Source: Roseateles saccharophilus
GTDB lineage: Bacteria > Pseudomonadota > Gammaproteobacteria > Burkholderiales > Burkholderiaceae_C
DNA length: 64,000 bases
Direction of reading: 5' to 3'
Assembly: GCF_004342485.1 (NCBI RefSeq)
Contig: NZ_SMBU01000003.1
Location: 186,001 to 250,000 of the forward strand
A program made the position numbers and the translations under genes. The notes beneath the pieces were generated by a model. That model was not told the origin of the DNA. It ran no database searches and saw only the letters and a program-made list of their open reading frames with translations. Positions 1-64,000 of the stretch are shown piece by piece; the first letter of the stretch is position 1, and each line of letters opens with the position of its first letter.

Positions 1-253
1 TGCCCGCACGCACGGACGGGTGGACCGGGTGGTTCGCGGCCGACCAGGCACGCATCTTCGCGTGGGCCTCGCGGGTGGGCACGACACCGTGCCGGTAGGC
101 GTGTCCGTTGCGCGGCGAGTGGGGGTTGACCACGTCGGTCGCATTGCCGGCGTTCTTGCCCGGGGCTGCCTCAGTCGCAACCGCGACGGACATCGTCGTG
201 CACAAGCCAATCAAGGCGGCGCCTAGGCCTAGCCTTCTTTTCAAGTTGTCCAT
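1..253 (-). CDS. Secreted protein of unknown function, N-terminal part only
   Basis: The reading frame starts at the ATG at 253 and runs off the left edge, so only 84 residues are visible. The first 29 residues form a clear Sec signal peptide: a basic start (KRR), a hydrophobic stretch (GAALIGLCTTMSVAVA) and an AxA-like cleavage region before APGKNAG. The mature part is rich in His, Asn and Ala (NPHSPRNGHAYRHGVVPT). I have seen similar openings in secreted proteins of other bacteria but cannot name the family with confidence. GC3 is high, which supports real coding. Export to the periplasm or medium is inferred from the signal peptide. Confidence 0.6.
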   Translation of the reverse strand, partial: MDNLKRRLGLGAALIGLCTTMSVAVATEAAPGKNAGNATDVVNPHSPRNGHAYRHGVVPTREAHAKMRAWSAANHPVHPSVRAG

Positions 254-651
254 GGATCCATCTACTCCAGAGTAAGGGTGACTACTGGTACGAGGAGGAT
301 CGGCACTGCGGCCAGGTGGGCGGGCGCCATTCAAGCGGCACAACGCGAACACCGATCCCAACGAAGCCCCGAGGTCGAGGCCGGGCGGATGCTAGGAGTG
401 CGTCTTGAACGGGTGCGTGCGGGTTAGCGAGATGCGTCAGCCGAACGCAAGGAAGTGTTGCTGGACCACCAGTGATTTGTAATCGAATGATTCAGTTTTG
501 CTTACTTGTATGTACAAGCTGAGGCCTGCGCCCGCGGCCTCGGCCTCGGCGAAGGTTGCACCAGCAGCGTGCGCGATTGCGCGTGCGGGGGGGGCCAGGC
601 GACGGCCAGCCAGCCATTCAGTGCCAACCCGGCGCGCCTGGGCAAGCGCCC
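254..651. other. Non-coding stretch between the secreted protein and the histidine kinase
   Basis: About 400 bases without a convincing gene. Open frames here lack ribosome binding sites and recognisable products. The one distinct element is the palindrome at 505-518. The kinase gene ends at 652 and the left gene starts at 253, so this stretch holds the left gene's promoter region and the kinase's 3' flank. Confidence 0.5.
505..518. promoter_or_regulatory. HutC-like operator palindrome without a hut gene nearby
   Basis: The sequence CTTGTATGTACAAG is a perfect inverted repeat with 6-bp arms and a TG centre. From memory it equals the core of the operator bound by the GntR-family repressor HutC in Pseudomonas putida. 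No hut gene or GntR regulator lies in the window. The only genes near are the left-end secreted protein, about 250 bp away and divergent from it, and the 3' end of the kinase. It could be a relic or a binding site for another GntR protein. Confidence 0.35.
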
Positions 652-3315
652 TCAGACCACGGCGTGGCCATCCAGCACCTGGAGCAGCTGCCGAAGGTCG
701 ATGGGCTTGGTGAGGTAGCCCTCGAAGCCCCGATCCATGGCGGCACGAATCTGTTCCGGCAATGCGTCGGCGGACACGGCGACCAGGCGAACCCGCGCCG
801 TCGCCGGGTTGCGCCGCAAGGCCCATGCGAGTTCCAGCCCGGTCATGTCGCCCAGGTGCATGTCGACCAGCATCAGGTCGGGAGGATCCTTGCTCGCCTG
901 GATGAAGGCCTCCGCACCGTTGAGCGCCACGCGCAGCTTGACCGCCGGGCGAAAGGACACCATCTGACGCATCAGTTCGACGTTGACCTCGTTGTCCTCC
1001 GCGTACAGGACATTCAGACTCTCGCCATCGAGTTGGGCATGGACGCTTGGCGCAAACGGGGCGGGGGCGATCGCGGCCGCGTCGTCGGCGCGCTGCAGGC
1101 GCACGGTGGCGACCGTGCCGACCCCGACAAGGCTGTCGATGTCCAGGCGGCCGTGCATCAGCTCCACCAGATGCCGTGACAGCACCAATCCAATGCCCGT
1201 GCCTTCGACGCCGGTCCGCTCGGCGCCCAATCGATTGAACGGCTCGAACAGGTGCGCGAGTTGTTCCGCCGTCATCCCGCCGCCGTCGTCCCGGATCGTG
1301 CAGTCGACACCGCCGCCCTTGGGCTCGAAGTCGAGCGCGACGCCGCCGCCGCGGCGGTTGTACTTGACGGCATTGCCCAGGAGATTGACCAGCACCTGGC
1401 GTAATCGCACGCGATCCGCGACGACCCATGCCTCACGCTCAACGGCAGGCCTCTGCGCGAAGGCCCGGCGGATTCGCACTTCAGCGTCCTTGGCCAGCAT
1501 GTCGACCATCGAGATCGCTTCGTCGGCGACGGCATGCAGGGCGACACCCTCGAGCGACAGGCTCAAGCGACCTGACTCGACCCGCGACAGATCGAGCACG
1601 TCGTTGACCAGGGCCAGCAGATGATGTCCCGCATGCTCGATATGCTGGACCTGGTTCAACTGCGCCTGCGCCAACGGCGGGTTCTTGGCCATCCTCAACA
1701 GCTGCGCGAATCCCAGCACCGCGTTCAGCGGCGTGCGCAGCTCATGGCTCATGCGCGACAGGAAATCCGTCTTCGCGCGGCTGCTGGCTTCCAGCGCCTC
1801 GTGGGCCTCGCGTTCCTCGCGTATCGCCAGATGCGCGCTGATGTCGCGCAGCACCACCGTCGTCAGCACGTTCGGGCCCATCGAAAGCCGGGACAGCGAG
1901 GCCTCCATCGGAAACTGCTCACCGCTGGCGCGCCTGCCGACCAGCTCATGCAGGCCGTTGTGCGCTGACGAACCGCCCTCCTGCCCAGCCAACCCAGCCA
2001 TCAATGCGCGCAACCGCGGTCTGTCGCTATTCGCAAAATAGCTTCCGATCGGCTGTCCAAGCGCCTGCTCGGCCATCGTCCCGAATGCCCGCTCCGCCGC
2101 TCGATTGAACAGCACGATGCGCTCTTCGCCGTCCACGGCAATGACGCCGTCGGCCACGGTGTCGATCAGGCGCGACAAGCGCTGCTCGCTCTCGCGCAGC
2201 GCGGCCTGCGTCCGCAGCCGTTCCGTCACGTCGAAGAAGGTGGCCACCGCACCGCTGACGCGCCCGTCCTGCATCACCGGATGCGACCAATACTCGACCT
2301 GGAACGCCGTGCCGTCGCGTCGCCAGAACACCTCGTCGGCCACATGCACTTCTTCGACCTGACGCATCGCCTGGTACATGCGGCATTCGCCTGCCGGGTA
2401 GGCCCGACCGTCGGCGTGCGAGTGATGGATCAAATCGTGGATGCGACGGCCGACCAGCTCCGACTCCCGCGCATAGCCCAACATCACGAGCGCCGAGCGG
2501 TTGATGAAGGTGCAGCGCCCCTCGGTGTCGACGCCATAGAGCCCTTCGGCGGCCGAGTCCAGAAGCAGTTGCAAGGACTCCTGCCGACGGCGCACCTCGG
2601 CCGCCGCGGCAGCCCGCGTGCGCAGGCTCTGGCGCAGGAAGTGCACGCTTGTCAGTGCGAGCACGGCCGCCAACGCCAGATTGAGCGCAAGCAGCATGCG
2701 CTTGGTCTGCCTGGAGGCCACGCCCAGCTGATCGGAGAACTGTCGCTCGAGTCCCGTCATGCGCTGGTTCAGCAACGACGCCTGCGCCGCCATTGCTTCT
2801 ACCTCGCGATCGTCGGCTCGGCCGGCTTCGATGTGTTCGTGCGCCCTCTCCACCAGCGCAAGCATCTGGGCGATCAACTGATCGCCCTCGGTCCAGGTGG
2901 CGATCGGGCGGGCCATAAAGGGCACCGAGTGGAACCAGCGGAACAGGCGGACCATGCCATCGATGTCGTCGGAATGGTTGCCCCCGGCCAGGAACCCTTC
3001 GCGCGCGGCTTGCAGATCCGGCGGGTCGCGCTGCAGCGCTTCGCGCGCGCTGCGGTCACCCAGGGGGACGGCCAGGGCCTGCGAAAACAGCCGGTAGTCT
3101 TCGTTGCTGCGAGACCGCGCGTAGCGCAGCAGATGGAGTTGGGCGTCCTTCTGCCCCTTCGAATACAGGCTCTCGCCGGTCACGTAGGCGCGCACGGCCG
3201 ACAGCATCCCGATGCTGACCACCGCAAGCATGACCTGAAGACCGATGACGACGGCAAGCACGGTCGCCACGGGCCAGATGGCCGATCGGCGAGACGGTGA
3301 CGGAGGTGCGAGCAT
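652..3315 (-). CDS. Hybrid sensor histidine kinase (PAS-PAS-HisKA-HATPase-REC)
   Basis: 887 residues. A membrane segment at about 13-40 and a second at about 207-228 enclose a periplasmic region of some 165 residues. Two PAS domains follow (about 245-365 and 375-497), then HisKA with the phosphorylated His524 in SHELRTP, a HATPase domain with DDGGGM and GTGIGL boxes (about 640-740), and a receiver domain with acceptor Asp818 and conserved Lys870. The family autophosphorylates on His and relays to the receiver Asp. No separate regulator or phosphotransfer protein lies beside it, so the target is unknown. The ATG at 3315 fits the start of the first membrane segment. The signal sensed cannot be read from the sequence. 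Confidence 0.9.
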   Translation of the reverse strand: MLAPPSPSRRSAIWPVATVLAVVIGLQVMLAVVSIGMLSAVRAYVTGESLYSKGQKDAQLHLLRYARSRSNEDYRLFSQALAVPLGDRSAREALQRDPPDLQAAREGFLAGGNHSDDIDGMVRLFRWFHSVPFMARPIATWTEGDQLIAQMLALVERAHEHIEAGRADDREVEAMAAQASLLNQRMTGLERQFSDQLGVASRQTKRMLLALNLALAAVLALTSVHFLRQSLRTRAAAAAEVRRRQESLQLLLDSAAEGLYGVDTEGRCTFINRSALVMLGYARESELVGRRIHDLIHHSHADGRAYPAGECRMYQAMRQVEEVHVADEVFWRRDGTAFQVEYWSHPVMQDGRVSGAVATFFDVTERLRTQAALRESEQRLSRLIDTVADGVIAVDGEERIVLFNRAAERAFGTMAEQALGQPIGSYFANSDRPRLRALMAGLAGQEGGSSAHNGLHELVGRRASGEQFPMEASLSRLSMGPNVLTTVVLRDISAHLAIREEREAHEALEASSRAKTDFLSRMSHELRTPLNAVLGFAQLLRMAKNPPLAQAQLNQVQHIEHAGHHLLALVNDVLDLSRVESGRLSLSLEGVALHAVADEAISMVDMLAKDAEVRIRRAFAQRPAVEREAWVVADRVRLRQVLVNLLGNAVKYNRRGGGVALDFEPKGGGVDCTIRDDGGGMTAEQLAHLFEPFNRLGAERTGVEGTGIGLVLSRHLVELMHGRLDIDSLVGVGTVATVRLQRADDAAAIAPAPFAPSVHAQLDGESLNVLYAEDNEVNVELMRQMVSFRPAVKLRVALNGAEAFIQASKDPPDLMLVDMHLGDMTGLELAWALRRNPATARVRLVAVSADALPEQIRAAMDRGFEGYLTKPIDLRQLLQVLDGHAVV

Positions 3316-3973
3316 GCTGCGCGGGCGTCAGTGCGCTCGCCGGCGTTCCGCTCGACCGCCATTTGAGGCCTCGTCCAGATCCCGCGTCCGCGCCGGACAA
3401 CTGCCGATGCCCCGCAGAGGCCCCCGAAGGGTGAACAAGTCGGCCACGCTAGCTTCCCCCCTGCGGTCCTTACAGCGAGAACCGCGGGGCCAGCCTATCA
3501 ACATGGGGCCCGATCTGCAACCGATCGACCGTTCGCTTAGGGCCGTCGATCCCGGAGCAGCAGCGTGGCGGATGCAGGCCGCGCGGCGCGTTGCCGGCAT
3601 GTTGCCGCTGGACGCGGCTAGGCGGGCCCGGCCACGATGCAGTTCGCCGTCGCGGCGGCCGCCTACGGCAGCCCGGCCGTCATTCCCATTCGATTGTCAA
3701 CCCGCGCAAGCAAGCCCAGGCGTGGCATGGACCGGAGCTCAACGAAGGACTGTTGATACCGTCATCGATCCCGTCGAACTGCCATGCTTTGGCCGCAGCG
3801 TCGGATACGTCCCATCGAGGTTCATGCGAGCTCATCGCACAAGGACTGCTACGAGACCTCGCAGCACCGCCCAACTTGCGCGCCTCTTGAGTTCCTTCGC
3901 GCCCGGTCCCGCCTGCGCGAGCGGTTCGGGCGGAGTTTCGCCGGCAGGCATGTACATGCCCATCACGACACCC
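3316..3973. other. 658-bp stretch without a gene; holds the putative guaA-end repeat
   Basis: No open frame here has a credible start signal or a recognisable product. The part next to 3315 should contain the kinase promoter. The distinct feature is the 18-bp guaA-like tail at 3680-3697. An imperfect inverted repeat around 3464-3497 (cccctgcggt paired with accgcgggg) may form a hairpin. I see nothing else. Confidence 0.4.
3680..3697 (-). other. Putative attachment-site relic: copy of the guaA 3' end
   Basis: Read on the minus strand, this 18-mer encodes TIEWE plus a TGA stop, as do the last codons of guaA at 11520-11537. Fifteen of 18 bases match, and all three differences are silent. The two copies lie in direct orientation. 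Upstream of these codons there is no further guaA similarity, as expected for a displaced attachment core rather than a gene duplication. I estimate a chance match of this quality in the left 11.5 kb at about one in a hundred. It would mark the far end of an element inserted at guaA. Confidence 0.45.
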
Positions 3974-6394
3974 TCACGGCTGTCTCTTGGCTCCCAGCCC
4001 CGCCAGCAGCCCTCCGAGCGCCTCGGCCAGACGCTGTACGGTCTGCGGCTGCGGCAACGGAAACTTAAGCATGTCGCGCCCACTCTGCGGATCACGCTCG
4101 ATCGATGCGCCCAGGCTGCCAAGGCCGTCTGCATCGCGCTGGGTGAGCACCTGCAGCAGCCCGAGCCCCGCGTCGACAAGCGGCGCCCAAGGATCGGGCG
4201 GCGCAGCTGCGGCCTGCACCGCGTCGCTCGGCGCGGGCTCACGTTCGTCAGGGGCTGGTTCTGCCGACTCGGCCGCTCCCATCGCGCCGGTCACTTCGTC
4301 GACCGCTTCCATAAACTTCGACAGGCGCGTGCCCTGCAGGAAGACCTCGCTCTCACCGCCGTCGAGCACGCCGGCGAACAGCGACTTCTTGAACGCCAGC
4401 ACCGACAGCATGCCTTCCTCGATGGTGCCCTGCGCGACGAAGTTGACCACCTGCACGCTCTTGCGCTGCCCCAGCCGATACACCCGACCGATGCGCTGCT
4501 CGAGCACCGCCGGGTTCCACGGCAGGTCCATGTTGACCACTGTCGCCGCGGCGTGTTGCAGGTTCAACCCGATACCGCCCGCGTCGGTGGACAGGAACAC
4601 GCGGCACTGCGGGTCGTCGTGGAAACGGTCGATCAGCGCTGGCCGCCCGTCACCCGGCACCCCACCGTGGAACAGCACATGGCCCCAGCCGCGCGATTTC
4701 AGGCGCCGAATGATCAACTCGTGCGTGCGCACCCATTGACTGAAGACCACGACCTTGGCGTCGGACTGCTCGAAGAGCTCCTCCAGCAGCGTCATCAGCT
4801 CGTCGGCCTTGATGCCATGGTCAGTATCGTGGTCCAGCAAGTAGGTGCTGTTGCAGGACATGCGCATGTTCTGCATCGCACAGGTCAGCCGGCGCTGATC
4901 CGCATCGGAGAGGAACCCTGTCTTGCGCCAGCGCTGCACGATACGGCGCACGGTCTCGCCGTTCTCGGTATGGTGTACGAGCTGTGCCTCAGTCATCGGC
5001 ACGAACAAGGTGTTGTCAACCCTCTCGGGCAACTGGTCGAGGACCTCGGCCTTGCGCCGCCGCAGCATGACGGGCGCGAGCGTCGCGCCGATGCGATCGA
5101 GATCCCGGTACCCGACGACGCGGCCCGATTCGTCGCGCACCTGGTGCTCATGCAGCAACCGCCAGGTGGGCCCCAGCCGGTGCTGGTCGACGAACTGGAC
5201 GATCGAGATCAGTTCTTCGAGTCGGTTTTGCAGCGGCGTGCCGGTGAGCACGATCGCGTAAGGACTAACGATGCGCTTGAGCGCGTGCGCCGCAACGGTG
5301 TTCCAGTTCTTGATGCGCTGCGCCTCGTCGACGATCACGACGTCTGGCGCCCAGGCGTTGATCAGGTTGAGATCGCGCGCCAGCGTTTCGTAGTTCGTGA
5401 TCTTGGCCCAGCCGCCCTGCTCCGACACGTCGGCCCACTGCTGCTGCCGCGCCGCGCGCAGGCCATGGATCACCTGGCCCTCGCGCCCGCTGAAGCGGGC
5501 GATTTCGCGCTGCCACTGGTGCTTCAACGACGTCGGGCACACGACAAGCACTCGCTCGGCGCCACAGTGCCGGCCGAGCAGCTCGGCCGCCGCGAGGGCC
5601 TGGATCGTCTTGCCCAACCCCATCTCGTCGCCGATCAGAGCGCGGCCCGCGGTGGCCGCGAAGAGCGCCCCTTCCGCCTGGTACGGGTACAGCGGCACCT
5701 TCAGCAGCTTGCGCAGCGCCGCACTCTTCATGCCTTTTGGGTAGGCCTCGGCGAACACCTTGCGCCGGCGCTCGGCGTCGCGCTGTTCGGCCAGGAAAGC
5801 TCGCGCATCGTCATAGCAGCGCACCTCATGACCGACCTTTTGTGCCGCGCGCAGGAAGGCGTCGAGCTCGACGGCCAGGTCGGAGCGGCCACTGAACATC
5901 GCCGCCCCTTTCTTCGCCAGCGTGGGCGGGCATTCTGTGCCAGCCCGAAAGCGCAGCTGCCGCGCGCCGGCGTAGTGGAGGTAGACCTCGCTGTACGACG
6001 GCTGGAAGCCGCGAGCAAGCACCTTACCGTCGCGCCGGGCAAGCAGCTTGGCGAGCGTGAACTCGATGTGCTTGCAGGTGCCAAGGTCGTTGGTCGCGAA
6101 GTCGGGACAAGAGCAGTAGTTGTCACCCGGCTTCATGCCGCGCATCGCAACGCGGTAGCGCCCCTTGCTTTGGGGGTTGATTACCACAAACTCCGGCTCG
6201 GTACCCTGGCGCTCGAGCGTGAAGGGCTGTTCTCGGCCGAACTGCCGCCGCAGGCTGGCCTGCCAGTCCTCCACCGACATGGAGTCCGGCTGGCGCGTGC
6301 GCGACAAGCGCGGTTCGGACGCAGATCGTGAGGTCTTCATGGCAGGGCGGGTCATGCGACGGGGGCGGAAGGGCCGCGACGGCGCGATTGTCAT
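3974..6394 (-). CDS. SNF2-family DEAD/DEAH helicase with SWIM zinc finger
   Basis: 806 residues. A SWIM-type zinc finger lies near residues 94-109 (CSCPDF followed by CKH), then the SNF2 ATPase core with Walker A GDEMGLGKT (Lys262) and Walker B DEAQ (356-359), a GTPLQNRLEEL motif, and the C-terminal helicase half with STDAGGIGLNLQ and QRIGRVYRLGQ. These proteins translocate on double-stranded DNA and remodel protein-DNA complexes. The C-terminal 130 residues are Ala/Pro-rich and probably disordered. In-frame ATGs about 40 and 55 bp downstream are alternative starts. It lies inside the putative guaA-linked island; stand-alone SNF2 proteins are common there, but a defence role is only inference. 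Confidence 0.88.
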   Translation of the reverse strand: MTIAPSRPFRPRRMTRPAMKTSRSASEPRLSRTRQPDSMSVEDWQASLRRQFGREQPFTLERQGTEPEFVVINPQSKGRYRVAMRGMKPGDNYCSCPDFATNDLGTCKHIEFTLAKLLARRDGKVLARGFQPSYSEVYLHYAGARQLRFRAGTECPPTLAKKGAAMFSGRSDLAVELDAFLRAAQKVGHEVRCYDDARAFLAEQRDAERRRKVFAEAYPKGMKSAALRKLLKVPLYPYQAEGALFAATAGRALIGDEMGLGKTIQALAAAELLGRHCGAERVLVVCPTSLKHQWQREIARFSGREGQVIHGLRAARQQQWADVSEQGGWAKITNYETLARDLNLINAWAPDVVIVDEAQRIKNWNTVAAHALKRIVSPYAIVLTGTPLQNRLEELISIVQFVDQHRLGPTWRLLHEHQVRDESGRVVGYRDLDRIGATLAPVMLRRRKAEVLDQLPERVDNTLFVPMTEAQLVHHTENGETVRRIVQRWRKTGFLSDADQRRLTCAMQNMRMSCNSTYLLDHDTDHGIKADELMTLLEELFEQSDAKVVVFSQWVRTHELIIRRLKSRGWGHVLFHGGVPGDGRPALIDRFHDDPQCRVFLSTDAGGIGLNLQHAAATVVNMDLPWNPAVLEQRIGRVYRLGQRKSVQVVNFVAQGTIEEGMLSVLAFKKSLFAGVLDGGESEVFLQGTRLSKFMEAVDEVTGAMGAAESAEPAPDEREPAPSDAVQAAAAPPDPWAPLVDAGLGLLQVLTQRDADGLGSLGASIERDPQSGRDMLKFPLPQPQTVQRLAEALGGLLAGLGAKRQP

Positions 6395-6583
6395 TCAGCC
6401 GCGGATCGTCCCAGTCCCATGCCACGCCAGCAGCCACGTCGCGAACACAGTCTGCACGCCACGCGCTTCGCGGCCCCATCCAGGGCTTGACTGACTGCTC
6501 CCCAAGACGCTCGATCAAAAGGGCAACTTGACCGTCCGGCGGCGAGAAATCACCATTGACCGAACGGCTAAGCATGCTGGGAT

Positions 6584-6601
6584 CGTCAACCAAAGTTGAC
6601 G
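6584..6601. repeat. Perfect inverted repeat, 7-bp arms
   Basis: CGTCAAC and GTTGACG flank a CAAA spacer. It lies about 190 bp upstream of the helicase start and overlaps the stop codon of the gene remnant at 6586-6750. It could be an operator for the helicase or a small terminator-like hairpin. No T-run follows on either strand. Confidence 0.4.
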
Positions 6602-6750
6602 CACTCTAGCAAGTAGCTTGACCGCTGTTTGGTTGGGTTGTTTGCGAAGGTGGCGGTCAGCGCTTCGGGCGCTTTGGCTTGCAAGGCCGTGTCACGACGC
6701 TGGAAGGTCGCTGCGATGGCGCGCACGAGGCGGTCCTCGTCGAACTCGTA
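6586..6750 (-). pseudogene. C-terminal remnant of a second AbiEii-type nucleotidyltransferase
   Basis: A 55-codon minus-strand fragment reads YEFDEDRLVRAIAATFQRR and continues with a TALQ...EALTATFANNPTKQ stretch, which I recognise as the tail region of longer AbiEii/AbiGii toxins (AI-ATF-RR-T-LP...FA-D--KQ). After KQ the usual W-AFL ending is replaced by unrelated residues and a stop at 6586. It has no start. In another frame directly upstream (6750-6788) a short open piece reads FTLIHELGH, the zinc-binding signature of ImmA/IrrE metallopeptidases. The two scraps seem joined by a deletion. This is a family recognition from memory, not an alignment. Confidence 0.45.
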
Positions 6751-6805
6751 TGGCCTAACTCATGGATCAATGTGAAATCGTGAACCATCGCGCCGCCCTC
6801 CCTCG

Positions 6806-7756
6806 TCATCTGGCACCGGCGACTCGCGCCAGCGTTTCTTCAATCGCCTGGCGATCCGCCGCACGCTTGCCAGCCGTGCGCTGCGCAAGGTTGTGCAGCT
6901 TGCGCCGCACACCCGGCAACTCCGCCGCATGCGCAAGCCCGATCAGGCCGAAGTCCGGCTGCTCGTTCTCCACGGATCGCAGGAACGCACATGACGGCTC
7001 GTCCAGCCACGCTGCCACGCGCGACACCAAACGCTCGCGACTCTCCAGCAAGGCCCTGACCTCAATGGGCTCGGTCGTCATGCCCTTGAAATGGGCCTCG
7101 AAGATAGCCTCGAAATCCGCGGGCACGCGCGGCGCCAGCATCTCCCAGGCCGGTTTGGGGCTGCAGGTCAGGTACACGAGGAAGGTGCGCCAGAGCGCTT
7201 CGTCCGCCCGCTCGTCCTGCAGCAGCAAGCCCACATCGAAAAGATCGCGCGGATGCTGCCGCGACAGCGCCGCCGCCAGCTTGCCGGCGTACAGGTCGGC
7301 AAAGTCCAGCACCTGCACCTCGGCAAAGCCGAATGCTTCCTCGACTCTGGGACGCACTACCATGTTGCGCACTGGATGCACCGTGCCGCGCATGACCGGC
7401 GTCGTCTCGATCTGCACGCGCGCGCGGCCGCGGCTGGCCACCAGCCGCGTGACTGTTCCTGCACCCTCGCCCGCCGACGTCTGCACCTGCAGTTGCAGCG
7501 GGCGAGCGCGCAGCACATTGGCCAATCGCCCAAGGGCTTCGGCAATCAGCCTCGCATCCTCGGCGTATTCGTGCACCGGCAGCCAAGCCAAGTCGATGTC
7601 CACCGACAGACGCGGTAGATCATGCTCGAACAGGTTGATGGCCGTGCCGCCCTTGAGCGCGAAACGCGGCTCCTGCGCAAGCGCCGGCAGGATCTCGACC
7701 AGCAGCCGCACCCGATCGGTGTAGCGCCGATCACAATGGTCAAGCCAGGTGCTCAT
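6806..7756 (-). CDS. AbiEii/AbiGii family nucleotidyltransferase toxin
   Basis: 316 residues from the ATG at 7756, which overlaps the end of the upstream antitoxin gene by 17 bp and so points to translational coupling. The nucleotidyltransferase signature is visible: GG at residues 36-37 and the metal-binding DID at 53-55 (KGGTAINLF...SVDIDLAW). The family forms the toxin half of type IV toxin-antitoxin systems and transfers nucleotides to cellular acceptors, in studied members to tRNA 3' ends. The gene order antitoxin-toxin is the canonical abiEi-abiEii order. A frame that stays open upstream to 7873 lies within the antitoxin gene and was not used. Confidence 0.85.
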   Translation of the reverse strand: MSTWLDHCDRRYTDRVRLLVEILPALAQEPRFALKGGTAINLFEHDLPRLSVDIDLAWLPVHEYAEDARLIAEALGRLANVLRARPLQLQVQTSAGEGAGTVTRLVASRGRARVQIETTPVMRGTVHPVRNMVVRPRVEEAFGFAEVQVLDFADLYAGKLAAALSRQHPRDLFDVGLLLQDERADEALWRTFLVYLTCSPKPAWEMLAPRVPADFEAIFEAHFKGMTTEPIEVRALLESRERLVSRVAAWLDEPSCAFLRSVENEQPDFGLIGLAHAAELPGVRRKLHNLAQRTAGKRAADRQAIEETLARVAGAR

Positions 7757-8561
7757 CGAGGTCTCCCGGCAAGGTGATCTGGTAGGTGGGATGCAGGCGA
7801 CCGCCAGGCACGAGCGCGCGCTTACCCCGGCCCAGATCGACATCCTCCAGCGGCACGTGCGCCAGCCACGCATGCCGATGGCGATCGGCCAGCGCCAGGA
7901 ACAGCCGCTTCGCCTTGATGCTGCGGCAGTGGCGCAGCAGCATGCCGACGCGCTGCGGCCGCAGTGTGGTCATGGCCTGCATCAGCGCGTCGGCCTCGTA
8001 GACCAGCGCCGCATCCGACACGCCATCGCACAGCTCCAGCATGGCCCGCTCCGGTGTCGAGCACACCAGCGCATCGGTGCCCGAGCCGACCTGATGCCAC
8101 GCCAGCCCCTGCCCGTACAGCGCGGACTCGGACACCTCGGCCGTGAACGGCACGGCAGGCAGATCGAATATCCGCTTACCCAGGAACGCGAAGCGCTCCT
8201 GCAACGGCAGCGTGCTCACCCAGCCCGGTGGCCGCTCCGGCCCAAAGAGGGTGACCGTCCCAGCATCGCCCAGGCGCAGGTAGTGCTCGTGCCCCTGCAG
8301 GGTCAGCGCGAACCGCCCCCCGACATGCAGCGGCATTCCCTCCCCGACCTGCAAGCTGCGAACCACCCCATCCCATTGCAGGCGCCCGCCCTGGCGCATG
8401 TACGCACCACGGACTGGCGATACCAGCCAGCCGCTGCTGACATAACGCGCGACTAGGCTGTTGGAGTAGCCGTGCACCCGTAGCCAGCGACTGGACACCA
8501 GGCGCGTGTCGCCCAGCTCAGCCAGAAGGCGGTTTAGTTTTCCCGCATTTTGCTCACTCAT
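7740..8561 (-). CDS. AbiEi-type antitoxin / transcriptional repressor
   Basis: 273 residues from ATG 8561. The N-terminal part (LNRLLAELGDTRLVSSRWL) fits the winged helix-turn-helix of AbiEi antitoxins, and the rest fits the AbiEi antitoxin domain. In the family the protein neutralises the nucleotidyltransferase and represses its own promoter by binding inverted repeats. An ATG at 8597 is in frame, but the inverted repeat at 8565-8588 lies between the two starts, so the downstream ATG is preferred. The toxin gene follows with a 17-bp overlap. Confidence 0.8.
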   Translation of the reverse strand: MSEQNAGKLNRLLAELGDTRLVSSRWLRVHGYSNSLVARYVSSGWLVSPVRGAYMRQGGRLQWDGVVRSLQVGEGMPLHVGGRFALTLQGHEHYLRLGDAGTVTLFGPERPPGWVSTLPLQERFAFLGKRIFDLPAVPFTAEVSESALYGQGLAWHQVGSGTDALVCSTPERAMLELCDGVSDAALVYEADALMQAMTTLRPQRVGMLLRHCRSIKAKRLFLALADRHRHAWLAHVPLEDVDLGRGKRALVPGGRLHPTYQITLPGDLDEHLA

Positions 8562-8564
8562 AGT

Positions 8565-8588
8565 GTTCAAAATACAGATTTTTTGAAC
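8565..8588. promoter_or_regulatory. Likely AbiEi operator: GTTCAAAA inverted repeat
   Basis: GTTCAAAA (8565-8572) and TTTTGAAC (8581-8588) form a perfect 8-bp inverted repeat with an 8-bp spacer just upstream of the antitoxin start. AbiEi proteins bind such paired repeats to repress their own operon. The position and the AT-rich spacer fit an operator overlapping the promoter. Binding itself is inferred. Confidence 0.55.
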
Positions 8589-8773
8589 TTCCGCCAAGAC
8601 TCGATGGTTCGATGAATGAGAAATTCAGTCACTTACAGTGATCCTTTTGCGACAACGGTAAACCACCCGCCAGCCATCGGCCGGCATCACCATGTACCAG
8701 GATCTCCATGCCATTCTTGGCCACTACGGTCAACCGCCTAGCCGGCTGGCGAGTGGCTGGTTCGGGCGACTGC

Positions 8774-9130
8774 CTACACTCGTCCGTCGAATCTGAGCGT
8801 CAGGAAGTCAAGACTGCAGCGGGACTTCCAGGCGGAGCTGACCGAGTACGGCAGGCGACGCTTCTCGCGCTGCTTCTCGATGGCCGGCGACCTCCCCTCG
8901 CTGACGGCGCGCCTGGCGTCTGCAAGGCGTCCACGAGCGACGGCGAGCGAGATGTCATCGCGACCGTAGCGGCCGATGGTCAGCGTCTCCCGCCGCCCGT
9001 TGAGCCGGTAGTCGTACCGGAAGGCGACTGTCCCGGTCGGGGAGATGACGGCGTACTTGCCGTCGCGATCGGTGATTTTGTAGGGCTTGGTGCCGAGCAG
9101 GAGGTTTCGAAGCGCGGTGTCAGTGAGCAT
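8774..9130 (-). pseudogene. Truncated P4-type tyrosine integrase (N-terminal DUF4102 part)
   Basis: The first 85-90 residues (MLTDTALRNLLLGTKPYKIT, later YRLNGRRETLTIGRYG and LADARRAVSEGRSPA) are typical of the arm-binding DUF4102 domain at the start of P4-like integrases. The frame then diverges and stops at residue 118. Full-length members have about 400 residues, and the catalytic Arg-His-Arg-Tyr half is missing, so it cannot recombine DNA. Its place between the two guaA-tail copies supports a mobile element that lost its integrase. The gene reads away from guaA. Confidence 0.8.
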
Positions 9131-9356
9131 CTTGATTGGTGTTTGATTGGGGGCGGCCTTTTACCACCCTCACCAAACGCCTTGGCCGTGGGGCAACCGA
9201 GTGCCCACCATCCACTGCCAGGGTCGTCCTGCAGGCTTTGCCCGTCGCGGGGACGAATGCCTCGCCCAGCCAACTTGGCCATCAGTCGATCGAGGCGTAA
9301 CTGGGGCTCTCTCACTCGTGGCGCGGGTTGCGCGCGTACGCGTCGCCATGACGGGA

Positions 9357-10157
9357 TCAGGTCGCGCCGTCGGCTGCTGGTCCACCGACCGCTGCGCCGG
9401 TGGGGTCAGGGAACGGATACTTGTGCGGCGGGATGGCAGCCAGCGCTGCTTCTGTGGCTGGCGTCACCGAGGCCACCAGGCCGACTCGCTGATGCGCTCG
9501 GCAGAGAATGGATGGCTCGATCAATCGGAAGCCACGGTCATCCTTCGACTGGTAGTAGCGGAAGATCCAATACGCGACCAAGTCGGCCATCTGGATGAGA
9601 CGCGATGCCTTCGAGTCCAGGAAGAGCGGGACCTCCGCGAAGTTCCGCAGGCGGCCCAACGCGTGGCCCTGGTGCTTGAACAAGGACGAGAGCGCTTGCA
9701 GCCTCTGCTCGTACGAAGCCTTATCGCAGACGACCAACCCGCGCTGCGCGTCGCGGCGCCGGGCCCACATATCCGCCAGATACTGGTCGAACTGATGTGC
9801 GACGGCTTCGAACGAGCGCTCGAGGATCTGATCCTGCGGCATCGTGGACTTCTCGATGACAGAGGCGAAGACACGAAGCTGCAGTTGCGGGTTGCTGAGC
9901 AAGGACAGGACGTCGACCAGGGCCTGAACACGATCTGCAGGCGCGACGCCCGCCCAGTCGTCCTTGGCCGAGTACATCGGCGAACCATGGAACTCGATGG
10001 CGGAGGGCTCCTGCGGGCTGAACCGTGCGGCGATCGGGTTGATCCTGGATTCCAGCCAGTGTGTCGAACGTTCGAACACGGCAAAGCCTGCCAGGACGAA
10101 GAACTGGGTGCCGGGGTCGTGCGGATGGCCCGACTCGTCGAGGTACAAGAGATGCAC
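9357..10157 (-). CDS. DUF3800 domain protein
   Basis: 266 residues from a GTG at 10157, preceded by a GCGAGG-like ribosome binding site. The start VHLLYLDESG is the hallmark of DUF3800, a family with an RNase H-like fold predicted to bind metal through the first Asp. Further conserved parts are FVLAGF, the EFHGSPMY stretch and the C-terminal LIQMADLVAYWIFRYY, which includes an Asp typical of the family. The function is unsettled, and members are frequent on mobile and defence islands. An upstream ATG at 10337 would add 60 residues unlike the family. Confidence 0.75.
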   Translation of the reverse strand: MHLLYLDESGHPHDPGTQFFVLAGFAVFERSTHWLESRINPIAARFSPQEPSAIEFHGSPMYSAKDDWAGVAPADRVQALVDVLSLLSNPQLQLRVFASVIEKSTMPQDQILERSFEAVAHQFDQYLADMWARRRDAQRGLVVCDKASYEQRLQALSSLFKHQGHALGRLRNFAEVPLFLDSKASRLIQMADLVAYWIFRYYQSKDDRGFRLIEPSILCRAHQRVGLVASVTPATEAALAAIPPHKYPFPDPTGAAVGGPAADGAT

Positions 10158-10364
10158 CGGCGGCCTCGCAAAATGAAAACGGGCCGCGATAATGCGACCC
10201 GTCGAGATGGGGGAGCCAGGTGGAACAATCGTCCAGCGCACCGTGATCGACAGTGCTCCCGACTCGACGTCCATTGTACTGCAGGCCGACCGACACAGCA
10301 ATTGCAGGCCCACAGCGCCACTGGGGGGCGACGCCAAGGATGGCCAAGCAGATGGAGTGACGCA

Positions 10365-10660
10365 ATGACCCTCAAGACGATTCCCTGGGACCCGGCCGAC
10401 AGCCTGCAGACGCCCGATGACTGCGCTGCCTACCTCAATGCCGCGCTCGAAGAAGCCGGCGACGATGCGACGTTCATTGCCGAAGCGCTCGGAACTATCG
10501 CTCGTGCACGTGGCATGGAGGGCTTGGCGCGCGAGACTGGACTGACCAAGCAGGGCTTGTATAAGGCACGGCGCCCGACGGCAACCCGTCGTTGAGCACT
10601 TTGCTCAAGGTGGTGCGCGCGCTTGGCCTACAGCTGCACGCAGATCCGCTGGCAGCTTGA
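10365..10660 (+). pseudogene. Frameshifted addiction-module antitoxin (HigA-like, HI1420 type)
   Basis: From ATG 10365 the frame encodes LKTIPWDPADSLQTPDDC and a helix-turn-helix core (GMEGLARETGLTKQGLYKA), typical of the roughly 100-residue antidotes of addiction modules. After GLYKA one base is missing and the frame stops at 10595. In the next frame the rest of the family sequence is intact (PDGNPSLSTLLKVVRALGLQ) and ends at 10660. A single deletion near 10567-10573 therefore breaks the gene. The upstream frame ending LGGDAKDGQ...TQ with TGA overlapping ATGA may be the last codons of the lost HigB-like toxin. Confidence 0.7.
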
Positions 10661-10669
10661 CCGTAGGAC

Positions 10670-10855
10670 TCAGGTGGCCTCTGCACGTATCGCCTCCATC
10701 AAGTCAACGCGCCGCCCCTTGTTGATCGCAGCCAGCACCGGGTCATCGGCGGCCCACTCCTGCTGGGAATAGACGTTCAGGTGAATGGAATGCCCTGGTT
10801 CACCTTGAACTGCGTCGAGCAGCGCCGAAGGCAGGTTCGAGGCCAGAAGCCGACA
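10670..10855 (-). pseudogene. Orphan C-terminal coding fragment, family not recognised
   Basis: A 61-codon minus-strand piece (LASNLPSALLDAVQGEPGHS, later YSQQEWAADDPVLAAI and ending DLMEAIRAEAT) has protein-like composition and codon use but no start codon; an in-frame stop lies just upstream at 10856. It looks like the tail of a larger gene cut by deletion. I do not recognise the family. It adds to the signs of decay in this island. Confidence 0.4.
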
Positions 10856-10945
10856 TCACCCATTGAGCGGTGGCTCTGCAGCGGAAGCAGGCATTGCCGG
10901 CCAGAATGGAAGCATCTTTGACGGCAATGAGCTGGAGGCCGGAGA

Positions 10946-11206
10946 GTGGCAAAGAACAAGGTCGTCAGGTGGCTCTTGGCTGTGGCCATCCTTCTGACAG
11001 GAATCCTGGCATCGTTCTATGTCGCCGAATGGCTTCAAACGGTGCTCAGGCTGCCATCATTCACGATCATCAGCCGCCGAGGTAGTGCGACCGACCTCGT
11101 TGTGCTAGCCCTGGCCATCTGTTTGCTCATTGGCTACCTGTACATCGTTCCCAAGCTACTTCGTGTGAGCCACGAGGAAATGAGCCGGATGATGAGGGGG
11201 GAATGA
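10946..11206 (+). CDS. Small two-helix membrane protein, hypothetical
   Basis: 86 residues from a GTG start with a TGGAGG ribosome binding site eight bases upstream. Two hydrophobic segments (about residues 8-27 and 48-68) are joined by a basic loop (RRGSATD), and the C-terminus is polar and charged (EEMSRMMRGE). It is probably an inner-membrane protein of unknown role. GC is lower than in the core genes, in keeping with its position in the accessory segment beside guaA. Confidence 0.55.
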   Translation: MAKNKVVRWLLAVAILLTGILASFYVAEWLQTVLRLPSFTIISRRGSATDLVVLALAICLLIGYLYIVPKLLRVSHEEMSRMMRGE

Positions 11207-11519
11207 GCTGAAGCGTGCCATCGCGCTAGCACGATGACCGCTTCCAGCCTGAGCTGCCCCATGCGGCGTCACTTGCACGACAGCTCGACCAGCAGCCAAG
11301 GGCGACGCCGGCACTCACCCAACGTATCTGTTCTCAGCATCGCCAGGGCCAGCCATGCACCGCCAATACCATGAACAGAAACGTCTCCACTCCCATGGCA
11401 CCGACCGCTTACCAGCAGCGTGCCAGTAAATATGCCAAGAACAATGCCATTGATGATGTATTCAAAGCGGTCGTTGGCCGCGAATTAATTCTTACAAATC
11501 AACGACTTACAAAACAACA
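11207..11519. other. AT-rich gene-free segment next to the guaA 3' end
   Basis: No supported gene. The last 75 bp are markedly AT-rich for this genome and contain a direct repeat CTTACAAA at 11491-11498 and 11506-11513, spaced 15 bp, just outside the guaA stop. Short direct repeats flanking a core are typical arm sites of tyrosine integrases, so this may be the arm-site side of an attachment region. A short open frame at 11371-11565 runs antisense into guaA and is not credible. Confidence 0.45.
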
Positions 11520-13106
<1,587 letters not shown>

Positions 13107-13126
13107 GGCGATCTCGAAGATGGGAT

Positions 13127-14374
13127 TCAGGACGCGGCGGCGGCCGCTGGCGCGCGGCGCAGGCGCGCGAAATGCACGGAGGCGAGCACCGCGGCAGCCA
13201 GAAGCAGCGCGCCGCCGAGGTAGTAGGGCATGCCGACGCGCCAGTCGGTCGGCGGCAGGTCGGCGAAGGGCTGCAGCAGGCGCGGGCCGAGGATGGGCGC
13301 AATGACCATCATCAGGCTGGACAGGCCGGTGACGGCGCCCATGGTCTGCCCCTGGGACTTGGGATCGGCGGCATTGGAGATGACGGTCTGGCCGGCGGCG
13401 CCGGCCGCGAAGCCGACGACGTTGGCGAAGATGGCCGCATACATCTCCCAGCCCTGGGACGCCAGGCCCCAGGCGAGGTAGCACAGGCCCGAGGACACCA
13501 TGCCGGCCACCATCAGCCGCGGCGCACCCAGCCATTTGGTGAACGGCCCGGCCAGCAGGCCCTGGCCCAGCACCGACATCACGCCGACTGCGAGCAGCGA
13601 GTAGCCGATCTGCTCCGGGTTCCAGCCGAACTTGTGGCCGGTGTAGAGAGCCCAGGTCGTGTGCAGCATGAACTGCGCGAGGCTGCCCATCGCGATGACG
13701 ATGAGCAGCGCGCCGATGCCCTTGAGCTCGAACAGGTGCATCAGCGAGGCGATCGGGTTCGCGCGCGCCCAGCTGAAGGCGCGGCGGCGGTCGCTCGGCA
13801 GCGACTCGGGCAGCACGAAGAAGCCATAGAGGCCGTTGCAAACGGCCAACGCGCCGGCCGCGAAGAAGGGCGCGCGCAGCCCGTAGCGGCCACCAAGGAT
13901 GCCGCCTATCACCGGCCCGAGGATGAAGCCCAGGCCGAACATCGCGCCCAGCATGCCGTAGCGCTTGCCGCGCTGCTCGGGCGGCGTGATGTCGGCAACA
14001 TAGGCGTTGGCGACGGCCGCGTTCGCATTCATCGCGCCGCTGAAAAGCCGCACCACCACCAGCATCCACAGTTCGGTCGCGATGGCCGTGATGAAGAAGG
14101 AGCAGGCCAGGCCGGTGAAGCCCATCAACAGCACGGGCCGGCGGCCAAAACGGTCCGACAGTGCACCAAGCACCGGCGAGCTGAGGAAGTTCGCGATCGC
14201 AAAGGCCGTCGCCACCGTGCCGTAGGCGGCGATCTGCTCGCCCGGCGAATGCGCGAAGCTACCCACCAGCTGAGGCAGCACCGGAATGATGAGGCCGACC
14301 GAGATCATGTCGATCAGCACCGTGGCCATGATGAAGCCCATGGCCGGGGAACGGGAGGTGGGGCGGGAGTTCAT
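13127..14374 (-). CDS. TCR/Tet-family MFS efflux transporter
   Basis: 415 residues with about 12 predicted membrane helices. The first-loop motif [14 protein letters not shown] (MFS motif A) and the start [20 protein letters not shown] match the TetA-like drug:H+ antiporter group; the [20 protein letters not shown] stretch also fits. It probably exports a small hydrophobic compound by proton exchange at the inner membrane; tetracycline itself cannot be claimed. It is inserted between guaB and guaA, with an intrinsic terminator just upstream and guaA 20 bp downstream, so it probably shares transcripts with guaA. Confidence 0.85.
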
Positions 14375-14382
14375 ATGGGGTG

Positions 14383-14418
14383 ACGAAAACAAAAACGGGG
14401 CGATCTGGTCGCCCCGTT
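14383..14418 (-). terminator. Intrinsic terminator downstream of guaB
   Basis: On the minus strand AACGGGGCGA and TCGCCCCGTT form a 10-bp stem with a 5-base loop, followed by TTTTGTTTT. It lies between the guaB stop and the MFS start, so guaB transcripts may largely end here, with read-through or a separate promoter feeding the MFS gene and guaA. Confidence 0.8.
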
Positions 14419-14432
14419 CGAGCCAGCTCAGC

Positions 14433-15902
<1,470 letters not shown>

Positions 15903-15928
15903 GAGGAAAGCTCCAGACGCAAAGCGGC

Positions 15929-15934
15929 ATTATA
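15929..15934 (-). promoter_or_regulatory. Probable -10 element of guaB
   Basis: A perfect TATAAT on the minus strand lies 26 bp before the guaB ATG. No strong -35 match stands 16-18 bp upstream, so the promoter may depend on an activator or on flanking bases. Confidence 0.5.
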
Positions 15935-15962
15935 CGGACGGTCTCAGGGCTACACTGGCCGG

Positions 15963-16469
15963 ATGCGCCACAAGCCCCTGCTCATCGCCCTGATCGGCCT
16001 GCTTCTGGCCGCCTCCGCCCAGGCCCAATGGAAGTGGCGCGACGCCAAGGGCAATGTGCAATACAGCGACATTCCGCCGCCCGCGGGCACGCTCGACAAG
16101 GACATCCTGCAGCGCCCCAGCGCACCGGCCCGGCCTCTCATCATCGTTACGCCCGCCGGGCAGGCAGCCAGCGCACCATCCCCCAAGCCGGCCGCCGCCA
16201 GCGCGCCCACCAAGGCCGAGCTCGACGCCGCCGCGCGCCAGAAGCAGGAACAGGACGGCCAGGCCGCCAAGCAGAAGGAAGAAGAGCGCCGCGTCGCCGA
16301 GCAGCGCCGCGAGAACTGCGCCCGCGCCCAGGGCAATCTGCGCGACCTGCAAAGCGGCGCCCGCATCACGCGCACCAACGAGCAGGGCGAGCGCGTCTAC
16401 ATGGACGACACCCAGCGCCAGGCCGAGGTCGAGCGAACCCGCCAGCTCATCACCAGCGAGTGCCGCTGA
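15963..16469 (+). CDS. DUF4124-domain periplasmic protein
   Basis: 168 residues. A signal peptide (MRHKPLLIALIGLLLAASAQA) precedes the DUF4124 motif QWKWRDAKGNVQYSDIPPP, in which aromatic and Tyr-Ser-Asp positions are conserved. The middle is a Pro/Ala-rich linker and then a charged helical segment (QKQEQDGQAAKQKEEERR) likely to form a coiled coil. The function of the family is unknown; a periplasmic location is inferred. The stop abuts the convergent rnfH stop, so the two genes meet at TGATCA with no spacer. A TACACT box sits 6 bp before the ATG. Confidence 0.8.
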   Translation: MRHKPLLIALIGLLLAASAQAQWKWRDAKGNVQYSDIPPPAGTLDKDILQRPSAPARPLIIVTPAGQAASAPSPKPAAASAPTKAELDAAARQKQEQDGQAAKQKEEERRVAEQRRENCARAQGNLRDLQSGARITRTNEQGERVYMDDTQRQAEVERTRQLITSECR

Positions 16470-16784
16470 TCAAGCCTTGACGCCGATGCCGGCCTTGGGC
16501 CGGTGGCGCGACACGATGCGCTCGCCGCGCCTGGCATAGCGCAGCCGTCGCGCCTCCTTGGGGTCGACGGTGAGCGGCCGATAGACCTCGACGCGGTCGC
16601 GCTCGCGCAGGGGGGTGTCGAGCCGCCTCACACGGCCCCAGATGCCCACGCGCAGCTCGCCGGGCGGCGAGGCGAAGTCGGCGCAGGCACGCAGCGCCGA
16701 CTCCACCGTGGCGCCCTCCTCCAGCTCCAGCCAGCGGTGCTGCACGTCGCCGGCCGCCGGGCTCCAGACGAGCTCAACGCGCAC
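16470..16784 (-). CDS. rnfH: RnfH family ubiquitin-like protein
   Basis: 104 residues from a GTG at 16784 that overlaps the ratA stop by 11 bp. RnfH proteins have a ubiquitin/ThiS-like beta-grasp fold; the visible conserved parts are the VRVELVW start, EGATVESALRAC and LRERDRVEVYRPLTVDPKEAR followed by RR. The cellular role is not settled. Linkage to ratA, smpB or both is a long-known arrangement in proteobacteria. A longer frame upstream lies inside ratA. Confidence 0.9.
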   Translation of the reverse strand: MRVELVWSPAAGDVQHRWLELEEGATVESALRACADFASPPGELRVGIWGRVRRLDTPLRERDRVEVYRPLTVDPKEARRLRYARRGERIVSRHRPKAGIGVKA

Positions 16785-17232
16785 CGTAGATGACCTCCGC
16801 TCGTTGCACGAAACTGTCGACGAAGGTGTTGGCGATGCGGTCGAACACCGGGCTGACGACGGCCTCCAGCGCGCCGCTGCTGAAGGCATAGCTCAGCTCG
16901 AAGGCGATCTTGCAGGCCGTGGCCTCGCCACCCGCGCCGGGCTTGTTCAGCGGCTGGAACTGCCACAGGCCGTCGAGATGGGAGAAGGGGCCGTCGACCA
17001 GCTCCATGCGCACGCTGCGGCCGTCCTCGTTGCGGTTGCGCGTCGTGAACGCATGGCGCACGCCGGCGTAGGCGAGATGCAGGCGCGCCGTGACGCTGTC
17101 GGACTCCTGGGCCAGCGTCTCGACCTTGTTGCACCAGGGCAGGAACTCGGGATAGCGCTCCACATGGGTGACCAGCTCGTACATCTCCCGCGGCGTGTAC
17201 CAGAGCAGAACGGACTTTTTGACCTGCTTCAT
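16774..17232 (-). CDS. ratA: RatA family START-like protein (coenzyme Q-binding type)
   Basis: 152 residues from ATG 17232. The protein has the SRPBCC/START fold of the COQ10-RatA family (VLLWYTPREMYELVTHVERY, then YPEFLPWC and the C-terminal VFDRIANTFVDSFVQRA). Escherichia coli RatA was reported to inhibit 70S assembly, and mitochondrial Coq10 binds ubiquinone. Which role applies here is unknown. It is divergent from smpB with 47 bp between starts, the standard order. Confidence 0.9.
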   Translation of the reverse strand: MKQVKKSVLLWYTPREMYELVTHVERYPEFLPWCNKVETLAQESDSVTARLHLAYAGVRHAFTTRNRNEDGRSVRMELVDGPFSHLDGLWQFQPLNKPGAGGEATACKIAFELSYAFSSGALEAVVSPVFDRIANTFVDSFVQRAEVIYGAR

Positions 17233-17279
17233 AGAATGACGGGATTGTAAGAAGGGCCTCAAGCCCCACATTCGTCTCC

Positions 17280-17741
17280 ATGTCCATCGCCGAGAACCGC
17301 CGCGCCCGCTACGACTACCACATCGAGGAACAGTTCGAGGCCGGTGTCGTGCTGTCGGGCTGGGAGATCAAGGCCATACGCGCAGGCCAGGTCCAGCTGA
17401 CCGACGGCTACGTGATGATCAAGGACGGCGAGCTCTTCCTGATCGGCTGCCGCATCAACGCGCTGCGCAGCGCCTCCACCCACGTCAGCCCCGAGGCCGA
17501 CCGCACGAAGAAGCTGCTGATGCACAAGGCCGAGATCAAGCGCCTGGTGGGCAAGGTCGAGCAGCGCGGCTTCACCCTCGTGCCGCTGAACCTGCACTAC
17601 AAGGGCGGCCGCGTGAAGGCCGACATCGCGCTGGCCAAGGGCAAGGCCCAGCATGACAAGCGCGAGACCGAAAAGAAACGCGACTGGGAACGGGAAAAGG
17701 GACAGTTGATGCGGCACGCATCAACGGGCCGCAAGGCCTGA
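17280..17741 (+). CDS. smpB: SsrA-binding protein SmpB
   Basis: 153 residues. SmpB binds tmRNA and delivers it to stalled ribosomes. The OB-fold core is clear: [37 protein letters not shown], and the [20 protein letters not shown] segment. The C-terminal tail, which inserts into the empty mRNA channel, normally ends soon after KRDWEREK. Here it ends [13 protein letters not shown], and these codons lie in a double-hairpin repeat found again 30 bp downstream of the stop. No ssrA gene is in the window. Confidence 0.97.
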
Positions 17742-17818
17742 GCCGCGCAGCGGATCACCGGACCCTTCACCAAAAGGGACAGTTGATGCGGAACGCATCA
17801 ACAGGCCGCAAGGCCTGA
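17695..17818 (+). repeat. Two 47-bp copies of a double-hairpin repeat
   Basis: Copy one (17695-17741) and copy two (17772-17818) differ at only two bases, with a 77-bp period. Each contains a perfect 9-bp hairpin (GTTGATGCG, 3-base loop, CGCATCAAC) and a 5-bp hairpin (AGGCC-GCAA-GGCCT, closing pair changed in copy one). Copy one forms the last 15 codons and stop of smpB; copy two lies in the intergenic region. The structure is that of a REP-like element or a local duplication. It could also stabilise or terminate the smpB mRNA. Confidence 0.7.
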
Positions 17819-17966
17819 CTAGAAAGCAGGCGCACCGACGTTGCATGCCTGCGACAGCCTGCCCAGCGCCGTCATAAGGACTCGTTAGCATGCGCGCCGC
17901 CTCAAGCAGGCAGGGGATGGGCAGCCCCGCCGCCCCTCAACGAGAAATACAGGGAGATCTCTCAAA

Positions 17967-18512
17967 ATGAAGAAAATCGCATTCGCCCTGGCCGCGCTGA
18001 TCGGCGCCGCCTCCGCACAGGCCCAGGTCTACGGCAACATCGCCGTGGGTTCCTCGCACCTCAACGCGGACTGCGCCGGCACGACCAGCTGCAGCACCAG
18101 CGACACCGGCGCCAAGCTGGTGGGTGGCTACGCCTTCGGCAACGGCCTCAGCGTGGAAGCCGGCTACATCAGCTTCGGCAAGTTCCACGCCACCGAAGGC
18201 ACGGCCTCGGTGGCCATCAAGCCCACCGCCTTCACGTTGGGCGGCGCCTTCGCGCTGCCGCTGGGCACCGCCTGGGGCATGAACGTCCGCCTCGGCGTCG
18301 CCCAGGTCAAGACCGACGTCAGCGCCATCGTCGGCACGCTGACCGGCTCGGACTCGCAAAGCAAGGCCAAGGTCTACGCCGGCGTCGGCCTGACCTACGC
18401 GCTGAGCAAGGAGTTCAAGCTCGAGCTGGGCTTGGACTCGACCGAAGCCGAATATGCCGGCACCAAGGGCACGCTGCGCCTGATCTCGCTGGGTGCAACC
18501 TACGCGTTCTAA
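17967..18512 (+). CDS. Outer-membrane beta-barrel protein, OmpA/OmpX-like
   Basis: 181 residues. A signal peptide (MKKIAFALAALIGAASAQA) is followed by alternating strands such as VYGNIAVGSSHL, LSVEAGYISFG and VYAGVGLTYALSKEF, ending in the barrel-type terminal aromatic (GATYAF). The length fits an eight-stranded barrel. Two Cys in the first loop (CAGTTSC) may form a disulfide. A ribosome binding site GGGAGA lies upstream. Its function is unknown; small barrels of this kind act in adhesion or envelope stability. Confidence 0.8.
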   Translation: MKKIAFALAALIGAASAQAQVYGNIAVGSSHLNADCAGTTSCSTSDTGAKLVGGYAFGNGLSVEAGYISFGKFHATEGTASVAIKPTAFTLGGAFALPLGTAWGMNVRLGVAQVKTDVSAIVGTLTGSDSQSKAKVYAGVGLTYALSKEFKLELGLDSTEAEYAGTKGTLRLISLGATYAF

Positions 18513-18535
18513 TCGGTCCCGCACCGATCCCTCCG

Positions 18536-18556
18536 AGGGCCGCCGCGTGCGGCCCT
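18536..18556 (+). terminator. Hairpin after the barrel gene
   Basis: AGGGCCGC and GCGGCCCT form an 8-bp stem with a 5-base loop, 24 bp after the barrel gene stop. The following bases (TATCGTTCC) have only a weak T-run. A second small hairpin (ATCGGT...ACCGAT) overlaps the stop region. Probable terminator. Confidence 0.5.
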
Positions 18557-18577
18557 TATCGTTCCTACACTGGCGCG

Positions 18578-19501
18578 ATGGACTACGCCACGTTGATCAA
18601 GGAAGTGGGCCGCGGCGCCCGTGGTGCGCGCGACCTCAGGCGCGAGCAGGCTGAGCAACTGTTCGGCGCGATGCTGGACGGCCAGGTGCCCGACCTGGAG
18701 CTCGGCGCCCTCCTCATCGCGCTGCGCGTGAAGGGCGAGAGCGCCGACGAGGTGGCGGGCTTCCTCGCCGCGATGCAGGCTCGCACGGCGGCCATGGCGG
18801 CGCCCGAGGGCCCGCGCACGGTGTTGCTGCCCAGCTTCAACGGCGCGCGCAAGCAGGCCAACCTGATGCCGCTGGTCGCACAGCTGCTGGCACGCGAGGG
18901 CGTGCCGGTGCTGGTCTTCGGCCGGCACGACTTCGACAGCCGCGTGAGCCCCTTCGAGCTGCTGGATGCGCTGGGCCTGCGCGCCAGCCCCACGCTGGCC
19001 GGCGCCGAACAGCAACTGACGACGCGGCGCCTGGCCGTGCTGCCTTTGCAGATGCTCAACCCAGGCTTGAACGCGCTGATGGCCCTGCGCCCCCGCCTGG
19101 GCGTGCGCAACAGCGCGCACAGCCTGGCCAAGCTGCTCGACCCCTTCCCCGCCGGCCGCGGCGTGCGGGTCGTCGCGGTCACGCACCCGGAGTACCTGGA
19201 CAGCATGGCCGCCGCCCTGCCCGGCCTGACCGCGCAGGGCGGCCGGGCGTTGCTGATGCGCGCCAGCGAGGGCGAGGCCTATGCCCACCTGCGCCGCAAG
19301 GCCCATCTGATCGGCTTCCAGGATGGGCGCGCCGCCCCGCTGCACGCGGCCGACACGGCCGACCTGGACTGGCCGCTGTCGCCCGCCTGCACGCCTGACG
19401 AGAACGCGGCGCTGATCCGGGCCATGCTGGACGGTCGCGAAGCCATCCCCCCGCGCATCGTGGAACAGGTCACGGTTCTGAGGCTTCTCGCCACAAACTG
19501 A
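18578..19501 (+). CDS. ybiB: YbiB family DNA-binding protein (TrpD2-like)
   Basis: 307 residues with the fold of anthranilate phosphoribosyltransferase (TrpD). The N-terminal helical domain (REQAEQLFGAMLDGQVPDLE, LGALLIALRVKGES) and the glycosyltransferase-3 domain are recognisable. The PRPP-binding glycine loop of true TrpD is replaced here by NGARKQANLMP. The related YbiB binds nucleic acids without sequence preference and is SOS-linked in E. coli. A TACACT box stands 6 bp before the ATG and no Shine-Dalgarno sequence is visible, so the transcript may be leaderless. Confidence 0.85.
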   Translation: MDYATLIKEVGRGARGARDLRREQAEQLFGAMLDGQVPDLELGALLIALRVKGESADEVAGFLAAMQARTAAMAAPEGPRTVLLPSFNGARKQANLMPLVAQLLAREGVPVLVFGRHDFDSRVSPFELLDALGLRASPTLAGAEQQLTTRRLAVLPLQMLNPGLNALMALRPRLGVRNSAHSLAKLLDPFPAGRGVRVVAVTHPEYLDSMAAALPGLTAQGGRALLMRASEGEAYAHLRRKAHLIGFQDGRAAPLHAADTADLDWPLSPACTPDENAALIRAMLDGREAIPPRIVEQVTVLRLLATN

Positions 19502-19590
19502 GGCTGCTTATTCAACCTGGGCATATAGGCCCAAGAATTCTGTAGTTCTGCGGCACTGCAACATTCCCTAGAGTCGCGCCCTCGGGTGGC

Positions 19591-20385
19591 ATGGCGCCGC
19601 CCCCTGGAGCAACTGTGCTGGACGGAATTGCGATCGCGAGCGGATTGGGCGTCGGCCTCATCGTCGGCATCACCGGCGTGGGCGGCGGCTCGCTGATGAC
19701 GCCGCTGCTGCTGTCCGTCTTCAGGCTGAACCCCGCCGTGGCCATCGGCACCGACCTGTGGTTCGCGTCGCTGACCAAGATGAGCGGCTCGGTGGCCCAT
19801 GCCCGCCACGGCCACGTCAACTGGCCCATCGCCCGCCGCCTGCTGACCGGCTCGGTGCCTGCCTCCCTCTTCACCGTCGCGCTGATGCACCTCAGCGGCG
19901 TGAGCAAGGGCTGGGCATCGGCGTTGACCTTCTCCCTGGGCATCGCGCTGCTGCTGACGGCCGTCGTCGTCGCCTTCAAGCAGAGCTGGCAGACCCTGGG
20001 CCTGAAGCTGGAGCGCTGGATCCCCGAAGCCCGCAAGCCGGCGCTGACCGTGGCCTGCGGGGTCATCCTCGGCGCGCTGGTGTCGCTCTCATCCATCGGC
20101 GCCGGCGCCATCGGCGCGACGCTGATCCTGCTGCTCTACCCGCGGCTCAAGGCCCGCGACATCGTCGGCACCGACATCGCCCACGCCGTGCCGCTGACGC
20201 TGGTGGCCGGCATCGGGCACGCCAGCCTCGGCAACGTGGACTGGTCCCTGCTCCTGTCCCTGCTCATCGGCTCCCTGCCCGGCATCTGGCTGGGCGCCCA
20301 ACTGACCCGCCGCCTGCCCGAAGGCGTCGTGCGCAGCCTGCTGTGCGCCTCTCTCCTGACGGCCGGCTGGAAAGTGATCCACTGA
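19591..20385 (+). CDS. TauE/SafE-family sulfite exporter or anion permease
   Basis: 264 residues with about eight membrane segments. The N-terminal GVGLIVGITGVGGGSLMTPLLL and the repeated VSLSSIGAGAIGATLILLLYP carry the duplicated glycine-rich motif of the family. It lies 2 bp upstream of cysI, so it is almost certainly the first gene of the sulfate-assimilation operon and may export sulfite or move another sulfur anion. A GTG at 19615 is an alternative start; ATG 19591 would give a short Pro-rich lead. The upstream 90 bp hold the likely promoter, with an AT-rich centre around 19520-19550. Confidence 0.85.
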   Translation: MAPPPGATVLDGIAIASGLGVGLIVGITGVGGGSLMTPLLLSVFRLNPAVAIGTDLWFASLTKMSGSVAHARHGHVNWPIARRLLTGSVPASLFTVALMHLSGVSKGWASALTFSLGIALLLTAVVVAFKQSWQTLGLKLERWIPEARKPALTVACGVILGALVSLSSIGAGAIGATLILLLYPRLKARDIVGTDIAHAVPLTLVAGIGHASLGNVDWSLLLSLLIGSLPGIWLGAQLTRRLPEGVVRSLLCASLLTAGWKVIH

Positions 20386-20387
20386 AT

Positions 20388-22109
20388 ATGTACCGCTACA
20401 CCGACTTCGACCGCCGCTTCGTCCATGCGCGTGCCGCGCAGTACCGCGACCAGCTGGAGCGCCACCTGGCCGGCCAGCTCGGCACCGACGACTTCCGCGC
20501 GCTGCGCCTGCAGAACGGCTGGTACATCCAGCGCCACGCGCCGATGCTGCGCGTCGCCGTGCCCTATGGCGAGCTGTCGTCGCGCCAGTTGCGCCAGCTG
20601 GCTCGCATCGCCCGCGAGTACGACGTCGTCTCCGAAGGCCCGTTCAAGGGCCAGGGCGGCTACGGTCACTTCACGACGCGCCAGAACCTGCAATACAACT
20701 GGATCCCGCTCGTGAAGAGCGCCGAGGTGATGGAGCTGCTGGCCGACGTGGACATGCACGGCATCCAGACCAGCGGCAACTGCATCCGCAACATCACGGC
20801 TGACGCCTTCGTCGGCATCGCGCCCGACGAACTCATCGACGCCCGCCCCTACTGCGAGGTGCTGCGCCAGTGGAGCACGCTGCACCCCGAATTCGCCCAC
20901 CTGCCACGCAAGTTCAAGATCGCCGTCTCAGGCGCCGCCGAGGACCGCGCGGCAATAGGCTGGCATGACATCGGCCTGCAGCTGAAGAAGAACGCGGCCG
21001 GCGAGATCGGATTCCAGGTCTTCGTCGGCGGCGGCATGGGCCGCACGCCGATTCCCGGCGTGGAGATCAACGGTTTCGTACCCTGGCAGCAGATCCTCGT
21101 CTACATCGAGGCCATCGTGCGCTGCTACAACCTCGCCGGCCGGCGCGACAACCTCTACAAGGCCCGCATCAAGATCCTCGTCAAGGCCGAGGGCCAGAAG
21201 TTCTTCGACGCCGTCAACGAGGAGTTCGCCCGCATCCTGGCCGACGACCCGGCCGGCCACGAGCAGATCATTCCCCAGGCCGAGCTGGACCGCGTGGCGT
21301 CCTGCTTCGTCGACCCCGAGGGCGTCAAGGCCGAGCCGGCCGTGCAACTCGACACGAGTGACTCGGCCTTCACGCGATGGCTGTCGCGCAATGTTCACGG
21401 CCATCGCGTCAGCGGCTACCGCGCCGTCACGCTCAGCCTCAAGCGCGTCGGGATCCCGCCGGGCGACACCGCCGCCGACGTGATGGACACCGCTGCGGCC
21501 CTGGCCGACCGCTTCAGCCACGGCGAGCTGCGCGTGAGCCACCGCCAGAACCTGGTGCTGCCCTGGGTGCGCGAGGCCGACCTGCCCGAGCTCTTCCAGG
21601 CCGCCCGCGCGGCCGGCTTCGCCACCGCCAACGCCGGCCTGCTGACCGACCAGATCGCCTGCCCCGGCGGCGACTACTGCGCGCTGGCCAATGCCCGCTC
21701 GCTGCCGCTGGCCGCCGAGATCGCCGAGCGCTATCAGGACGCCGACGAGCTCGAGGAGCTCGGCGAGATCGACCTGCACATCAGCGGCTGCATCAACTCC
21801 TGCGGCCACCACCACAGCGGCCACATCGGCGTGCTGGGCGTCGACAAGGACGGCGCCGAGTGGTATCAGCTGACCCTGGGCGGCAGCGACGGCTCGACGC
21901 TCTCCGGCACGACGACGCCGGGCAAGGTCATCGGCCCGAGCTTCGCCGCTGACGAGATCGCCGACGCCATCGACGCCGTCATCGAGACCTTCAAGCGCGA
22001 GCGCGAGGCCGGCGAGCATTTCATCGACGCCGTGCGCCGCCTCGGCCTCGACCCGTTCAAGACCGCGGCCAACGCCGTGCGCGTGTCCACCGCCAAGGCT
22101 CAAGCATGA
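20388..22109 (+). CDS. cysI: Sulfite reductase haemoprotein (nitrite/sulfite reductase family)
   Basis: 573 residues. It reduces sulfite to sulfide with six electrons using sirohaem and a 4Fe-4S cluster. The cluster ligands are Cys425, Cys431, Cys468 and Cys472 (CPGGDYC and SGCINSCGHHH). The two ferredoxin-like halves start with GHFTTRQNLQYNW and RVSHRQNLVLPW, and the sirohaem-binding Arg/Lys-rich parts (RKFKIAVSG) are present. No CysJ flavoprotein is encoded nearby. The next gene is DUF934, with an ATGA overlap. Further down the same gene chain lie a ferredoxin and its reductase, the probable electron donors. Confidence 0.93.
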   Translation: MYRYTDFDRRFVHARAAQYRDQLERHLAGQLGTDDFRALRLQNGWYIQRHAPMLRVAVPYGELSSRQLRQLARIAREYDVVSEGPFKGQGGYGHFTTRQNLQYNWIPLVKSAEVMELLADVDMHGIQTSGNCIRNITADAFVGIAPDELIDARPYCEVLRQWSTLHPEFAHLPRKFKIAVSGAAEDRAAIGWHDIGLQLKKNAAGEIGFQVFVGGGMGRTPIPGVEINGFVPWQQILVYIEAIVRCYNLAGRRDNLYKARIKILVKAEGQKFFDAVNEEFARILADDPAGHEQIIPQAELDRVASCFVDPEGVKAEPAVQLDTSDSAFTRWLSRNVHGHRVSGYRAVTLSLKRVGIPPGDTAADVMDTAAALADRFSHGELRVSHRQNLVLPWVREADLPELFQAARAAGFATANAGLLTDQIACPGGDYCALANARSLPLAAEIAERYQDADELEELGEIDLHISGCINSCGHHHSGHIGVLGVDKDGAEWYQLTLGGSDGSTLSGTTTPGKVIGPSFAADEIADAIDAVIETFKREREAGEHFIDAVRRLGLDPFKTAANAVRVSTAKAQA

Positions 22110-22600
22110 AGTTCATCAACGCCACCACCTGCCCCTGGCAGCACGCCGTCGGCGAGGACGGCCCCAAGCCCGATCCCGATCCGGCGCCCCACCGCCTGCT
22201 GAGCCTGGAGCAATGGCATGCAGTCAAGGGCCACTGGCCGGCCGACATGAAGGTCGCCATCGAGTTCCCCAACGACGCCGACATCCACCAACTCGCGCCC
22301 GACCTGCCCCGCATCGCGCTGGTCGTGCTCGACTTCCCTAAGTGGACCGACGGCCGCGCCTACAGCCAGGCCCATCTGCTGCGCATCCGCCACCAGTTCA
22401 AGGGCGCCATCCGCGCGCGCGGCGAGGTGCTGGTGGACATGATGCAGCTGCTGGCCCGCACCGGCTTCGACGAGGTCGTCATGCGCGGCGACCAGTCGCA
22501 GGCCGCGGCCAGCAAGGCGCTGGACCTGTTCAACCCCGTCGGCTTCTATCAGGGCGACGTGGCCGAGACGCGGCCCTGGTTCCTCCGGAGAGCCGCCTGA
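22106..22600 (+). CDS. DUF934 protein of the sulfite reductase operon
   Basis: 164 residues. The DUF934 family follows cysI in many beta- and gammaproteobacteria; conserved parts are VAIEFPNDADI, VVLDFPKWTDGRAYSQAHLL and the RGEVLVDMMQLLARTGFDEV stretch. The role is unproven, but the fixed pairing suggests help in sulfite reductase assembly or electron supply. The ATG overlaps the cysI stop by four bases, so translation is probably coupled, and the stop overlaps the next start by one base. Confidence 0.88.
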   Translation: MKFINATTCPWQHAVGEDGPKPDPDPAPHRLLSLEQWHAVKGHWPADMKVAIEFPNDADIHQLAPDLPRIALVVLDFPKWTDGRAYSQAHLLRIRHQFKGAIRARGEVLVDMMQLLARTGFDEVVMRGDQSQAAASKALDLFNPVGFYQGDVAETRPWFLRRAA

Positions 22601-23214
22601 TGAAGCTCTATGTCGACCGCGAATACGCGTCGCCCTGGGCGATGGCCGTCTTCGTCGGCCTGCGCGAGAAGGGCCTGGACTTCGACGTCGAAGCGCTGGA
22701 CCTCGCCGCCGGCGACCAGCGCGAGAGCGGCTTTGCCCGCCGGTCGCTGACGCAGCGCGTGCCCTCGTTGGTGGACGGCGACTTTGCCCTGTCCGAGTCG
22801 ACCGCCATCCTCGAATACCTGGACGACACGCAGCCCGGCCCCGCCCTGCTGCCGACCGAGCCCCGCCAGCGCGCGCGGGCCCGCCAGCTGCAGGCCTGGC
22901 TGCGCAGCGACCTGGCCGCGCTGCGCGCCGAGCGCTCGACCGAGGTCGTCTTCTACCGCCCGACCGACAAGCCGCTGACGGCTGCCGGCCAGGCCGCAGC
23001 CGACAAGCTGATCGCCGCCGCGACGCAGCTGCTGGGCGACCGGGAACATCTCTTCGGCGACTGGAGCGTGGCCGACGTGGACCTGACCATCATGCTCAAC
23101 CGCCTGATCCTGAACGGCGACCCGGTGCCCGAAGCGCTGAAGCAATACGCCGCCCGCCAATGGCAGCGCCCGTCCGTGCAAGCCTGGGTGAAGCTCGAGA
23201 GGCCCCCGCTATGA
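22600..23214 (+). CDS. Glutathione S-transferase, YfcF-like
   Basis: 204 residues. An N-terminal thioredoxin-like domain (MKLYVDREYASPWAMAVFVG, then RVPSLVDG and ESTAILEYLDD, the glutathione gamma-glutamyl site) is joined to an all-helical C-terminal domain with the WSVADVDLTIM N-capping motif. It resembles YfcF, a stress-linked glutathione transferase. Its position inside the cys operon, overlapping the flanking genes by 1 and 4 bases, suggests co-regulation of cysteine/glutathione supply with glutathione use. The substrate is unknown. Confidence 0.85.
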   Translation: MKLYVDREYASPWAMAVFVGLREKGLDFDVEALDLAAGDQRESGFARRSLTQRVPSLVDGDFALSESTAILEYLDDTQPGPALLPTEPRQRARARQLQAWLRSDLAALRAERSTEVVFYRPTDKPLTAAGQAAADKLIAAATQLLGDREHLFGDWSVADVDLTIMLNRLILNGDPVPEALKQYAARQWQRPSVQAWVKLERPPL

Positions 23215-23966
23215 CCACCGTCTCTACCCTGCCCTGGGCCACGACCAACGCGGCCGGCCATGCCATCGGCCTCTACGCCAAATGGACGCCTGAGCTGGAC
23301 GCCAAGATCGAGGCCGCACTGCAGCGCCTGCGTGATGCCAGCATCCAGCACGGCGATGGCCTGGTGCAGAGCAGCAGTCTGGGCGTGGAGGACATGGTCG
23401 TCACCGACCTGATCGCCCGCACTCAGTTGCCCATCGTCATCGCGACGCTGGACACCGGCAGGCTCCACCCCGAGACGCTGGGCCTGCTGCCGCGCATCGC
23501 CGAGCGCTACGGCCGCGATGTCGAGGTCTTCGCGCCGGTGGCCGACGCCGTCATCCAGTTCGTCCGCAAGGAGGGCGAGGATGCGATGTACAAGAGCATC
23601 GAGCTGCGCAAGGCCTGCTGCGGCCTGCGCAAGATGGAGCCGCTAGGCCGCATGCTGAAGGGCCGCAGCGCCTGGATCACCGGCCTGCGCCGCGAGCAAT
23701 CGGGTGCGCGCTCCGACGTCGCCTTCGACGAGGACGACGGCAACGGCCGCCGCAAGATCAGCCCCATCGCCGACTGGACCTGGGCCGAGGTCTGGGCCTA
23801 TGTCGAAAAATACGCCGTTCCCTACAACCCGCTGCATGACCAGTTCATGCCGTCCATCGGCTGCGCGCCCTGTACCCGCGCGATCGCCGTGGGCGAGGAC
23901 TTCCGCGCCGGCAGGTGGTGGTGGGAGGATTCAACGAAGGAATGCGGCCTGCACGCGAAATCATGA
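23211..23966 (+). CDS. cysH: Adenylylsulfate (APS) reductase
   Basis: 251 residues. It reduces APS to sulfite and AMP with thioredoxin or glutaredoxin. The 4Fe-4S ligands specific to APS-using enzymes are present: Cys136-Cys137 (ACCGLRK) and Cys218/Cys221 (GCAPC). The catalytic Cys245 sits in ECGLH. The PP-loop-like part is SSLGVEDMV. PAPS-type enzymes lack the cluster cysteines, so APS is the probable substrate and no CysC kinase is needed; none is seen. Start ATG 23211 overlaps the GST stop, and the stop overlaps cysD. Confidence 0.95.
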   Translation: MTTVSTLPWATTNAAGHAIGLYAKWTPELDAKIEAALQRLRDASIQHGDGLVQSSSLGVEDMVVTDLIARTQLPIVIATLDTGRLHPETLGLLPRIAERYGRDVEVFAPVADAVIQFVRKEGEDAMYKSIELRKACCGLRKMEPLGRMLKGRSAWITGLRREQSGARSDVAFDEDDGNGRRKISPIADWTWAEVWAYVEKYAVPYNPLHDQFMPSIGCAPCTRAIAVGEDFRAGRWWWEDSTKECGLHAKS

Positions 23967-24928
23967 ATGCTGCTGTGAAACCCGAACAACTCATCGCCGA
24001 CGTCGACCACGCCCACCTGGATGCGCTGGAAGAGGAGGCCATCTTCATCCTGCGCGAGGTGGCTGCGAGCTTCGAGCGCCCCGCCCTGCTGTTCTCCGGC
24101 GGCAAGGACAGCTGCGTCGTGCTGCGCCTGGCCGAGAAGGCCTTCAAGATGAAGAACGCCGCTCATCCGAGCGGCTACTCCGGCCAGTTGCCCTTCCCGC
24201 TGGTGCACATCGACACGGGCCACAACTTCCCCGAGGTCATCGAGTTCCGTGACCGCCGCGTCGCCGAGATGGGCGAGCGCCTGGTCGTCGGCCATCTTGA
24301 GGACTCCATCGCCAGGGGCACGATCCGCCTGGCCCACCCGCTGGAAAGCCGCAACGGCCACCAGACGGTCACGCTGCTGGAGACCATCGAGGAGCACAAG
24401 TTCGACTGCCTGATCGGCGGCGCCCGCCGCGACGAGGAGAAGGCTCGTGCCAAGGAACGCATCTTCAGCCACCGCGATTCCTTCGGCCAATGGCAGCCCA
24501 AGGAGCAGCGCCCCGAGCTGTGGACGCTGTTCAACACGCGCATCCGCCCGGGCGAGCATTTCCGCTGCTTCCCGATCAGCAACTGGACCGAGCTGGACGT
24601 GTGGCTCTACATCGCCCGCGAGAACATCCCGCTGCCGCAGATGTACTTCGCCCACCAGCGCCAGGTCATCCGCCGCAAGGGCCTGCTGGTGCCGCTGACC
24701 GACGTGACGCCTCCCGAGGCCGGCGAGACGGTCGAAACCGCCACCGTGCGTTTCCGCACCGTGGGCGACATGACCTGCACCTGCCCGGTCGAGAGCCCCG
24801 CCGCCAACGCGAGCGAGGTCGTCGCCGAGACGCTGACCGTCACCGTCAGCGAGCGCGGCGCCACCCGCATGGACGATCGCACCAGTGAAGCTTCCATGGA
24901 GAAGCGCAAGAAGGAAGGCTACTTCTGA
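23963..24928 (+). CDS. cysD: Sulfate adenylyltransferase subunit 2
   Basis: 321 residues. With CysN it forms ATP sulfurylase, which makes APS from sulfate and ATP. The PP-loop SGGKDS is at about residue 45, and the HIDTGHNFPEVIEFRD and FRCFPISNWTELDVW blocks are typical. The protein is somewhat longer than the roughly 302-residue E. coli enzyme. The ATG overlaps the cysH stop by four bases, and the stop overlaps the cysN start by one base. Confidence 0.96.
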   Translation: MNAAVKPEQLIADVDHAHLDALEEEAIFILREVAASFERPALLFSGGKDSCVVLRLAEKAFKMKNAAHPSGYSGQLPFPLVHIDTGHNFPEVIEFRDRRVAEMGERLVVGHLEDSIARGTIRLAHPLESRNGHQTVTLLETIEEHKFDCLIGGARRDEEKARAKERIFSHRDSFGQWQPKEQRPELWTLFNTRIRPGEHFRCFPISNWTELDVWLYIARENIPLPQMYFAHQRQVIRRKGLLVPLTDVTPPEAGETVETATVRFRTVGDMTCTCPVESPAANASEVVAETLTVTVSERGATRMDDRTSEASMEKRKKEGYF

Positions 24929-26214
24929 TGAAAGCCCTGAGATTCCTCACCGCCGGTTCCGTTGACGACGGCAAGAGCACGCTGATCGGCCGCCTGCTGT
25001 TCGACGGCCAGGCCATCCTGGCCGACCAGCTCGACACGCTGGAGCGCCGCGCCGCCGGCCGGCCCATCGACCTGAGCCTGCTGACCGACGGCCTCGAAGC
25101 CGAGCGCGAGCAGGGCATCACCATCGATGTGGCCTACCGCTATTTCGCGACCAAGCACCGCAAGTTCATCATTGCCGACGCCCCCGGCCACGAGCAGTAC
25201 ACGCGCAACATGGTCACGGCCGCGGCGGGCAGCGATGCCGCCGTCGTGCTGGTGGACATCACCAAGCTGGACCTGGCGCAGGATGAGGTCACGCTGCTGC
25301 CGCAGACGCGCCGCCACTCGCTGCTGGCCCAGCTGCTGCGCGTGCCCAGCATCGTGTTCGCCATCAACAAGATCGACGCGCTGGACGACGCCGGCGCGGG
25401 CTTTGCCAAGGTCAAGGCCGCGCTGGACAAGTTCGCCGCCGCCGCCGGCCTGAACGTGGCCGCCACCGTGCCGGTCAGCGCGCTGCGCGGCGACAACGTG
25501 ACCCAGCCGCTGGACGCGCCCTGGTGGAACGGCGAATCGCTGCTGCAGGTGCTGGAGCGCCTGCCCACGCTGAGCGAGCGCGCCGACGCGCCGCTCTCCC
25601 TGCCGGTGCAATACGTGCAGAAGGACGCCTACCAGTCCAAGGGCACCGGCGTGCAGCCGCGCGTGCTGTGGGGCCGCATCGCCCACGGCGCCGTGAAGGC
25701 GGGCGACACCATCGAGGTGCTGCCGTCCAGGCAGACGGCCGTCGTCGCCGAGGTGCGCCTGGCCGGCGAGACCGTACCCAGCGCCGAAGCCGGCGACTCG
25801 GCCGGCCTGGTGCTGGACCGCCAGCTCGACGTGAGCCGCGGCGACTGGATCGTCACCCCGGGCTCGGCGCAAAGCACCAAGACCTTCCCGGCAACCCTCG
25901 CCTGGCTGGACACCGAGGCCGCCAAGCCCGGCCGCAAATACTGGGTGCGCCACGGCAACCGCTGGGTGCAGGCGCGCATCTCGGCCATCGACTCGGTGCT
26001 GGACATCAACACCCTGCAGCCCCAGGACGCCCACGAACTGCCCGTTAACGCGATCGGCCGCGTGCAGATGGAGGTGCAGCACGAGCTGCCGGTCGAGCCG
26101 TTCAAGGACAACCGCGTCGGCGGCGCGCTGATCGTCGTCGACCCGGCCAGCCACCGCACCAGCGGCGCACTGCTGGTGGACGTGCAGCCGGCCACGACGG
26201 AAGAGGCCTGGTGA
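24928..26214 (+). CDS. cysN: Sulfate adenylyltransferase subunit 1 (GTPase)
   Basis: 428 residues. This is the regulatory GTPase of ATP sulfurylase; GTP hydrolysis drives APS formation. G1 is GSVDDGKST, G3 DAPGHEQY and G4 NKID, followed by two EF-Tu-like beta-barrel domains. There is no C-terminal APS kinase (CysC) fusion, which fits the APS-type CysH two genes upstream. The gene is in a continuous chain of overlaps with cysD and cobA. Confidence 0.96.
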   Translation: MKALRFLTAGSVDDGKSTLIGRLLFDGQAILADQLDTLERRAAGRPIDLSLLTDGLEAEREQGITIDVAYRYFATKHRKFIIADAPGHEQYTRNMVTAAAGSDAAVVLVDITKLDLAQDEVTLLPQTRRHSLLAQLLRVPSIVFAINKIDALDDAGAGFAKVKAALDKFAAAAGLNVAATVPVSALRGDNVTQPLDAPWWNGESLLQVLERLPTLSERADAPLSLPVQYVQKDAYQSKGTGVQPRVLWGRIAHGAVKAGDTIEVLPSRQTAVVAEVRLAGETVPSAEAGDSAGLVLDRQLDVSRGDWIVTPGSAQSTKTFPATLAWLDTEAAKPGRKYWVRHGNRWVQARISAIDSVLDINTLQPQDAHELPVNAIGRVQMEVQHELPVEPFKDNRVGGALIVVDPASHRTSGALLVDVQPATTEEAW

Positions 26215-27005
26215 TGACTGGCCGAGTGATCTTCGTCAGCGCCGGCCCCGGCGCCGCCGACCTGATCACGCTGCGCGGCGCGCGTGCGCTCAGCGCAGCC
26301 GATGTCGTGCTGGCCGATGCGCTGGCCGACCCGGCGCTACGCGAACTCGCCCCGCAGGCCCGCTGGATCTCGGTCGGCAAGCGCGGCTTCGAGCATTCGG
26401 CCAAGCAGACCGAGATCAACACCCTGCTCGTCAAGGCCGCGCAGGAGCACGCCCTCGTCGTGCGGCTCAAGGGCGGCGACGCCAGCATCTTCGGCCGCCT
26501 GGAGGAAGAGCTGATCGCGCTGGCCGAGGCCGGCATCGCCAGCGAGGTCGTGCCCGGCGTCACCGCGGCGCTGGCCGCCGCCGCCCAGGCCCGGCGCCCG
26601 CTGACCCGCCGCGGCCGTGGCCGTTCCGTCAGCCTGACCACGGCCATGACCGAGGCCGGCGAGCTGCGCGCCGCCCGCTCGGCCGACACTGAAGTCTTCT
26701 ACATGGCCGGCCGCCAGCTGGCCGCCCTGAGCCGCCAGCTGCTGGCCGCTGGCTGGGCGCCGGACACGCCCACGCTGGTCGTCAGCCGCGCCGGCTGCGC
26801 CGACGCCATCACCAGCGAACATGCGCTGTCCGATCTCGCCCAGGCCGCGCTGCTGCACCGTGGCCGCCCCACCGTCGTGACCGTGGGAATGGGCGCAAGT
26901 CTTGTCGGAGATCAGGGAAAGCCCATCCCGGTGTCCAATAAAATCGCCGTTTCGCCCGAAATCCCGTTGATGAAGGCGCCTCTCACTTCCAAGAGCACCC
27001 CATGA
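26214..27005 (+). CDS. cobA: Uroporphyrinogen-III C-methyltransferase
   Basis: 263 residues from ATG 26214; a GTG at 26211 is an alternative. It methylates uroporphyrinogen III with SAM to precorrin-2, the first step to sirohaem, the cofactor of CysI. The motifs are [41 protein letters not shown] and the [12 protein letters not shown] segment. CysG-type dehydrogenase and ferrochelatase domains are absent. The last 35-40 residues look unlike the family and have lower GC, as if the reading frame runs through the promoter region of fdxA, whose ATG overlaps the stop. Confidence 0.92.
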
Positions 27006-27325
27006 CCCACGTCGTCACCGAATCCTGCATCCGCTGCAAGTACACCGACTGCGTCGATGTCTGTCCGGTCGACTGCTTCCGCGAAGGCCCGAACTTCCTG
27101 ACCATCGACCCCGACGAGTGCATCGACTGCGCCGTCTGCATCCCCGAGTGCCCGGTCAATGCGATCCTGCCGGAGGAGGATGTGCCGGGCGACCAGCAGC
27201 ACATGATCAAGATCAACGCGGATCTGGCCAAGAAGTGGCCCAGCATCACCAAGCGCAAGCCCGCCCTGCCCGACGCCGAGGAGTGGAAGGACAGGACGGA
27301 CAAGCTCAAGGAACTGATCCGCTGA
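27002..27325 (+). CDS. fdxA: 7Fe ferredoxin FdxA
   Basis: 107 residues with the 3Fe-4S/4Fe-4S pattern: Cys9, Cys12, Cys17, Cys21 and Cys25 in the first half, and Cys40, Cys43, Cys46 and Cys50 in the second ([11 protein letters not shown]). The C-terminal helical extension ([19 protein letters not shown]) is typical of FdxA. It carries low-potential electrons. Overlapping cobA and followed 26 bp later by a ferredoxin-NADP reductase, it is a good candidate for the donor to CysI. Confidence 0.95.
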
Positions 27326-27351
27326 ACGCCGGCGCGCCAGCGCCGCTCCGC

Positions 27352-28440
27352 ATGCAAGAACAAGCCTCCCCGCGCGCCGACGCGATCGAGACCGATGCCG
27401 TCATCGTCGGCGCCGGGCCGGTCGGCCTCTTCCAGGTCTTCGAACTCGGCCTGCTCGAGATCAAGGCCCACATCATCGACAGCCTGGCCTACCCCGGCGG
27501 CCAGTGCATCGAGCTGTATCCCGACAAGCCGATCTACGACATCCCGGCCGTGCCCATGTGCACCGGCAAGGAGCTGACGGACAACCTGCTCAAGCAGATC
27601 GAGCCCTTCGGCGCGGGCTTCCACCTCGGCCAGGAGGTCACCGTCGTGCAGAAGCGGGAGGATGGCCGCTTCTTCGTCGAGACCAGCAAGGGCACGCAGT
27701 TCCTGACCCGCACCGTCTTCGTCGCCGGCGGCGTCGGCAGCTTCCAGCCGCGCACGCTGAAGGTCGACGGTGTCGAGAAGTACGAGGGCAGCCAGGTCCA
27801 CTACCGCGTGAAGAGCCCTGAGCAGTTCGCCGGCAAGAACCTGCTCATCATCGGCGGCGGCGACTCGGCGCTGGACTGGGCGCTGAACTTCTGCGCCGCC
27901 AATGCCGACGGCAACCCGCACAAGGCCGAGAGCGTCATCCTCGTGCACCGCCGGGATGGTTTCAGGGCGGCGCCCGCGAGCGTGGCCAAGATGAAGGAAC
28001 TCTGCGACGCGATGGAGATGCAGTTCATCGTCGGCCAGGCCACCGGCATCGAGGAGGCCGACGGCCAGCTCAGCGGCGTGAAGATCACCGGCAACGATGG
28101 CATCACCCGCATCGTGCCCTGCGACCAGGTGCTGGCCTTCTTCGGCCTGTCACCCAAGCTCGGCCCCATCGCCGACTGGGGCCTGGCGCTGGAACGCAAG
28201 CAGATCGTCGTCGACACCGAGAAGTTCGAAACCAGCGTGCCGGGCATCTTCGCGGTCGGCGACGTGAACACCTACCCGGGCAAGAAGAAGCTCATCCTCA
28301 GCGGCTTCCACGAATGTGCGCTGGCCGCCTTCGGCGCGGCGCCCTACGTCTTCCCCGAGAAGCGCATCCATCTGCAGTACACGACGACCAGCCCCAAGCT
28401 GCACAAGGTGCTGGGCGTGGAGTCGCCGGTGTTCGACTGA
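27352..28440 (+). CDS. Ferredoxin-NADP+ reductase, thioredoxin-reductase-like type
   Basis: 362 residues from ATG 27352. The FAD site is [16 protein letters not shown] and the NADP site is [14 protein letters not shown]; the C-terminal [32 protein letters not shown] is the usual FAD-closing block. The CxxC of thioredoxin reductase is absent, which places it in the ferredoxin/flavodoxin reductase group. It would pass electrons from NADPH to FdxA. An intrinsic terminator follows at 28461, closing the long cys-fdxA-FNR chain. Confidence 0.9.
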
Positions 28441-28460
28441 GCGCCCTTGCCTTTCGAAAC

Positions 28461-28483
28461 AAGCCACCTCCGGGTGGCTTTTT
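28461..28483 (+). terminator. Intrinsic terminator after the reductase gene
   Basis: AAGCCACC and GGTGGCTT form an 8-bp stem with a TCCG loop, followed by a run of T. It lies 20 bp after the reductase stop and marks the end of the sulfur operon. Confidence 0.9.
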
Positions 28484-28547
28484 CACGCCCCGTCGGAACG
28501 TTCCGCCTCATTGCCGTACCGTGCGCACCTCAAACAAGGAGATCGAG

Positions 28548-28979
28548 ATGCGTGTCATGGTGATCGTGAAGGCCAGCCCCGAATCGGAAGCCGGCCAGAT
28601 GCCCAACACCGAGTTGCTGGCGGCAATGGGCGCCTACAACGAAGAACTGGTCAAGGCCGGCATCATGCAGGGCGGCGACGGCCTCAAGCCCAGCTCCGCC
28701 GGCAAGCGGGTGCATTTCTCGGGCAAGGAACGCACCGTCATCGACGGCCCCTTCACCGAGACCAAGGAGCTGATCGCCGGCTATTGGCTCTGGCAGGTCA
28801 AGTCCATGGACGAGGCGGTCGAATGGGTCAAGCGCTGCCCCAATCCGATGCTGAGCGACAGCGACATCGAGATCCGGCCCTTCTTCGAGGCGGACGACTT
28901 CGGCGCCGAGTTCACGCCCGAACTTCGCGAGCAGGAGGACAGGCTGCGCGCCGAGCTCGAAGGCCGCAACGCCCCGTAA
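28548..28979 (+). CDS. YciI-like DGPF-domain protein
   Basis: 143 residues from ATG 28548 with an AAGGAG ribosome binding site. The start RVMVIVKASPESEAG and the central RTVIDGPFTETKELIAGYWL are hallmarks of the DGPF/YCII family, small proteins with a dimeric alpha-beta barrel fold. Members are often encoded beside ECF41-type sigma factors, but none is adjacent here. The function is unknown; no catalytic assignment is justified. It sits alone between a terminator and the TPP riboswitch. Confidence 0.85.
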   Translation: MRVMVIVKASPESEAGQMPNTELLAAMGAYNEELVKAGIMQGGDGLKPSSAGKRVHFSGKERTVIDGPFTETKELIAGYWLWQVKSMDEAVEWVKRCPNPMLSDSDIEIRPFFEADDFGAEFTPELREQEDRLRAELEGRNAP

Positions 28980-29016
28980 CTCGTAGAATCCGGTTCGCGC
29001 GCCGGCTTGAGCGGCG

Positions 29017-29115
29017 CGCCTTCGCTAGGGGTGTTGGTGGCCAGGCGCCATCGACTGAGACAGTCCCTTTGAACCTGATTGGGGTAATCCCCGCGCAGGG
29101 AAGCAGCCGAATCGC
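29017..29115 (+). ncRNA. TPP riboswitch (THI element)
   Basis: The conserved core is complete: AGGGGTG, then CTGAGA (pyrimidine-sensing), CCCTTTGAACCTGAT, GGGTAAT and the closing CGCGCAGGGAAG. TPP riboswitches control thiamine synthesis and uptake genes. It lies 70 bp upstream of a TonB-dependent receptor start with no other gene between, so that receptor should be repressed when thiamine pyrophosphate is plentiful. No terminator hairpin is obvious between core and start, so control of translation initiation is more likely. Confidence 0.93.
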
Positions 29116-29186
29116 AGCCCCATCTTTTCGTCTCCCGGGGCCAGGCGTCTTCAGTGTTTGCCGACCTGCCATCGCTTTGCATTCCG

Positions 29187-31313
29187 ATGGCAAACCACTC
29201 CCTTTCCATGCTCGGCGCCGCTGCGGCGCTGCTCGCCGCCCAACTCGCCACGGCCCAGACCTTGCCCCAGGTCAGCGTGACCGGCAAGGCCACCGAGGCC
29301 GCAGCCGGCCTCGCCGGCTTCGGCGACCCGCCGGCCAGGCTGCCGATGCAGGCCGTCAGCCTCTCCGCGGAACGCCTGGCCGACAGCGGCATCGACCAGC
29401 TCTCCGGCCTGACCAGGCTAGACGCCTCGGTCTCCGACAGCTACAACGCCATCGGCTACTGGAGCCAGCTCAAGGTGCGCGGTTTCGACCTCGACAACCG
29501 CTTCAACCTGCGCCGCGACGGCCTGCCGATCAACGGCGAGACCTCGCTGAGCCTAGCGAACAAGGCCGCCGTCGAGGTGCTGAAGGGCAGCTCCGGCATG
29601 CAGGCCGGCACGAGCGCGCCGGCCGGCCTCGTCAACCTCGTCGTCAAGCGCCCGCTGGCCGACGACGCGACGACACTGGTGCTTGGCGCCATCCAGGGCG
29701 GCACCGTCGAGGCCAGCCTCGACCACTCGCAGCGTTTCGGCGCCAACCGCGAGTTCGGCCTGCGCGTCAACCTCGCCGCGGCTCGCCTCGACCCGACACT
29801 GCGCAGCAGCAAGGGCAACTCGCACACCGCCGCGCTGGCGGCCGACTGGCGCGTCAGCCCCGACACCCTCGTCGAGGCCGAGGTCGAGTTCAACCGCCAG
29901 GCCCAGCCCAGCCAGGACGGCTTCAGCCTGCTCGGCAACACCCTGCCCGACGCCCGGCGCATCGACCCCAACATCAACCTCAACAACCAGCCCTGGACGC
30001 AGCCCGTCGTCTTCGACAACACCCACGCCTCGCTGCGCCTGCAGCAGAAGCTGGCCGGCGACTGGCACGCCCAGGCCCATTTCGGCATCCAGCGCCTGCG
30101 CACCGATGACCGCAACGCCTTCGGCTTCGGCTGCACGGCGGAGAACAACTACACGAGCTATTGCTCCGACGGCACCTTCGACCTTTACGACTACCGCAGC
30201 GAGAACGAGCACCGCGACACGACCTCGCTCGACCTCTCCGCCAGTGGCCCCGTGCAGCTGGCCGGCCTGCGCCATGACCTGACCGTGGGCGGCCTGACAA
30301 GCCAGTTCAAGGGCCGCTTCCAGCGCCTGGCCTACAACTACGCCGGCACGGGCAACATCGACGGCAGTGCCGTCACACCGCCCGCACCCGACCTGACCGG
30401 CGAGAACACCAACCTCACGGAGCGCAGCAACGAGCTCTACCTGCGCGACCGCGTCGCCCTGGGCGCCGACACCACCGCCTGGCTGGGTCTGCGCCACACC
30501 CGGCTGCACCGCGAAAGCGTGCAGACCGACGGCAGCCAGGCCACCGCCTATTCGCAGGGCATCACGACCCCGTGGGTCGCCATCAGCCACGCGATCACCG
30601 CGGACTGGCTGGCCTATGCCAGCTGGGGCCAGGGCGCGGAGAGCGAGGTCACACCCAACCGCCCCTTCTACGCCAACAAGGGCCAGGCCCTGCCGGCGCT
30701 GAAGAGCCGCCAGACCGAGATCGGCCTGAAGACCGGCACCCAGCGCGTGGAGGGCGCGCTGACGCTGTTCGACATCCGCCGGCCGGTGTGGAACGACATC
30801 GCGCTGCCCGGCTTCAGCGACTGCACGCTGGACAACAGCTGCGAGCACCGCGCCGACGGCTACGCCCGCCACCGCGGCATCGAAGCCAGCGCCGACCTGA
30901 AGTGGAGCGGCGGCGGCCTGTTCGCCAGTGCGCAGCGCCTGCGGGCGCGCCGCGAGAGCAGCGCGGACGCGAGCCTGAACGGCCTCACCCCGCCCAACAC
31001 GCCGCAGACCACGCTGAAGGCCCAGCTGCGCCAGGACCTGCTGCCCGGCCTGCAAGCCCTGCTCGGCCTGCAGTACGAAGGCCGCCGCTACGCGACGCCC
31101 GACAACGGCATCCCGGTGCCCGCCTGGACCGTCGCCGACGCCGGGCTGCGCTACACCCAGGGCATCGGCAACCAGACCTGGATCTGGCGCGCCGCCTTAG
31201 ACAACCTGAGCAACCGCCGCGCCTGGCGCGAGTCGCCCTGGCAGTTCGAGCACAGCTACCTCTACCCCCTCGCGCCGCGGACTTTGCGCGCGAGCCTCGA
31301 GGTCCGCTTGTGA
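29187..31313 (+). CDS. TonB-dependent outer-membrane receptor under TPP control
   Basis: 708 residues. A signal peptide (MANHSLSMLGAAAALLAAQL) precedes a plug domain (LPQVSVTGKA, LKVRGFDLDNRFNLRRDGLP, VEVLKGSSGMQAG) and a 22-strand type barrel ending with the outer-membrane signature SLEVRL. By sequence it is like siderophore receptors (TonB-siderophore type). The TPP riboswitch upstream suggests that the ligand is thiamine, a thiamine precursor or a related compound. An ATG at 29154 would put 11 residues before the signal peptide and is less likely. No ExbB/TonB gene is near. Confidence 0.9.
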   Translation: MANHSLSMLGAAAALLAAQLATAQTLPQVSVTGKATEAAAGLAGFGDPPARLPMQAVSLSAERLADSGIDQLSGLTRLDASVSDSYNAIGYWSQLKVRGFDLDNRFNLRRDGLPINGETSLSLANKAAVEVLKGSSGMQAGTSAPAGLVNLVVKRPLADDATTLVLGAIQGGTVEASLDHSQRFGANREFGLRVNLAAARLDPTLRSSKGNSHTAALAADWRVSPDTLVEAEVEFNRQAQPSQDGFSLLGNTLPDARRIDPNINLNNQPWTQPVVFDNTHASLRLQQKLAGDWHAQAHFGIQRLRTDDRNAFGFGCTAENNYTSYCSDGTFDLYDYRSENEHRDTTSLDLSASGPVQLAGLRHDLTVGGLTSQFKGRFQRLAYNYAGTGNIDGSAVTPPAPDLTGENTNLTERSNELYLRDRVALGADTTAWLGLRHTRLHRESVQTDGSQATAYSQGITTPWVAISHAITADWLAYASWGQGAESEVTPNRPFYANKGQALPALKSRQTEIGLKTGTQRVEGALTLFDIRRPVWNDIALPGFSDCTLDNSCEHRADGYARHRGIEASADLKWSGGGLFASAQRLRARRESSADASLNGLTPPNTPQTTLKAQLRQDLLPGLQALLGLQYEGRRYATPDNGIPVPAWTVADAGLRYTQGIGNQTWIWRAALDNLSNRRAWRESPWQFEHSYLYPLAPRTLRASLEVRL

Positions 31314-31337
31314 AGCGCCTTAAAAAGCCCCTATAAT
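31308..31337 (+). promoter_or_regulatory. Promoter of the tRNA-Asn genes
   Basis: TTGTGA (31308-31313) and a perfect TATAAT (31332-31337) are 18 bp apart, followed by a GC-rich discriminator (GGCGGGC) typical of stable RNA promoters under stringent control. The start would be about six bases before the tRNA. The -35 element overlaps the last codons of the receptor gene. Confidence 0.8.
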
Positions 31338-31349
31338 GGCGGGCTCTGT

Positions 31350-31425
31350 TCCTCGATAGCTCAGTCGGTAGAGCGCCGGACTGTTAATCCGTAGGTCCCT
31401 GGTTCGAGCCCAGGTCGAGGAGCCA
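31350..31425 (+). tRNA. tRNA-Asn (GUU), first copy
   Basis: 76 bases with a perfect 7-bp acceptor stem (TCCTCGA/TCGAGGA), D-arm GCTC...GAGC, anticodon loop CTGTTAA with anticodon GTT, T-arm CCTGG-TTCGAGC-CCAGG, and encoded CCA end. Identical to the second copy. Confidence 0.97.
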
Positions 31426-31477
31426 ACAGAAATTTGACGCACATCGCAACCGTTCGGTGTGCCGACATACCAACCAT

Positions 31478-31553
31478 TCCTCGATAGCTCAGTCGGTAGA
31501 GCGCCGGACTGTTAATCCGTAGGTCCCTGGTTCGAGCCCAGGTCGAGGAGCCA
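31478..31553 (+). tRNA. tRNA-Asn (GUU), second copy
   Basis: 76 bases identical to the first copy, 52 bp downstream, again with encoded CCA. The spacer has no promoter-like TATAAT, so both copies are probably made from one transcript that ends at the terminator at 31559. Confidence 0.97.
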
Positions 31554-31558
31554 AATCA

Positions 31559-31592
31559 AGCCTCATCCGCGCAAGCGGATGGGGCTTTCTTC
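31559..31592 (+). terminator. Intrinsic terminator after the tRNA-Asn pair
   Basis: AGCCTCATCCGC and GCGGATGGGGCT form a 12-bp stem with one G-T pair and a GCAA tetraloop, followed by TTCTT. Confidence 0.85.
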
Positions 31593-31611
31593 ATTCCTCC
31601 CGGAGCCTCCC

Positions 31612-31956
31612 ATGAGCAACCTGCCCGCCTGCCCCAAGTGCCAGTCCTCCTACACCTACGAGGACGGCGCCCAGCTGATCTGCCCCGAGTGCGGCCACGA
31701 GTGGTCGGCCCAGGGCGCGGAAGCCGCCGCCACCGACGAGGTGCGCGTCATCAAGGATGCCGTGGGCAATGTGCTGCAGGACGGCGACACGGTCACCGTC
31801 GTCAAGGACCTGAAGATCAAGGGCTCGTCCCTGGTCGTCAAGGTCGGCACCAAGGTCAAGAACATCCGCCTCACCGACGGCGACCACGACATCGACTGCA
31901 AGATCGACGGGATCGGCGCGATGGGCCTGAAGTCGGAGTTCGTGAAGAAGCTGTGA
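31612..31956 (+). CDS. yjdM: PhnA/YjdM family zinc-ribbon protein
   Basis: 114 residues. The N-terminal zinc ribbon (ACPKCQSSY...[10 protein letters not shown]) and C-terminal SH3-like barrel ([39 protein letters not shown]) match the PhnA/YjdM family. The name alkylphosphonate-uptake protein is historical; a direct role in phosphonate use is doubtful. It follows the tRNA terminator with a GGAG ribosome binding site eight bases upstream. Confidence 0.93.
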
Positions 31957-31965
31957 GCGCCGCGA

Positions 31966-32787
31966 TCAGGTGAAATCGCGCGCCTCGTCCGGCGGCGTCC
32001 AGGCGATGACCTTGTCGTCGCGCAGCCGCTCTGCGTCGCTCAGGCCGATCGCCTGGGCCACGCCCTGCGGGAAGTCGCCGTGCGGCGCATTGCCTTCGAT
32101 GTCCAGTTCATGGGCACGGGCACTCCAGCAGGCCAGGTAGAGAAGGCTGGAATAGGTCGGGTCGGCGCACTCGCGCGGCTCGCACTGGAAGCGGATGGCC
32201 TCGACCAGGTTGTCCGGGAACAGCCAGCGCGCGGCAAAGGCGGCGCCGACCTCCGGATAGGCGAAGCCCAGCTCGGCGACCTGCGCCTCATAGCGGCCGT
32301 CGTCGGCGGCAAAGGCCGGCCGCAGGCACGCGCAATCGGGCATCGCCATCTTCATGATCAGGTCGCCGGTGCCATGCAGCAGGCCTGCCGTGAAGGCCAG
32401 CCCCTGGTCCAGCCTCAACTCCTCGGCCAGCGACTGCGCGATCTTCGCGACGTCCAGGCTGTGGCGCCAGAACTCGGTCATGTCCACGCCGGGCACGCCT
32501 CGGAACGCCGCGCCCACGGCCGCTGCCTGCACGAGCTGGCGCGTGGCGTTCAGGCCCAGCATGGCCGTGGCCGCCTCGACCGTGCCGATGCGCTGGCCAC
32601 CCGTGCTGTAGCGCGCGGAGTTCACCAGCCGCAGCAGGCGCACCGTCAGCCCGACTTCGCCGGACAGCAGCCGATTGACCCGCTGCAGATCGGGTTCTTC
32701 ATGCTGCAGCTCCCCAAGAATTCGATTGACCGCCTCTGGCAATGACGGGATCAAGGCATCGGCAGCGAGCAGGTCTTCGAGTTTCAC
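31966..32787 (-). CDS. HDOD-domain signalling protein
   Basis: 273 residues from a GTG at 32787 with a GCGAGG ribosome binding site; an upstream ATG would add a basic, unlike N-terminus. The HDOD core is evident: ALIPSLPEAVNRILGEL at the start, then SGEVGLTVRLLRLVNSARYS, RIGTVEAATAMLGLNATRQLV and LAFTAGLLHGTGDLIM. HDOD proteins lack the metal-binding HD residues and act in signalling, motility or stress regulation. No partner gene lies adjacent. Confidence 0.88.
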   Translation of the reverse strand: MKLEDLLAADALIPSLPEAVNRILGELQHEEPDLQRVNRLLSGEVGLTVRLLRLVNSARYSTGGQRIGTVEAATAMLGLNATRQLVQAAAVGAAFRGVPGVDMTEFWRHSLDVAKIAQSLAEELRLDQGLAFTAGLLHGTGDLIMKMAMPDCACLRPAFAADDGRYEAQVAELGFAYPEVGAAFAARWLFPDNLVEAIRFQCEPRECADPTYSSLLYLACWSARAHELDIEGNAPHGDFPQGVAQAIGLSDAERLRDDKVIAWTPPDEARDFT

Positions 32788-32920
32788 GGGATACCTCGCA
32801 AGGAATAGCGCAATGCTAATAGCCTGCCTTGCGGACCGGAAACGGCTTGCCCTGCTGGCGCCTCTCCGCCTCGCCAGCCGGCGCAGCAACTGCGCCGGAA
32901 CGGTAATTCGCCACGGTTAC

Positions 32921-34010
32921 TCAGAACAACGCGTGCAGCTCCGCGAAGGCGGCCCGCCGGTTGTCGAAGGGGTTCTGAAGCGCGCCGACATGGCGCCGAT
33001 AACCCGCCCTCAGCTGCACGAAGGCGATGGGCGTGTACTCGTAGACCAGGCTGTAGCGCGCCTTGCCGTCGTGGGCGGCGTGCAGGCCGGGGTCGAGGAA
33101 TTCGCTGCTCAGCTTCAAGTTGTGGCCCCGGCTCAGCAACCAGTCGGCCTCCAGCAGCGTCGCCAGCTGGCGGCGCCGGCCGCCGGCGAAGCCGTCGTCG
33201 CCGATGAGATGGAGTTCGCCCAGCCAGGCCACGGGCCGGTCACCGGGCCGGCGAAGAAGCCCCAGGCCTGGCGGTTGCCCGCGCTCGAAGTCAGCTGCAC
33301 CGTCGCCACGCCCACGCGGCCCCAGGGCTGCAGCCAGACGAGCTGGCCCGTGAGCTGGTGCCCCGTCACGCCGCCCCGGTTGCCCGGGGCCTTTGCTGTA
33401 GGCCAGCTGAGCCGAGAAGCTGCTGCCCTCGTGGCCGAGCTCCAGCCCTTTGTCCGGCACCGCCATGCTGACGCCGCTGAGCTGGCGCACGAAGGCGAGG
33501 TTGTCCTGCAGCCGCCAGCCGTAGGGCAGGTAGAACTGGCCGGCCTTGGCATACCAGCCCAGGCCCGGCGTCTGCAGCCGCAAATAGGCCTCCTGGCGCG
33601 CGGCCTTGCCCGGCGCGAGCTGCTCGTCGACATAGGCGCCGAGTCAGTCCTTCACCAGCTGCACGTCGGCGTAGAGCCGCGCCTGCTCGGTGCCGCCGAC
33701 GCGGCTGCTCGGCTGGCCGGGGATGGCGGTACGCGTCGTCGCGGTGCGGAAGTCGCCGCCCAGGCGCAGGCGCTCGTTCAGCAGTGCCCCCCTGCCATCC
33801 CTGCAATGCCCCGGGCAACGCGTTGGCCGGGATCGACCCCTGGGCGAACGCATTGCCCACCGCGTTGCGCAGGCCGCCGCCGGTCGGGTTCACATGGCAG
33901 GCCACGCAATCCAGGCCCGCGCGGACGGCCAGATAGGGCTCGGCCCGGCAGATGGCCGGCAACAGCAGCGCGAGCAGGCAGCAGGACAGCAGCCGGCCCA
34001 CTGCCCTCAC
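32921..34010 (-). pseudogene. Broken gene for a haem-motif outer-membrane barrel protein
   Basis: The frame starts with a GTG at 34010 that overlaps the previous stop. It encodes a signal peptide ([17 protein letters not shown]) and then [20 protein letters not shown], a CxxCH haem motif family seen in porin-like barrel proteins of electron-transfer loci. A frameshift follows near 33800. In the second frame an in-frame TGA lies at 33644 (VKD[13 protein letters not shown]), and two further frameshifts near 33390 and 33230 are needed to reach the end (RAAFAELHALF) at 32921. At least four lesions make function improbable unless the sequence has errors. It is the last gene of the sigma-factor operon. 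Confidence 0.75.
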
Positions 34011-34444
34011 TGTGCCGCCCCGTTGTCGATCCACTGGCGGATCAGGCCGATGGTGGTGGCGTCGAGATAGGGGCCGCCGAAGGGCATGCGCGCACCCACG
34101 GCCGCGTGGCCCTCGAGCTTCTGCACGATGTAGCTGTTGGCCGCATCGCCGGGTGCCACGCGCTTGATCGATGGCACCTCGGCGCTCGCGACGTTGACCA
34201 GCATCATGTAGCTGTTGGCCACGTCCAGCTTCAGGCCCTGCGGCGCCGCTGCGCCGGCATGGCAGGCCGAGCAGATGGGCGTGAACACATGGGACTGGAT
34301 GGAGGCGAAGGTCGCCGTCATCGGTGGATTGGGGTCGGTGCCCGGCGACCCGCTCGAGCCGCCGTAGCCACCGCCGCCGCCGCAGCCCGCCATGCCCACC
34401 AGAAGGGCGCCGGTCGCGCCGAGTCGAATTGCAGAGGTCTTCAT
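34007..34444 (-). CDS. c-type cytochrome lipoprotein
   Basis: 145 residues from ATG 34444. A lipoprotein signal ends in VGMAGC, with Cys as probable lipid anchor, followed by a Gly-rich linker. One haem-binding CSACH lies in [20 protein letters not shown], and a distal Met is available in GARMPFGG. The layout matches small cytochrome lipoproteins coupled to outer-membrane electron transfer. It lies between the TorF-like porin gene and the broken haem-barrel gene, with a 4-base overlap to the latter. Confidence 0.85.
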
Positions 34445-34512
34445 CGCCGTCCTTTCGTGACACACGGCGGTATGTGCCTCCCGGTGTCGCGAGGGTTCAG
34501 CGCATCGACGGG

Positions 34513-35217
34513 TTAGAGGGCGGCGTTGAAGCTCAGCACGGCTGCACGCCGGCGCGTCGGGTCCGTCCAGGTGTAGGGCCCGCCGCGGCTGGCCGTGACC
34601 CAGGCGAGCTGGAGTTCGCAGCCACGCCCCAGCTGCCAGGACAGGCCCGCGCGCAGGTCGATGCGCGTCGGGCCAAGCGGCTCGACATAGGCCGGCAGCG
34701 CCGCGCCGCGCCCGCGCAACACGCCGGCATGGCCGAAGGCCGCCACCTCCGGGCCCAACGGCCAGCGCAGGTTGAACTCGCCATAGACGCTGCGCTGGCC
34801 GCTGCCGTAGTAGTTGGGCGAGTGGTGCAGGCGCAGGCTCCAGCGCTCGCCGAGCAGGCCGGCATAGACCTCGGCGAAGTCGTATTGCGACAGGCGCTCG
34901 AAACGGTTCCACAGCAGCCCGGCCTCGCCGTCCAGGCCTGGCCGAAGCGCGACGACGCGACCGCCGTAGACGCGCAGCCAGGCCCCCTGGTGCTCGGCAT
35001 CGAAGCGGGCGTGCGTCAGCAGCGCACCGGCATAGCCGCCGGCGTCGCCGTCCCAGGTGAGGCCGAGTTGCGCGCTCGGGCGGTTGCCGCTGTAGGACAG
35101 GCCCCGGTCGCGCGAGTCGGTTTGCAGCGACAGCGTCGCACCCACGTCCGCCCGCACGGCGCCGGCAAGCAGCGCTGCGGTCAGGCTCGTCAGGCAGGCC
35201 AGGCGCGTGGAAGGCAT
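34513..35217 (-). CDS. TorF-family putative porin
   Basis: 234 residues. A signal peptide (MPSTRLACLTSLTAALLAGAVRA) is followed by DVGATLSLQTDSRDRGLSYSGNRP, the opening of the Gcw_chp/TorF family, and by alternating beta-strand pattern to the C-terminus (AAVLSFNAAL). Predicted outer-membrane barrel; the substrate is unknown. The start overlaps the stop of the subtilase gene by one base, so it is part of the sigma-factor operon. Confidence 0.82.
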   Translation of the reverse strand: MPSTRLACLTSLTAALLAGAVRADVGATLSLQTDSRDRGLSYSGNRPSAQLGLTWDGDAGGYAGALLTHARFDAEHQGAWLRVYGGRVVALRPGLDGEAGLLWNRFERLSQYDFAEVYAGLLGERWSLRLHHSPNYYGSGQRSVYGEFNLRWPLGPEVAAFGHAGVLRGRGAALPAYVEPLGPTRIDLRAGLSWQLGRGCELQLAWVTASRGGPYTWTDPTRRRAAVLSFNAAL

Positions 35218-36422
35218 CAGTCGGCAGTTTGCCGCAGGGTGGCGCAGGCCATGGCCCCGCGCGCACCGGCATGGCGTGCCAGCGTCGCGCAGCTGTCGAT
35301 ATGCCCCTGCGCCGCCATGACGAAGGCCGCCCGCGCTGCCACGGTGCCGTGCGCGCCATCAAGTTCGCGCACCAGGGCCAGCAGGCCGGCCGCATGCGCG
35401 GCCGCGAAGGACGAACCCGACACCAGCGCCCAGCCGCCGCCGGGCGCCGTGCTCGGCACGTCACGCCCCGGCGCAAGCACCGCGCCCTCGGGCAGCGGCG
35501 GCGCGCTGCCGACGACGAGCACGCCGGGGTGGTCGGCCGGGAAGGGCCCGCCCGCGCCCGGCAGCGCCGCGACGATGCTGGCGCCGCGCGCCTGGGCCTG
35601 GTCCAGCAGCAGCCCGAGCAGGCGGTCGTCCGGCCCGCCCAGGCTCATGTTGATGATGTCGGCGCCCTGCTGGATGGCCGCGTACAAGGCCCGGGCCAGG
35701 CCGAGGCTGGTACACAGCGTCCGGGCCTGCGCCGCCTGCCAGCAGGCCCGCAGCGCGAGCAGCCGGGCCTGGGGCGCAACGCCGGCGATGCCGACGCCGT
35801 TGTCGGCGCGTGCCGCGATGATGCCGGCCACGGCCGTGCCATGGGCCTCGGCGGGCGGCGGGCGGTCGTCGACGAAGTTCGCGTTCAGCGCGACCTGGCC
35901 AGCCAGGTCGGGGTGGCCCGCCTCGACGCCGCTGTCGACGACGGCCACGCGCACGCCACGGCCGGTGGCGAGCCGGTGCAGTTCGGCCAAATGCCATTGC
36001 CGGGCCGCGGGCTGGGCTGCATAGAGCGGCTCCTGCTGCGCCCCCTGGGCCTGGAAGAGGCCGACCGGCTGGGCCCAGGCCACGCGCCGGTCCCCGGACA
36101 TCGCCTGGGCCGCCTCGGCCGGGCTGCGCGCGTCGCCGTCGCGCAGGCGCATGACGAAGCAGTCCACGCCGGCCAGCGGCATCGGCCACTCGCTGTGCAT
36201 CTCGAGGCCATGCTCCCGGGCCAGCGCCTCGGCGACGCGCTGGCGCGCCTGCCGGCCCACGCCCTCGCCATAGGTTCCGGCATAGCTGCCATCGGGCCTG
36301 TAATGGGCCTTGGGCAGCTGCAGCATCACGAGGACCTGGCGCTGCGCCGCCTCGGCCTGGGCCATGGCGCCGCCGCCACACAGGCATGCGAACAACAGCA
36401 GCCAGCGCAGCCAGTGCTTCAT
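35217..36422 (-). CDS. S8 family serine peptidase (subtilase) with altered oxyanion site
   Basis: 401 residues with a signal peptide (MKHWLRWLLLFACLCGGGAM...). The triad is Asp163 (VAVVDSGVEAGHPD), His194 (AHGTAVAGI) and Ser338 (SGSSFAAAHAAG; Ser replaces the usual Thr before the nucleophile). At the place of the oxyanion-hole Asn (normally AAGN) the sequence reads AALPGAGG, so activity may be weak or specialised. Subtilases encoded with ECF sigma and anti-sigma genes are a recurring set. It overlaps the anti-sigma stop by four bases. Confidence 0.88.
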   Translation of the reverse strand: MKHWLRWLLLFACLCGGGAMAQAEAAQRQVLVMLQLPKAHYRPDGSYAGTYGEGVGRQARQRVAEALAREHGLEMHSEWPMPLAGVDCFVMRLRDGDARSPAEAAQAMSGDRRVAWAQPVGLFQAQGAQQEPLYAAQPAARQWHLAELHRLATGRGVRVAVVDSGVEAGHPDLAGQVALNANFVDDRPPPAEAHGTAVAGIIAARADNGVGIAGVAPQARLLALRACWQAAQARTLCTSLGLARALYAAIQQGADIINMSLGGPDDRLLGLLLDQAQARGASIVAALPGAGGPFPADHPGVLVVGSAPPLPEGAVLAPGRDVPSTAPGGGWALVSGSSFAAAHAAGLLALVRELDGAHGTVAARAAFVMAAQGHIDSCATLARHAGARGAMACATLRQTAD

Positions 36423-37039
36423 CGCGGCGGCCCCGGTTGCAGAGGCTCGGCCATCTGGACGATGGGCGCCACGCGCAGCGCCGCCAGGCCGCGGGCGTCC
36501 ACGCGCAACAGCCAGGCGCCGGTCTCGGTCGGGCCGGCAACGATGCCGGCGTCATGCGCCTGAAGCAGCTCGCGCAGTTGGCGCTCGCTGGTGCCGGGCT
36601 TGAACATCACGAGGGCGTCGGCCACGACTGGCGCCGTACCAGGTGCAGCGGCGGCCGACAGGCCCTGGTAGTCCGGCGCCTCGTTGCGGGCCTGCAGCCA
36701 CAGCGCCAGCAGCGCCGCGACGGCCATGCCCTGCAGGCCCAGGGCCCAGGGCATCCAGCGCGGCGGGCGCGGGCGCAACTCGGGCACGGGCTGCATGCGG
36801 GCATGCAGCCGGGCCAGGCCGGCCTCGACATCGCCGCCCTCGGGCAGCGCGCCGGCCACGTTCAGCAGGGCCTGCATCGGGCCCTCCGCGGCCAGCTCGT
36901 CCCGGCAGGCGGGGCAGTGCAGCAGGTGCTGCTCCACCCATTGCCGCTCGGCCTCGCCCAGCTGGCCGCGCGCCAGCCAGGGCAGCAGGGCCTGCGCGGC
37001 CACATGCTCGTCGTACTCCATCCGGACGACCACGCTCAT
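36419..37039 (-). CDS. Zinc-finger anti-sigma factor
   Basis: 206 residues from ATG 37039. The N-terminal putative zinc finger is HLLHCPACRDELAAEG (the His-x3-Cys-x2-Cys signature of zinc-binding anti-sigma domains). A single membrane helix lies at about 93-112 (ALGLQGMAVAALLALWL), and the remaining C-terminal part is periplasmic. It probably holds the adjacent sigma factor inactive until an envelope signal arrives. The start overlaps the sigma gene stop by four bases. Confidence 0.87.
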   Translation of the reverse strand: MSVVVRMEYDEHVAAQALLPWLARGQLGEAERQWVEQHLLHCPACRDELAAEGPMQALLNVAGALPEGGDVEAGLARLHARMQPVPELRPRPPRWMPWALGLQGMAVAALLALWLQARNEAPDYQGLSAAAAPGTAPVVADALVMFKPGTSERQLRELLQAHDAGIVAGPTETGAWLLRVDARGLAALRVAPIVQMAEPLQPGPPR

Positions 37040-37665
37040 GACGCCTCCCCCTGGCCCGGCCCGGCCAGATCGTCCAGCAGCAGGCGCAGCCGGCGGCGCG
37101 CGTAGAACATGCGCGTCTTCACGGTTTCGGGCGGGCAGCCCACGACCTCGGCGATCTCGGCATAGGCCATATCGTGGAAGTAGCACAGCTCGACGACGGC
37201 GCGGTGCTCCACCGAAAGCTCGGCCAGCGCCCCGGCCAGCCGCCCGCGCAGCTGCGCCAGGCCCAGCCGCTGCTCGGGGCCGGGGCCGGGGTCGGCGGGC
37301 TCGTTCACGACGTCGGCCTCGAGCGGCAAGTCCAGCCGGCTCAGCGCCTTCAGGGCCTTGCGATAGGCGATGCCGAACACCCAGGTCGACAGCTTGCTGC
37401 GGCCGTCAAAGCTGTCGGCGCGCTGCCAGACGACGAGCAGGGTGTCGTTCAACACCTCCTCGACCTGCTCGCCGCGGCGCAGCATGTGCACCAGGAAGCG
37501 CCACAGCCGCGGGTGGTAGAGCCGGTAGAGGGCGTCGAACTCGGCGCGCCGGCCCTGCCTGACGCCGGCCAGCAGCGCCAGCTCCAGCGCCTCGGTCACC
37601 GGCGCGCCGGGCTCCTCGGCGGCGGGGTTCTCACGCCTGTTCCTGATGCTGGGCCACTTCAACAT
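37036..37665 (-). CDS. ECF-type RNA polymerase sigma factor
   Basis: 209 residues from ATG 37665. Region 2 is EFDALYRLYHPRLWRFLVHM through DSFDGRSKLSTWVFGIAYRKAL; region 4 is ELSVEHRAVVELCYFHDMAY, AEIAEVVGCPPETVKTRMFY. It is the first gene of a leftward operon with anti-sigma factor, subtilase, TorF porin, cytochrome lipoprotein and the broken haem barrel, all overlapping or within 70 bp. Autoregulation from the 117-bp divergent region towards the Mla-like operon is likely but no consensus is visible. Confidence 0.93.
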   Translation of the reverse strand: MLKWPSIRNRRENPAAEEPGAPVTEALELALLAGVRQGRRAEFDALYRLYHPRLWRFLVHMLRRGEQVEEVLNDTLLVVWQRADSFDGRSKLSTWVFGIAYRKALKALSRLDLPLEADVVNEPADPGPGPEQRLGLAQLRGRLAGALAELSVEHRAVVELCYFHDMAYAEIAEVVGCPPETVKTRMFYARRRLRLLLDDLAGPGQGEAS

Positions 37666-37782
37666 GCTGGGCACATTCCGGTGCGGGCAAGGGGTTGGGA
37701 TGCGCGTGAGTGCCGGGGCGGCACCCAAAGGTTCAAGGCATCCTAGACGCAACCTTGCGCCAGGGGCGCTATCGTTGCATCC

Positions 37783-38946
37783 ATGAGCGATGCTGGCGCC
37801 CTGTCCATCCCCGAGCCGCCCGAGGCCTGGGCCGCCGGGTCGCCGGATGCCGAGCCGCAGTTGCTGGCCGCCGGGCCGCAGGAATGGCGCATCAGCGGCG
37901 ACTGGACCTTGCTGGCCTTGCGCGGGCGCTACGACGAGTTCCGCCAACGCATCGCCGCCGCAGTGGCGGAGCCCGGCGAGGCGCTGTGGGACCTGCGCGG
38001 CCTGCGCCGGCTGGACACCGCCGGCGCGCTGACGCTGTGGCAAGGCTGGGGGCGCAAGCCGCCGGCGCGGCTGCTGTGGCTGCCCGAGCATGTGACGCTG
38101 TTCGCGCAGTTCATGCAGCCCGGCGCGGTGCCGAGGCGCCGGGCGCGCCTGGCCCCGGGCATGGCCCTGGCCGGCTCGCGGCTGCTGGCCTTCGCCCGCC
38201 ACGCGGTCGACATCGTCGCGCTGACCGGCCGCCTGGTGCTGGACCTGGGCCGCATGCTGCGCCACCCGTCGCTGATCGGCTGGCGCGAAATCTCGGCCAA
38301 TGTCTTCCGCACCGGCGCGCAGGCGCTGCCGATCACGGCGCTGGTGGGCTTTCTCGTCGGGCTGACGCTGTCCTACCTGATCTCCAAGCAGCTCAGGGCC
38401 TATGGCGCCGACATCTTCGTCATCAACATCCTGGGCCTGGCCGTGCTGCGCGAGCTCGGGCCGTTGCTGGCGGCCATCATCGTGGCCGGGCGCTCGGGCT
38501 CGGCGATGACGGCGCAGATCGGCGTCATGCGCGTCACGCAGGAACTGGACGCGCTGTCGGTGATGGGCATCTCGCACACGGTGCGCCTGGTGGCGCCCAA
38601 GGTCATCGCGCTGGCGCTGTGCCTGCCGCTGGTCGCGCTGTGGACGGGCGCGCTGATGCTGCTGGGCGGCATGGCGGCGGCGCGCATGCAGCTCGGCATC
38701 GACCCGCTGCAATTCCTGCATGTGCTGCCGCGCGTCGTGCAGCCCGCCAACCTGTGGCTGGGCTGGAGCAAATCGGTGCTCTTCGGCGGCCTGATCGCGC
38801 TGCTGGCCTGCCACTTCGGGTTGCGCGTCAAGCCCAACACCGAGAGCCTGGGCCTGGGCGTCACGCAGTCGGTCGTTACGGCCATCACGCTGGTCATCGT
38901 CGTCGACGCGGTCTTCGCGGTACTTTTTTCGAACGTGGGCATATGA
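37783..38946 (+). CDS. MlaE-family ABC transporter permease with N-terminal STAS-like domain
   Basis: 387 residues. The first 115 residues resemble a STAS domain (WRISGDWTLLALRGRYDEF, LRGLRRLDTAGALTLW). The MlaE domain follows with ALPITALVGFLVGLTLSYL, LRELGPLLAAIIVAGRSGSAMTA and several membrane helices. It would be the inner-membrane permease of an MCE lipid transporter moving phospholipids or other lipids between membranes. In E. coli the STAS protein MlaB is separate; here it seems fused. First of four overlapping genes. Confidence 0.92.
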   Translation: MSDAGALSIPEPPEAWAAGSPDAEPQLLAAGPQEWRISGDWTLLALRGRYDEFRQRIAAAVAEPGEALWDLRGLRRLDTAGALTLWQGWGRKPPARLLWLPEHVTLFAQFMQPGAVPRRRARLAPGMALAGSRLLAFARHAVDIVALTGRLVLDLGRMLRHPSLIGWREISANVFRTGAQALPITALVGFLVGLTLSYLISKQLRAYGADIFVINILGLAVLRELGPLLAAIIVAGRSGSAMTAQIGVMRVTQELDALSVMGISHTVRLVAPKVIALALCLPLVALWTGALMLLGGMAAARMQLGIDPLQFLHVLPRVVQPANLWLGWSKSVLFGGLIALLACHFGLRVKPNTESLGLGVTQSVVTAITLVIVVDAVFAVLFSNVGI

Positions 38947-39794
38947 GCGCCGAAGCCATCATCGAAGTCGACAACGTCAGCACCGTGCTGGGCGGCCACG
39001 TCATCCACCGTCACCTAAACCTGACCGTCTACCGCGGCGAGGTCATGGCGCTGATCGGCGGCTCGGGCTCGGGCAAGACGACGCTGCTGCGCCTGCTGCT
39101 CGGCCTGGAGGTGCCCACGGCCGGCAGCGTGAAGATCTTCGGCCACCCGCTGGGTCGCTGCGCCGCGCGCGACCTGGAGTGCGTGCGCTACCGCTGGGGC
39201 GTGCTGTTCCAGAACGGCGCGCTGTTCTCGGCGCTGAACGTGTTCGACAACGTCGCGCTGCCGCTGCGCGAGCTCAAGAGCGTGCCGGACGACCTCGTCA
39301 AGCCCCTCGTCATGCTCAAGCTCGCCCAGGTCGGCCTCAAGCCCGAAGACGCGCTCAAGCGCCCGGCCGAGCTGTCCGGCGGCATGGTCAAGCGCGTGTC
39401 GCTGGCGCGCGCCCTCATCCTCGACCCGCAGCTGCTCTTCCTGGACGAGCCCACCGCCGGCCTGGACCCGGACAGCGCCAAGCAGTTCGTCAAGCTGCTG
39501 CGCCGACTGCGCCAGGAGCTGGAGCTGACCGTCGTGATGGTCACGCACGACGTGGACACGCTGTTCGCCGTCGTCGACCGCGTGGCCGTGCTGGCCGACC
39601 AGCACATCATCGCCTGCGGGCCGCTGGCAGACGTGGCCCGCCTGCCCCATTCCTTCGTGCGCAACTTCTTCCTCGGCCACCTCGAGCGCTGCGCCGAGGA
39701 GGACCTGCGGCGCTTCCGCCTCAGCCTGGACGACACCAGCGAGGACGGCGGCGTGCCGGCCGTGCTGCGCGAAGCCGAAGAGATCCACCACTGA
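38943..39794 (+). CDS. MlaF-type ABC transporter ATPase
   Basis: 283 residues. Walker A is GGSGSGKTT, the signature is LSGGMVKRVSLARAL, Walker B LLFLDEPTAGLD and the switch His is in VTHDVD. The C-terminal 30 residues after the ATPase core are acidic and resemble extensions seen in MlaF-like subunits. It energises the permease encoded just upstream (4-base overlap). Substrate: lipids by analogy to Mla/Pqi systems. Confidence 0.93.
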   Translation: MSAEAIIEVDNVSTVLGGHVIHRHLNLTVYRGEVMALIGGSGSGKTTLLRLLLGLEVPTAGSVKIFGHPLGRCAARDLECVRYRWGVLFQNGALFSALNVFDNVALPLRELKSVPDDLVKPLVMLKLAQVGLKPEDALKRPAELSGGMVKRVSLARALILDPQLLFLDEPTAGLDPDSAKQFVKLLRRLRQELELTVVMVTHDVDTLFAVVDRVAVLADQHIIACGPLADVARLPHSFVRNFFLGHLERCAEEDLRRFRLSLDDTSEDGGVPAVLREAEEIHH

Positions 39795-39799
39795 CCCTC

Positions 39800-40765
39800 A
39801 TGGAAAACAAAGCCCACGCCATCGCCGCCGGCCTCTTTGTGCTGCTGCTCGGCTTCGCGCTCGCGGCCACCGTCGCCTGGTTCCAGGGCGACCGCACCGA
39901 GCGCGTGCACTACACCGTCGTGTCGCGCAGCGGTGTCACCGGCCTCAACCTGAAGGCGCCGGTCAAGCTGCGCGGCGTGGAGGTGGGCCATGTCGAGGGC
40001 ATAGGCTTCGACCCGACCGATGCGCGCCAGATCCTCGTCGACATCGCCGTCGACGTGGCCGCCCCCGTCTCCACCAGCGCCTATGCCCAACTCGGCCTGC
40101 AAGGCGTCACCGGCCTGTCCTTTGTCGCGCTTGAGGAGGCCGATGCCGAGGCGCCGTTCAAGCGCGCCGAGCCGGGCGCCCGCATCGCGCTGCGGCCCAC
40201 GCTGCTGGACCGCCTGGCCGAGAGCGGCCCCAACCTCGTCGCCGGTTTCGCCGAGACCGCCACGCGGCTCAACGCCGTGCTCAGCGACGACAACCGCGCG
40301 CAGCTCGGCGAGGCCCTGGTGCAGCTGCGCCAGGCCGCCGGCGACACCAGCCGGCTGATGGCCGCGCTGCAGCCGGCCGCGCGCGAGCTGCCCGGCCTGC
40401 TGAAGGATGCCGATGCCGCCACCCAGCGCGCCGACGCGGCGCTGCGCCGCGTCGAGGCCCTGGCCGCCGATGGCCAGCAGCTCGCCCAGGACCTGAAGGC
40501 TCGCGCCGCGATGCTGGACCGGCTGGAGGCCGCCGCCGCTCAGGTCCAAGCCACGAGCCGCAACCTCGAGCTCGCGCTGGTGGGCGACACGCCGCCGCGC
40601 ACGCGCCCGCTGCTGTCCGACATCTCGGCCGCCAGCCGCAGCGTCGAGCGCGCCGCCAACGAGGTCGGTGAACAGCCGCAAAGCCTGCTCTTCGGCCGTG
40701 GCGCGCGCCCACCCGGCCCTGGCGAGACCGGCTTCGAGCAACGCCAGAAGACCGGCACCAAATGA
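39800..40765 (+). CDS. MlaD-type MCE-domain substrate-binding protein
   Basis: 321 residues. One N-terminal membrane anchor (AAGLFVLLLGFALAATVAWF) is followed by the MCE domain (VVSRSGVTGLNLKAPVKLRGVEVGHV, and a QLGLQGVTGLSFVALEEAD block). The C-terminal half is helical and Ala-rich with coiled-coil character, as expected for proteins that form hexameric rings or tubes in the periplasm. It follows the ATPase gene by 5 bp and overlaps the lipoprotein gene by four bases. Confidence 0.92.
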   Translation: MENKAHAIAAGLFVLLLGFALAATVAWFQGDRTERVHYTVVSRSGVTGLNLKAPVKLRGVEVGHVEGIGFDPTDARQILVDIAVDVAAPVSTSAYAQLGLQGVTGLSFVALEEADAEAPFKRAEPGARIALRPTLLDRLAESGPNLVAGFAETATRLNAVLSDDNRAQLGEALVQLRQAAGDTSRLMAALQPAARELPGLLKDADAATQRADAALRRVEALAADGQQLAQDLKARAAMLDRLEAAAAQVQATSRNLELALVGDTPPRTRPLLSDISAASRSVERAANEVGEQPQSLLFGRGARPPGPGETGFEQRQKTGTK

Positions 40766-41346
40766 CCCTCCGACTCCTTGCCACGACCCTCGCCGCGCTG
40801 CTGCTGAGCGCCTGCTCGCTCGCGCCCGTCGCCCCGGCCAAGACCGTCTACGACCTCGGCCCCGCGCCGGCCGCGCCCGCCGGCGGCGGCGGCCCGCTGG
40901 CCTGGCGCATCGCCGACGTGACCGCCCCGCCCTGGCTCGGCGGTGACGGCATCGCCTACCGGCTCGGCTACGAGCAGGCACTGCGCCAGCAGCACTACCG
41001 CGACAGCGTCTGGGCCGCGCCCCCCGCCGCGCTGCTGACCCAGCGCCTGCGCGAGCGGCTGGACACGCCGCCCGGCTGCGCCAACCGGCCCGCCGCGCTG
41101 CTGGCCGTCAGCCTGGACGAGTTCGAGCAGGTGTTCACGAGCCCGGCGAGCAGCCAGGTCGTGCTGCGCGTGCACGCGACGCTGTGGCCCGCCGGCGCCA
41201 CCGGCCCGACGCTGCAGCAGCACTGGCGCCTGGAGCGCCCCGCCGCGACACCCGACGCCGCTGGCGCCGTGCGCGGCCTGGCCCAGGCCGTGGACGAACT
41301 GCTGCCGCAACTGGCCGACTGGCTGGTCGTATCGGCCTGCCGCTGA
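40762..41346 (+). CDS. ABC-type transport auxiliary lipoprotein (PqiC-like)
   Basis: 194 residues. The lipobox is LLLSACS, and the PqiC/ABC_trans_aux domain follows (TVYDLGPA, APPWLGGDGIAYRLGYEQAL, HYRDSVWAAPPAALLTQRLR). It is an outer-membrane lipoprotein thought to link MCE transporters to the outer membrane. Last gene of the Mla-like operon; cutA follows 8 bp later. Confidence 0.88.
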   Translation: MTLRLLATTLAALLLSACSLAPVAPAKTVYDLGPAPAAPAGGGGPLAWRIADVTAPPWLGGDGIAYRLGYEQALRQQHYRDSVWAAPPAALLTQRLRERLDTPPGCANRPAALLAVSLDEFEQVFTSPASSQVVLRVHATLWPAGATGPTLQQHWRLERPAATPDAAGAVRGLAQAVDELLPQLADWLVVSACR

Positions 41347-41354
41347 GGGTGTCG

Positions 41355-41705
41355 ATGGACATGCTGGCCGTCTTCACCACCGTCGCGACCGAGGCCCAGG
41401 CCGATGCGCTGGCCGGCGCCGCCATCGAGGCGCGGCTGGCCGCCTGCGTGCAGGCCGAAGCCATCCACAGCACCTATCGCTGGCAGGGCCGGATCGCCAA
41501 CCAGTCGGAAATCCGCCTGCTGTTCAAGACCCGCCGCGAGCACTACGCTGCCCTCGAAAGACTGCTGCGGGAACGGCATCCCTACGAGCTGCCGGCGATC
41601 TTTGCGCTGGAGGTGGCGGCGGCGTCCCCCGGCTACGCGGCCTGGCTGCAGGAATCGCTCGACGGCGCGCCACCGCAGCCGCAGGGCGGCGAGCCACAGG
41701 CTTGA
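41355..41705 (+). CDS. cutA: Divalent-cation tolerance protein CutA
   Basis: 116 residues. The trimeric PII-like fold is recognisable from TTVATEAQADALAGAAIEARLAACV, STYRWQGRI and RHPYELPAIFALEV. CutA was linked to copper tolerance, though its true role is debated. The start MDMLAVFTT at 41355 fits the family. The C-terminus carries a short extra Pro/Gln tail. It is placed directly behind the lipoprotein gene. Confidence 0.93.
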   Translation: MDMLAVFTTVATEAQADALAGAAIEARLAACVQAEAIHSTYRWQGRIANQSEIRLLFKTRREHYAALERLLRERHPYELPAIFALEVAAASPGYAAWLQESLDGAPPQPQGGEPQA

Positions 41706-41784
41706 GGATGGATCGCGGCGCGCGGCGATGGAATTCCGGGCGACGCGGCGTCACACTCGGGCCAACCGACCGCCGCCCCCAGCC

Positions 41785-42102
41785 ATGAACGAACTGCTCG
41801 CCGCCTACCGCTACACCAGCAACAACCACGCGCAGATCGAGGCCAGCAAAGTCTGCGGCTGCTGCAACTGCGTCGAGCTGTTCAAGCCCGAGGACATCGT
41901 CGGCTGGACGGGGCTGACCGTGCAGAACATGGACGACCCCAAGGCCATCCGCCAGCAGACCGCGATGTGCCCGCGCTGCGGCAGCGAGGCCGTGCTGGGC
42001 GATGGCTGCGGCTTCGCTATCAACGCGAACTTCCTCGCGCGGATGAACGAGGCCTGGTTCCAGCGGACGATGATCCACCGGCCGGCGCAAAAGAAGCCCT
42101 GA
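41785..42102 (+). CDS. Small Cys-rich protein, putative metal-binding
   Basis: 105 residues. Cysteines in KVCGCCNCVELF and MCPRCGSEAVLGDGCGF look like a split zinc-binding site. I recognise this as a type of conserved cytoplasmic protein without known function. Codon use is like that of the neighbours. It lies alone between cutA and a cupin gene. Confidence 0.65.
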   Translation: MNELLAAYRYTSNNHAQIEASKVCGCCNCVELFKPEDIVGWTGLTVQNMDDPKAIRQQTAMCPRCGSEAVLGDGCGFAINANFLARMNEAWFQRTMIHRPAQKKP

Positions 42103-42147
42103 AACCCGGCTTGGCACGCCCCCGGCAGGCGGCGCATACTGCCCCGC

Positions 42148-42474
42148 ATGGCCATCGCCCACGCCACTCCCGGTCAAGCCATCGACATCCGGCCCGCCGC
42201 CGCCGACCCCGACGGCGCCCGCACAGTGGCGCTGTTCAAGTCGCGCGACCTGGAGGTCATGCGCCTCGTGCTGCCGGCCGGCAAGGCCCTGCCGCCGCAC
42301 AAGGTGGCGCGCGAGATCACCATCCAGTGCATCAGCGGCGCGCTGGCCGTCAACACCGCGGCCGGCCGGCACGAGCTGAAGGCCGGGCAGTTGCTCTACC
42401 TCGACCGCGAGGCCATGCACGACGTGCAGGCCCTTGAAGACGCGATGGCCCTGGTGACGGTCGCCCTGCCCTGA
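42148..42474 (+). CDS. Small cupin-domain protein
   Basis: 108 residues. A single cupin barrel: motif one is degenerate (LPAGKALPPHKVAREITIQCISG) and motif two ends LLYLDREAMHDVQAL. Such small cupins may bind metal through the two His, but no substrate can be deduced. A CATACT box stands 7 bp before the ATG and no Shine-Dalgarno sequence is seen, so the message may be leaderless. Confidence 0.75.
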   Translation: MAIAHATPGQAIDIRPAAADPDGARTVALFKSRDLEVMRLVLPAGKALPPHKVAREITIQCISGALAVNTAAGRHELKAGQLLYLDREAMHDVQALEDAMALVTVALP

Positions 42475-42558
42475 GAACCCAGGCGTTGTCGCCCCTGGGA
42501 CGCCGGGGCGCCGGCCAGGGTGCTTCAATGGCGGCCGTTTGCATGAACAGGCAGCCCC

Positions 42559-43578
42559 ATGAGCACCATCAACCACCAGATCGTCCTCGCCTCGCGCCCT
42601 AAGGGTGAGGTCACGCCCGACAACTTCCGCCTCGTCGAGGCCCAGCTCCCGCCGCTGGCCGAGGGCCAGGTGCGCGTGCGCAACCACTACCTGAGCCTGG
42701 ACCCCTACATGCGGGGCCGCATGAACGACAGCAAGAGCTATGCGGCCTCGCAGCCGCTGGACGAGGTCATGATCGGCGGCACCGTCGGCGAGGTGGTCGA
42801 GTCCCGCAACGCCAATTTCGCCGCCGGCGACAAGGTCGTCGGCATGGGCGGCTGGCAGGAATACTTCACCGTGGACGGCGGCCAGCGCGGCGTGCTGAGC
42901 AAGGTCGACACCACCCACATCCCCCTGTCCGCCTATCTCGGCGCGGTCGGCATGCCGGGCGTCACCGCCTGGTACGGACTGATGAAGATCATCAACCCCA
43001 AGGCCGGCGAGACCGTCGTGGTCAGCGCCGCCAGCGGCGCGGTCGGCAGCGTCGTGGGCCAGCTCGCCAAGGCACGCGGCGCCCGCGCGGTGGGCCTGGC
43101 CGGCGGCGCAGACAAATGCCGCTATGTCGTCGAGGAACTGGGCTTCGATGCCTGCATCGACTACAAGCAGCATGCCGACCTGAAGTCGCTGTCCGCCGCG
43201 CTGAAGGCCGAGTGCCCGAACGGCATCGACGGCTATTTCGAGAACGTCGGCGGCATGATCCTCGACGCCGTGCTGCTGCGCGCCAACGCCTTCAGCCGCA
43301 TCGCCATGTGCGGCATGATCTCCGGCTACAACGGTGAGCCCATCCCGCTGACCTACCCGCAGCTCATCCTGACCAACCGCATGAAGGTCGAGGGCTTCAT
43401 CGTCTCCGAGCACATGGAAGTCTGGCCCGAGGCACTGAAGGAGCTGGGCGGCCTGGTGGCCTCGGCCAAGCTCAAGTTCCGCGAGTCCGTCGCCCAGGGG
43501 ATCGCCAGCGCGCCCGAGGCCTTCATGGGCCTGCTCAAGGGCCGCAACTTCGGCAAACAGCTGGTGAAACTGGTCTGA
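42559..43578 (+). CDS. NADP-dependent MDR oxidoreductase (CurA/prostaglandin reductase type)
   Basis: 339 residues. A zinc-free medium-chain dehydrogenase: LSLDPYMRGRMND is the family signature, the nucleotide site is SAASGAVGSVVGQLAKARGARAVG, and the C-terminal block is LLKGRNFGKQLVKLV. Enzymes of this group reduce the double bond of enones such as curcumin or 15-keto-prostaglandins. The physiological substrate is unknown. The stop overlaps the next start by one base. Confidence 0.9.
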   Translation: MSTINHQIVLASRPKGEVTPDNFRLVEAQLPPLAEGQVRVRNHYLSLDPYMRGRMNDSKSYAASQPLDEVMIGGTVGEVVESRNANFAAGDKVVGMGGWQEYFTVDGGQRGVLSKVDTTHIPLSAYLGAVGMPGVTAWYGLMKIINPKAGETVVVSAASGAVGSVVGQLAKARGARAVGLAGGADKCRYVVEELGFDACIDYKQHADLKSLSAALKAECPNGIDGYFENVGGMILDAVLLRANAFSRIAMCGMISGYNGEPIPLTYPQLILTNRMKVEGFIVSEHMEVWPEALKELGGLVASAKLKFRESVAQGIASAPEAFMGLLKGRNFGKQLVKLV

Positions 43579-44027
43579 TGCGCTGGACCTGCGCGCCCTT
43601 CGCCGAGTTGAGCGTGCAGCTACTCCACGACGCCTTGGCCCTGCGCTCCGAGGTCTTCGTCGTCGAGCAGAACTGCGTCTTCCTCGACATCGACGGCCTG
43701 GACCCGCAGGTCTGGCATCTGCTCGGCCACGGCGACGACGGCAGCCTCAGGGCCTATGCGCGGCTGATCCCGCCCGGGCTCAAGGCGCCCGACGCACTGA
43801 TCGGCCGCGTCGTCACCGCGCCCGCCGCCCGCGGCGGCGGAACGGGCCGCGCGCTGATGGCCGAAGCCGTCGCGCAGTGCGAACGGCTGTGGCCGGGCCA
43901 CGGCATCACGCTGCATGCCCAGGCCCATCTGCAACGCTTCTACGCCGGCTTCGGCTTCCTGCCGGTCGGCGAGCCCTACATCGAAGACGGCATCCCCCAC
44001 CAGGAGATGCGCAAGGAGACCGCATGA
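43578..44027 (+). CDS. GNAT acetyltransferase, ElaA-like
   Basis: 149 residues. The start (ELSVQLLHDALALRSEVFVVEQ) and DLDGLDP-like segment match the ElaA subgroup; the acetyl-CoA loop is reduced to VVTAPAARGGGTGRALM, and the FYAGFGFLPVGEPYIEDGIPH ending is diagnostic. Substrate unknown. It is wedged between the oxidoreductase and SDR genes with 1- and 4-base overlaps. Confidence 0.88.
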   Translation: MRWTCAPFAELSVQLLHDALALRSEVFVVEQNCVFLDIDGLDPQVWHLLGHGDDGSLRAYARLIPPGLKAPDALIGRVVTAPAARGGGTGRALMAEAVAQCERLWPGHGITLHAQAHLQRFYAGFGFLPVGEPYIEDGIPHQEMRKETA

Positions 44028-44908
44028 AAAAGACCGCAGTGATCACCGGCGCCGGCTCCGGCTTCGGCCTGGAAACCGCCCGCCTCGCCGCCAAGCGCGG
44101 CATGAACCTCGTCCTCGTCGACGTGCAGGCCGATGCCCTCGACAAGGCGGCCTCGGAGTTCAAGGACGTCGAGGTGCTGGCCCGCGTCGTCGATGTCGCC
44201 AAGGCCGAGCCGATGGAGGCGCTGGCCGCGGCCGTGCAGGAGCGCTTCGGCGCGCCGCACTTCGTCTTCAACAACGCCGGCGTCGGCTCCGGCGGCCTGA
44301 TCTGGGAGAACGCCCTCAGCGACTGGGAATGGGTGCTGGGCGTCAACCTGATGGGCGTCGTGCACGGCGTACGCCTGTTCACGCCGATGATGCTGGCCGC
44401 CGCCAAGGCCGACCCCGGCTACTCGGGCCACATCGTCAACACCGCGTCGATGGCCGGCATGCTGAACCCGCCCAATATGGGCGTCTACAACGTGTCCAAG
44501 CATGCCGTCGTGTCGCTGTCGGAGACGCTGTATCAAGACCTGTCCCTCGTCACCGACCAGGTGCACGCCTCGGTGCTCTGCCCCTTCTTCGTGCCCACCG
44601 GCATCAGCCAGAGCCACCGCAACCGGCCGGGCGAGTTCGCTGCGCCCAAGCCGACGAAGAGCCAGCTGATCTCGCAGGCCCAGACCGACAAGGCCGTGTC
44701 CTCCGGCAAGCTGACCGCGGCCGACGTGGCGGCGCTGGTGTTCGACGCCGTCGACCACGACAAGTTCTACATCTTCAGCCACCCGCAGGCCCTGGCCGGC
44801 GTGCAGACGCGGCTGGAAGACGTGATGCTGCTACGCAACCCGACCGATCCCTTCATCGACAAGCCCGAGATCGGCGCCGCGCTGCGCGCCAAGCTGCGAG
44901 CGGACTGA
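44024..44908 (+). CDS. Short-chain dehydrogenase/reductase
   Basis: 294 residues from ATG 44024. The NAD(P) site is TGAGSGFGLETARLA, followed by the NNAG motif and the catalytic YNVSK (Tyr-x3-Lys) with a Ser in NTASMAG. The protein is about 40 residues longer than a minimal SDR because of a C-terminal lobe (LTAADVAALVFDAVDHDKFYIF). Substrate unknown. Third gene of the overlapping trio with the MDR and GNAT genes. Confidence 0.9.
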   Translation: MKKTAVITGAGSGFGLETARLAAKRGMNLVLVDVQADALDKAASEFKDVEVLARVVDVAKAEPMEALAAAVQERFGAPHFVFNNAGVGSGGLIWENALSDWEWVLGVNLMGVVHGVRLFTPMMLAAAKADPGYSGHIVNTASMAGMLNPPNMGVYNVSKHAVVSLSETLYQDLSLVTDQVHASVLCPFFVPTGISQSHRNRPGEFAAPKPTKSQLISQAQTDKAVSSGKLTAADVAALVFDAVDHDKFYIFSHPQALAGVQTRLEDVMLLRNPTDPFIDKPEIGAALRAKLRAD

Positions 44909-44929
44909 AGCGGCTGGGACAATCGGGGG

Positions 44930-46261
44930 ATGCATTCCCCCGATTCCATCGCCGTCATCGGCGGCGGCCCCGCCGGCCTGATGGCCGCCGAGGTGCTGGC
45001 CGCCGCCGGCCACACCGTCACCGTCTACGACGCCAAGCCCAGCGTCGGCCGCAAGTTCCTGCTGGCCGGCAAGGGCGGCCTCAACCTGACCCACTCCGAG
45101 CCCTTCGAGCCCTTCCTCGGCCGCTTCGGTTCGCGCGCCGCGCAGTTGGCGCCGCTGCTGCGCGGCTTCGATGCGGACGCGCTCCGCGAATGGGCCGCGG
45201 GCCTCGGCATCGAAACCTTCGTCGGCACCTCGGGCCGCGTCTTCCCCAAGGACCTGAAGGCCGCGCCGCTGCTGCGCGCCTGGCTGCACCGGCTGCGCGC
45301 GGCCGGCGTGAAGTTCGCGATGCGCCACCGCTGGACAGGCTGGGCCGAGGACGGCGCGCTGCGCTTTGAAACCCCCGACGGCGGCGAACGCCGCATGCAG
45401 GCCCGCGCCACGCTGCTGGCCCTGGGTGGCGCGTCCTGGCCCCAGCTGGGCTCGGACGGCGCCTGGGCGCCCTGGCTGGCCGAACGCGGCGTCGGCATCG
45501 CGCCGCTGCAGGCCGCCAACTGCGGCTTCGACGTCGGTGCGACGGCGGCCCATGCCGACGGCCCCGGCTGGAGCGAGCGCTTCGCCCGCGAGTTTGCCGG
45601 CCAGCCCATCAAGCCGGTGGCCCTTGCGACCGATGGCTTCGCCTACCGCGCTGGCGAGTTCGTCGTCACCGCCAGCGGCATCGAGGGCTCGCTGGTCTAC
45701 GCCGCCAGCAGCGCGCTGCGCGAGCAGATTGCCCGCAAGGGCTCGGCCACGCTCTATCTGGACCTGCTGCCCCAGCTGACGCCCGAGCGCGTGCTGGCCG
45801 AGGTGCGCCACCCGCGCGGCAGCCGCTCGCTGTCCTCGCATCTGAAGAGCCGCCTGCACCTGAACGCGCTGAAGCTCGGCCTGCTGCACGAGCTGCTGAC
45901 GCGCGAACAAATGCTGGAGCCCGCCACGCTGGCCGGTGCGCTGAAGGCGCTCAAGCTCACGCTGCACGCGCCCCGCCCCGTGGCCGAGGCGATCAGCACG
46001 GCCGGCGGCGTGCGCTTCGAGGCGCTGACCGACGACCTGATGCTGCAGGCCCTGCCCGGCGTGTTCTGCGCCGGCGAGATGCTGGACTGGGAGGCCCCGA
46101 CCGGCGGCTATCTGCTGACGGCCAGCTTCGCCAGCGGCCGCGCGGCGGCGCAGGGGCTAGCCCGCTGGCTGGCCGGCCATCCGCCCCCTGACTGGAGGGG
46201 CGAGCTGCCCCCGATCCGCCGAGTCACGGTGACGTCACCTCGGCTCCAGACACTCGCGTGA
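44930..46261 (+). CDS. HI0933/YhiN-type flavoprotein
   Basis: 443 residues. The FAD site is AVIGGGPAGLMAAEVLAAAGH, followed by GRKFLLAGKGGLNLTHSE, which is diagnostic for the HI0933-like family (TIGR03862 subgroup). The C-terminal FCAGEMLDWEAPTGGYLLTASFASG closes the FAD fold. Catalytic role unknown. A GACAAT box stands 6 bp before the ATG without a Shine-Dalgarno sequence, again like a leaderless start. Confidence 0.9.
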   Translation: MHSPDSIAVIGGGPAGLMAAEVLAAAGHTVTVYDAKPSVGRKFLLAGKGGLNLTHSEPFEPFLGRFGSRAAQLAPLLRGFDADALREWAAGLGIETFVGTSGRVFPKDLKAAPLLRAWLHRLRAAGVKFAMRHRWTGWAEDGALRFETPDGGERRMQARATLLALGGASWPQLGSDGAWAPWLAERGVGIAPLQAANCGFDVGATAAHADGPGWSERFAREFAGQPIKPVALATDGFAYRAGEFVVTASGIEGSLVYAASSALREQIARKGSATLYLDLLPQLTPERVLAEVRHPRGSRSLSSHLKSRLHLNALKLGLLHELLTREQMLEPATLAGALKALKLTLHAPRPVAEAISTAGGVRFEALTDDLMLQALPGVFCAGEMLDWEAPTGGYLLTASFASGRAAAQGLARWLAGHPPPDWRGELPPIRRVTVTSPRLQTLA

Positions 46262-46309
46262 GCCTGCGACAGGCCCTCCTTCACCGAGCCCACCAACGGA
46301 GCCATTCAA

Positions 46310-47524
46310 ATGATCTCGTCACGCTTTCGGCTGCTGGTTGCAGCCCTGGCCGCAGCGGTGAGCGCCGGTGCCGCGCAAGCCCAGAACACCACACCGGTGC
46401 TGTTCAGCTTCTCGACCGTCGGCGACTCGCGCCAGGACCCGATCACCTACGACCAGGCGAGCGTGGGCGCCACGCTCAGCGGCCAGGACGCGATCTGGCT
46501 GCAGAACACCAAGGCCTTTGCCCGCATCCTGCGCACCATCCAGGCGCAGAAGTCGACCATGCTGTTCTTCAACGGCGACATGATCAACGGCTACGGCTGG
46601 AACGCGCTGGGCTACACCTCGGACTTCGTCGCCAACAAGATCAGCGGCCCGACGACGCCGGCCAGCACCGCGGACGTCGTCAACTCCGACCTGCTCAAGG
46701 CCTATCAGCAGTACGCCTTCTGGCGCGGCCTGGTGGCGCCGGTCATGGAAACCGGCACCTACGTTTTCCCGGTGCCAGGCAACCATGAGACGGTCTGCAA
46801 GTTCTGCCCGGCCAACAGCGACAAGCAGAAGGTCGCCAAGGTCGAGAACGAACAGGCCTATGCCGCCAACATGGGCGACCTGATCCTCGACAACAGCCGC
46901 TTCAGCACGCTGCTGGGCACGCTGCCGCAGAGCTTCAACCCCGGCCCGGCGGCCGGCAGCAGCCCGGACGGCCTGACGACCGACCAGAGCAAGCTGTCCT
47001 ACAGCTTCGACTACAAGGGCTTCCATTTCGTCGTCATCAACACCGACCCGGTCGGCGCCGAAACCTCGGCCCCCACCAACTGGCTGGCGGCCGACCTGGC
47101 CGCCGCCAAGGCCCGCGGCGCGAAGAAGCTCTTCGTCTTCGGCCACAAGCCGGCCTACAACTACAACTACCAAAAAACCGGCGTCGCCAGCAGTTCGTCG
47201 CTGGACGCGACGGCGGCGACCACCGTCAAGCGCGACGCGTTCTGGACCGTCATCGAGCAATACGGCGCCACCTATTTCAGCGGCCACGAGCATGTCTACA
47301 ACATCTCCCAGCCCAAGGGCGGCGCCTACCAGGTGATCGTGGGCTCGGGCGGCTCGCCGTTCGACGACAAGGCCAGCGTGCCAGGCGCCAACCCGCTGAC
47401 CGACCGCAGCTACGCCTGGGCCACGGTGCGCGTGCATCAGGACGGCGGCGTCGACATCCTCGGCTACGGCTTCGACGAGCACTTCGGCCCGACGCAGCTG
47501 TACCAGCAGATCTACCTGCCCTGA
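46310..47524 (+). CDS. Secreted calcineurin-like metallophosphoesterase
   Basis: 404 residues with a signal peptide (LLVAALAAAVSAGAAQA). Metal-binding motifs of the family are in order: TVGDSRQD (a GDSR variant of the first DxH site), NGDMIN, PGNHE, FGHKPAYN and SGHEHVYN. It is likely a periplasmic or extracellular phosphatase or phosphodiesterase. Placement next to a PEP-CTERM protein gene suggests that both act at the cell envelope, but nothing shows a joint function. Confidence 0.88.
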   Translation: MISSRFRLLVAALAAAVSAGAAQAQNTTPVLFSFSTVGDSRQDPITYDQASVGATLSGQDAIWLQNTKAFARILRTIQAQKSTMLFFNGDMINGYGWNALGYTSDFVANKISGPTTPASTADVVNSDLLKAYQQYAFWRGLVAPVMETGTYVFPVPGNHETVCKFCPANSDKQKVAKVENEQAYAANMGDLILDNSRFSTLLGTLPQSFNPGPAAGSSPDGLTTDQSKLSYSFDYKGFHFVVINTDPVGAETSAPTNWLAADLAAAKARGAKKLFVFGHKPAYNYNYQKTGVASSSSLDATAATTVKRDAFWTVIEQYGATYFSGHEHVYNISQPKGGAYQVIVGSGGSPFDDKASVPGANPLTDRSYAWATVRVHQDGGVDILGYGFDEHFGPTQLYQQIYLP

Positions 47525-47547
47525 AGCCCCGCTTGGAGCGCATGAAC

Positions 47548-48156
47548 ATGACGACGACGAACCTTCGCCTCGCACTCGCCACGGCGGCGCTGCTGTCCAC
47601 GGCCGCGGCCCAGGCCGTGACCGTGGTGGACACGGGCACCCCCAGCAACCAGCCGCCGTTCGGCTACGCACTCGACGCGGTCGACTACGTGGCCGGCGAG
47701 GTCGACTTCGCCAACGCAACCCAGGTCGCCTCGGTGGCGGCCCACATCCTGGGCGGCACGGCCGGCGACAGCTTCACGGTGGCGCTGTATGCGGACAGCG
47801 GCGCGCACGCGCCCACCGGATCGGCCCTGTACACGGCCACGGCCAGCTACACGGCGGACGGCTGGAACGGCGTGTCGGGCCTGAACTGGGCCGTCTCGAC
47901 GGGCGCCTACTGGGTGGCCCTCGAAATCGGCGCGAACGACACGCTGAGTTCCGGCTTCGAGAACGTCGTGCTCGACCATGGCGCCCCCAAGCCGCTGGCC
48001 TTTACCGCGGCCGCATCCGGCAGCGGCTACAGCACGACCGCCAGCCCGATGAGCTTCGGCCTGCAGGTCACCGCCGTCCCCGAGCCCTCCTCCTGCCTGC
48101 TGATGCTGGCGGGCCTGGCCGGCGTGGGCGGCCTCTCTCGCCGTCAGCGGGCCTGA
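47548..48156 (+). CDS. PEP-CTERM sorted surface protein
   Basis: 202 residues from the ATG at 47548, chosen because GGAG stands nine bases upstream (an ATG at 47542 is too close). A signal peptide ends ...STAAAQA. The C-terminus has the full PEP-CTERM tripartite signal: VPEPSS, a hydrophobic helix (CLLMLAGLAGVGGL) and a basic end (SRRQRA). Such proteins are processed by exosortase and exported to the surface or exopolysaccharide. The body is a beta-rich domain of unknown role. No exosortase gene is in the window. Confidence 0.88.
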   Translation: MTTTNLRLALATAALLSTAAAQAVTVVDTGTPSNQPPFGYALDAVDYVAGEVDFANATQVASVAAHILGGTAGDSFTVALYADSGAHAPTGSALYTATASYTADGWNGVSGLNWAVSTGAYWVALEIGANDTLSSGFENVVLDHGAPKPLAFTAAASGSGYSTTASPMSFGLQVTAVPEPSSCLLMLAGLAGVGGLSRRQRA

Positions 48157-48176
48157 TACCTCGGCTGCCCTCGCAC

Positions 48177-48205
48177 AGCCCGGCCGGCCACGGCCGGGCC
48201 TTTTT
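48177..48205 (+). terminator. Intrinsic terminator after the PEP-CTERM gene
   Basis: AGCCCGGCC and GGCCGGGCC-like arms form a stem of at least 8 bp with a 6-base loop, followed by TTTTT. It lies 20 bp after the PEP-CTERM stop. Confidence 0.85.
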
Positions 48206-48251
48206 CGTTCTCTATGGCGGCGTCCGCGTCGCCGCTTGCCAGGACATCACC

Positions 48252-49589
48252 GTGGCGCACACCAGGCCAGATCCATCCAGGCCCCGCCGGCTTCGTGGCG
48301 CCGTCTTCTGCATCGCCGCCGCCATGGCCCTGCTGCCGCAGGCCCTGGTGCTCGCCTGCGGCGATGCCGTCGAGCCCACCGGCACCGACACCCACTTCCC
48401 GCTCGTCTATGGGGACAGGCCCAGCGTGGCGCAGCTGACCGAGCTGGGGCGGCAGATGTTCTCGGATGCCGGCCTGTCGGCCTCGGGCCGGCAATCCTGC
48501 GCCAGCTGCCACGACCCCAAGGCGGCCTACGGCCCGCCAAACCATCTGCTCGTTCAGCCCGGCGGGCCGGCCATGAACCGTTTCGGATTTCGCAACACGC
48601 CGTCGCTGCGCTATCTGCATGCGCCCATCGCCTTCACCGAGCACTTCTACGAGGTCGAGGTAACAGGTGGCAAGGACGACCAGGGCCCCACGGGCGGGCG
48701 GACCTGGGACGGCCGCGCCGACACCGGCCATGACCAGGCGCTGATGCCGCTGCTGGACGCCAATGAGATGGCCAACGCCAGCAAGGAGGAGATCGCCGCC
48801 CGGCTGGCCCGCGCGCCCTACGCCAAGGCCTTTGCCGCGGCCGTCTCGCCACCGGGCGAGAACGTCTTCGACGACCCGGAATCGGCCGTGCTGTGGATGA
48901 CCGTCGCGATCGAGAACTTCGAGCAGTCGCGGGCCGACTTCCATCCCTTCTCGAGCAAGTTCGACGCCTATCTGCGCGACCAGGCCCGGCTGACGCCGAC
49001 CGAGCTGCGCGGCCTCGCCCTGTTCAACGACGTGAAGAAGGGCAATTGCGCCAGCTGCCACCCCAGCCTGCACAAGAACGCCGGCGCGCGCTTCCCGATG
49101 TTCACCGACCTCGGTCACGTGGCCCTGGCCGTGCCACGCAACCGCAGCCTGGCCGTCAACAACGACCCCGGCTTCTTCGACCTGGGCCTGTGCGGCCCGC
49201 TGAGAACCGACCTGAAGGACAGGCCGGAATACTGCGGCCTGTTCCGCACCCCGACGCTGAGGAACGTGGCCCTGCGCCACCACTACTTCCACAACGGCGC
49301 CTTCGGCTCGCTGCGCGAGGTCGTGGAGTTCTACGCCACCCGAGACACCAACCCGGACAGGTGGTACCCCAAGGGCCCGGGCGGCAAGCTGCAGCGCTAC
49401 GACGACCTGCCTCGCAAGTACTGGGGCAATGTGAACATCGACGCCCCGTTCAAGCCCCTGCCCGACGGCAGGCCGCGCCTGAGCCCGCGGGACATCGACG
49501 ACATCGTCGCCTTCCTCGGCACCTTGTCCGATGGCTATGTGCCGCAGGCGGCCACTTCGGCCCGTACACGGCTTGCCGGCAAGCCCTAA
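48252..49589 (+). CDS. Dihaem cytochrome-c peroxidase (CcpA/MauG family)
   Basis: 445 residues from a GTG at 48252. After a signal peptide, two haem-binding motifs are found: Cys83-x2-Cys86-His87 (SCASCHDP) and Cys266-x2-Cys269-His270 (NCASCHPS). The FRTPTLRNVALRHHYFHNGAFGSLREVVEFY block and the overall length fit the CcpA/MauG group. It reduces peroxide or oxidises a partner in the periplasm. The stop overlaps the convergent small gene at 49586-49804. Confidence 0.9.
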   Translation: MAHTRPDPSRPRRLRGAVFCIAAAMALLPQALVLACGDAVEPTGTDTHFPLVYGDRPSVAQLTELGRQMFSDAGLSASGRQSCASCHDPKAAYGPPNHLLVQPGGPAMNRFGFRNTPSLRYLHAPIAFTEHFYEVEVTGGKDDQGPTGGRTWDGRADTGHDQALMPLLDANEMANASKEEIAARLARAPYAKAFAAAVSPPGENVFDDPESAVLWMTVAIENFEQSRADFHPFSSKFDAYLRDQARLTPTELRGLALFNDVKKGNCASCHPSLHKNAGARFPMFTDLGHVALAVPRNRSLAVNNDPGFFDLGLCGPLRTDLKDRPEYCGLFRTPTLRNVALRHHYFHNGAFGSLREVVEFYATRDTNPDRWYPKGPGGKLQRYDDLPRKYWGNVNIDAPFKPLPDGRPRLSPRDIDDIVAFLGTLSDGYVPQAATSARTRLAGKP

Positions 49590-49804
49590 GGCCCGCCCGC
49601 ACCACCCAGCTGGCCCTCCAGCTGGCCGACATCCCGGCCCAGCTCGGCGAGATAGCGGTCGCGCTCCTCGCTGCGCCACTCGGCGTCCGAGAAGCCCTTG
49701 GTGGCATAGCTGCCGCTCTGGTAGGCCACGCCCTCGCGCCGCGCCGGCAGGGTGCGGTCGGGGAACCCGCAGGAACTCCGGCGCGCGAACGCCGTCAGCA
49801 CCAC
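49586..49804 (-). CDS. Small hypothetical protein
   Basis: 72 residues from a GTG at 49804. It reads VVLTAFARRSSCGFPDRTLP, then AYQSGSYATKGFSDAEWRSE and a Leu-heptad-like end (YLAELGRDVGQLEGQL). GC3 bias is as strong as in its neighbours, which supports coding in what would otherwise be a 290-bp gap. Start and extent are uncertain, because the frame is open further upstream under the next gene. Function unknown. Confidence 0.5.
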   Translation of the reverse strand: MVLTAFARRSSCGFPDRTLPARREGVAYQSGSYATKGFSDAEWRSEERDRYLAELGRDVGQLEGQLGGAGGP

Positions 49805-49876
49805 GACATGCGGCGCCCGGAGCGCAACACCTAGACTGCCGGTTTCCTGCCTCTGCTTCCTTCCCTCCCCATCCCG

Positions 49877-50653
49877 ATGCGCCGGCGCGAATTCCTGCTC
49901 ACCCCCGGCCTGGCCGCGCCCGGCCTGGGCCTGCAGGCCCAGCCGGCGTCGCGGCCGCTGCGGGTCGTCATCGGCGCGGAGAACGACTGGTTTCCCTATT
50001 CGGGCGAGAGCCTCGGCCGCGCCGAGGGCATGACGGTGGACCTGGTGGCGGCGGCCTTCGCCGCGGTCGGCGTCGAGGCGCGCTTCGACGTGCTGCCCTA
50101 TGCCCGCTGCATGGCCCTGGCCAAGGTCGGCCAGTTGGTGGCCTGCTTCAACACGACGCGCACCGAGCTGATCGAGGCCGACTACCTGTGGCCGGCCAAG
50201 CCGATGTTCGAGGAGCGTTTCCTCATCTATGCGCGCCAGGACGGCGTCCCGGCCCGGCCCGCGCTGGGCGTGCGCGACCTCGAGGGCCAGCCGGTCGCCG
50301 TCACGCGCGGCTACGAGTACGGCAGCGAGTTCGACGCCAACCCGCGCATCGAGCGCCTCGTCACCAGCCACGACGAGAACAACTTCCGGCTCGTGCTGCG
50401 CGGCCGCGCCCGCTACACGCTGGCGCCCGACATCAATGCGCGGCTGCTGTTCCAGCGTTTTCCCGAGCTGGCGGGCCAGTTCAAGGTCGTCGGCGGGCTG
50501 AGCCTGTTCGGCATCTACACGGCCTTTTCGCGCCACCATCCCGAGTCGGCACAGACGCTGGCGGCCTTCGACGAGGGCATGCGCATCATCGGCGCCAACG
50601 GCGTGGCCAAGGCCATCCAGGAGCGCTGGCGCCAGCGGGCCGGCGGCCGCTGA
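49877..50653 (+). CDS. Periplasmic solute-binding protein (family 3)
   Basis: 258 residues. A twin-Arg-like start (MRRREFLLTPGLAAPGLG) precedes the bilobed family-3 domain: LRVVIGAENDWFPYSGES, GMTVDLVAAAFAAVGVEARFDVLPYAR and GYEYGSEFDANPRIERL. Members bind amino acids or act as sensors. No ABC permease or ATPase is nearby, so it may belong to the stand-alone group of unknown function. A TAGACT box about 40 bp upstream may be the promoter. Confidence 0.85.
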   Translation: MRRREFLLTPGLAAPGLGLQAQPASRPLRVVIGAENDWFPYSGESLGRAEGMTVDLVAAAFAAVGVEARFDVLPYARCMALAKVGQLVACFNTTRTELIEADYLWPAKPMFEERFLIYARQDGVPARPALGVRDLEGQPVAVTRGYEYGSEFDANPRIERLVTSHDENNFRLVLRGRARYTLAPDINARLLFQRFPELAGQFKVVGGLSLFGIYTAFSRHHPESAQTLAAFDEGMRIIGANGVAKAIQERWRQRAGGR

Positions 50654-50687
50654 CGCCCCCTGGCAAAATCGCCGGCTTTTTGCTGCG

Positions 50688-53033
<2,346 letters not shown>

Positions 53034-53149
53034 CCTTCGTCATCCGAGGTCGGCGCTGTCATCATCGCGCCCCGCCGGCCGTCGCGAGATGGCCGGCGCT
53101 CGCATTGCGCCGCCCAGGCGCGCGCCACCGCCCCCTCGGAGTCCCCCGC

Positions 53150-55369
53150 TTGAAATCCCCCGCCCTCGCGTCGCTGCTGCTGCTTTGCCCTGCCTTGGTC
53201 CTGGCGCAGCAGGAAGTCGACCGCGCCGCGAACAACTCGCCTTCGCCCGGCAACCAGCAGCTCGAACGCGTGTCGGTGACGCGCCAGCAGACCGACACCG
53301 ACCTGCGCCGCCGTGAGCCCGTGGCCAAGCAGCTCTACGGCCGCGAAGAGCTGGACAAGTACGGCGACACCCAACTCTCCGACGTGCTCAAGCGCCTGCC
53401 CGGCATCAATGTCTCGGGCGGCCAGCTGCGCATGCGCGGCCTGGGCGGCGCCTACACGCAGATCCTCGTCAACGGCGAACCGGCGCCGCCGGGATTCAGC
53501 CTCGACAACCTCAACCCCGCCCAGGTGGAACGCCTGGAGGTCAGCAAGGCACCCACGGCCGACCAGAGCGCCCAGGCCATCGCCGGCACGCTGAACATCA
53601 TCCTGAAGGACGCGCCGCGCGTCGTGCAGAAGGATCTGCGCGTCGGCGTCGCCTATGCGAACGAGAAGCCCGTCGTCAACGCCGGCTTCACCTATGGCGA
53701 CCGCGTCGTCGGAGGCCTGGGCTTCGTGCTGCCGATCTCGCTCTATCAGTGGCATTACAGGAGCGATGCCGACGGCGAACGCCTTGGCCGCGACGCCGGC
53801 GGCCAGCCCCAGCACCTGGCCAACACGGGGTTTGACCGTGGCTTCGGCCGCGGAATCAACCTCTCGCCGCGCCTGAACTGGAAGATGGCCGACGACGAGA
53901 CGCTGACCCTGCAGGGCTTCTTCGTCGACAACCGCTTCCACAACGAGGGCGGGAACACGACGACCGTGCTGCTCGGCAGCGCGCCGAGCAGCGTGCTGGA
54001 CACGACGCGCAACCAGGGGACCTTCGCGGCCCAGCGCGTCAACCTGCAATACAACAACCGCTTCAACGAGGACCGGCGCGTCGAGCTGCGCGCCGGTGCG
54101 GGTTCGGGCGGCGCCGACTTCGACTACAACTTCTTCGGCCGCGACAAGGACGGCAACCCGACGGTCACCCGCGAAACCACGGGCAGGAACCGCAACCACA
54201 ACGCGACGCTGTCCGGCAAATACAGCCAGTACGCCGGCGAGGCCCACACCCTCGCTGCCGGCGGCGAGCTGGAGCGCAAGGTGCGCGACGAGAACCGCCG
54301 CACCGTCGAGAACGGCCACGACCTGCTGCCCGGCATCGAGGGCCAGCCTTTCGACGCGACCATCACGCGCAGCGCCGTGTTCGCCCAGGACGAATGGGAG
54401 ATCAACCCCCAGTGGTCGGCCTATTTCGGCGTGCGCCACGAGCAGATCAAGACCGACAGCAAGGGCAGCCAGGACGGCGTCGGCAGCAGCGACTTCTCCA
54501 GCATCAGCAAGGTCACGACGCCGGTGCTGCACCTGAACTTCAAGCCCGACCCCAAGGGCCGCGACCTCGTGCGCGCCAGCCTGACGCGCAGCTACAAGGC
54601 GCCCGATGTGCAGCAGCTCATCAACCGCCCGACCATCAACACCAGCTACCCGGTCAGCGGCCCCAACACACAGACCGCGCCCGACCGCGTCGGCAACCCC
54701 ATGCTGAAGCCCGAGCTGGCGACCGGCCTGGACGTCGCCTACGAAAGCTATCTGCCGGCCGGCGGCCTGGTTTCGGTCGGCGTCTTCCATCGCCGCATCA
54801 CGGGCCTGATGCGCAACAGCCTGGCGCTGGAGACGGTGGCCTGGTCCACGCAGCAGCGCTGGGTGTCCAAGCCCATCAACCTCAGCAAGGCCACGACCGA
54901 TGGGCTGGAGCTGGAGGTCAAGGGCCGCGCGGGCGAACTCTTCCCCAGCCTGTTCGAGCCGACCACGGCACTGAGCCTGCGCGCCTCGCTGAACCTCTAC
55001 CGCTCCAAGGTCGCGGACATCCCCGGCCCCGACAACCGCCTGGAAGGCCAGCAGCCCTGGCAGTTCAACTTCGGCGCCGATTACCGGCTCAAGAGCCTGC
55101 CACTGAGCATGGGCTTCAGCGCCCAGATCGCACCCAGGTTCGACGTGACCCAGAGCGCACTGCAGAGCCAGCAGACCCTGGCCAGCCGCTCGCTCGACGC
55201 CTTCGGGGCCTGGCAGCTCGGCAGGCAGGACAGCCTGCGCCTGAGTGCCAACGGCCTGCTCCAGCCCAAGCAGGGCACCCTGGTCGCCATCACCGGCCTG
55301 GCGGACTTCAACCTGAACGAGCGCAAGCCCGTGCCCTGGTGGGCGCTGAACTGGGAACACAAGTTCTGA
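53150..55369 (+). CDS. TonB-dependent receptor (second)
   Basis: 739 residues from a TTG at 53150, preceded by GGAG eight bases upstream; this start gives a clean signal peptide (KSPALASLLLLCPALVLAQ), whereas the upstream frame does not. A plug domain (VAKQLYGREELDKYGDTQLS, VLKRLPGINVSGGQLRMRGL) is followed by a barrel ending NWEHKF, the outer-membrane signature. It transports an unknown ligand with TonB-ExbBD energy. No riboswitch is evident upstream. Confidence 0.88.
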   Translation: MKSPALASLLLLCPALVLAQQEVDRAANNSPSPGNQQLERVSVTRQQTDTDLRRREPVAKQLYGREELDKYGDTQLSDVLKRLPGINVSGGQLRMRGLGGAYTQILVNGEPAPPGFSLDNLNPAQVERLEVSKAPTADQSAQAIAGTLNIILKDAPRVVQKDLRVGVAYANEKPVVNAGFTYGDRVVGGLGFVLPISLYQWHYRSDADGERLGRDAGGQPQHLANTGFDRGFGRGINLSPRLNWKMADDETLTLQGFFVDNRFHNEGGNTTTVLLGSAPSSVLDTTRNQGTFAAQRVNLQYNNRFNEDRRVELRAGAGSGGADFDYNFFGRDKDGNPTVTRETTGRNRNHNATLSGKYSQYAGEAHTLAAGGELERKVRDENRRTVENGHDLLPGIEGQPFDATITRSAVFAQDEWEINPQWSAYFGVRHEQIKTDSKGSQDGVGSSDFSSISKVTTPVLHLNFKPDPKGRDLVRASLTRSYKAPDVQQLINRPTINTSYPVSGPNTQTAPDRVGNPMLKPELATGLDVAYESYLPAGGLVSVGVFHRRITGLMRNSLALETVAWSTQQRWVSKPINLSKATTDGLELEVKGRAGELFPSLFEPTTALSLRASLNLYRSKVADIPGPDNRLEGQQPWQFNFGADYRLKSLPLSMGFSAQIAPRFDVTQSALQSQQTLASRSLDAFGAWQLGRQDSLRLSANGLLQPKQGTLVAITGLADFNLNERKPVPWWALNWEHKF

Positions 55370-55439
55370 GGGGCGCTGCCCTCGACGCCGTCCCGGCCGC
55401 GTCACTCCGCGCGGCCGCCCTCGGCTATCTTGTCGGGCG

Positions 55440-56528
55440 ATGACTTCCGCTGCCCTTCAAGTATTTGCCGGCCCCGCCGCCAGGGCGCGCCTGGCCGAAC
55501 GCGGCCTGCGCGCCGAGGATGTCGGCCTGATTCCCGCCGCCGCCGGCGGCCCCAAGGGGCTGATCCTCAACGGCCTGGACCGCCACGTCTTCGGCGACTG
55601 GCTGCCGCAGAGCCGCCAGACCGTCCACCTCGTCGGCGCCAGCATCGGCGCCTGGCGCATGGCCACGGCCGCGCTGGCCCACCGGGACGTCGCCGCCGCC
55701 TTCGACACGATGGCCGAGGCCTATGTGACGCAGGAATACGACGTGCTGCCGGGCGAGAAGCGCCCGCGGCCCGAGGGCGTCAGCCGGCGCTTCGGCGAGA
55801 TCCTCGGCGGGATCTTCCAGGGCCGAGAGTCGGAAGTGCTGGCCCATCCGCGGCTGCGCCTGCATGTCGTCACGTCGCGCGGACGCGCCGGCCTGCTGGC
55901 GCGCGAAGGCCGGCTGCGCACGCCGCTGGGCTACCTCGGCGCCTTCGCGGCCAACGCGCTGTCGCGCCCGCTGCTGGGCCGCTTTCTGGAGCGCGTCGTC
56001 TTCTCCGACCCGCGCGACCGCCTGCCGCTGAAGCTGAACGACTTCACGAGCCGCGAGGTGCATCTGTCGCGCGCCAATCTGCGCGGCGCGCTGCTGGCGA
56101 GCTGCTCCATCCCGTTCTGGCTGCAGGCCCAGCACGACCTGCCCGGCGCGCCGCGCGGTGCCTACTGGGACGGCGGCATCACCGACTACCACCTGCATCT
56201 GGACTACCGCGCGCTGCAGGCCTCGGGCGCGCCGCTGGTGCTCTATCCCCATTTCCAGCGCCAGGTCGTGCCGGGCTGGCTGGACAAGGCGCTGAAGCAT
56301 CGCCACCGCTCGACCGCCTTCCTCGACAACGTCGTGCTGCTGTGCCCGTCGCCGGATTGGATCGGCAAGCTGCCTGGCGCCAAGCTGCCCGACCGCAACG
56401 ATTTCATGGCGCTGGACGCGGGCGAGCGCCGCCGCCGCTGGCGTGTCGGCGTGGCCGAGAGCCAGCGCCTGGCGGACGAGTTCGACGCCCTCGTGCGCCG
56501 CGAACGGATCGAAGCGCTGCCGCTCTGA
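55440..56528 (+). CDS. Patatin-like phospholipase
   Basis: 362 residues. The nucleophile Ser lies in GASIGAWRMA (GxSxG) and the catalytic Asp in AYWDGGITDYH (DG[AG]); an oxyanion Gly-rich stretch is seen as AAAGGPKGL. It probably hydrolyses phospholipids or neutral lipids in the cytoplasm or at the membrane. A TATCTT box ends 8 bp before the ATG and no Shine-Dalgarno sequence is seen. Confidence 0.88.
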   Translation: MTSAALQVFAGPAARARLAERGLRAEDVGLIPAAAGGPKGLILNGLDRHVFGDWLPQSRQTVHLVGASIGAWRMATAALAHRDVAAAFDTMAEAYVTQEYDVLPGEKRPRPEGVSRRFGEILGGIFQGRESEVLAHPRLRLHVVTSRGRAGLLAREGRLRTPLGYLGAFAANALSRPLLGRFLERVVFSDPRDRLPLKLNDFTSREVHLSRANLRGALLASCSIPFWLQAQHDLPGAPRGAYWDGGITDYHLHLDYRALQASGAPLVLYPHFQRQVVPGWLDKALKHRHRSTAFLDNVVLLCPSPDWIGKLPGAKLPDRNDFMALDAGERRRRWRVGVAESQRLADEFDALVRRERIEALPL

Positions 56529-56625
56529 GCAGCTACCGACTGTTGCAGTCACCCAGTCAACCGACAGCGGGCGACCGAACGTTACAGCGGCAGCCGTCCC
56601 CTTGCCGGACGGAGGACCTCCCCTC

Positions 56626-57180
56626 ATGAAACTCCGCCATCGCCCCCTGTTGCGCTCTGCCGCCCTCGTCACGCTGGGCAGCGCCCTGCTGGCGGGCTGT
56701 GTCGTCGCACCGGTGCACCGCGCCCCCCCGCCCGCCTACAGCCCGCCGCCGGTCGGCTATGCCGAGCCGGCGCCTGGCGGCTACTACGGCGGCAACGAGT
56801 CCGGTTACGGCGGCCGCTATGCCGATGTCCGCTATGGCACCGTGGCTGCCATCGAACCGCTCGGCAACCAGCCTCGCAGTTCCGGCGCCGGCGCCATTGC
56901 AGGCGGCCTGATCGGCGGCGTGATCGGCCACGAGATCGGCCGCGACATGGGCGGCCCGCGCGGTGACGGTGGCAAGGTGGGCGCCGTGCTCGGTGCCGTC
57001 GGCGGTGCGGTCATCGGCGACCAGATCGAGCGCGACGGCAGCCGGGGTCCGGCGGGCTACCGGGTCTGGATACGCCTGGACGGCGGTGGCGACCAGAACC
57101 TGCAGCTCGCCAACCCGGGTGATCTTCGCGTTGGCGAACGGGTGCGCCTCGCCGACGGGCAGTTGCAGCGCCTGCGCTGA
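56626..57180 (+). CDS. Glycine-zipper outer-membrane lipoprotein (SlyB/17-kDa type)
   Basis: 184 residues from ATG 56626 with a GGAGG ribosome binding site. A lipobox LLAGCV is followed by a Pro/Tyr-rich linker and the glycine-zipper 2TM domain (AGAIAGGLIGGVIGHEIGRDMGG, VGAVLGAVGGAVIGDQIE). Members stabilise the outer membrane. It lies just upstream of the thrS leader; the thrS promoter seems to overlap its last codons. Confidence 0.9.
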   Translation: MKLRHRPLLRSAALVTLGSALLAGCVVAPVHRAPPPAYSPPPVGYAEPAPGGYYGGNESGYGGRYADVRYGTVAAIEPLGNQPRSSGAGAIAGGLIGGVIGHEIGRDMGGPRGDGGKVGAVLGAVGGAVIGDQIERDGSRGPAGYRVWIRLDGGGDQNLQLANPGDLRVGERVRLADGQLQRLR

Positions 57181-57193
57181 CTGGCCCTAGAAT
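57163..57193 (+). promoter_or_regulatory. Candidate promoter of the thrS leader
   Basis: TTGCAG at 57163-57168 and TAGAAT at 57188-57193 are separated by 19 bp. The transcript would begin near 57200, about 37 bp before the leader peptide start. The -35 overlaps the end of the lipoprotein gene. The spacing is longer than ideal, so the assignment is tentative. Confidence 0.45.
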
Positions 57194-57236
57194 TGCCGCT
57201 CCCTCCCCTCACAAGAGCGAGAAAGGCACCCTGGTT

Positions 57237-57278
57237 ATGACACCGCGAACTACGACCACCACCTTCACCGGTAAATAG
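57237..57278 (+). CDS. Threonine-rich leader peptide of thrS
   Basis: A 13-codon gene encodes MTPRTTTTTFTGK and a TAG stop. Seven of 13 residues are Thr, using ACA, ACT, ACG and ACC codons, so all Thr tRNAs are probed. GAAAGG stands ten bases upstream as ribosome binding site. The next gene product is threonyl-tRNA synthetase. The arrangement equals the leader peptides of amino-acid biosynthesis operons, in which ribosome stalling at the regulatory codons lets transcription pass the terminator. Confidence 0.85.
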   Translation: MTPRTTTTTFTGK

Positions 57279-57280
57279 TC

Positions 57281-57347
57281 GGCCGCGGCACGTCACGTCT
57301 TCTCGCCTTCGGGCAATAAACAAGCGCGGCACCTGGCCGCGCTTTTT
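57281..57347 (+). promoter_or_regulatory. Transcription attenuator of thrS (antiterminator and terminator)
   Basis: The terminator is AGCGCGGC (57323-57330), a 5-base loop and GCCGCGCT (57336-57343), followed by TTTTTG and TTTT. GGCCGCG at 57281-57287, three bases after the leader stop, repeats the terminator's right arm (57335-57341), so it can pair with CGCGGC of the left arm (57325-57330) as antiterminator. The CCGCG in the second and third leader codons can pair with CGCGG at 57284-57288 as protector. Stalling at the Thr codons would free 57281-57287 to form the antiterminator. Confidence 0.8.
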
Positions 57348-57373
57348 GTTTTCTGCCCCTGAACGGAGCACCC

Positions 57374-59281
57374 ATGATTTCGATTCAACTCCCCGACGGC
57401 TCGCGCCGTGAGTACCCCGCCCCGCTGTCGGTCGGCGATGTCGCCGCCAGCATCGGCGCCGGCCTGGCGAAGGCCGCACTGGGCGGCAAGGTGGACGGCA
57501 AGGTCGTCGACCTGAGCTACGTCATCGACAAGGACGCCAGCCTCGCCATCGTCACCGACAAGGACGCCGACGGCCTGGAGCTGATCCGCCACTCGACGGC
57601 CCACCTGCTGGCCTATGCGGTCAAGTCGCTCTACCCGGAAGCTCAGGTCACCATCGGCCCGGTCATCGAGAACGGCTTCTATTACGACTTCGCCTACAAG
57701 CGCCCCTTCACGCCCGAGGACCTGGCCGCCATCGAGGCCAAGATGACCGAGCTGGCAAAGAAGGACGAGAAGGTCGTGCGCCGCGTGCTGCCGCGCGACG
57801 CGGCCGTGGCCCACTTCAAGGCCATGGGCGAGGCCTACAAGGCCGAGATCATCGAGAGCATCCCGGCCGACCAGGATGTGTCGCTGTACGCCGAAGGCGC
57901 CTTCGAGGACCTCTGCCGCGGGCCCCACGTGCCCAGCACGGGCAAGCTCAAGCACTTCAAGCTGATGAAGGTGGCCGGCGCCTACTGGCGCGGCGACCAT
58001 CGCAACGAGCAGCTGCAGCGCATCTACGGCACGGCCTGGGCCACGAAGGACGACCTGCAGAAGTACCTGACGATGCTGGAGGAAGCCGAGAAGCGCGACC
58101 ACCGCAGGCTAGGAAAGGAATTGGACCTCTTCCACATCGACGAGCACGCCCCCGGCGTCGTCTTCTGGCACCCCAAGGGCTGGACGGTCTGGCAGGAGGT
58201 GGAGCAGTACATGCGCCGCGTCTACCGCGACAACGGCTACCAGGAGGTCAAGGGCCCGCAGCTGCTCGACAAGACGCTGTGGGAAGCCACGGGCCACTGG
58301 GACAAGTACCGCGAGAACATGTTCACGACGGAGTCCGAGAAGCGCGACTACGCGCTCAAGCCGATGAACTGCCCCGGCCACATCCTGATCTTCAAGCAGG
58401 GCGTGAAGAGCTACCGCGACCTGCCGCTGCGCTTCGGCGAGTTCGGCCAGTGCCATCGCAACGAGCCGACCGGCGGCCTGCACGGCATCATGCGCGTGCG
58501 CGGCTTCACGCAGGACGACGGCCACATCTTCTGCACGGAAGACCAGATCCAGGGCGAGGTCACGGCCTTCACGGCCCTGCTGCAGAAGGTCTACAAGGAT
58601 TTCGGCTTCACGGACATCATCTACAAGCTGTCCACCCGCCCCGAGAAGCGCATCGGCAGCGAGGAGAGCTGGGACAAGGCCGAGCACGCGCTGGCCGAAG
58701 GTCTGCGCGCGTCCGGCTGCGAGTTCACCTACCTGCCGGGCGAAGGCGCCTTCTACGGCCCCAAGATCGAATACACGCTGAAGGACGCCCTCGGCCGCGA
58801 GTGGCAATGCGGCACCATCCAGGTCGACCCCAACATGCCGGAGCGGCTGGACGCGGCCTTCGTGGACGAAGACGGCGAGCACAAGCGCCCGCTGATGCTG
58901 CACCGCGCCATCGTCGGCAGCCTGGAGCGTTTCATCGGCATCCTGATCGAGCAACACGCCGGCGCCCTGCCCGTCTGGCTGGCGCCGACGCAGGTCGTCG
59001 TGGCCAATATCACCGATTCCCAGGCCGATTACGTTGCGGAAATTGTGAAATCGCTGCAAAAACAAGGGCTTAGGGCCTCAGCCGATTTGCGCAACGAGAA
59101 GATCACCTATAAAATCCGCCAGCATTCCATGCAAAAGCTGCCGTACATCCTCGTCGTAGGCGACAAGGAAAAGGCGAATGGCAGCGTTGCGGTCCGCGCC
59201 CGTGGCAACCAGGATCTGGGCGTGATGCCCCTGCAGGACTTCCTCGATCGGATCTCCGCAGACATCACCAACAAGGTCTGA
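57374..59281 (+). CDS. thrS: Threonyl-tRNA synthetase
   Basis: 635 residues. An N-terminal TGS domain (about 1-60), an editing domain with [12 protein letters not shown] (the HxxxH site), and the class II core with [10 protein letters not shown] (zinc Cys), [30 protein letters not shown] (motif 2) and a C-terminal anticodon-binding domain are present. It charges tRNA-Thr. A GGAG ribosome binding site stands seven bases before the ATG. Expression should be set by the Thr attenuator in the leader. First gene of thrS-infC-rpmI-rplT-pheST. Confidence 0.98.
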
Positions 59282-59347
59282 AACGCCACCCGGGCGCGCT
59301 TCTGTTTTTTGTGGCCCCTCGCCTTGGGCCGTTGAAAGGTCCACACC

Positions 59348-59893
59348 ATCGCTACGTTTGCCGACCGTCGTGCGATTCCGGAGCGCAAGCACCGGTTGAA
59401 CCGCGAAATCATGGCTCCCGAAGTCCGTCTGAACGGCCCCGAGAACGAACCCATCGGAATCGTCAGCATCCAGGAGGCCCTGCGAATGGCGGGCGACATG
59501 GATGTGGACCTGGTCGAGATCTCCGCCACCGCCAATCCGCCGGTCTGCCGGCTGATGGACTACGGCAAGTTCAAATACCAGGAGCAAAAGCGCGCCGCCG
59601 AAGCCAAGGCCAAGCAGAAGATCATCGAAATCAAGGAAGTCAAATTCCGCCCGGGCACGGACGAAGGCGACTACCAGATCAAGATGCGCAACCTGCGTCG
59701 CTTCATCGCCGAAGACGGCGACAAGGGCAAGGTCACGCTGCGCTACCGGGGCCGCGAGATCACCCACCAGGATATCGGCATGCGATTGCTGGAGCGGATC
59801 CGCGACGAACTGGCCGACGTGGCAGTGGTCGAGAACATGCCGAAGCTCGAAGGTCGGCAGATGATCATGGTCCTGGCGCCGAAAAAGCGCTGA
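59348..59893 (+). CDS. infC: Translation initiation factor IF-3, ATC start
   Basis: 181 residues if read from ATC at 59348; the first ATG in frame (59396) would remove 16 conserved-looking residues ([19 protein letters not shown]). IF-3 genes characteristically use rare start codons (AUU in E. coli) for autoregulation, and AAAGG lies nine bases upstream of this ATC. The body is typical: [40 protein letters not shown] and the C-domain [20 protein letters not shown]. It discriminates start codons and keeps 30S subunits free. Confidence 0.93.
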
Positions 59894-60014
59894 GACCGAA
59901 ACGAGTTCAACCGGTCGGTTTGGTCGCTGGCCGGTTCACAAGTCTCCTGAGGCCAACAAGCGTGACGGGCTCTTTCGTCACCGCCCCAGGGACACACTTA
60001 AAAGGAGCATTCAC

Positions 60015-60218
60015 ATGCCCAAGATGAAGACCAAGAGCAGCGCGAAAAAGCGTTTTCGCGTTCGTCCGGGTGGCACCGTCAAGCGCGGTCAGGCGTTCAA
60101 GCGCCACATCCTGACCAAGAAGACCACGAAGAACAAGCGTCAGCTTCGCGGCGCCGTGACCGTGCACGAGACCAACATGGGCCACATGGCTCAGATGTTG
60201 CCTTTCGCCGGCCTGTAA
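60015..60218 (+). CDS. rpmI: Ribosomal protein bL35
   Basis: 67 residues with the typical start [16 protein letters not shown] and the [21 protein letters not shown] segment. A strong AAAGGAG ribosome binding site is present. The 121-bp gap to infC contains overlapping inverted repeats (AACCGG...CCGGTT; GACCG...CGGTC) that may serve the L20-mediated control known for this operon. Confidence 0.97.
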
Positions 60219-60244
60219 TCCACCAAGACTAGAAGGAGAAACAT

Positions 60245-60601
60245 ATGCCTCGCGTCAAACGTGGTGTTACCGCTCGCGCCCGTCACAAGAAGGTCCTGGC
60301 CCTCGCCAAGGGCTTCCGCGGTCGTCGTAAGAACGTCTTCCGCATCGCCAAACAGGCGGTGATGAAGGCGGGCCAATACGCCTACCGTGACCGCCGCACC
60401 AAGAAGCGCGTGTTCCGTCAGCTGTGGATCGCCCGTATCAACGCCGCCTCGCGTGGCCTGGGCCTGTCCTACAGCAAGTTCGTGGCGGGTCTGAAGAAGG
60501 CCCAGATCGAGATCGACCGCAAGGTTCTCGCCGATCTGGCCGTCAACGACCCGGCTGGTTTTGCCAGCATCTTCGCCAAGGTGAAGGCCGCGCTCGCCTG
60601 A
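60245..60601 (+). CDS. rplT: Ribosomal protein bL20
   Basis: 118 residues ([20 protein letters not shown], then [20 protein letters not shown]). It binds 23S rRNA early in 50S assembly and in E. coli represses rpmI-rplT translation. It follows rpmI by 26 bp with an AGGAG ribosome binding site and ends just before the terminator. Confidence 0.98.
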
Positions 60602-60643
60602 TTGCGACCCGCTCCGGCTCACGTCGGAGCACGCAAACTTTCG

Positions 60644-60673
60644 GGGCCGGTCACTGCGTGACCGGCCCTTTTT
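60644..60673 (+). terminator. Intrinsic terminator between rplT and pheS
   Basis: GGGCCGGTCAC and GTGACCGGCCC form an 11-bp stem with a TGC loop, followed by TTTTTG. It lies 43 bp after rplT and 43 bp before pheS. A second hairpin (GCTCCG...CGGAGC, 60611-60630) precedes it. In E. coli pheST is controlled by a Phe-rich leader peptide; no Phe-rich short frame is visible here, so this may be a simple terminator or a leader-independent attenuator. Confidence 0.85.
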
Positions 60674-60716
60674 GTCTTCGACGCAAGGGCTGCACCCTTG
60701 TCATCCCGAATTCCGA

Positions 60717-61760
60717 ATGTCTGATCTCGACGCTCTTCTTGAAGCGGCACGCAGCGACTTTGCCGCCGCGCCCACGCCGGCCGAACTCGAAAACGCCAAG
60801 GCCCGTTTCCTCGGCAAGTCCGGCCGTGTGACCGAACTGATGAAGGGCCTGGGCGCCCTCAGCATCGAGGAAAAGAAGACCCGCGGCGCCGAGATCAACC
60901 AGCTGAAAGTCGGCATCGAAGCCGCCCTCACTGCACGCCGCGATGCGCTCGCCGCCGCCGAGCTGGAGAAACAGCTCAAGGCCGAGGCGCTGGACGTGAC
61001 GCTGCCCGGCCGCCAGCGCGGCACCGCCGGCCTGCATCCGATCACGCGCGCGATGGAGCGCATCGAGGCCATCTTCAGCTCGATGGGCTTCGACGTGGCC
61101 GACGGCCCCGAGATCGAGACCGACTGGTACAGCTTCTCGGCGCTGAACAACCCCGAGAACCACCCAGCCCGCTCCATGCAGGACACCTTCTACGTCGACA
61201 TGAAGGACGAGAACGGTGCCTGGCTGAACCTGCGCCCGCACACCAGCCCGATGCAGATTCGCTACGCGCAGGCCCATGCCAAGCGCTATGCCGGCCAGGA
61301 GCACATGCCCGAGATCCGCGTCATCGCGCCGGGCCGCACCTACCGCGTCGACAGCGACGCGACCCACTCGCCGATGTTCCACCAGGTCGAAGGCCTGTGG
61401 GTGGGCGAGAACATCTCGTTCAAGGACCTGAAGGCGGTCTACCTGAACTTCATCACCGCCTTCTTCGAGACCGACCAGCTGCAGCTGCGCTTCCGCCCCA
61501 GCTACTTCCCGTTCACCGAGCCCAGCGCCGAGATCGACATCATGTTCGAGAGCGGCCCGCTGAAGGGCCGCTGGCTGGAAGTCTCCGGCTCCGGCCAGGT
61601 GCACCCGCAGGTCATCCGCAACATGGGCCTGGACCCGGAGCGCTACATCGGCTTCGCGTTCGGCTCCGGCATCGACCGCCTGGCCATGCTGCGCTACGGC
61701 GTCAACGACCTGCGCGCCTTCTTCGACGGCGACCTCCGCTTCCTGGCTCAGTTCCGCTGA
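60717..61760 (+). CDS. pheS: Phenylalanyl-tRNA synthetase alpha subunit
   Basis: 347 residues from ATG 60717. The N-terminal coiled coil ([20 protein letters not shown]) precedes the class II catalytic core: [34 protein letters not shown] (motif region), [26 protein letters not shown] (motif 2) and [17 protein letters not shown] (motif 3). It pairs with PheT as an alpha2-beta2 enzyme. pheT starts 41 bp downstream. Confidence 0.98.
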
Positions 61761-61801
61761 GCCATCGAAGTTTCAGGCAGTTCAAGTAATTCAGAAGAAC
61801 C

Positions 61802-64000
61802 ATGCAATTCCCCGAGTCCTGGCTGCGCGAGTTCTGCAATCCGCCGCTGTCCACCGAGAAACTGGCCGAACTCCTGACCATGTCTGGCATGGAGGTCGAA
61901 GAGCTGCGCCCCGTCGCGCCGCCCTTCCACGGCATCGTCGTCGCCGAAATCCTCGAAGCCGAGCAGCACCCCAACGCCGACAAGCTGCGCGTCTGCAAGG
62001 TCAACGCCGGCGGTGCGGAGCCGCTGCAGATCGTCTGCGGCGCGCCCAATGCCCGCGCCGGCATCAAGGTGCCGCTGGCCACTGTCGGCGCCGAACTGCC
62101 CCCCGGTGAAGACGGCAAGGCCTTCAAGATCGGCGTGGGCAAGCTGCGCGGCGTCGAGAGCTTCGGCATGCTGTGCTCGGCCCGCGAGCTCAAGCTCAGC
62201 GAAGACCATGGCGGCCTGCTGGAGCTGGCTGCCGACGCCGTCATCGGCGAAGACATCCGCAAGCACCTGAACCTCGACGACACGCTGTTCACCCTGAAGC
62301 TGACGCCCAACCTGGGCCATGGCCTGAGCGTGTTCGGCATCGCCCGCGAGGTCGCCGCGCTGACCGGCGCGCCCCTGCTCAAGGCCGAGTTCCCGGCCGT
62401 GCAGCCTTCGCTCGACGACAAACTCCCCGTGCGCGTGGAAGCCACCGACCTGTGCGGCCGTTTCTCGGGCCGCATCGTCAAGGGCATAGACACGAAGGCT
62501 CAGACGCCGGCCTGGATGGTCCGGCGCCTGGAGCGCTGCGGCCAGCGCTCGGTGACGGCCCTGGTCGACATCTCCAACTACGTGATGTTCGAGTACGGCC
62601 GCCCGTCTCACATCTTCGACCTGGACAAGATCAGCGGCGAACTGGTCGTGCGCTGGGGCAAGGCCGGCGAGCAGCTCAAGCTGCTGAACGGCAACACCAT
62701 CACCGTCGACGAGAAGGTCGGCGTCATCGCCGACGCGCGGGAAGTCGAGTCCCTAGCGGGCATCATGGGCGGCGACCACACCGCCGTGTCCGACGACACG
62801 CGCAACGTCTACGTCGAAGCCGCCTTCTGGTGGCCCGAGGCCGTCATGGGCCGCGGCCGTCGCTACAACTTCTCGACCGATGCCGGCCACCGCTTCGAGC
62901 GCGGCGTCGACCCATCGCAAACCGTCGAGCACATCGAGCGCATCACGCAGCTCATCGTCGACATCTGCGGCACGGCCGACACCCAGGTCGGCGCTATGGA
63001 CGACCAGGTGCCCAACATACCGGTGCGCAAGCCCGTGGCGTTGCGCGTCGCCCGCGCCGCCAAGATCATCGGCATGCCGCTGACCCAGGCCCAGTGCGAA
63101 GGCGTATTCACACGCCTGGGCCTGCCCTTCTGCGCTGCTGACGGCGTGATCACGGTGACACCGCCGAGCTGGCGCTTCGACATCCAGATCGAGGAAGACC
63201 TCATCGAGGAAGTCATCCGCGTTCTGGGCTATCCGACGCTGCCGTCCACCGCACCACTGGCGCCCATCGTCGGTCGCGTGTGCTCGGAGTCGCGCCAGGC
63301 GACGCACGCACTGCGCCGCGCCGTTGCCGCGCGCGACTACTTCGAGACGATCAACTTCAGCTTCGTCGAGGAACGCTGGGAGCGCGAGCTGGCCGGCGTC
63401 GCCGATCCGATCAAGCTGCTCAATCCCATCGCCGCACCGCTGTCGGTGATGCGCACCAGCCTCATCGGCAGCCTCGTGCAGGTGCTGCGCCACAACCAGA
63501 CCCGTCGTGCGACGCGCGTGCGCGTGTTCGAGCTGGGCCGTGTCTTCAAGCGCGATGCCGGCGTCGCCAACGGCCCGCTGAGCGTTGCCGGCATCGAACA
63601 GCCGCTGCGCCTGGGCGGCTTGGCCTGGGGTGCGGCCGATCAGCAGCAATGGAGCCAGCGTGACCGCGCCGTCGACTTCTTCGACGTGAAGGGCGACCTG
63701 GAAGCCCTGTTCGCGCCGCAGACGCTGAGCTTCGAAGCCGCCGAGCACCCCGCCCTGCATCCGGGCCGCAGCGCCCGCGTGAGCCTGAACGGCACCATCG
63801 TCGGCGTCGTCGGTGAACTGCACCCGCGCTGGCGCCAGGCCTACGAGATCAGCGGCGGCGCGCCCGTCGTCTTCGAGCTGGACCTCAACGCCGCGCTAGC
63901 TCGCACACTGCCGCAGGGCCAGCCGCTGCCGCGCCAGCAGGCCGTGCAGCGCGACCTGGCCCTGGTGGTAAAGGACAGCATCAGCCACGACGCGCTGATG
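61802..64000 (+). CDS. pheT: Phenylalanyl-tRNA synthetase beta subunit, 3' part cut by the window
   Basis: 733 codons are visible from ATG 61802; the frame is open to the last base. Domains in order: tRNA-binding OB fold ([30 protein letters not shown]), B3/B4 editing domain ([24 protein letters not shown]), B5 domain ([21 protein letters not shown]) and the catalytic-like core ([15 protein letters not shown]). The C-terminal anticodon-binding domain is just beginning ([14 protein letters not shown]), so about 70 residues lie outside. Confidence 0.97.

Follow-up and report, generated by a model that had tools for sequence, protein, structure and literature searches.

A probable ribosome-mediated attenuator with a threonine-rich leader peptide upstream of thrS in Roseateles saccharophilus and related Burkholderiales

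The window analysed here, a stretch of 64,000 nucleotides from R. saccharophilus, carries on its forward strand thrS (57374-59281), which encodes a threonyl-tRNA synthetase of 635 amino acids with the Pfam domains tRNA-synt_2b, HGTP_anticodon, tRNA_SAD and TGS. It is followed on the same strand by infC (59348-59893; IF-3, domains IF3_N and IF3_C), rpmI (60015-60218; L35, assigned from sequence and position) and rplT (60245-60601; L20). The start codon of infC is apparently ATC (59348-59350), a non-standard start, and the same start region was recognised by eye in relatives lying on the minus strand (for example L004, L013 and L016); infC of E. coli likewise starts at a non-standard codon, AUU. 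Between rplT and pheS, a strong terminator-like hairpin with a T tail (60643-60669) suggests that pheS starts a separate unit, and no Phe-rich leader was seen by eye between these two genes. Elsewhere in the window, Rfam matches corresponded to a DUF3800-VI RNA (10213-10265, reverse strand) and a TPP riboswitch (29017-29118, forward strand), and two tandem tRNA-Asn(GTT) genes were present on the forward strand (31350-31425 and 31478-31553). The thrS leader is immediately preceded by a tRNA gene in relatives of several families (L155, L178, L184, L277 and L107), and in many of the regions viewed this tRNA resembles tRNA-Val(GAC) by eye.

The region preceding thrS contains, in this order on the forward strand, a -10-like box, an AGAAAGG motif, a short leader frame, a pairing segment designated strand 2, a small UUCG hairpin, a terminator and thrS itself. 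The leader frame (57237-57278) encodes the peptide MTPRTTTTTFTGK, in which seven of 13 residues are Thr. This peptide had been proposed in the original prediction, and reading the frame directly from the ATG at 57237 to the TAG at 57276-57278 gave the same product. AGAAAGG (57220-57226) represents the putative ribosome-binding site of the leader and is part of a block, GAGAAAGGCA, that recurs in relatives. At the level of sequence, the thrS mRNA leader therefore holds a short predicted open reading frame provided with its own ribosome-binding site. When all ATG-started frames of 7-30 codons on both strands of the window were compared, nested starts counted (445 frames), the Thr fraction of the leader (0.54) was the highest and the runner-up reached 0.375. 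A rough count of codon usage in the window was taken from long frames, shadow frames included, and nothing in the analysis rests on it. The start of the frame lies within a near-invariant core, GGTTATGACACCGCGAAC (57233-57250), which runs from 4 nt ahead of the ATG to the second base of codon 5. Since the element is conserved upstream of thrS in relatives, a chance origin of the leader is untenable. A helix between GCGAGAA (57217-57223) and TTCTCGC (57300-57306), which could close the leader ribosome-binding site, was also considered; it was left out of the model because, judged by eye, only some members of the genus have it.

The putative leader promoter is represented by the -10-like box TAGAAT (57188-57193), which sits just outside the 57200-57373 region. 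Of 79 thrS upstream regions, 66 have TANAAT at a distance of 25-110 nt 5′ of the leader ATG (mean of 1.9 and maximum of 5 in mononucleotide shuffles), and 58 of these 66 boxes start 44-61 nt 5′ of the ATG. In the 85 nt before thrS, the same motif occurred in one of the 79 regions, compared to a shuffled mean of 2.0. A stricter sigma-70 scan of 56500-61500 gave no promoter-like site, with 0.6 expected, and no -35 element was identified for the TAGAAT box. Judged from the box counts, transcription may start upstream of the leader. At the other end of the leader, an intrinsic terminator (57322-57350) lies between the short frame and thrS. Its hairpin, AAGCGCGGC-ACCTG-GCCGCGCTT, occupies 57322-57344 and is followed by a T tail. 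The strong terminator predicted at 57323-57347 was thus confirmed, with its extent revised: the stem is 57322-57344 and the remainder corresponds to the T tail. A terminator-like hairpin was detected in 149 of 150 distinct elements from relatives and in all 20 further loci (both sets are described below). The single miss, L019, lacked a terminator by the rule used and has, by eye, a hairpin containing extra bases. The repeat of GGCCGCG that had been noticed in the leader was also found as described, with copies at 57281-57287 and 57335-57341.

Folding of the RNA from 57200 to 57373 gave an energy of -63.9 kcal/mol (z -4.5), and none of 200 shuffles was as low. Four strands take part in the predicted structures. 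Strand 1 (57238-57256; paired positions 57238-57241, 57243-57247 and 57253-57256) forms the 5′ arm of helix 1:2, and strand 2 (57278-57295; paired positions 57278-57281, 57284-57288 and 57292-57295) forms its 3′ arm. Part of strand 2, GCCGCG at 57282-57287, can also pair with strand 3 (CGCGGC, 57325-57330), which belongs to the left arm of the terminator, 3:4. In the window fold without a ribosome, 1:2 reached -21.5 and the whole structure with the terminator -40.5 kcal/mol. When strand 1 was covered and strand 4 absent, 57282-57287 paired with 57325-57330 at -14.0 kcal/mol, and with a ribosome at the stop codon the 3:4 terminator formed at -22.6 kcal/mol. Because 2:3 is weaker than 3:4 in the window, it must act kinetically, by forming first.

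To place the element among relatives, the threonyl-tRNA synthetase of the window was used as a query; it found a match in 149 of 149 genomes searched. The upstream set consisted of 142 thrS regions from 141 genomes, one of which (G121) has two thrS copies; G010, G027, G061, G066, G083, G115, G135 and G148 were left out, mostly for partial or contig-edge matches, and G135 entered later as L277. A slightly degenerate core was present in 79 of the 142 regions. In the family of the window (f1, sampled with 85 of 90 genomes), 76 of 85 thrS upstream regions carried the core within two mismatches, 70 of them exactly and six inexactly, and it was absent from the other nine. In a collection of named genomes, at least 119 stretches contained the exact 18-mer. 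Among the 80 exact cores listed, 77 sit 123-306 nt 5′ of thrS and the other three reach the contig end within 351 nt. The genera represented among those listed include Variovorax, Acidovorax, Comamonas, Rhodoferax, Roseateles, Rubrivivax, Massilia, Janthinobacterium, Duganella, Collimonas, Undibacterium, Cupriavidus, Paraburkholderia and Burkholderia. Strains of Cupriavidus necator and Variovorax paradoxus are among the carriers of the leader (L178 and L188). When one mismatch was allowed anywhere in the core, a sample of the order contained it in 46 of 399 genomes and eight of 51 family labels (f1, f3, f8, f10, f32, f35, f39 and f47), and a sample of the class in three of 274 genomes, each a member of the window's family. 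Judged from these matches, the core belongs to some, not all, families of the order. The genome of R. saccharophilus itself holds one exact copy, the leader in the window; a search with a degenerate version of the core and up to two mismatches added five sites with two mismatches each, a number not above that of the reversed control (3+3 versus 4+3).

Within the core, conservation reaches the level of single nucleotides. Codons 2, 3 and 4 were ACA, CCG and CGA in 74, 76 and 75, respectively, of the 76 f1 leaders with the core within two mismatches, compared to an average use of the commonest codon of 68% at 18 conserved thrS codons (Met included) from the same genomes. Among the 46 order-wide matches, 31 were exact, 14 differed at the first base alone (C for G) and one at the third base of CGA. 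In these comparisons the deepest-conserved part of the element is its nucleotide-invariant start, encoding MTPRT, rather than the Thr run. A pure codon sensor leaves the fixed ACA, CCG and CGA unexplained. These observations would fit a reading in which the invariant start, GTTATGACACCGCGAAC, is the sensor itself and the Thr run a later addition; the start could be a site in the RNA to which threonyl-tRNA synthetase binds, in a form of autoregulation like that at the E. coli thrS operator, or a site of pausing imposed by the nascent peptide or by the slow codon CGA. The base before GTT in the core is G or C, so that GGU or CGU, both of them Thr anticodons, precedes the start, which may be a coincidence; by eye, no conserved stem presenting GGU or CGU as an anticodon loop was found in the regions viewed. 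Part of the invariance may also be explained by the pairing of strand 1. We regard the start as sensor as rather unlikely.

The composition of the leader peptides was analysed in 150 distinct elements, obtained from 77 unnamed and 77 named sequences minus four duplicates (L031 and L091 had been dropped beforehand). Because the named elements were picked by the exact core and the unnamed ones by the degenerate core, the invariance of the core within this set is partly by construction. From codon 6 on, Thr accounted for 28.6% of the codons, compared to 1.7% and 3.3% in the other two frames, and it was the most frequent residue at codons 6, 7, 8, 9 and 11. The leader stop fell at codon 12-15 in 114 of the 150 elements. 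Codons for the cognate amino acid of the synthetase are consequently enriched at the control position across the set, an enrichment past codon 5 for which a mere binding site would have no use. Twenty further loci (L268-L287) were drawn from the 35 matches of the order sample that lie outside the window's family (f3, f10, f32, f35, f39 and f47; none from f8). In all 20, thrS lies 113-280 nt downstream of the core. In 13 of these 20 leaders from other families, the only Thr residues are the two of MTPRT, and this persistence of the core without further Thr agrees with the start being the sensor. Upstream regions devoid of the core pointed the same way: CGA-AC, read as Arg-Thr within a short frame, occurred in 11 of 61 such regions; the 30 arrangements of this pentamer averaged 2.0, with 6 as the next highest count. 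The frames concerned include MFKRTTTTRISR and MQLNRTTTTS. Runs of three or more Thr in core-less regions were discarded as evidence, since Arg and Leu runs were similarly frequent (Thr in six of 61 regions, Arg in five and Leu in four), and so was a density of at least four Thr per eight residues (Thr in five of 63 regions, Arg in seven and Ala in four). Upstream of the second thrS copy of G121 (L142), a short frame, VTTTTTTSTAT, contains six Thr in a row; this region differs from that of the first copy (L095).

Pairing was evaluated in 149 elements, the 150 without L019. The best 1:2 and 2:3 duplexes overlapped in segment 2 by at least 3 nt in 134 of the 149. Pairing of 1:2 and 2:3 was modestly better than in dinucleotide shuffles, with median z values of -1.2 and -1.1, and reached p≤0.05 in 25% and 31% of the elements, respectively; because the sequences are related to one another, these pairing counts, like those of conservation, do not represent independent events. 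Summed over the 20 further loci, the duplex energies exceeded those of mononucleotide shuffles by ∼2.5 sd for 1:2 and ∼3 sd for 2:3, and individually one locus (1:2) and three loci (2:3) reached p≤0.05. L268 and L270 have peptides similar to those on named contigs from Burkholderia and Paraburkholderia, and their 2:3 pairing was not beyond chance (p 0.65 and 0.91). The original prediction called for folding the leader in both of its states. The window gave the succession anticipated for an attenuator, with 1:2, then 2:3 before strand 4, then 3:4, and the two loci just mentioned did not reproduce the 2:3 step above chance.

Evidence for a second helix, which is enclosed by 1:2 and has the stop codon within or next to its loop, came from class B, a group of 33 sequences in which strand 2 reads GTTCGCG or nearly so and, in 21 of the 33, begins 11 nt downstream of the stop codon's first base. 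The second helix took 26 distinct forms in these 33 sequences, with a mean score of 15.0 versus 10.0 in shuffles, and 13 of the 33 reached or exceeded their own 95th percentile. The full set of 149 elements scored 10.9 versus 9.1 in shuffles, where the mean had an sd of 0.26, and 20 of these elements reached or exceeded that percentile. For covariation analysis, 26 of the 33 class-B sequences were aligned and seven (L032, L037, L044, L075, NL149, NL180 and NL187) were set aside on visual inspection as fitting poorly or being oddly spaced; because of this selection by eye, the paired percentages lean upward. In the 26-sequence alignment, 92.6% of the cells of the second helix paired, compared to 20-42% when the alignment was slid, and 14 cells had changed on both sides, compared to 5.6 in shuffles (none of 500 as high) and 2-8 when slid. 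Four pairs showed changes on both sides, a number reached by 109 of 500 shuffles. A subset of 14 sequences, mostly with a 5-nt loop, had 98.4% of its cells paired and five cells changed on both sides (two of 500 shuffles as high). The first helix showed no covariation in the class-B alignments, its 5′ side being invariant. The original prediction asked for conserved Thr-rich frames and compensatory changes in both hairpins of related Burkholderiales; the Thr frames proved conserved, the second helix of class B covaries and the first helix is invariant. The weakness of the 2:3 evidence in individual sequences would fit a constitutive leader, in which the terminator does no more than lower thrS expression and the short frame is incidental. 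Such a leader would account for neither the in-frame Thr enrichment, nor the near-invariant start, the narrow range of stop positions and the class-B covariation, and we consider it very unlikely.

All in all, these results favour a ribosome-mediated transcription attenuator controlling thrS, a reading to which we assign a probability of about 0.7. The attenuation model put forward in the original prediction is partly supported, by the parts, their conservation and the Thr enrichment; the Thr run is not the invariant element, a position held instead by the MTPRT start. According to this model, transcription would begin 5′ of the leader. When charged Thr-tRNA is scarce, the ribosome would wait at codon 2, codon 5 or the Thr run after them and cover strand 1, allowing 2:3 to pair, so that the terminator would be blocked and thrS transcribed. 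When Thr-tRNA is plentiful, the ribosome would reach the stop codon, which abuts strand 2 (the antiterminator part begins 4 nt past the stop), and hide strand 2, so that 3:4 would end transcription. Alternatively the ribosome would leave and 1:2 would form, and 3:4 would likewise end transcription. Ribosome stalling, the switch between pairings and threonine as the signal are all deduced from this arrangement. The two Thr of MTPRT might suffice without the run, because stalling at any of codons 2 to ∼9 would cover strand 1. A combined scheme is also conceivable, in which the 17-nt start GTTATGACACCGCGAAC acts together with the terminator as a recognition element, either a synthetase-binding RNA or an MTPRT/CGA pause, with threonyl-tRNA synthetase and the ribosome competing for this start in several families of Burkholderiales; we hold this scheme to be unlikely.

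The proposed attenuator shares features with several known systems. In the thrL leader of enterics (RF00506), as in the present case, an intrinsic terminator lies behind a short, Thr-rich leader peptide; it differs in that it controls thrABC and contains Ile codons too, whereas the gene here is thrS. Leader-peptide attenuation of an aminoacyl-tRNA synthetase gene, as proposed here, operates on E. coli pheST, with Phe codons. In E. coli, thrS is itself controlled in cis, by an operator through which the synthetase represses translation; unlike that operator, the leader described here has a predicted translated frame and an intrinsic terminator. T-boxes control synthetase genes via tRNA charging, thrS among them in many Firmicutes. 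A 2004 comparative study reportedly covered attenuators in proteobacteria.

At the gathering score, no Rfam family matched the leader in the window, and tRNA was the sole family matching in 10 relatives. A relaxed search on the leader strand gave Thr_leader (RF00506) 13.2 bits versus a gathering score of 55 (E 5.4) and ncS025 (RF02869, which we take to be the ncS25 RNA) 16.1 bits versus 46, far below threshold; three other sub-threshold matches were obtained. Since PMC10117139 places ncS25 between BCAL3007 and BCAL3008 and not before thrS, its match was treated as chance. No T-box was matched by Rfam in the leader, either in the strict and relaxed searches of the window or in the 10 relatives. 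Synthetase control by tRNA charging would be common to T-boxes and the present leader. T-boxes and leader peptides are described in general as exchanging with one another in PMC2965389. Given that the leader has only sub-threshold matches, and these only in the relaxed search, a T-box or another tRNA- or metabolite-binding riboswitch ahead of thrS is almost certainly not the explanation. PMC2965389 also describes His leader peptides for hisS/hisZ of bacilli, which resemble our case in placing a leader peptide ahead of a synthetase gene and differ in concerning histidine and Firmicutes. In the text of that paper the term 'thrS' is absent and threonyl-tRNA synthetase appears once, as an E. coli self-regulator. 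PMC2965389, PMC8632094, PMC4833913 and PMC4603805 yielded no relevant thrS or threonyl passage, and PMC5688073, which lists 82 short 5′UTRs of B. cenocepacia, none on tRNA synthetase or threonine. Among the matches listed from open-licence PMC literature, no earlier report of a thrS leader peptide in Burkholderiales was recognised.

An essential synthetase gene in a large order, with environmental, plant-associated and clinical genera, thus appears to be under an uncatalogued leader attenuator. If true, leader-peptide attenuation would extend to thrS, with a charging sensor distinct from the operator of E. coli and from the T-box of Firmicutes. From their position after thrS, infC, rpmI and rplT could be controlled together with it, and the attenuator could then tie threonine charging to the supply of an initiation factor and of ribosomal proteins.
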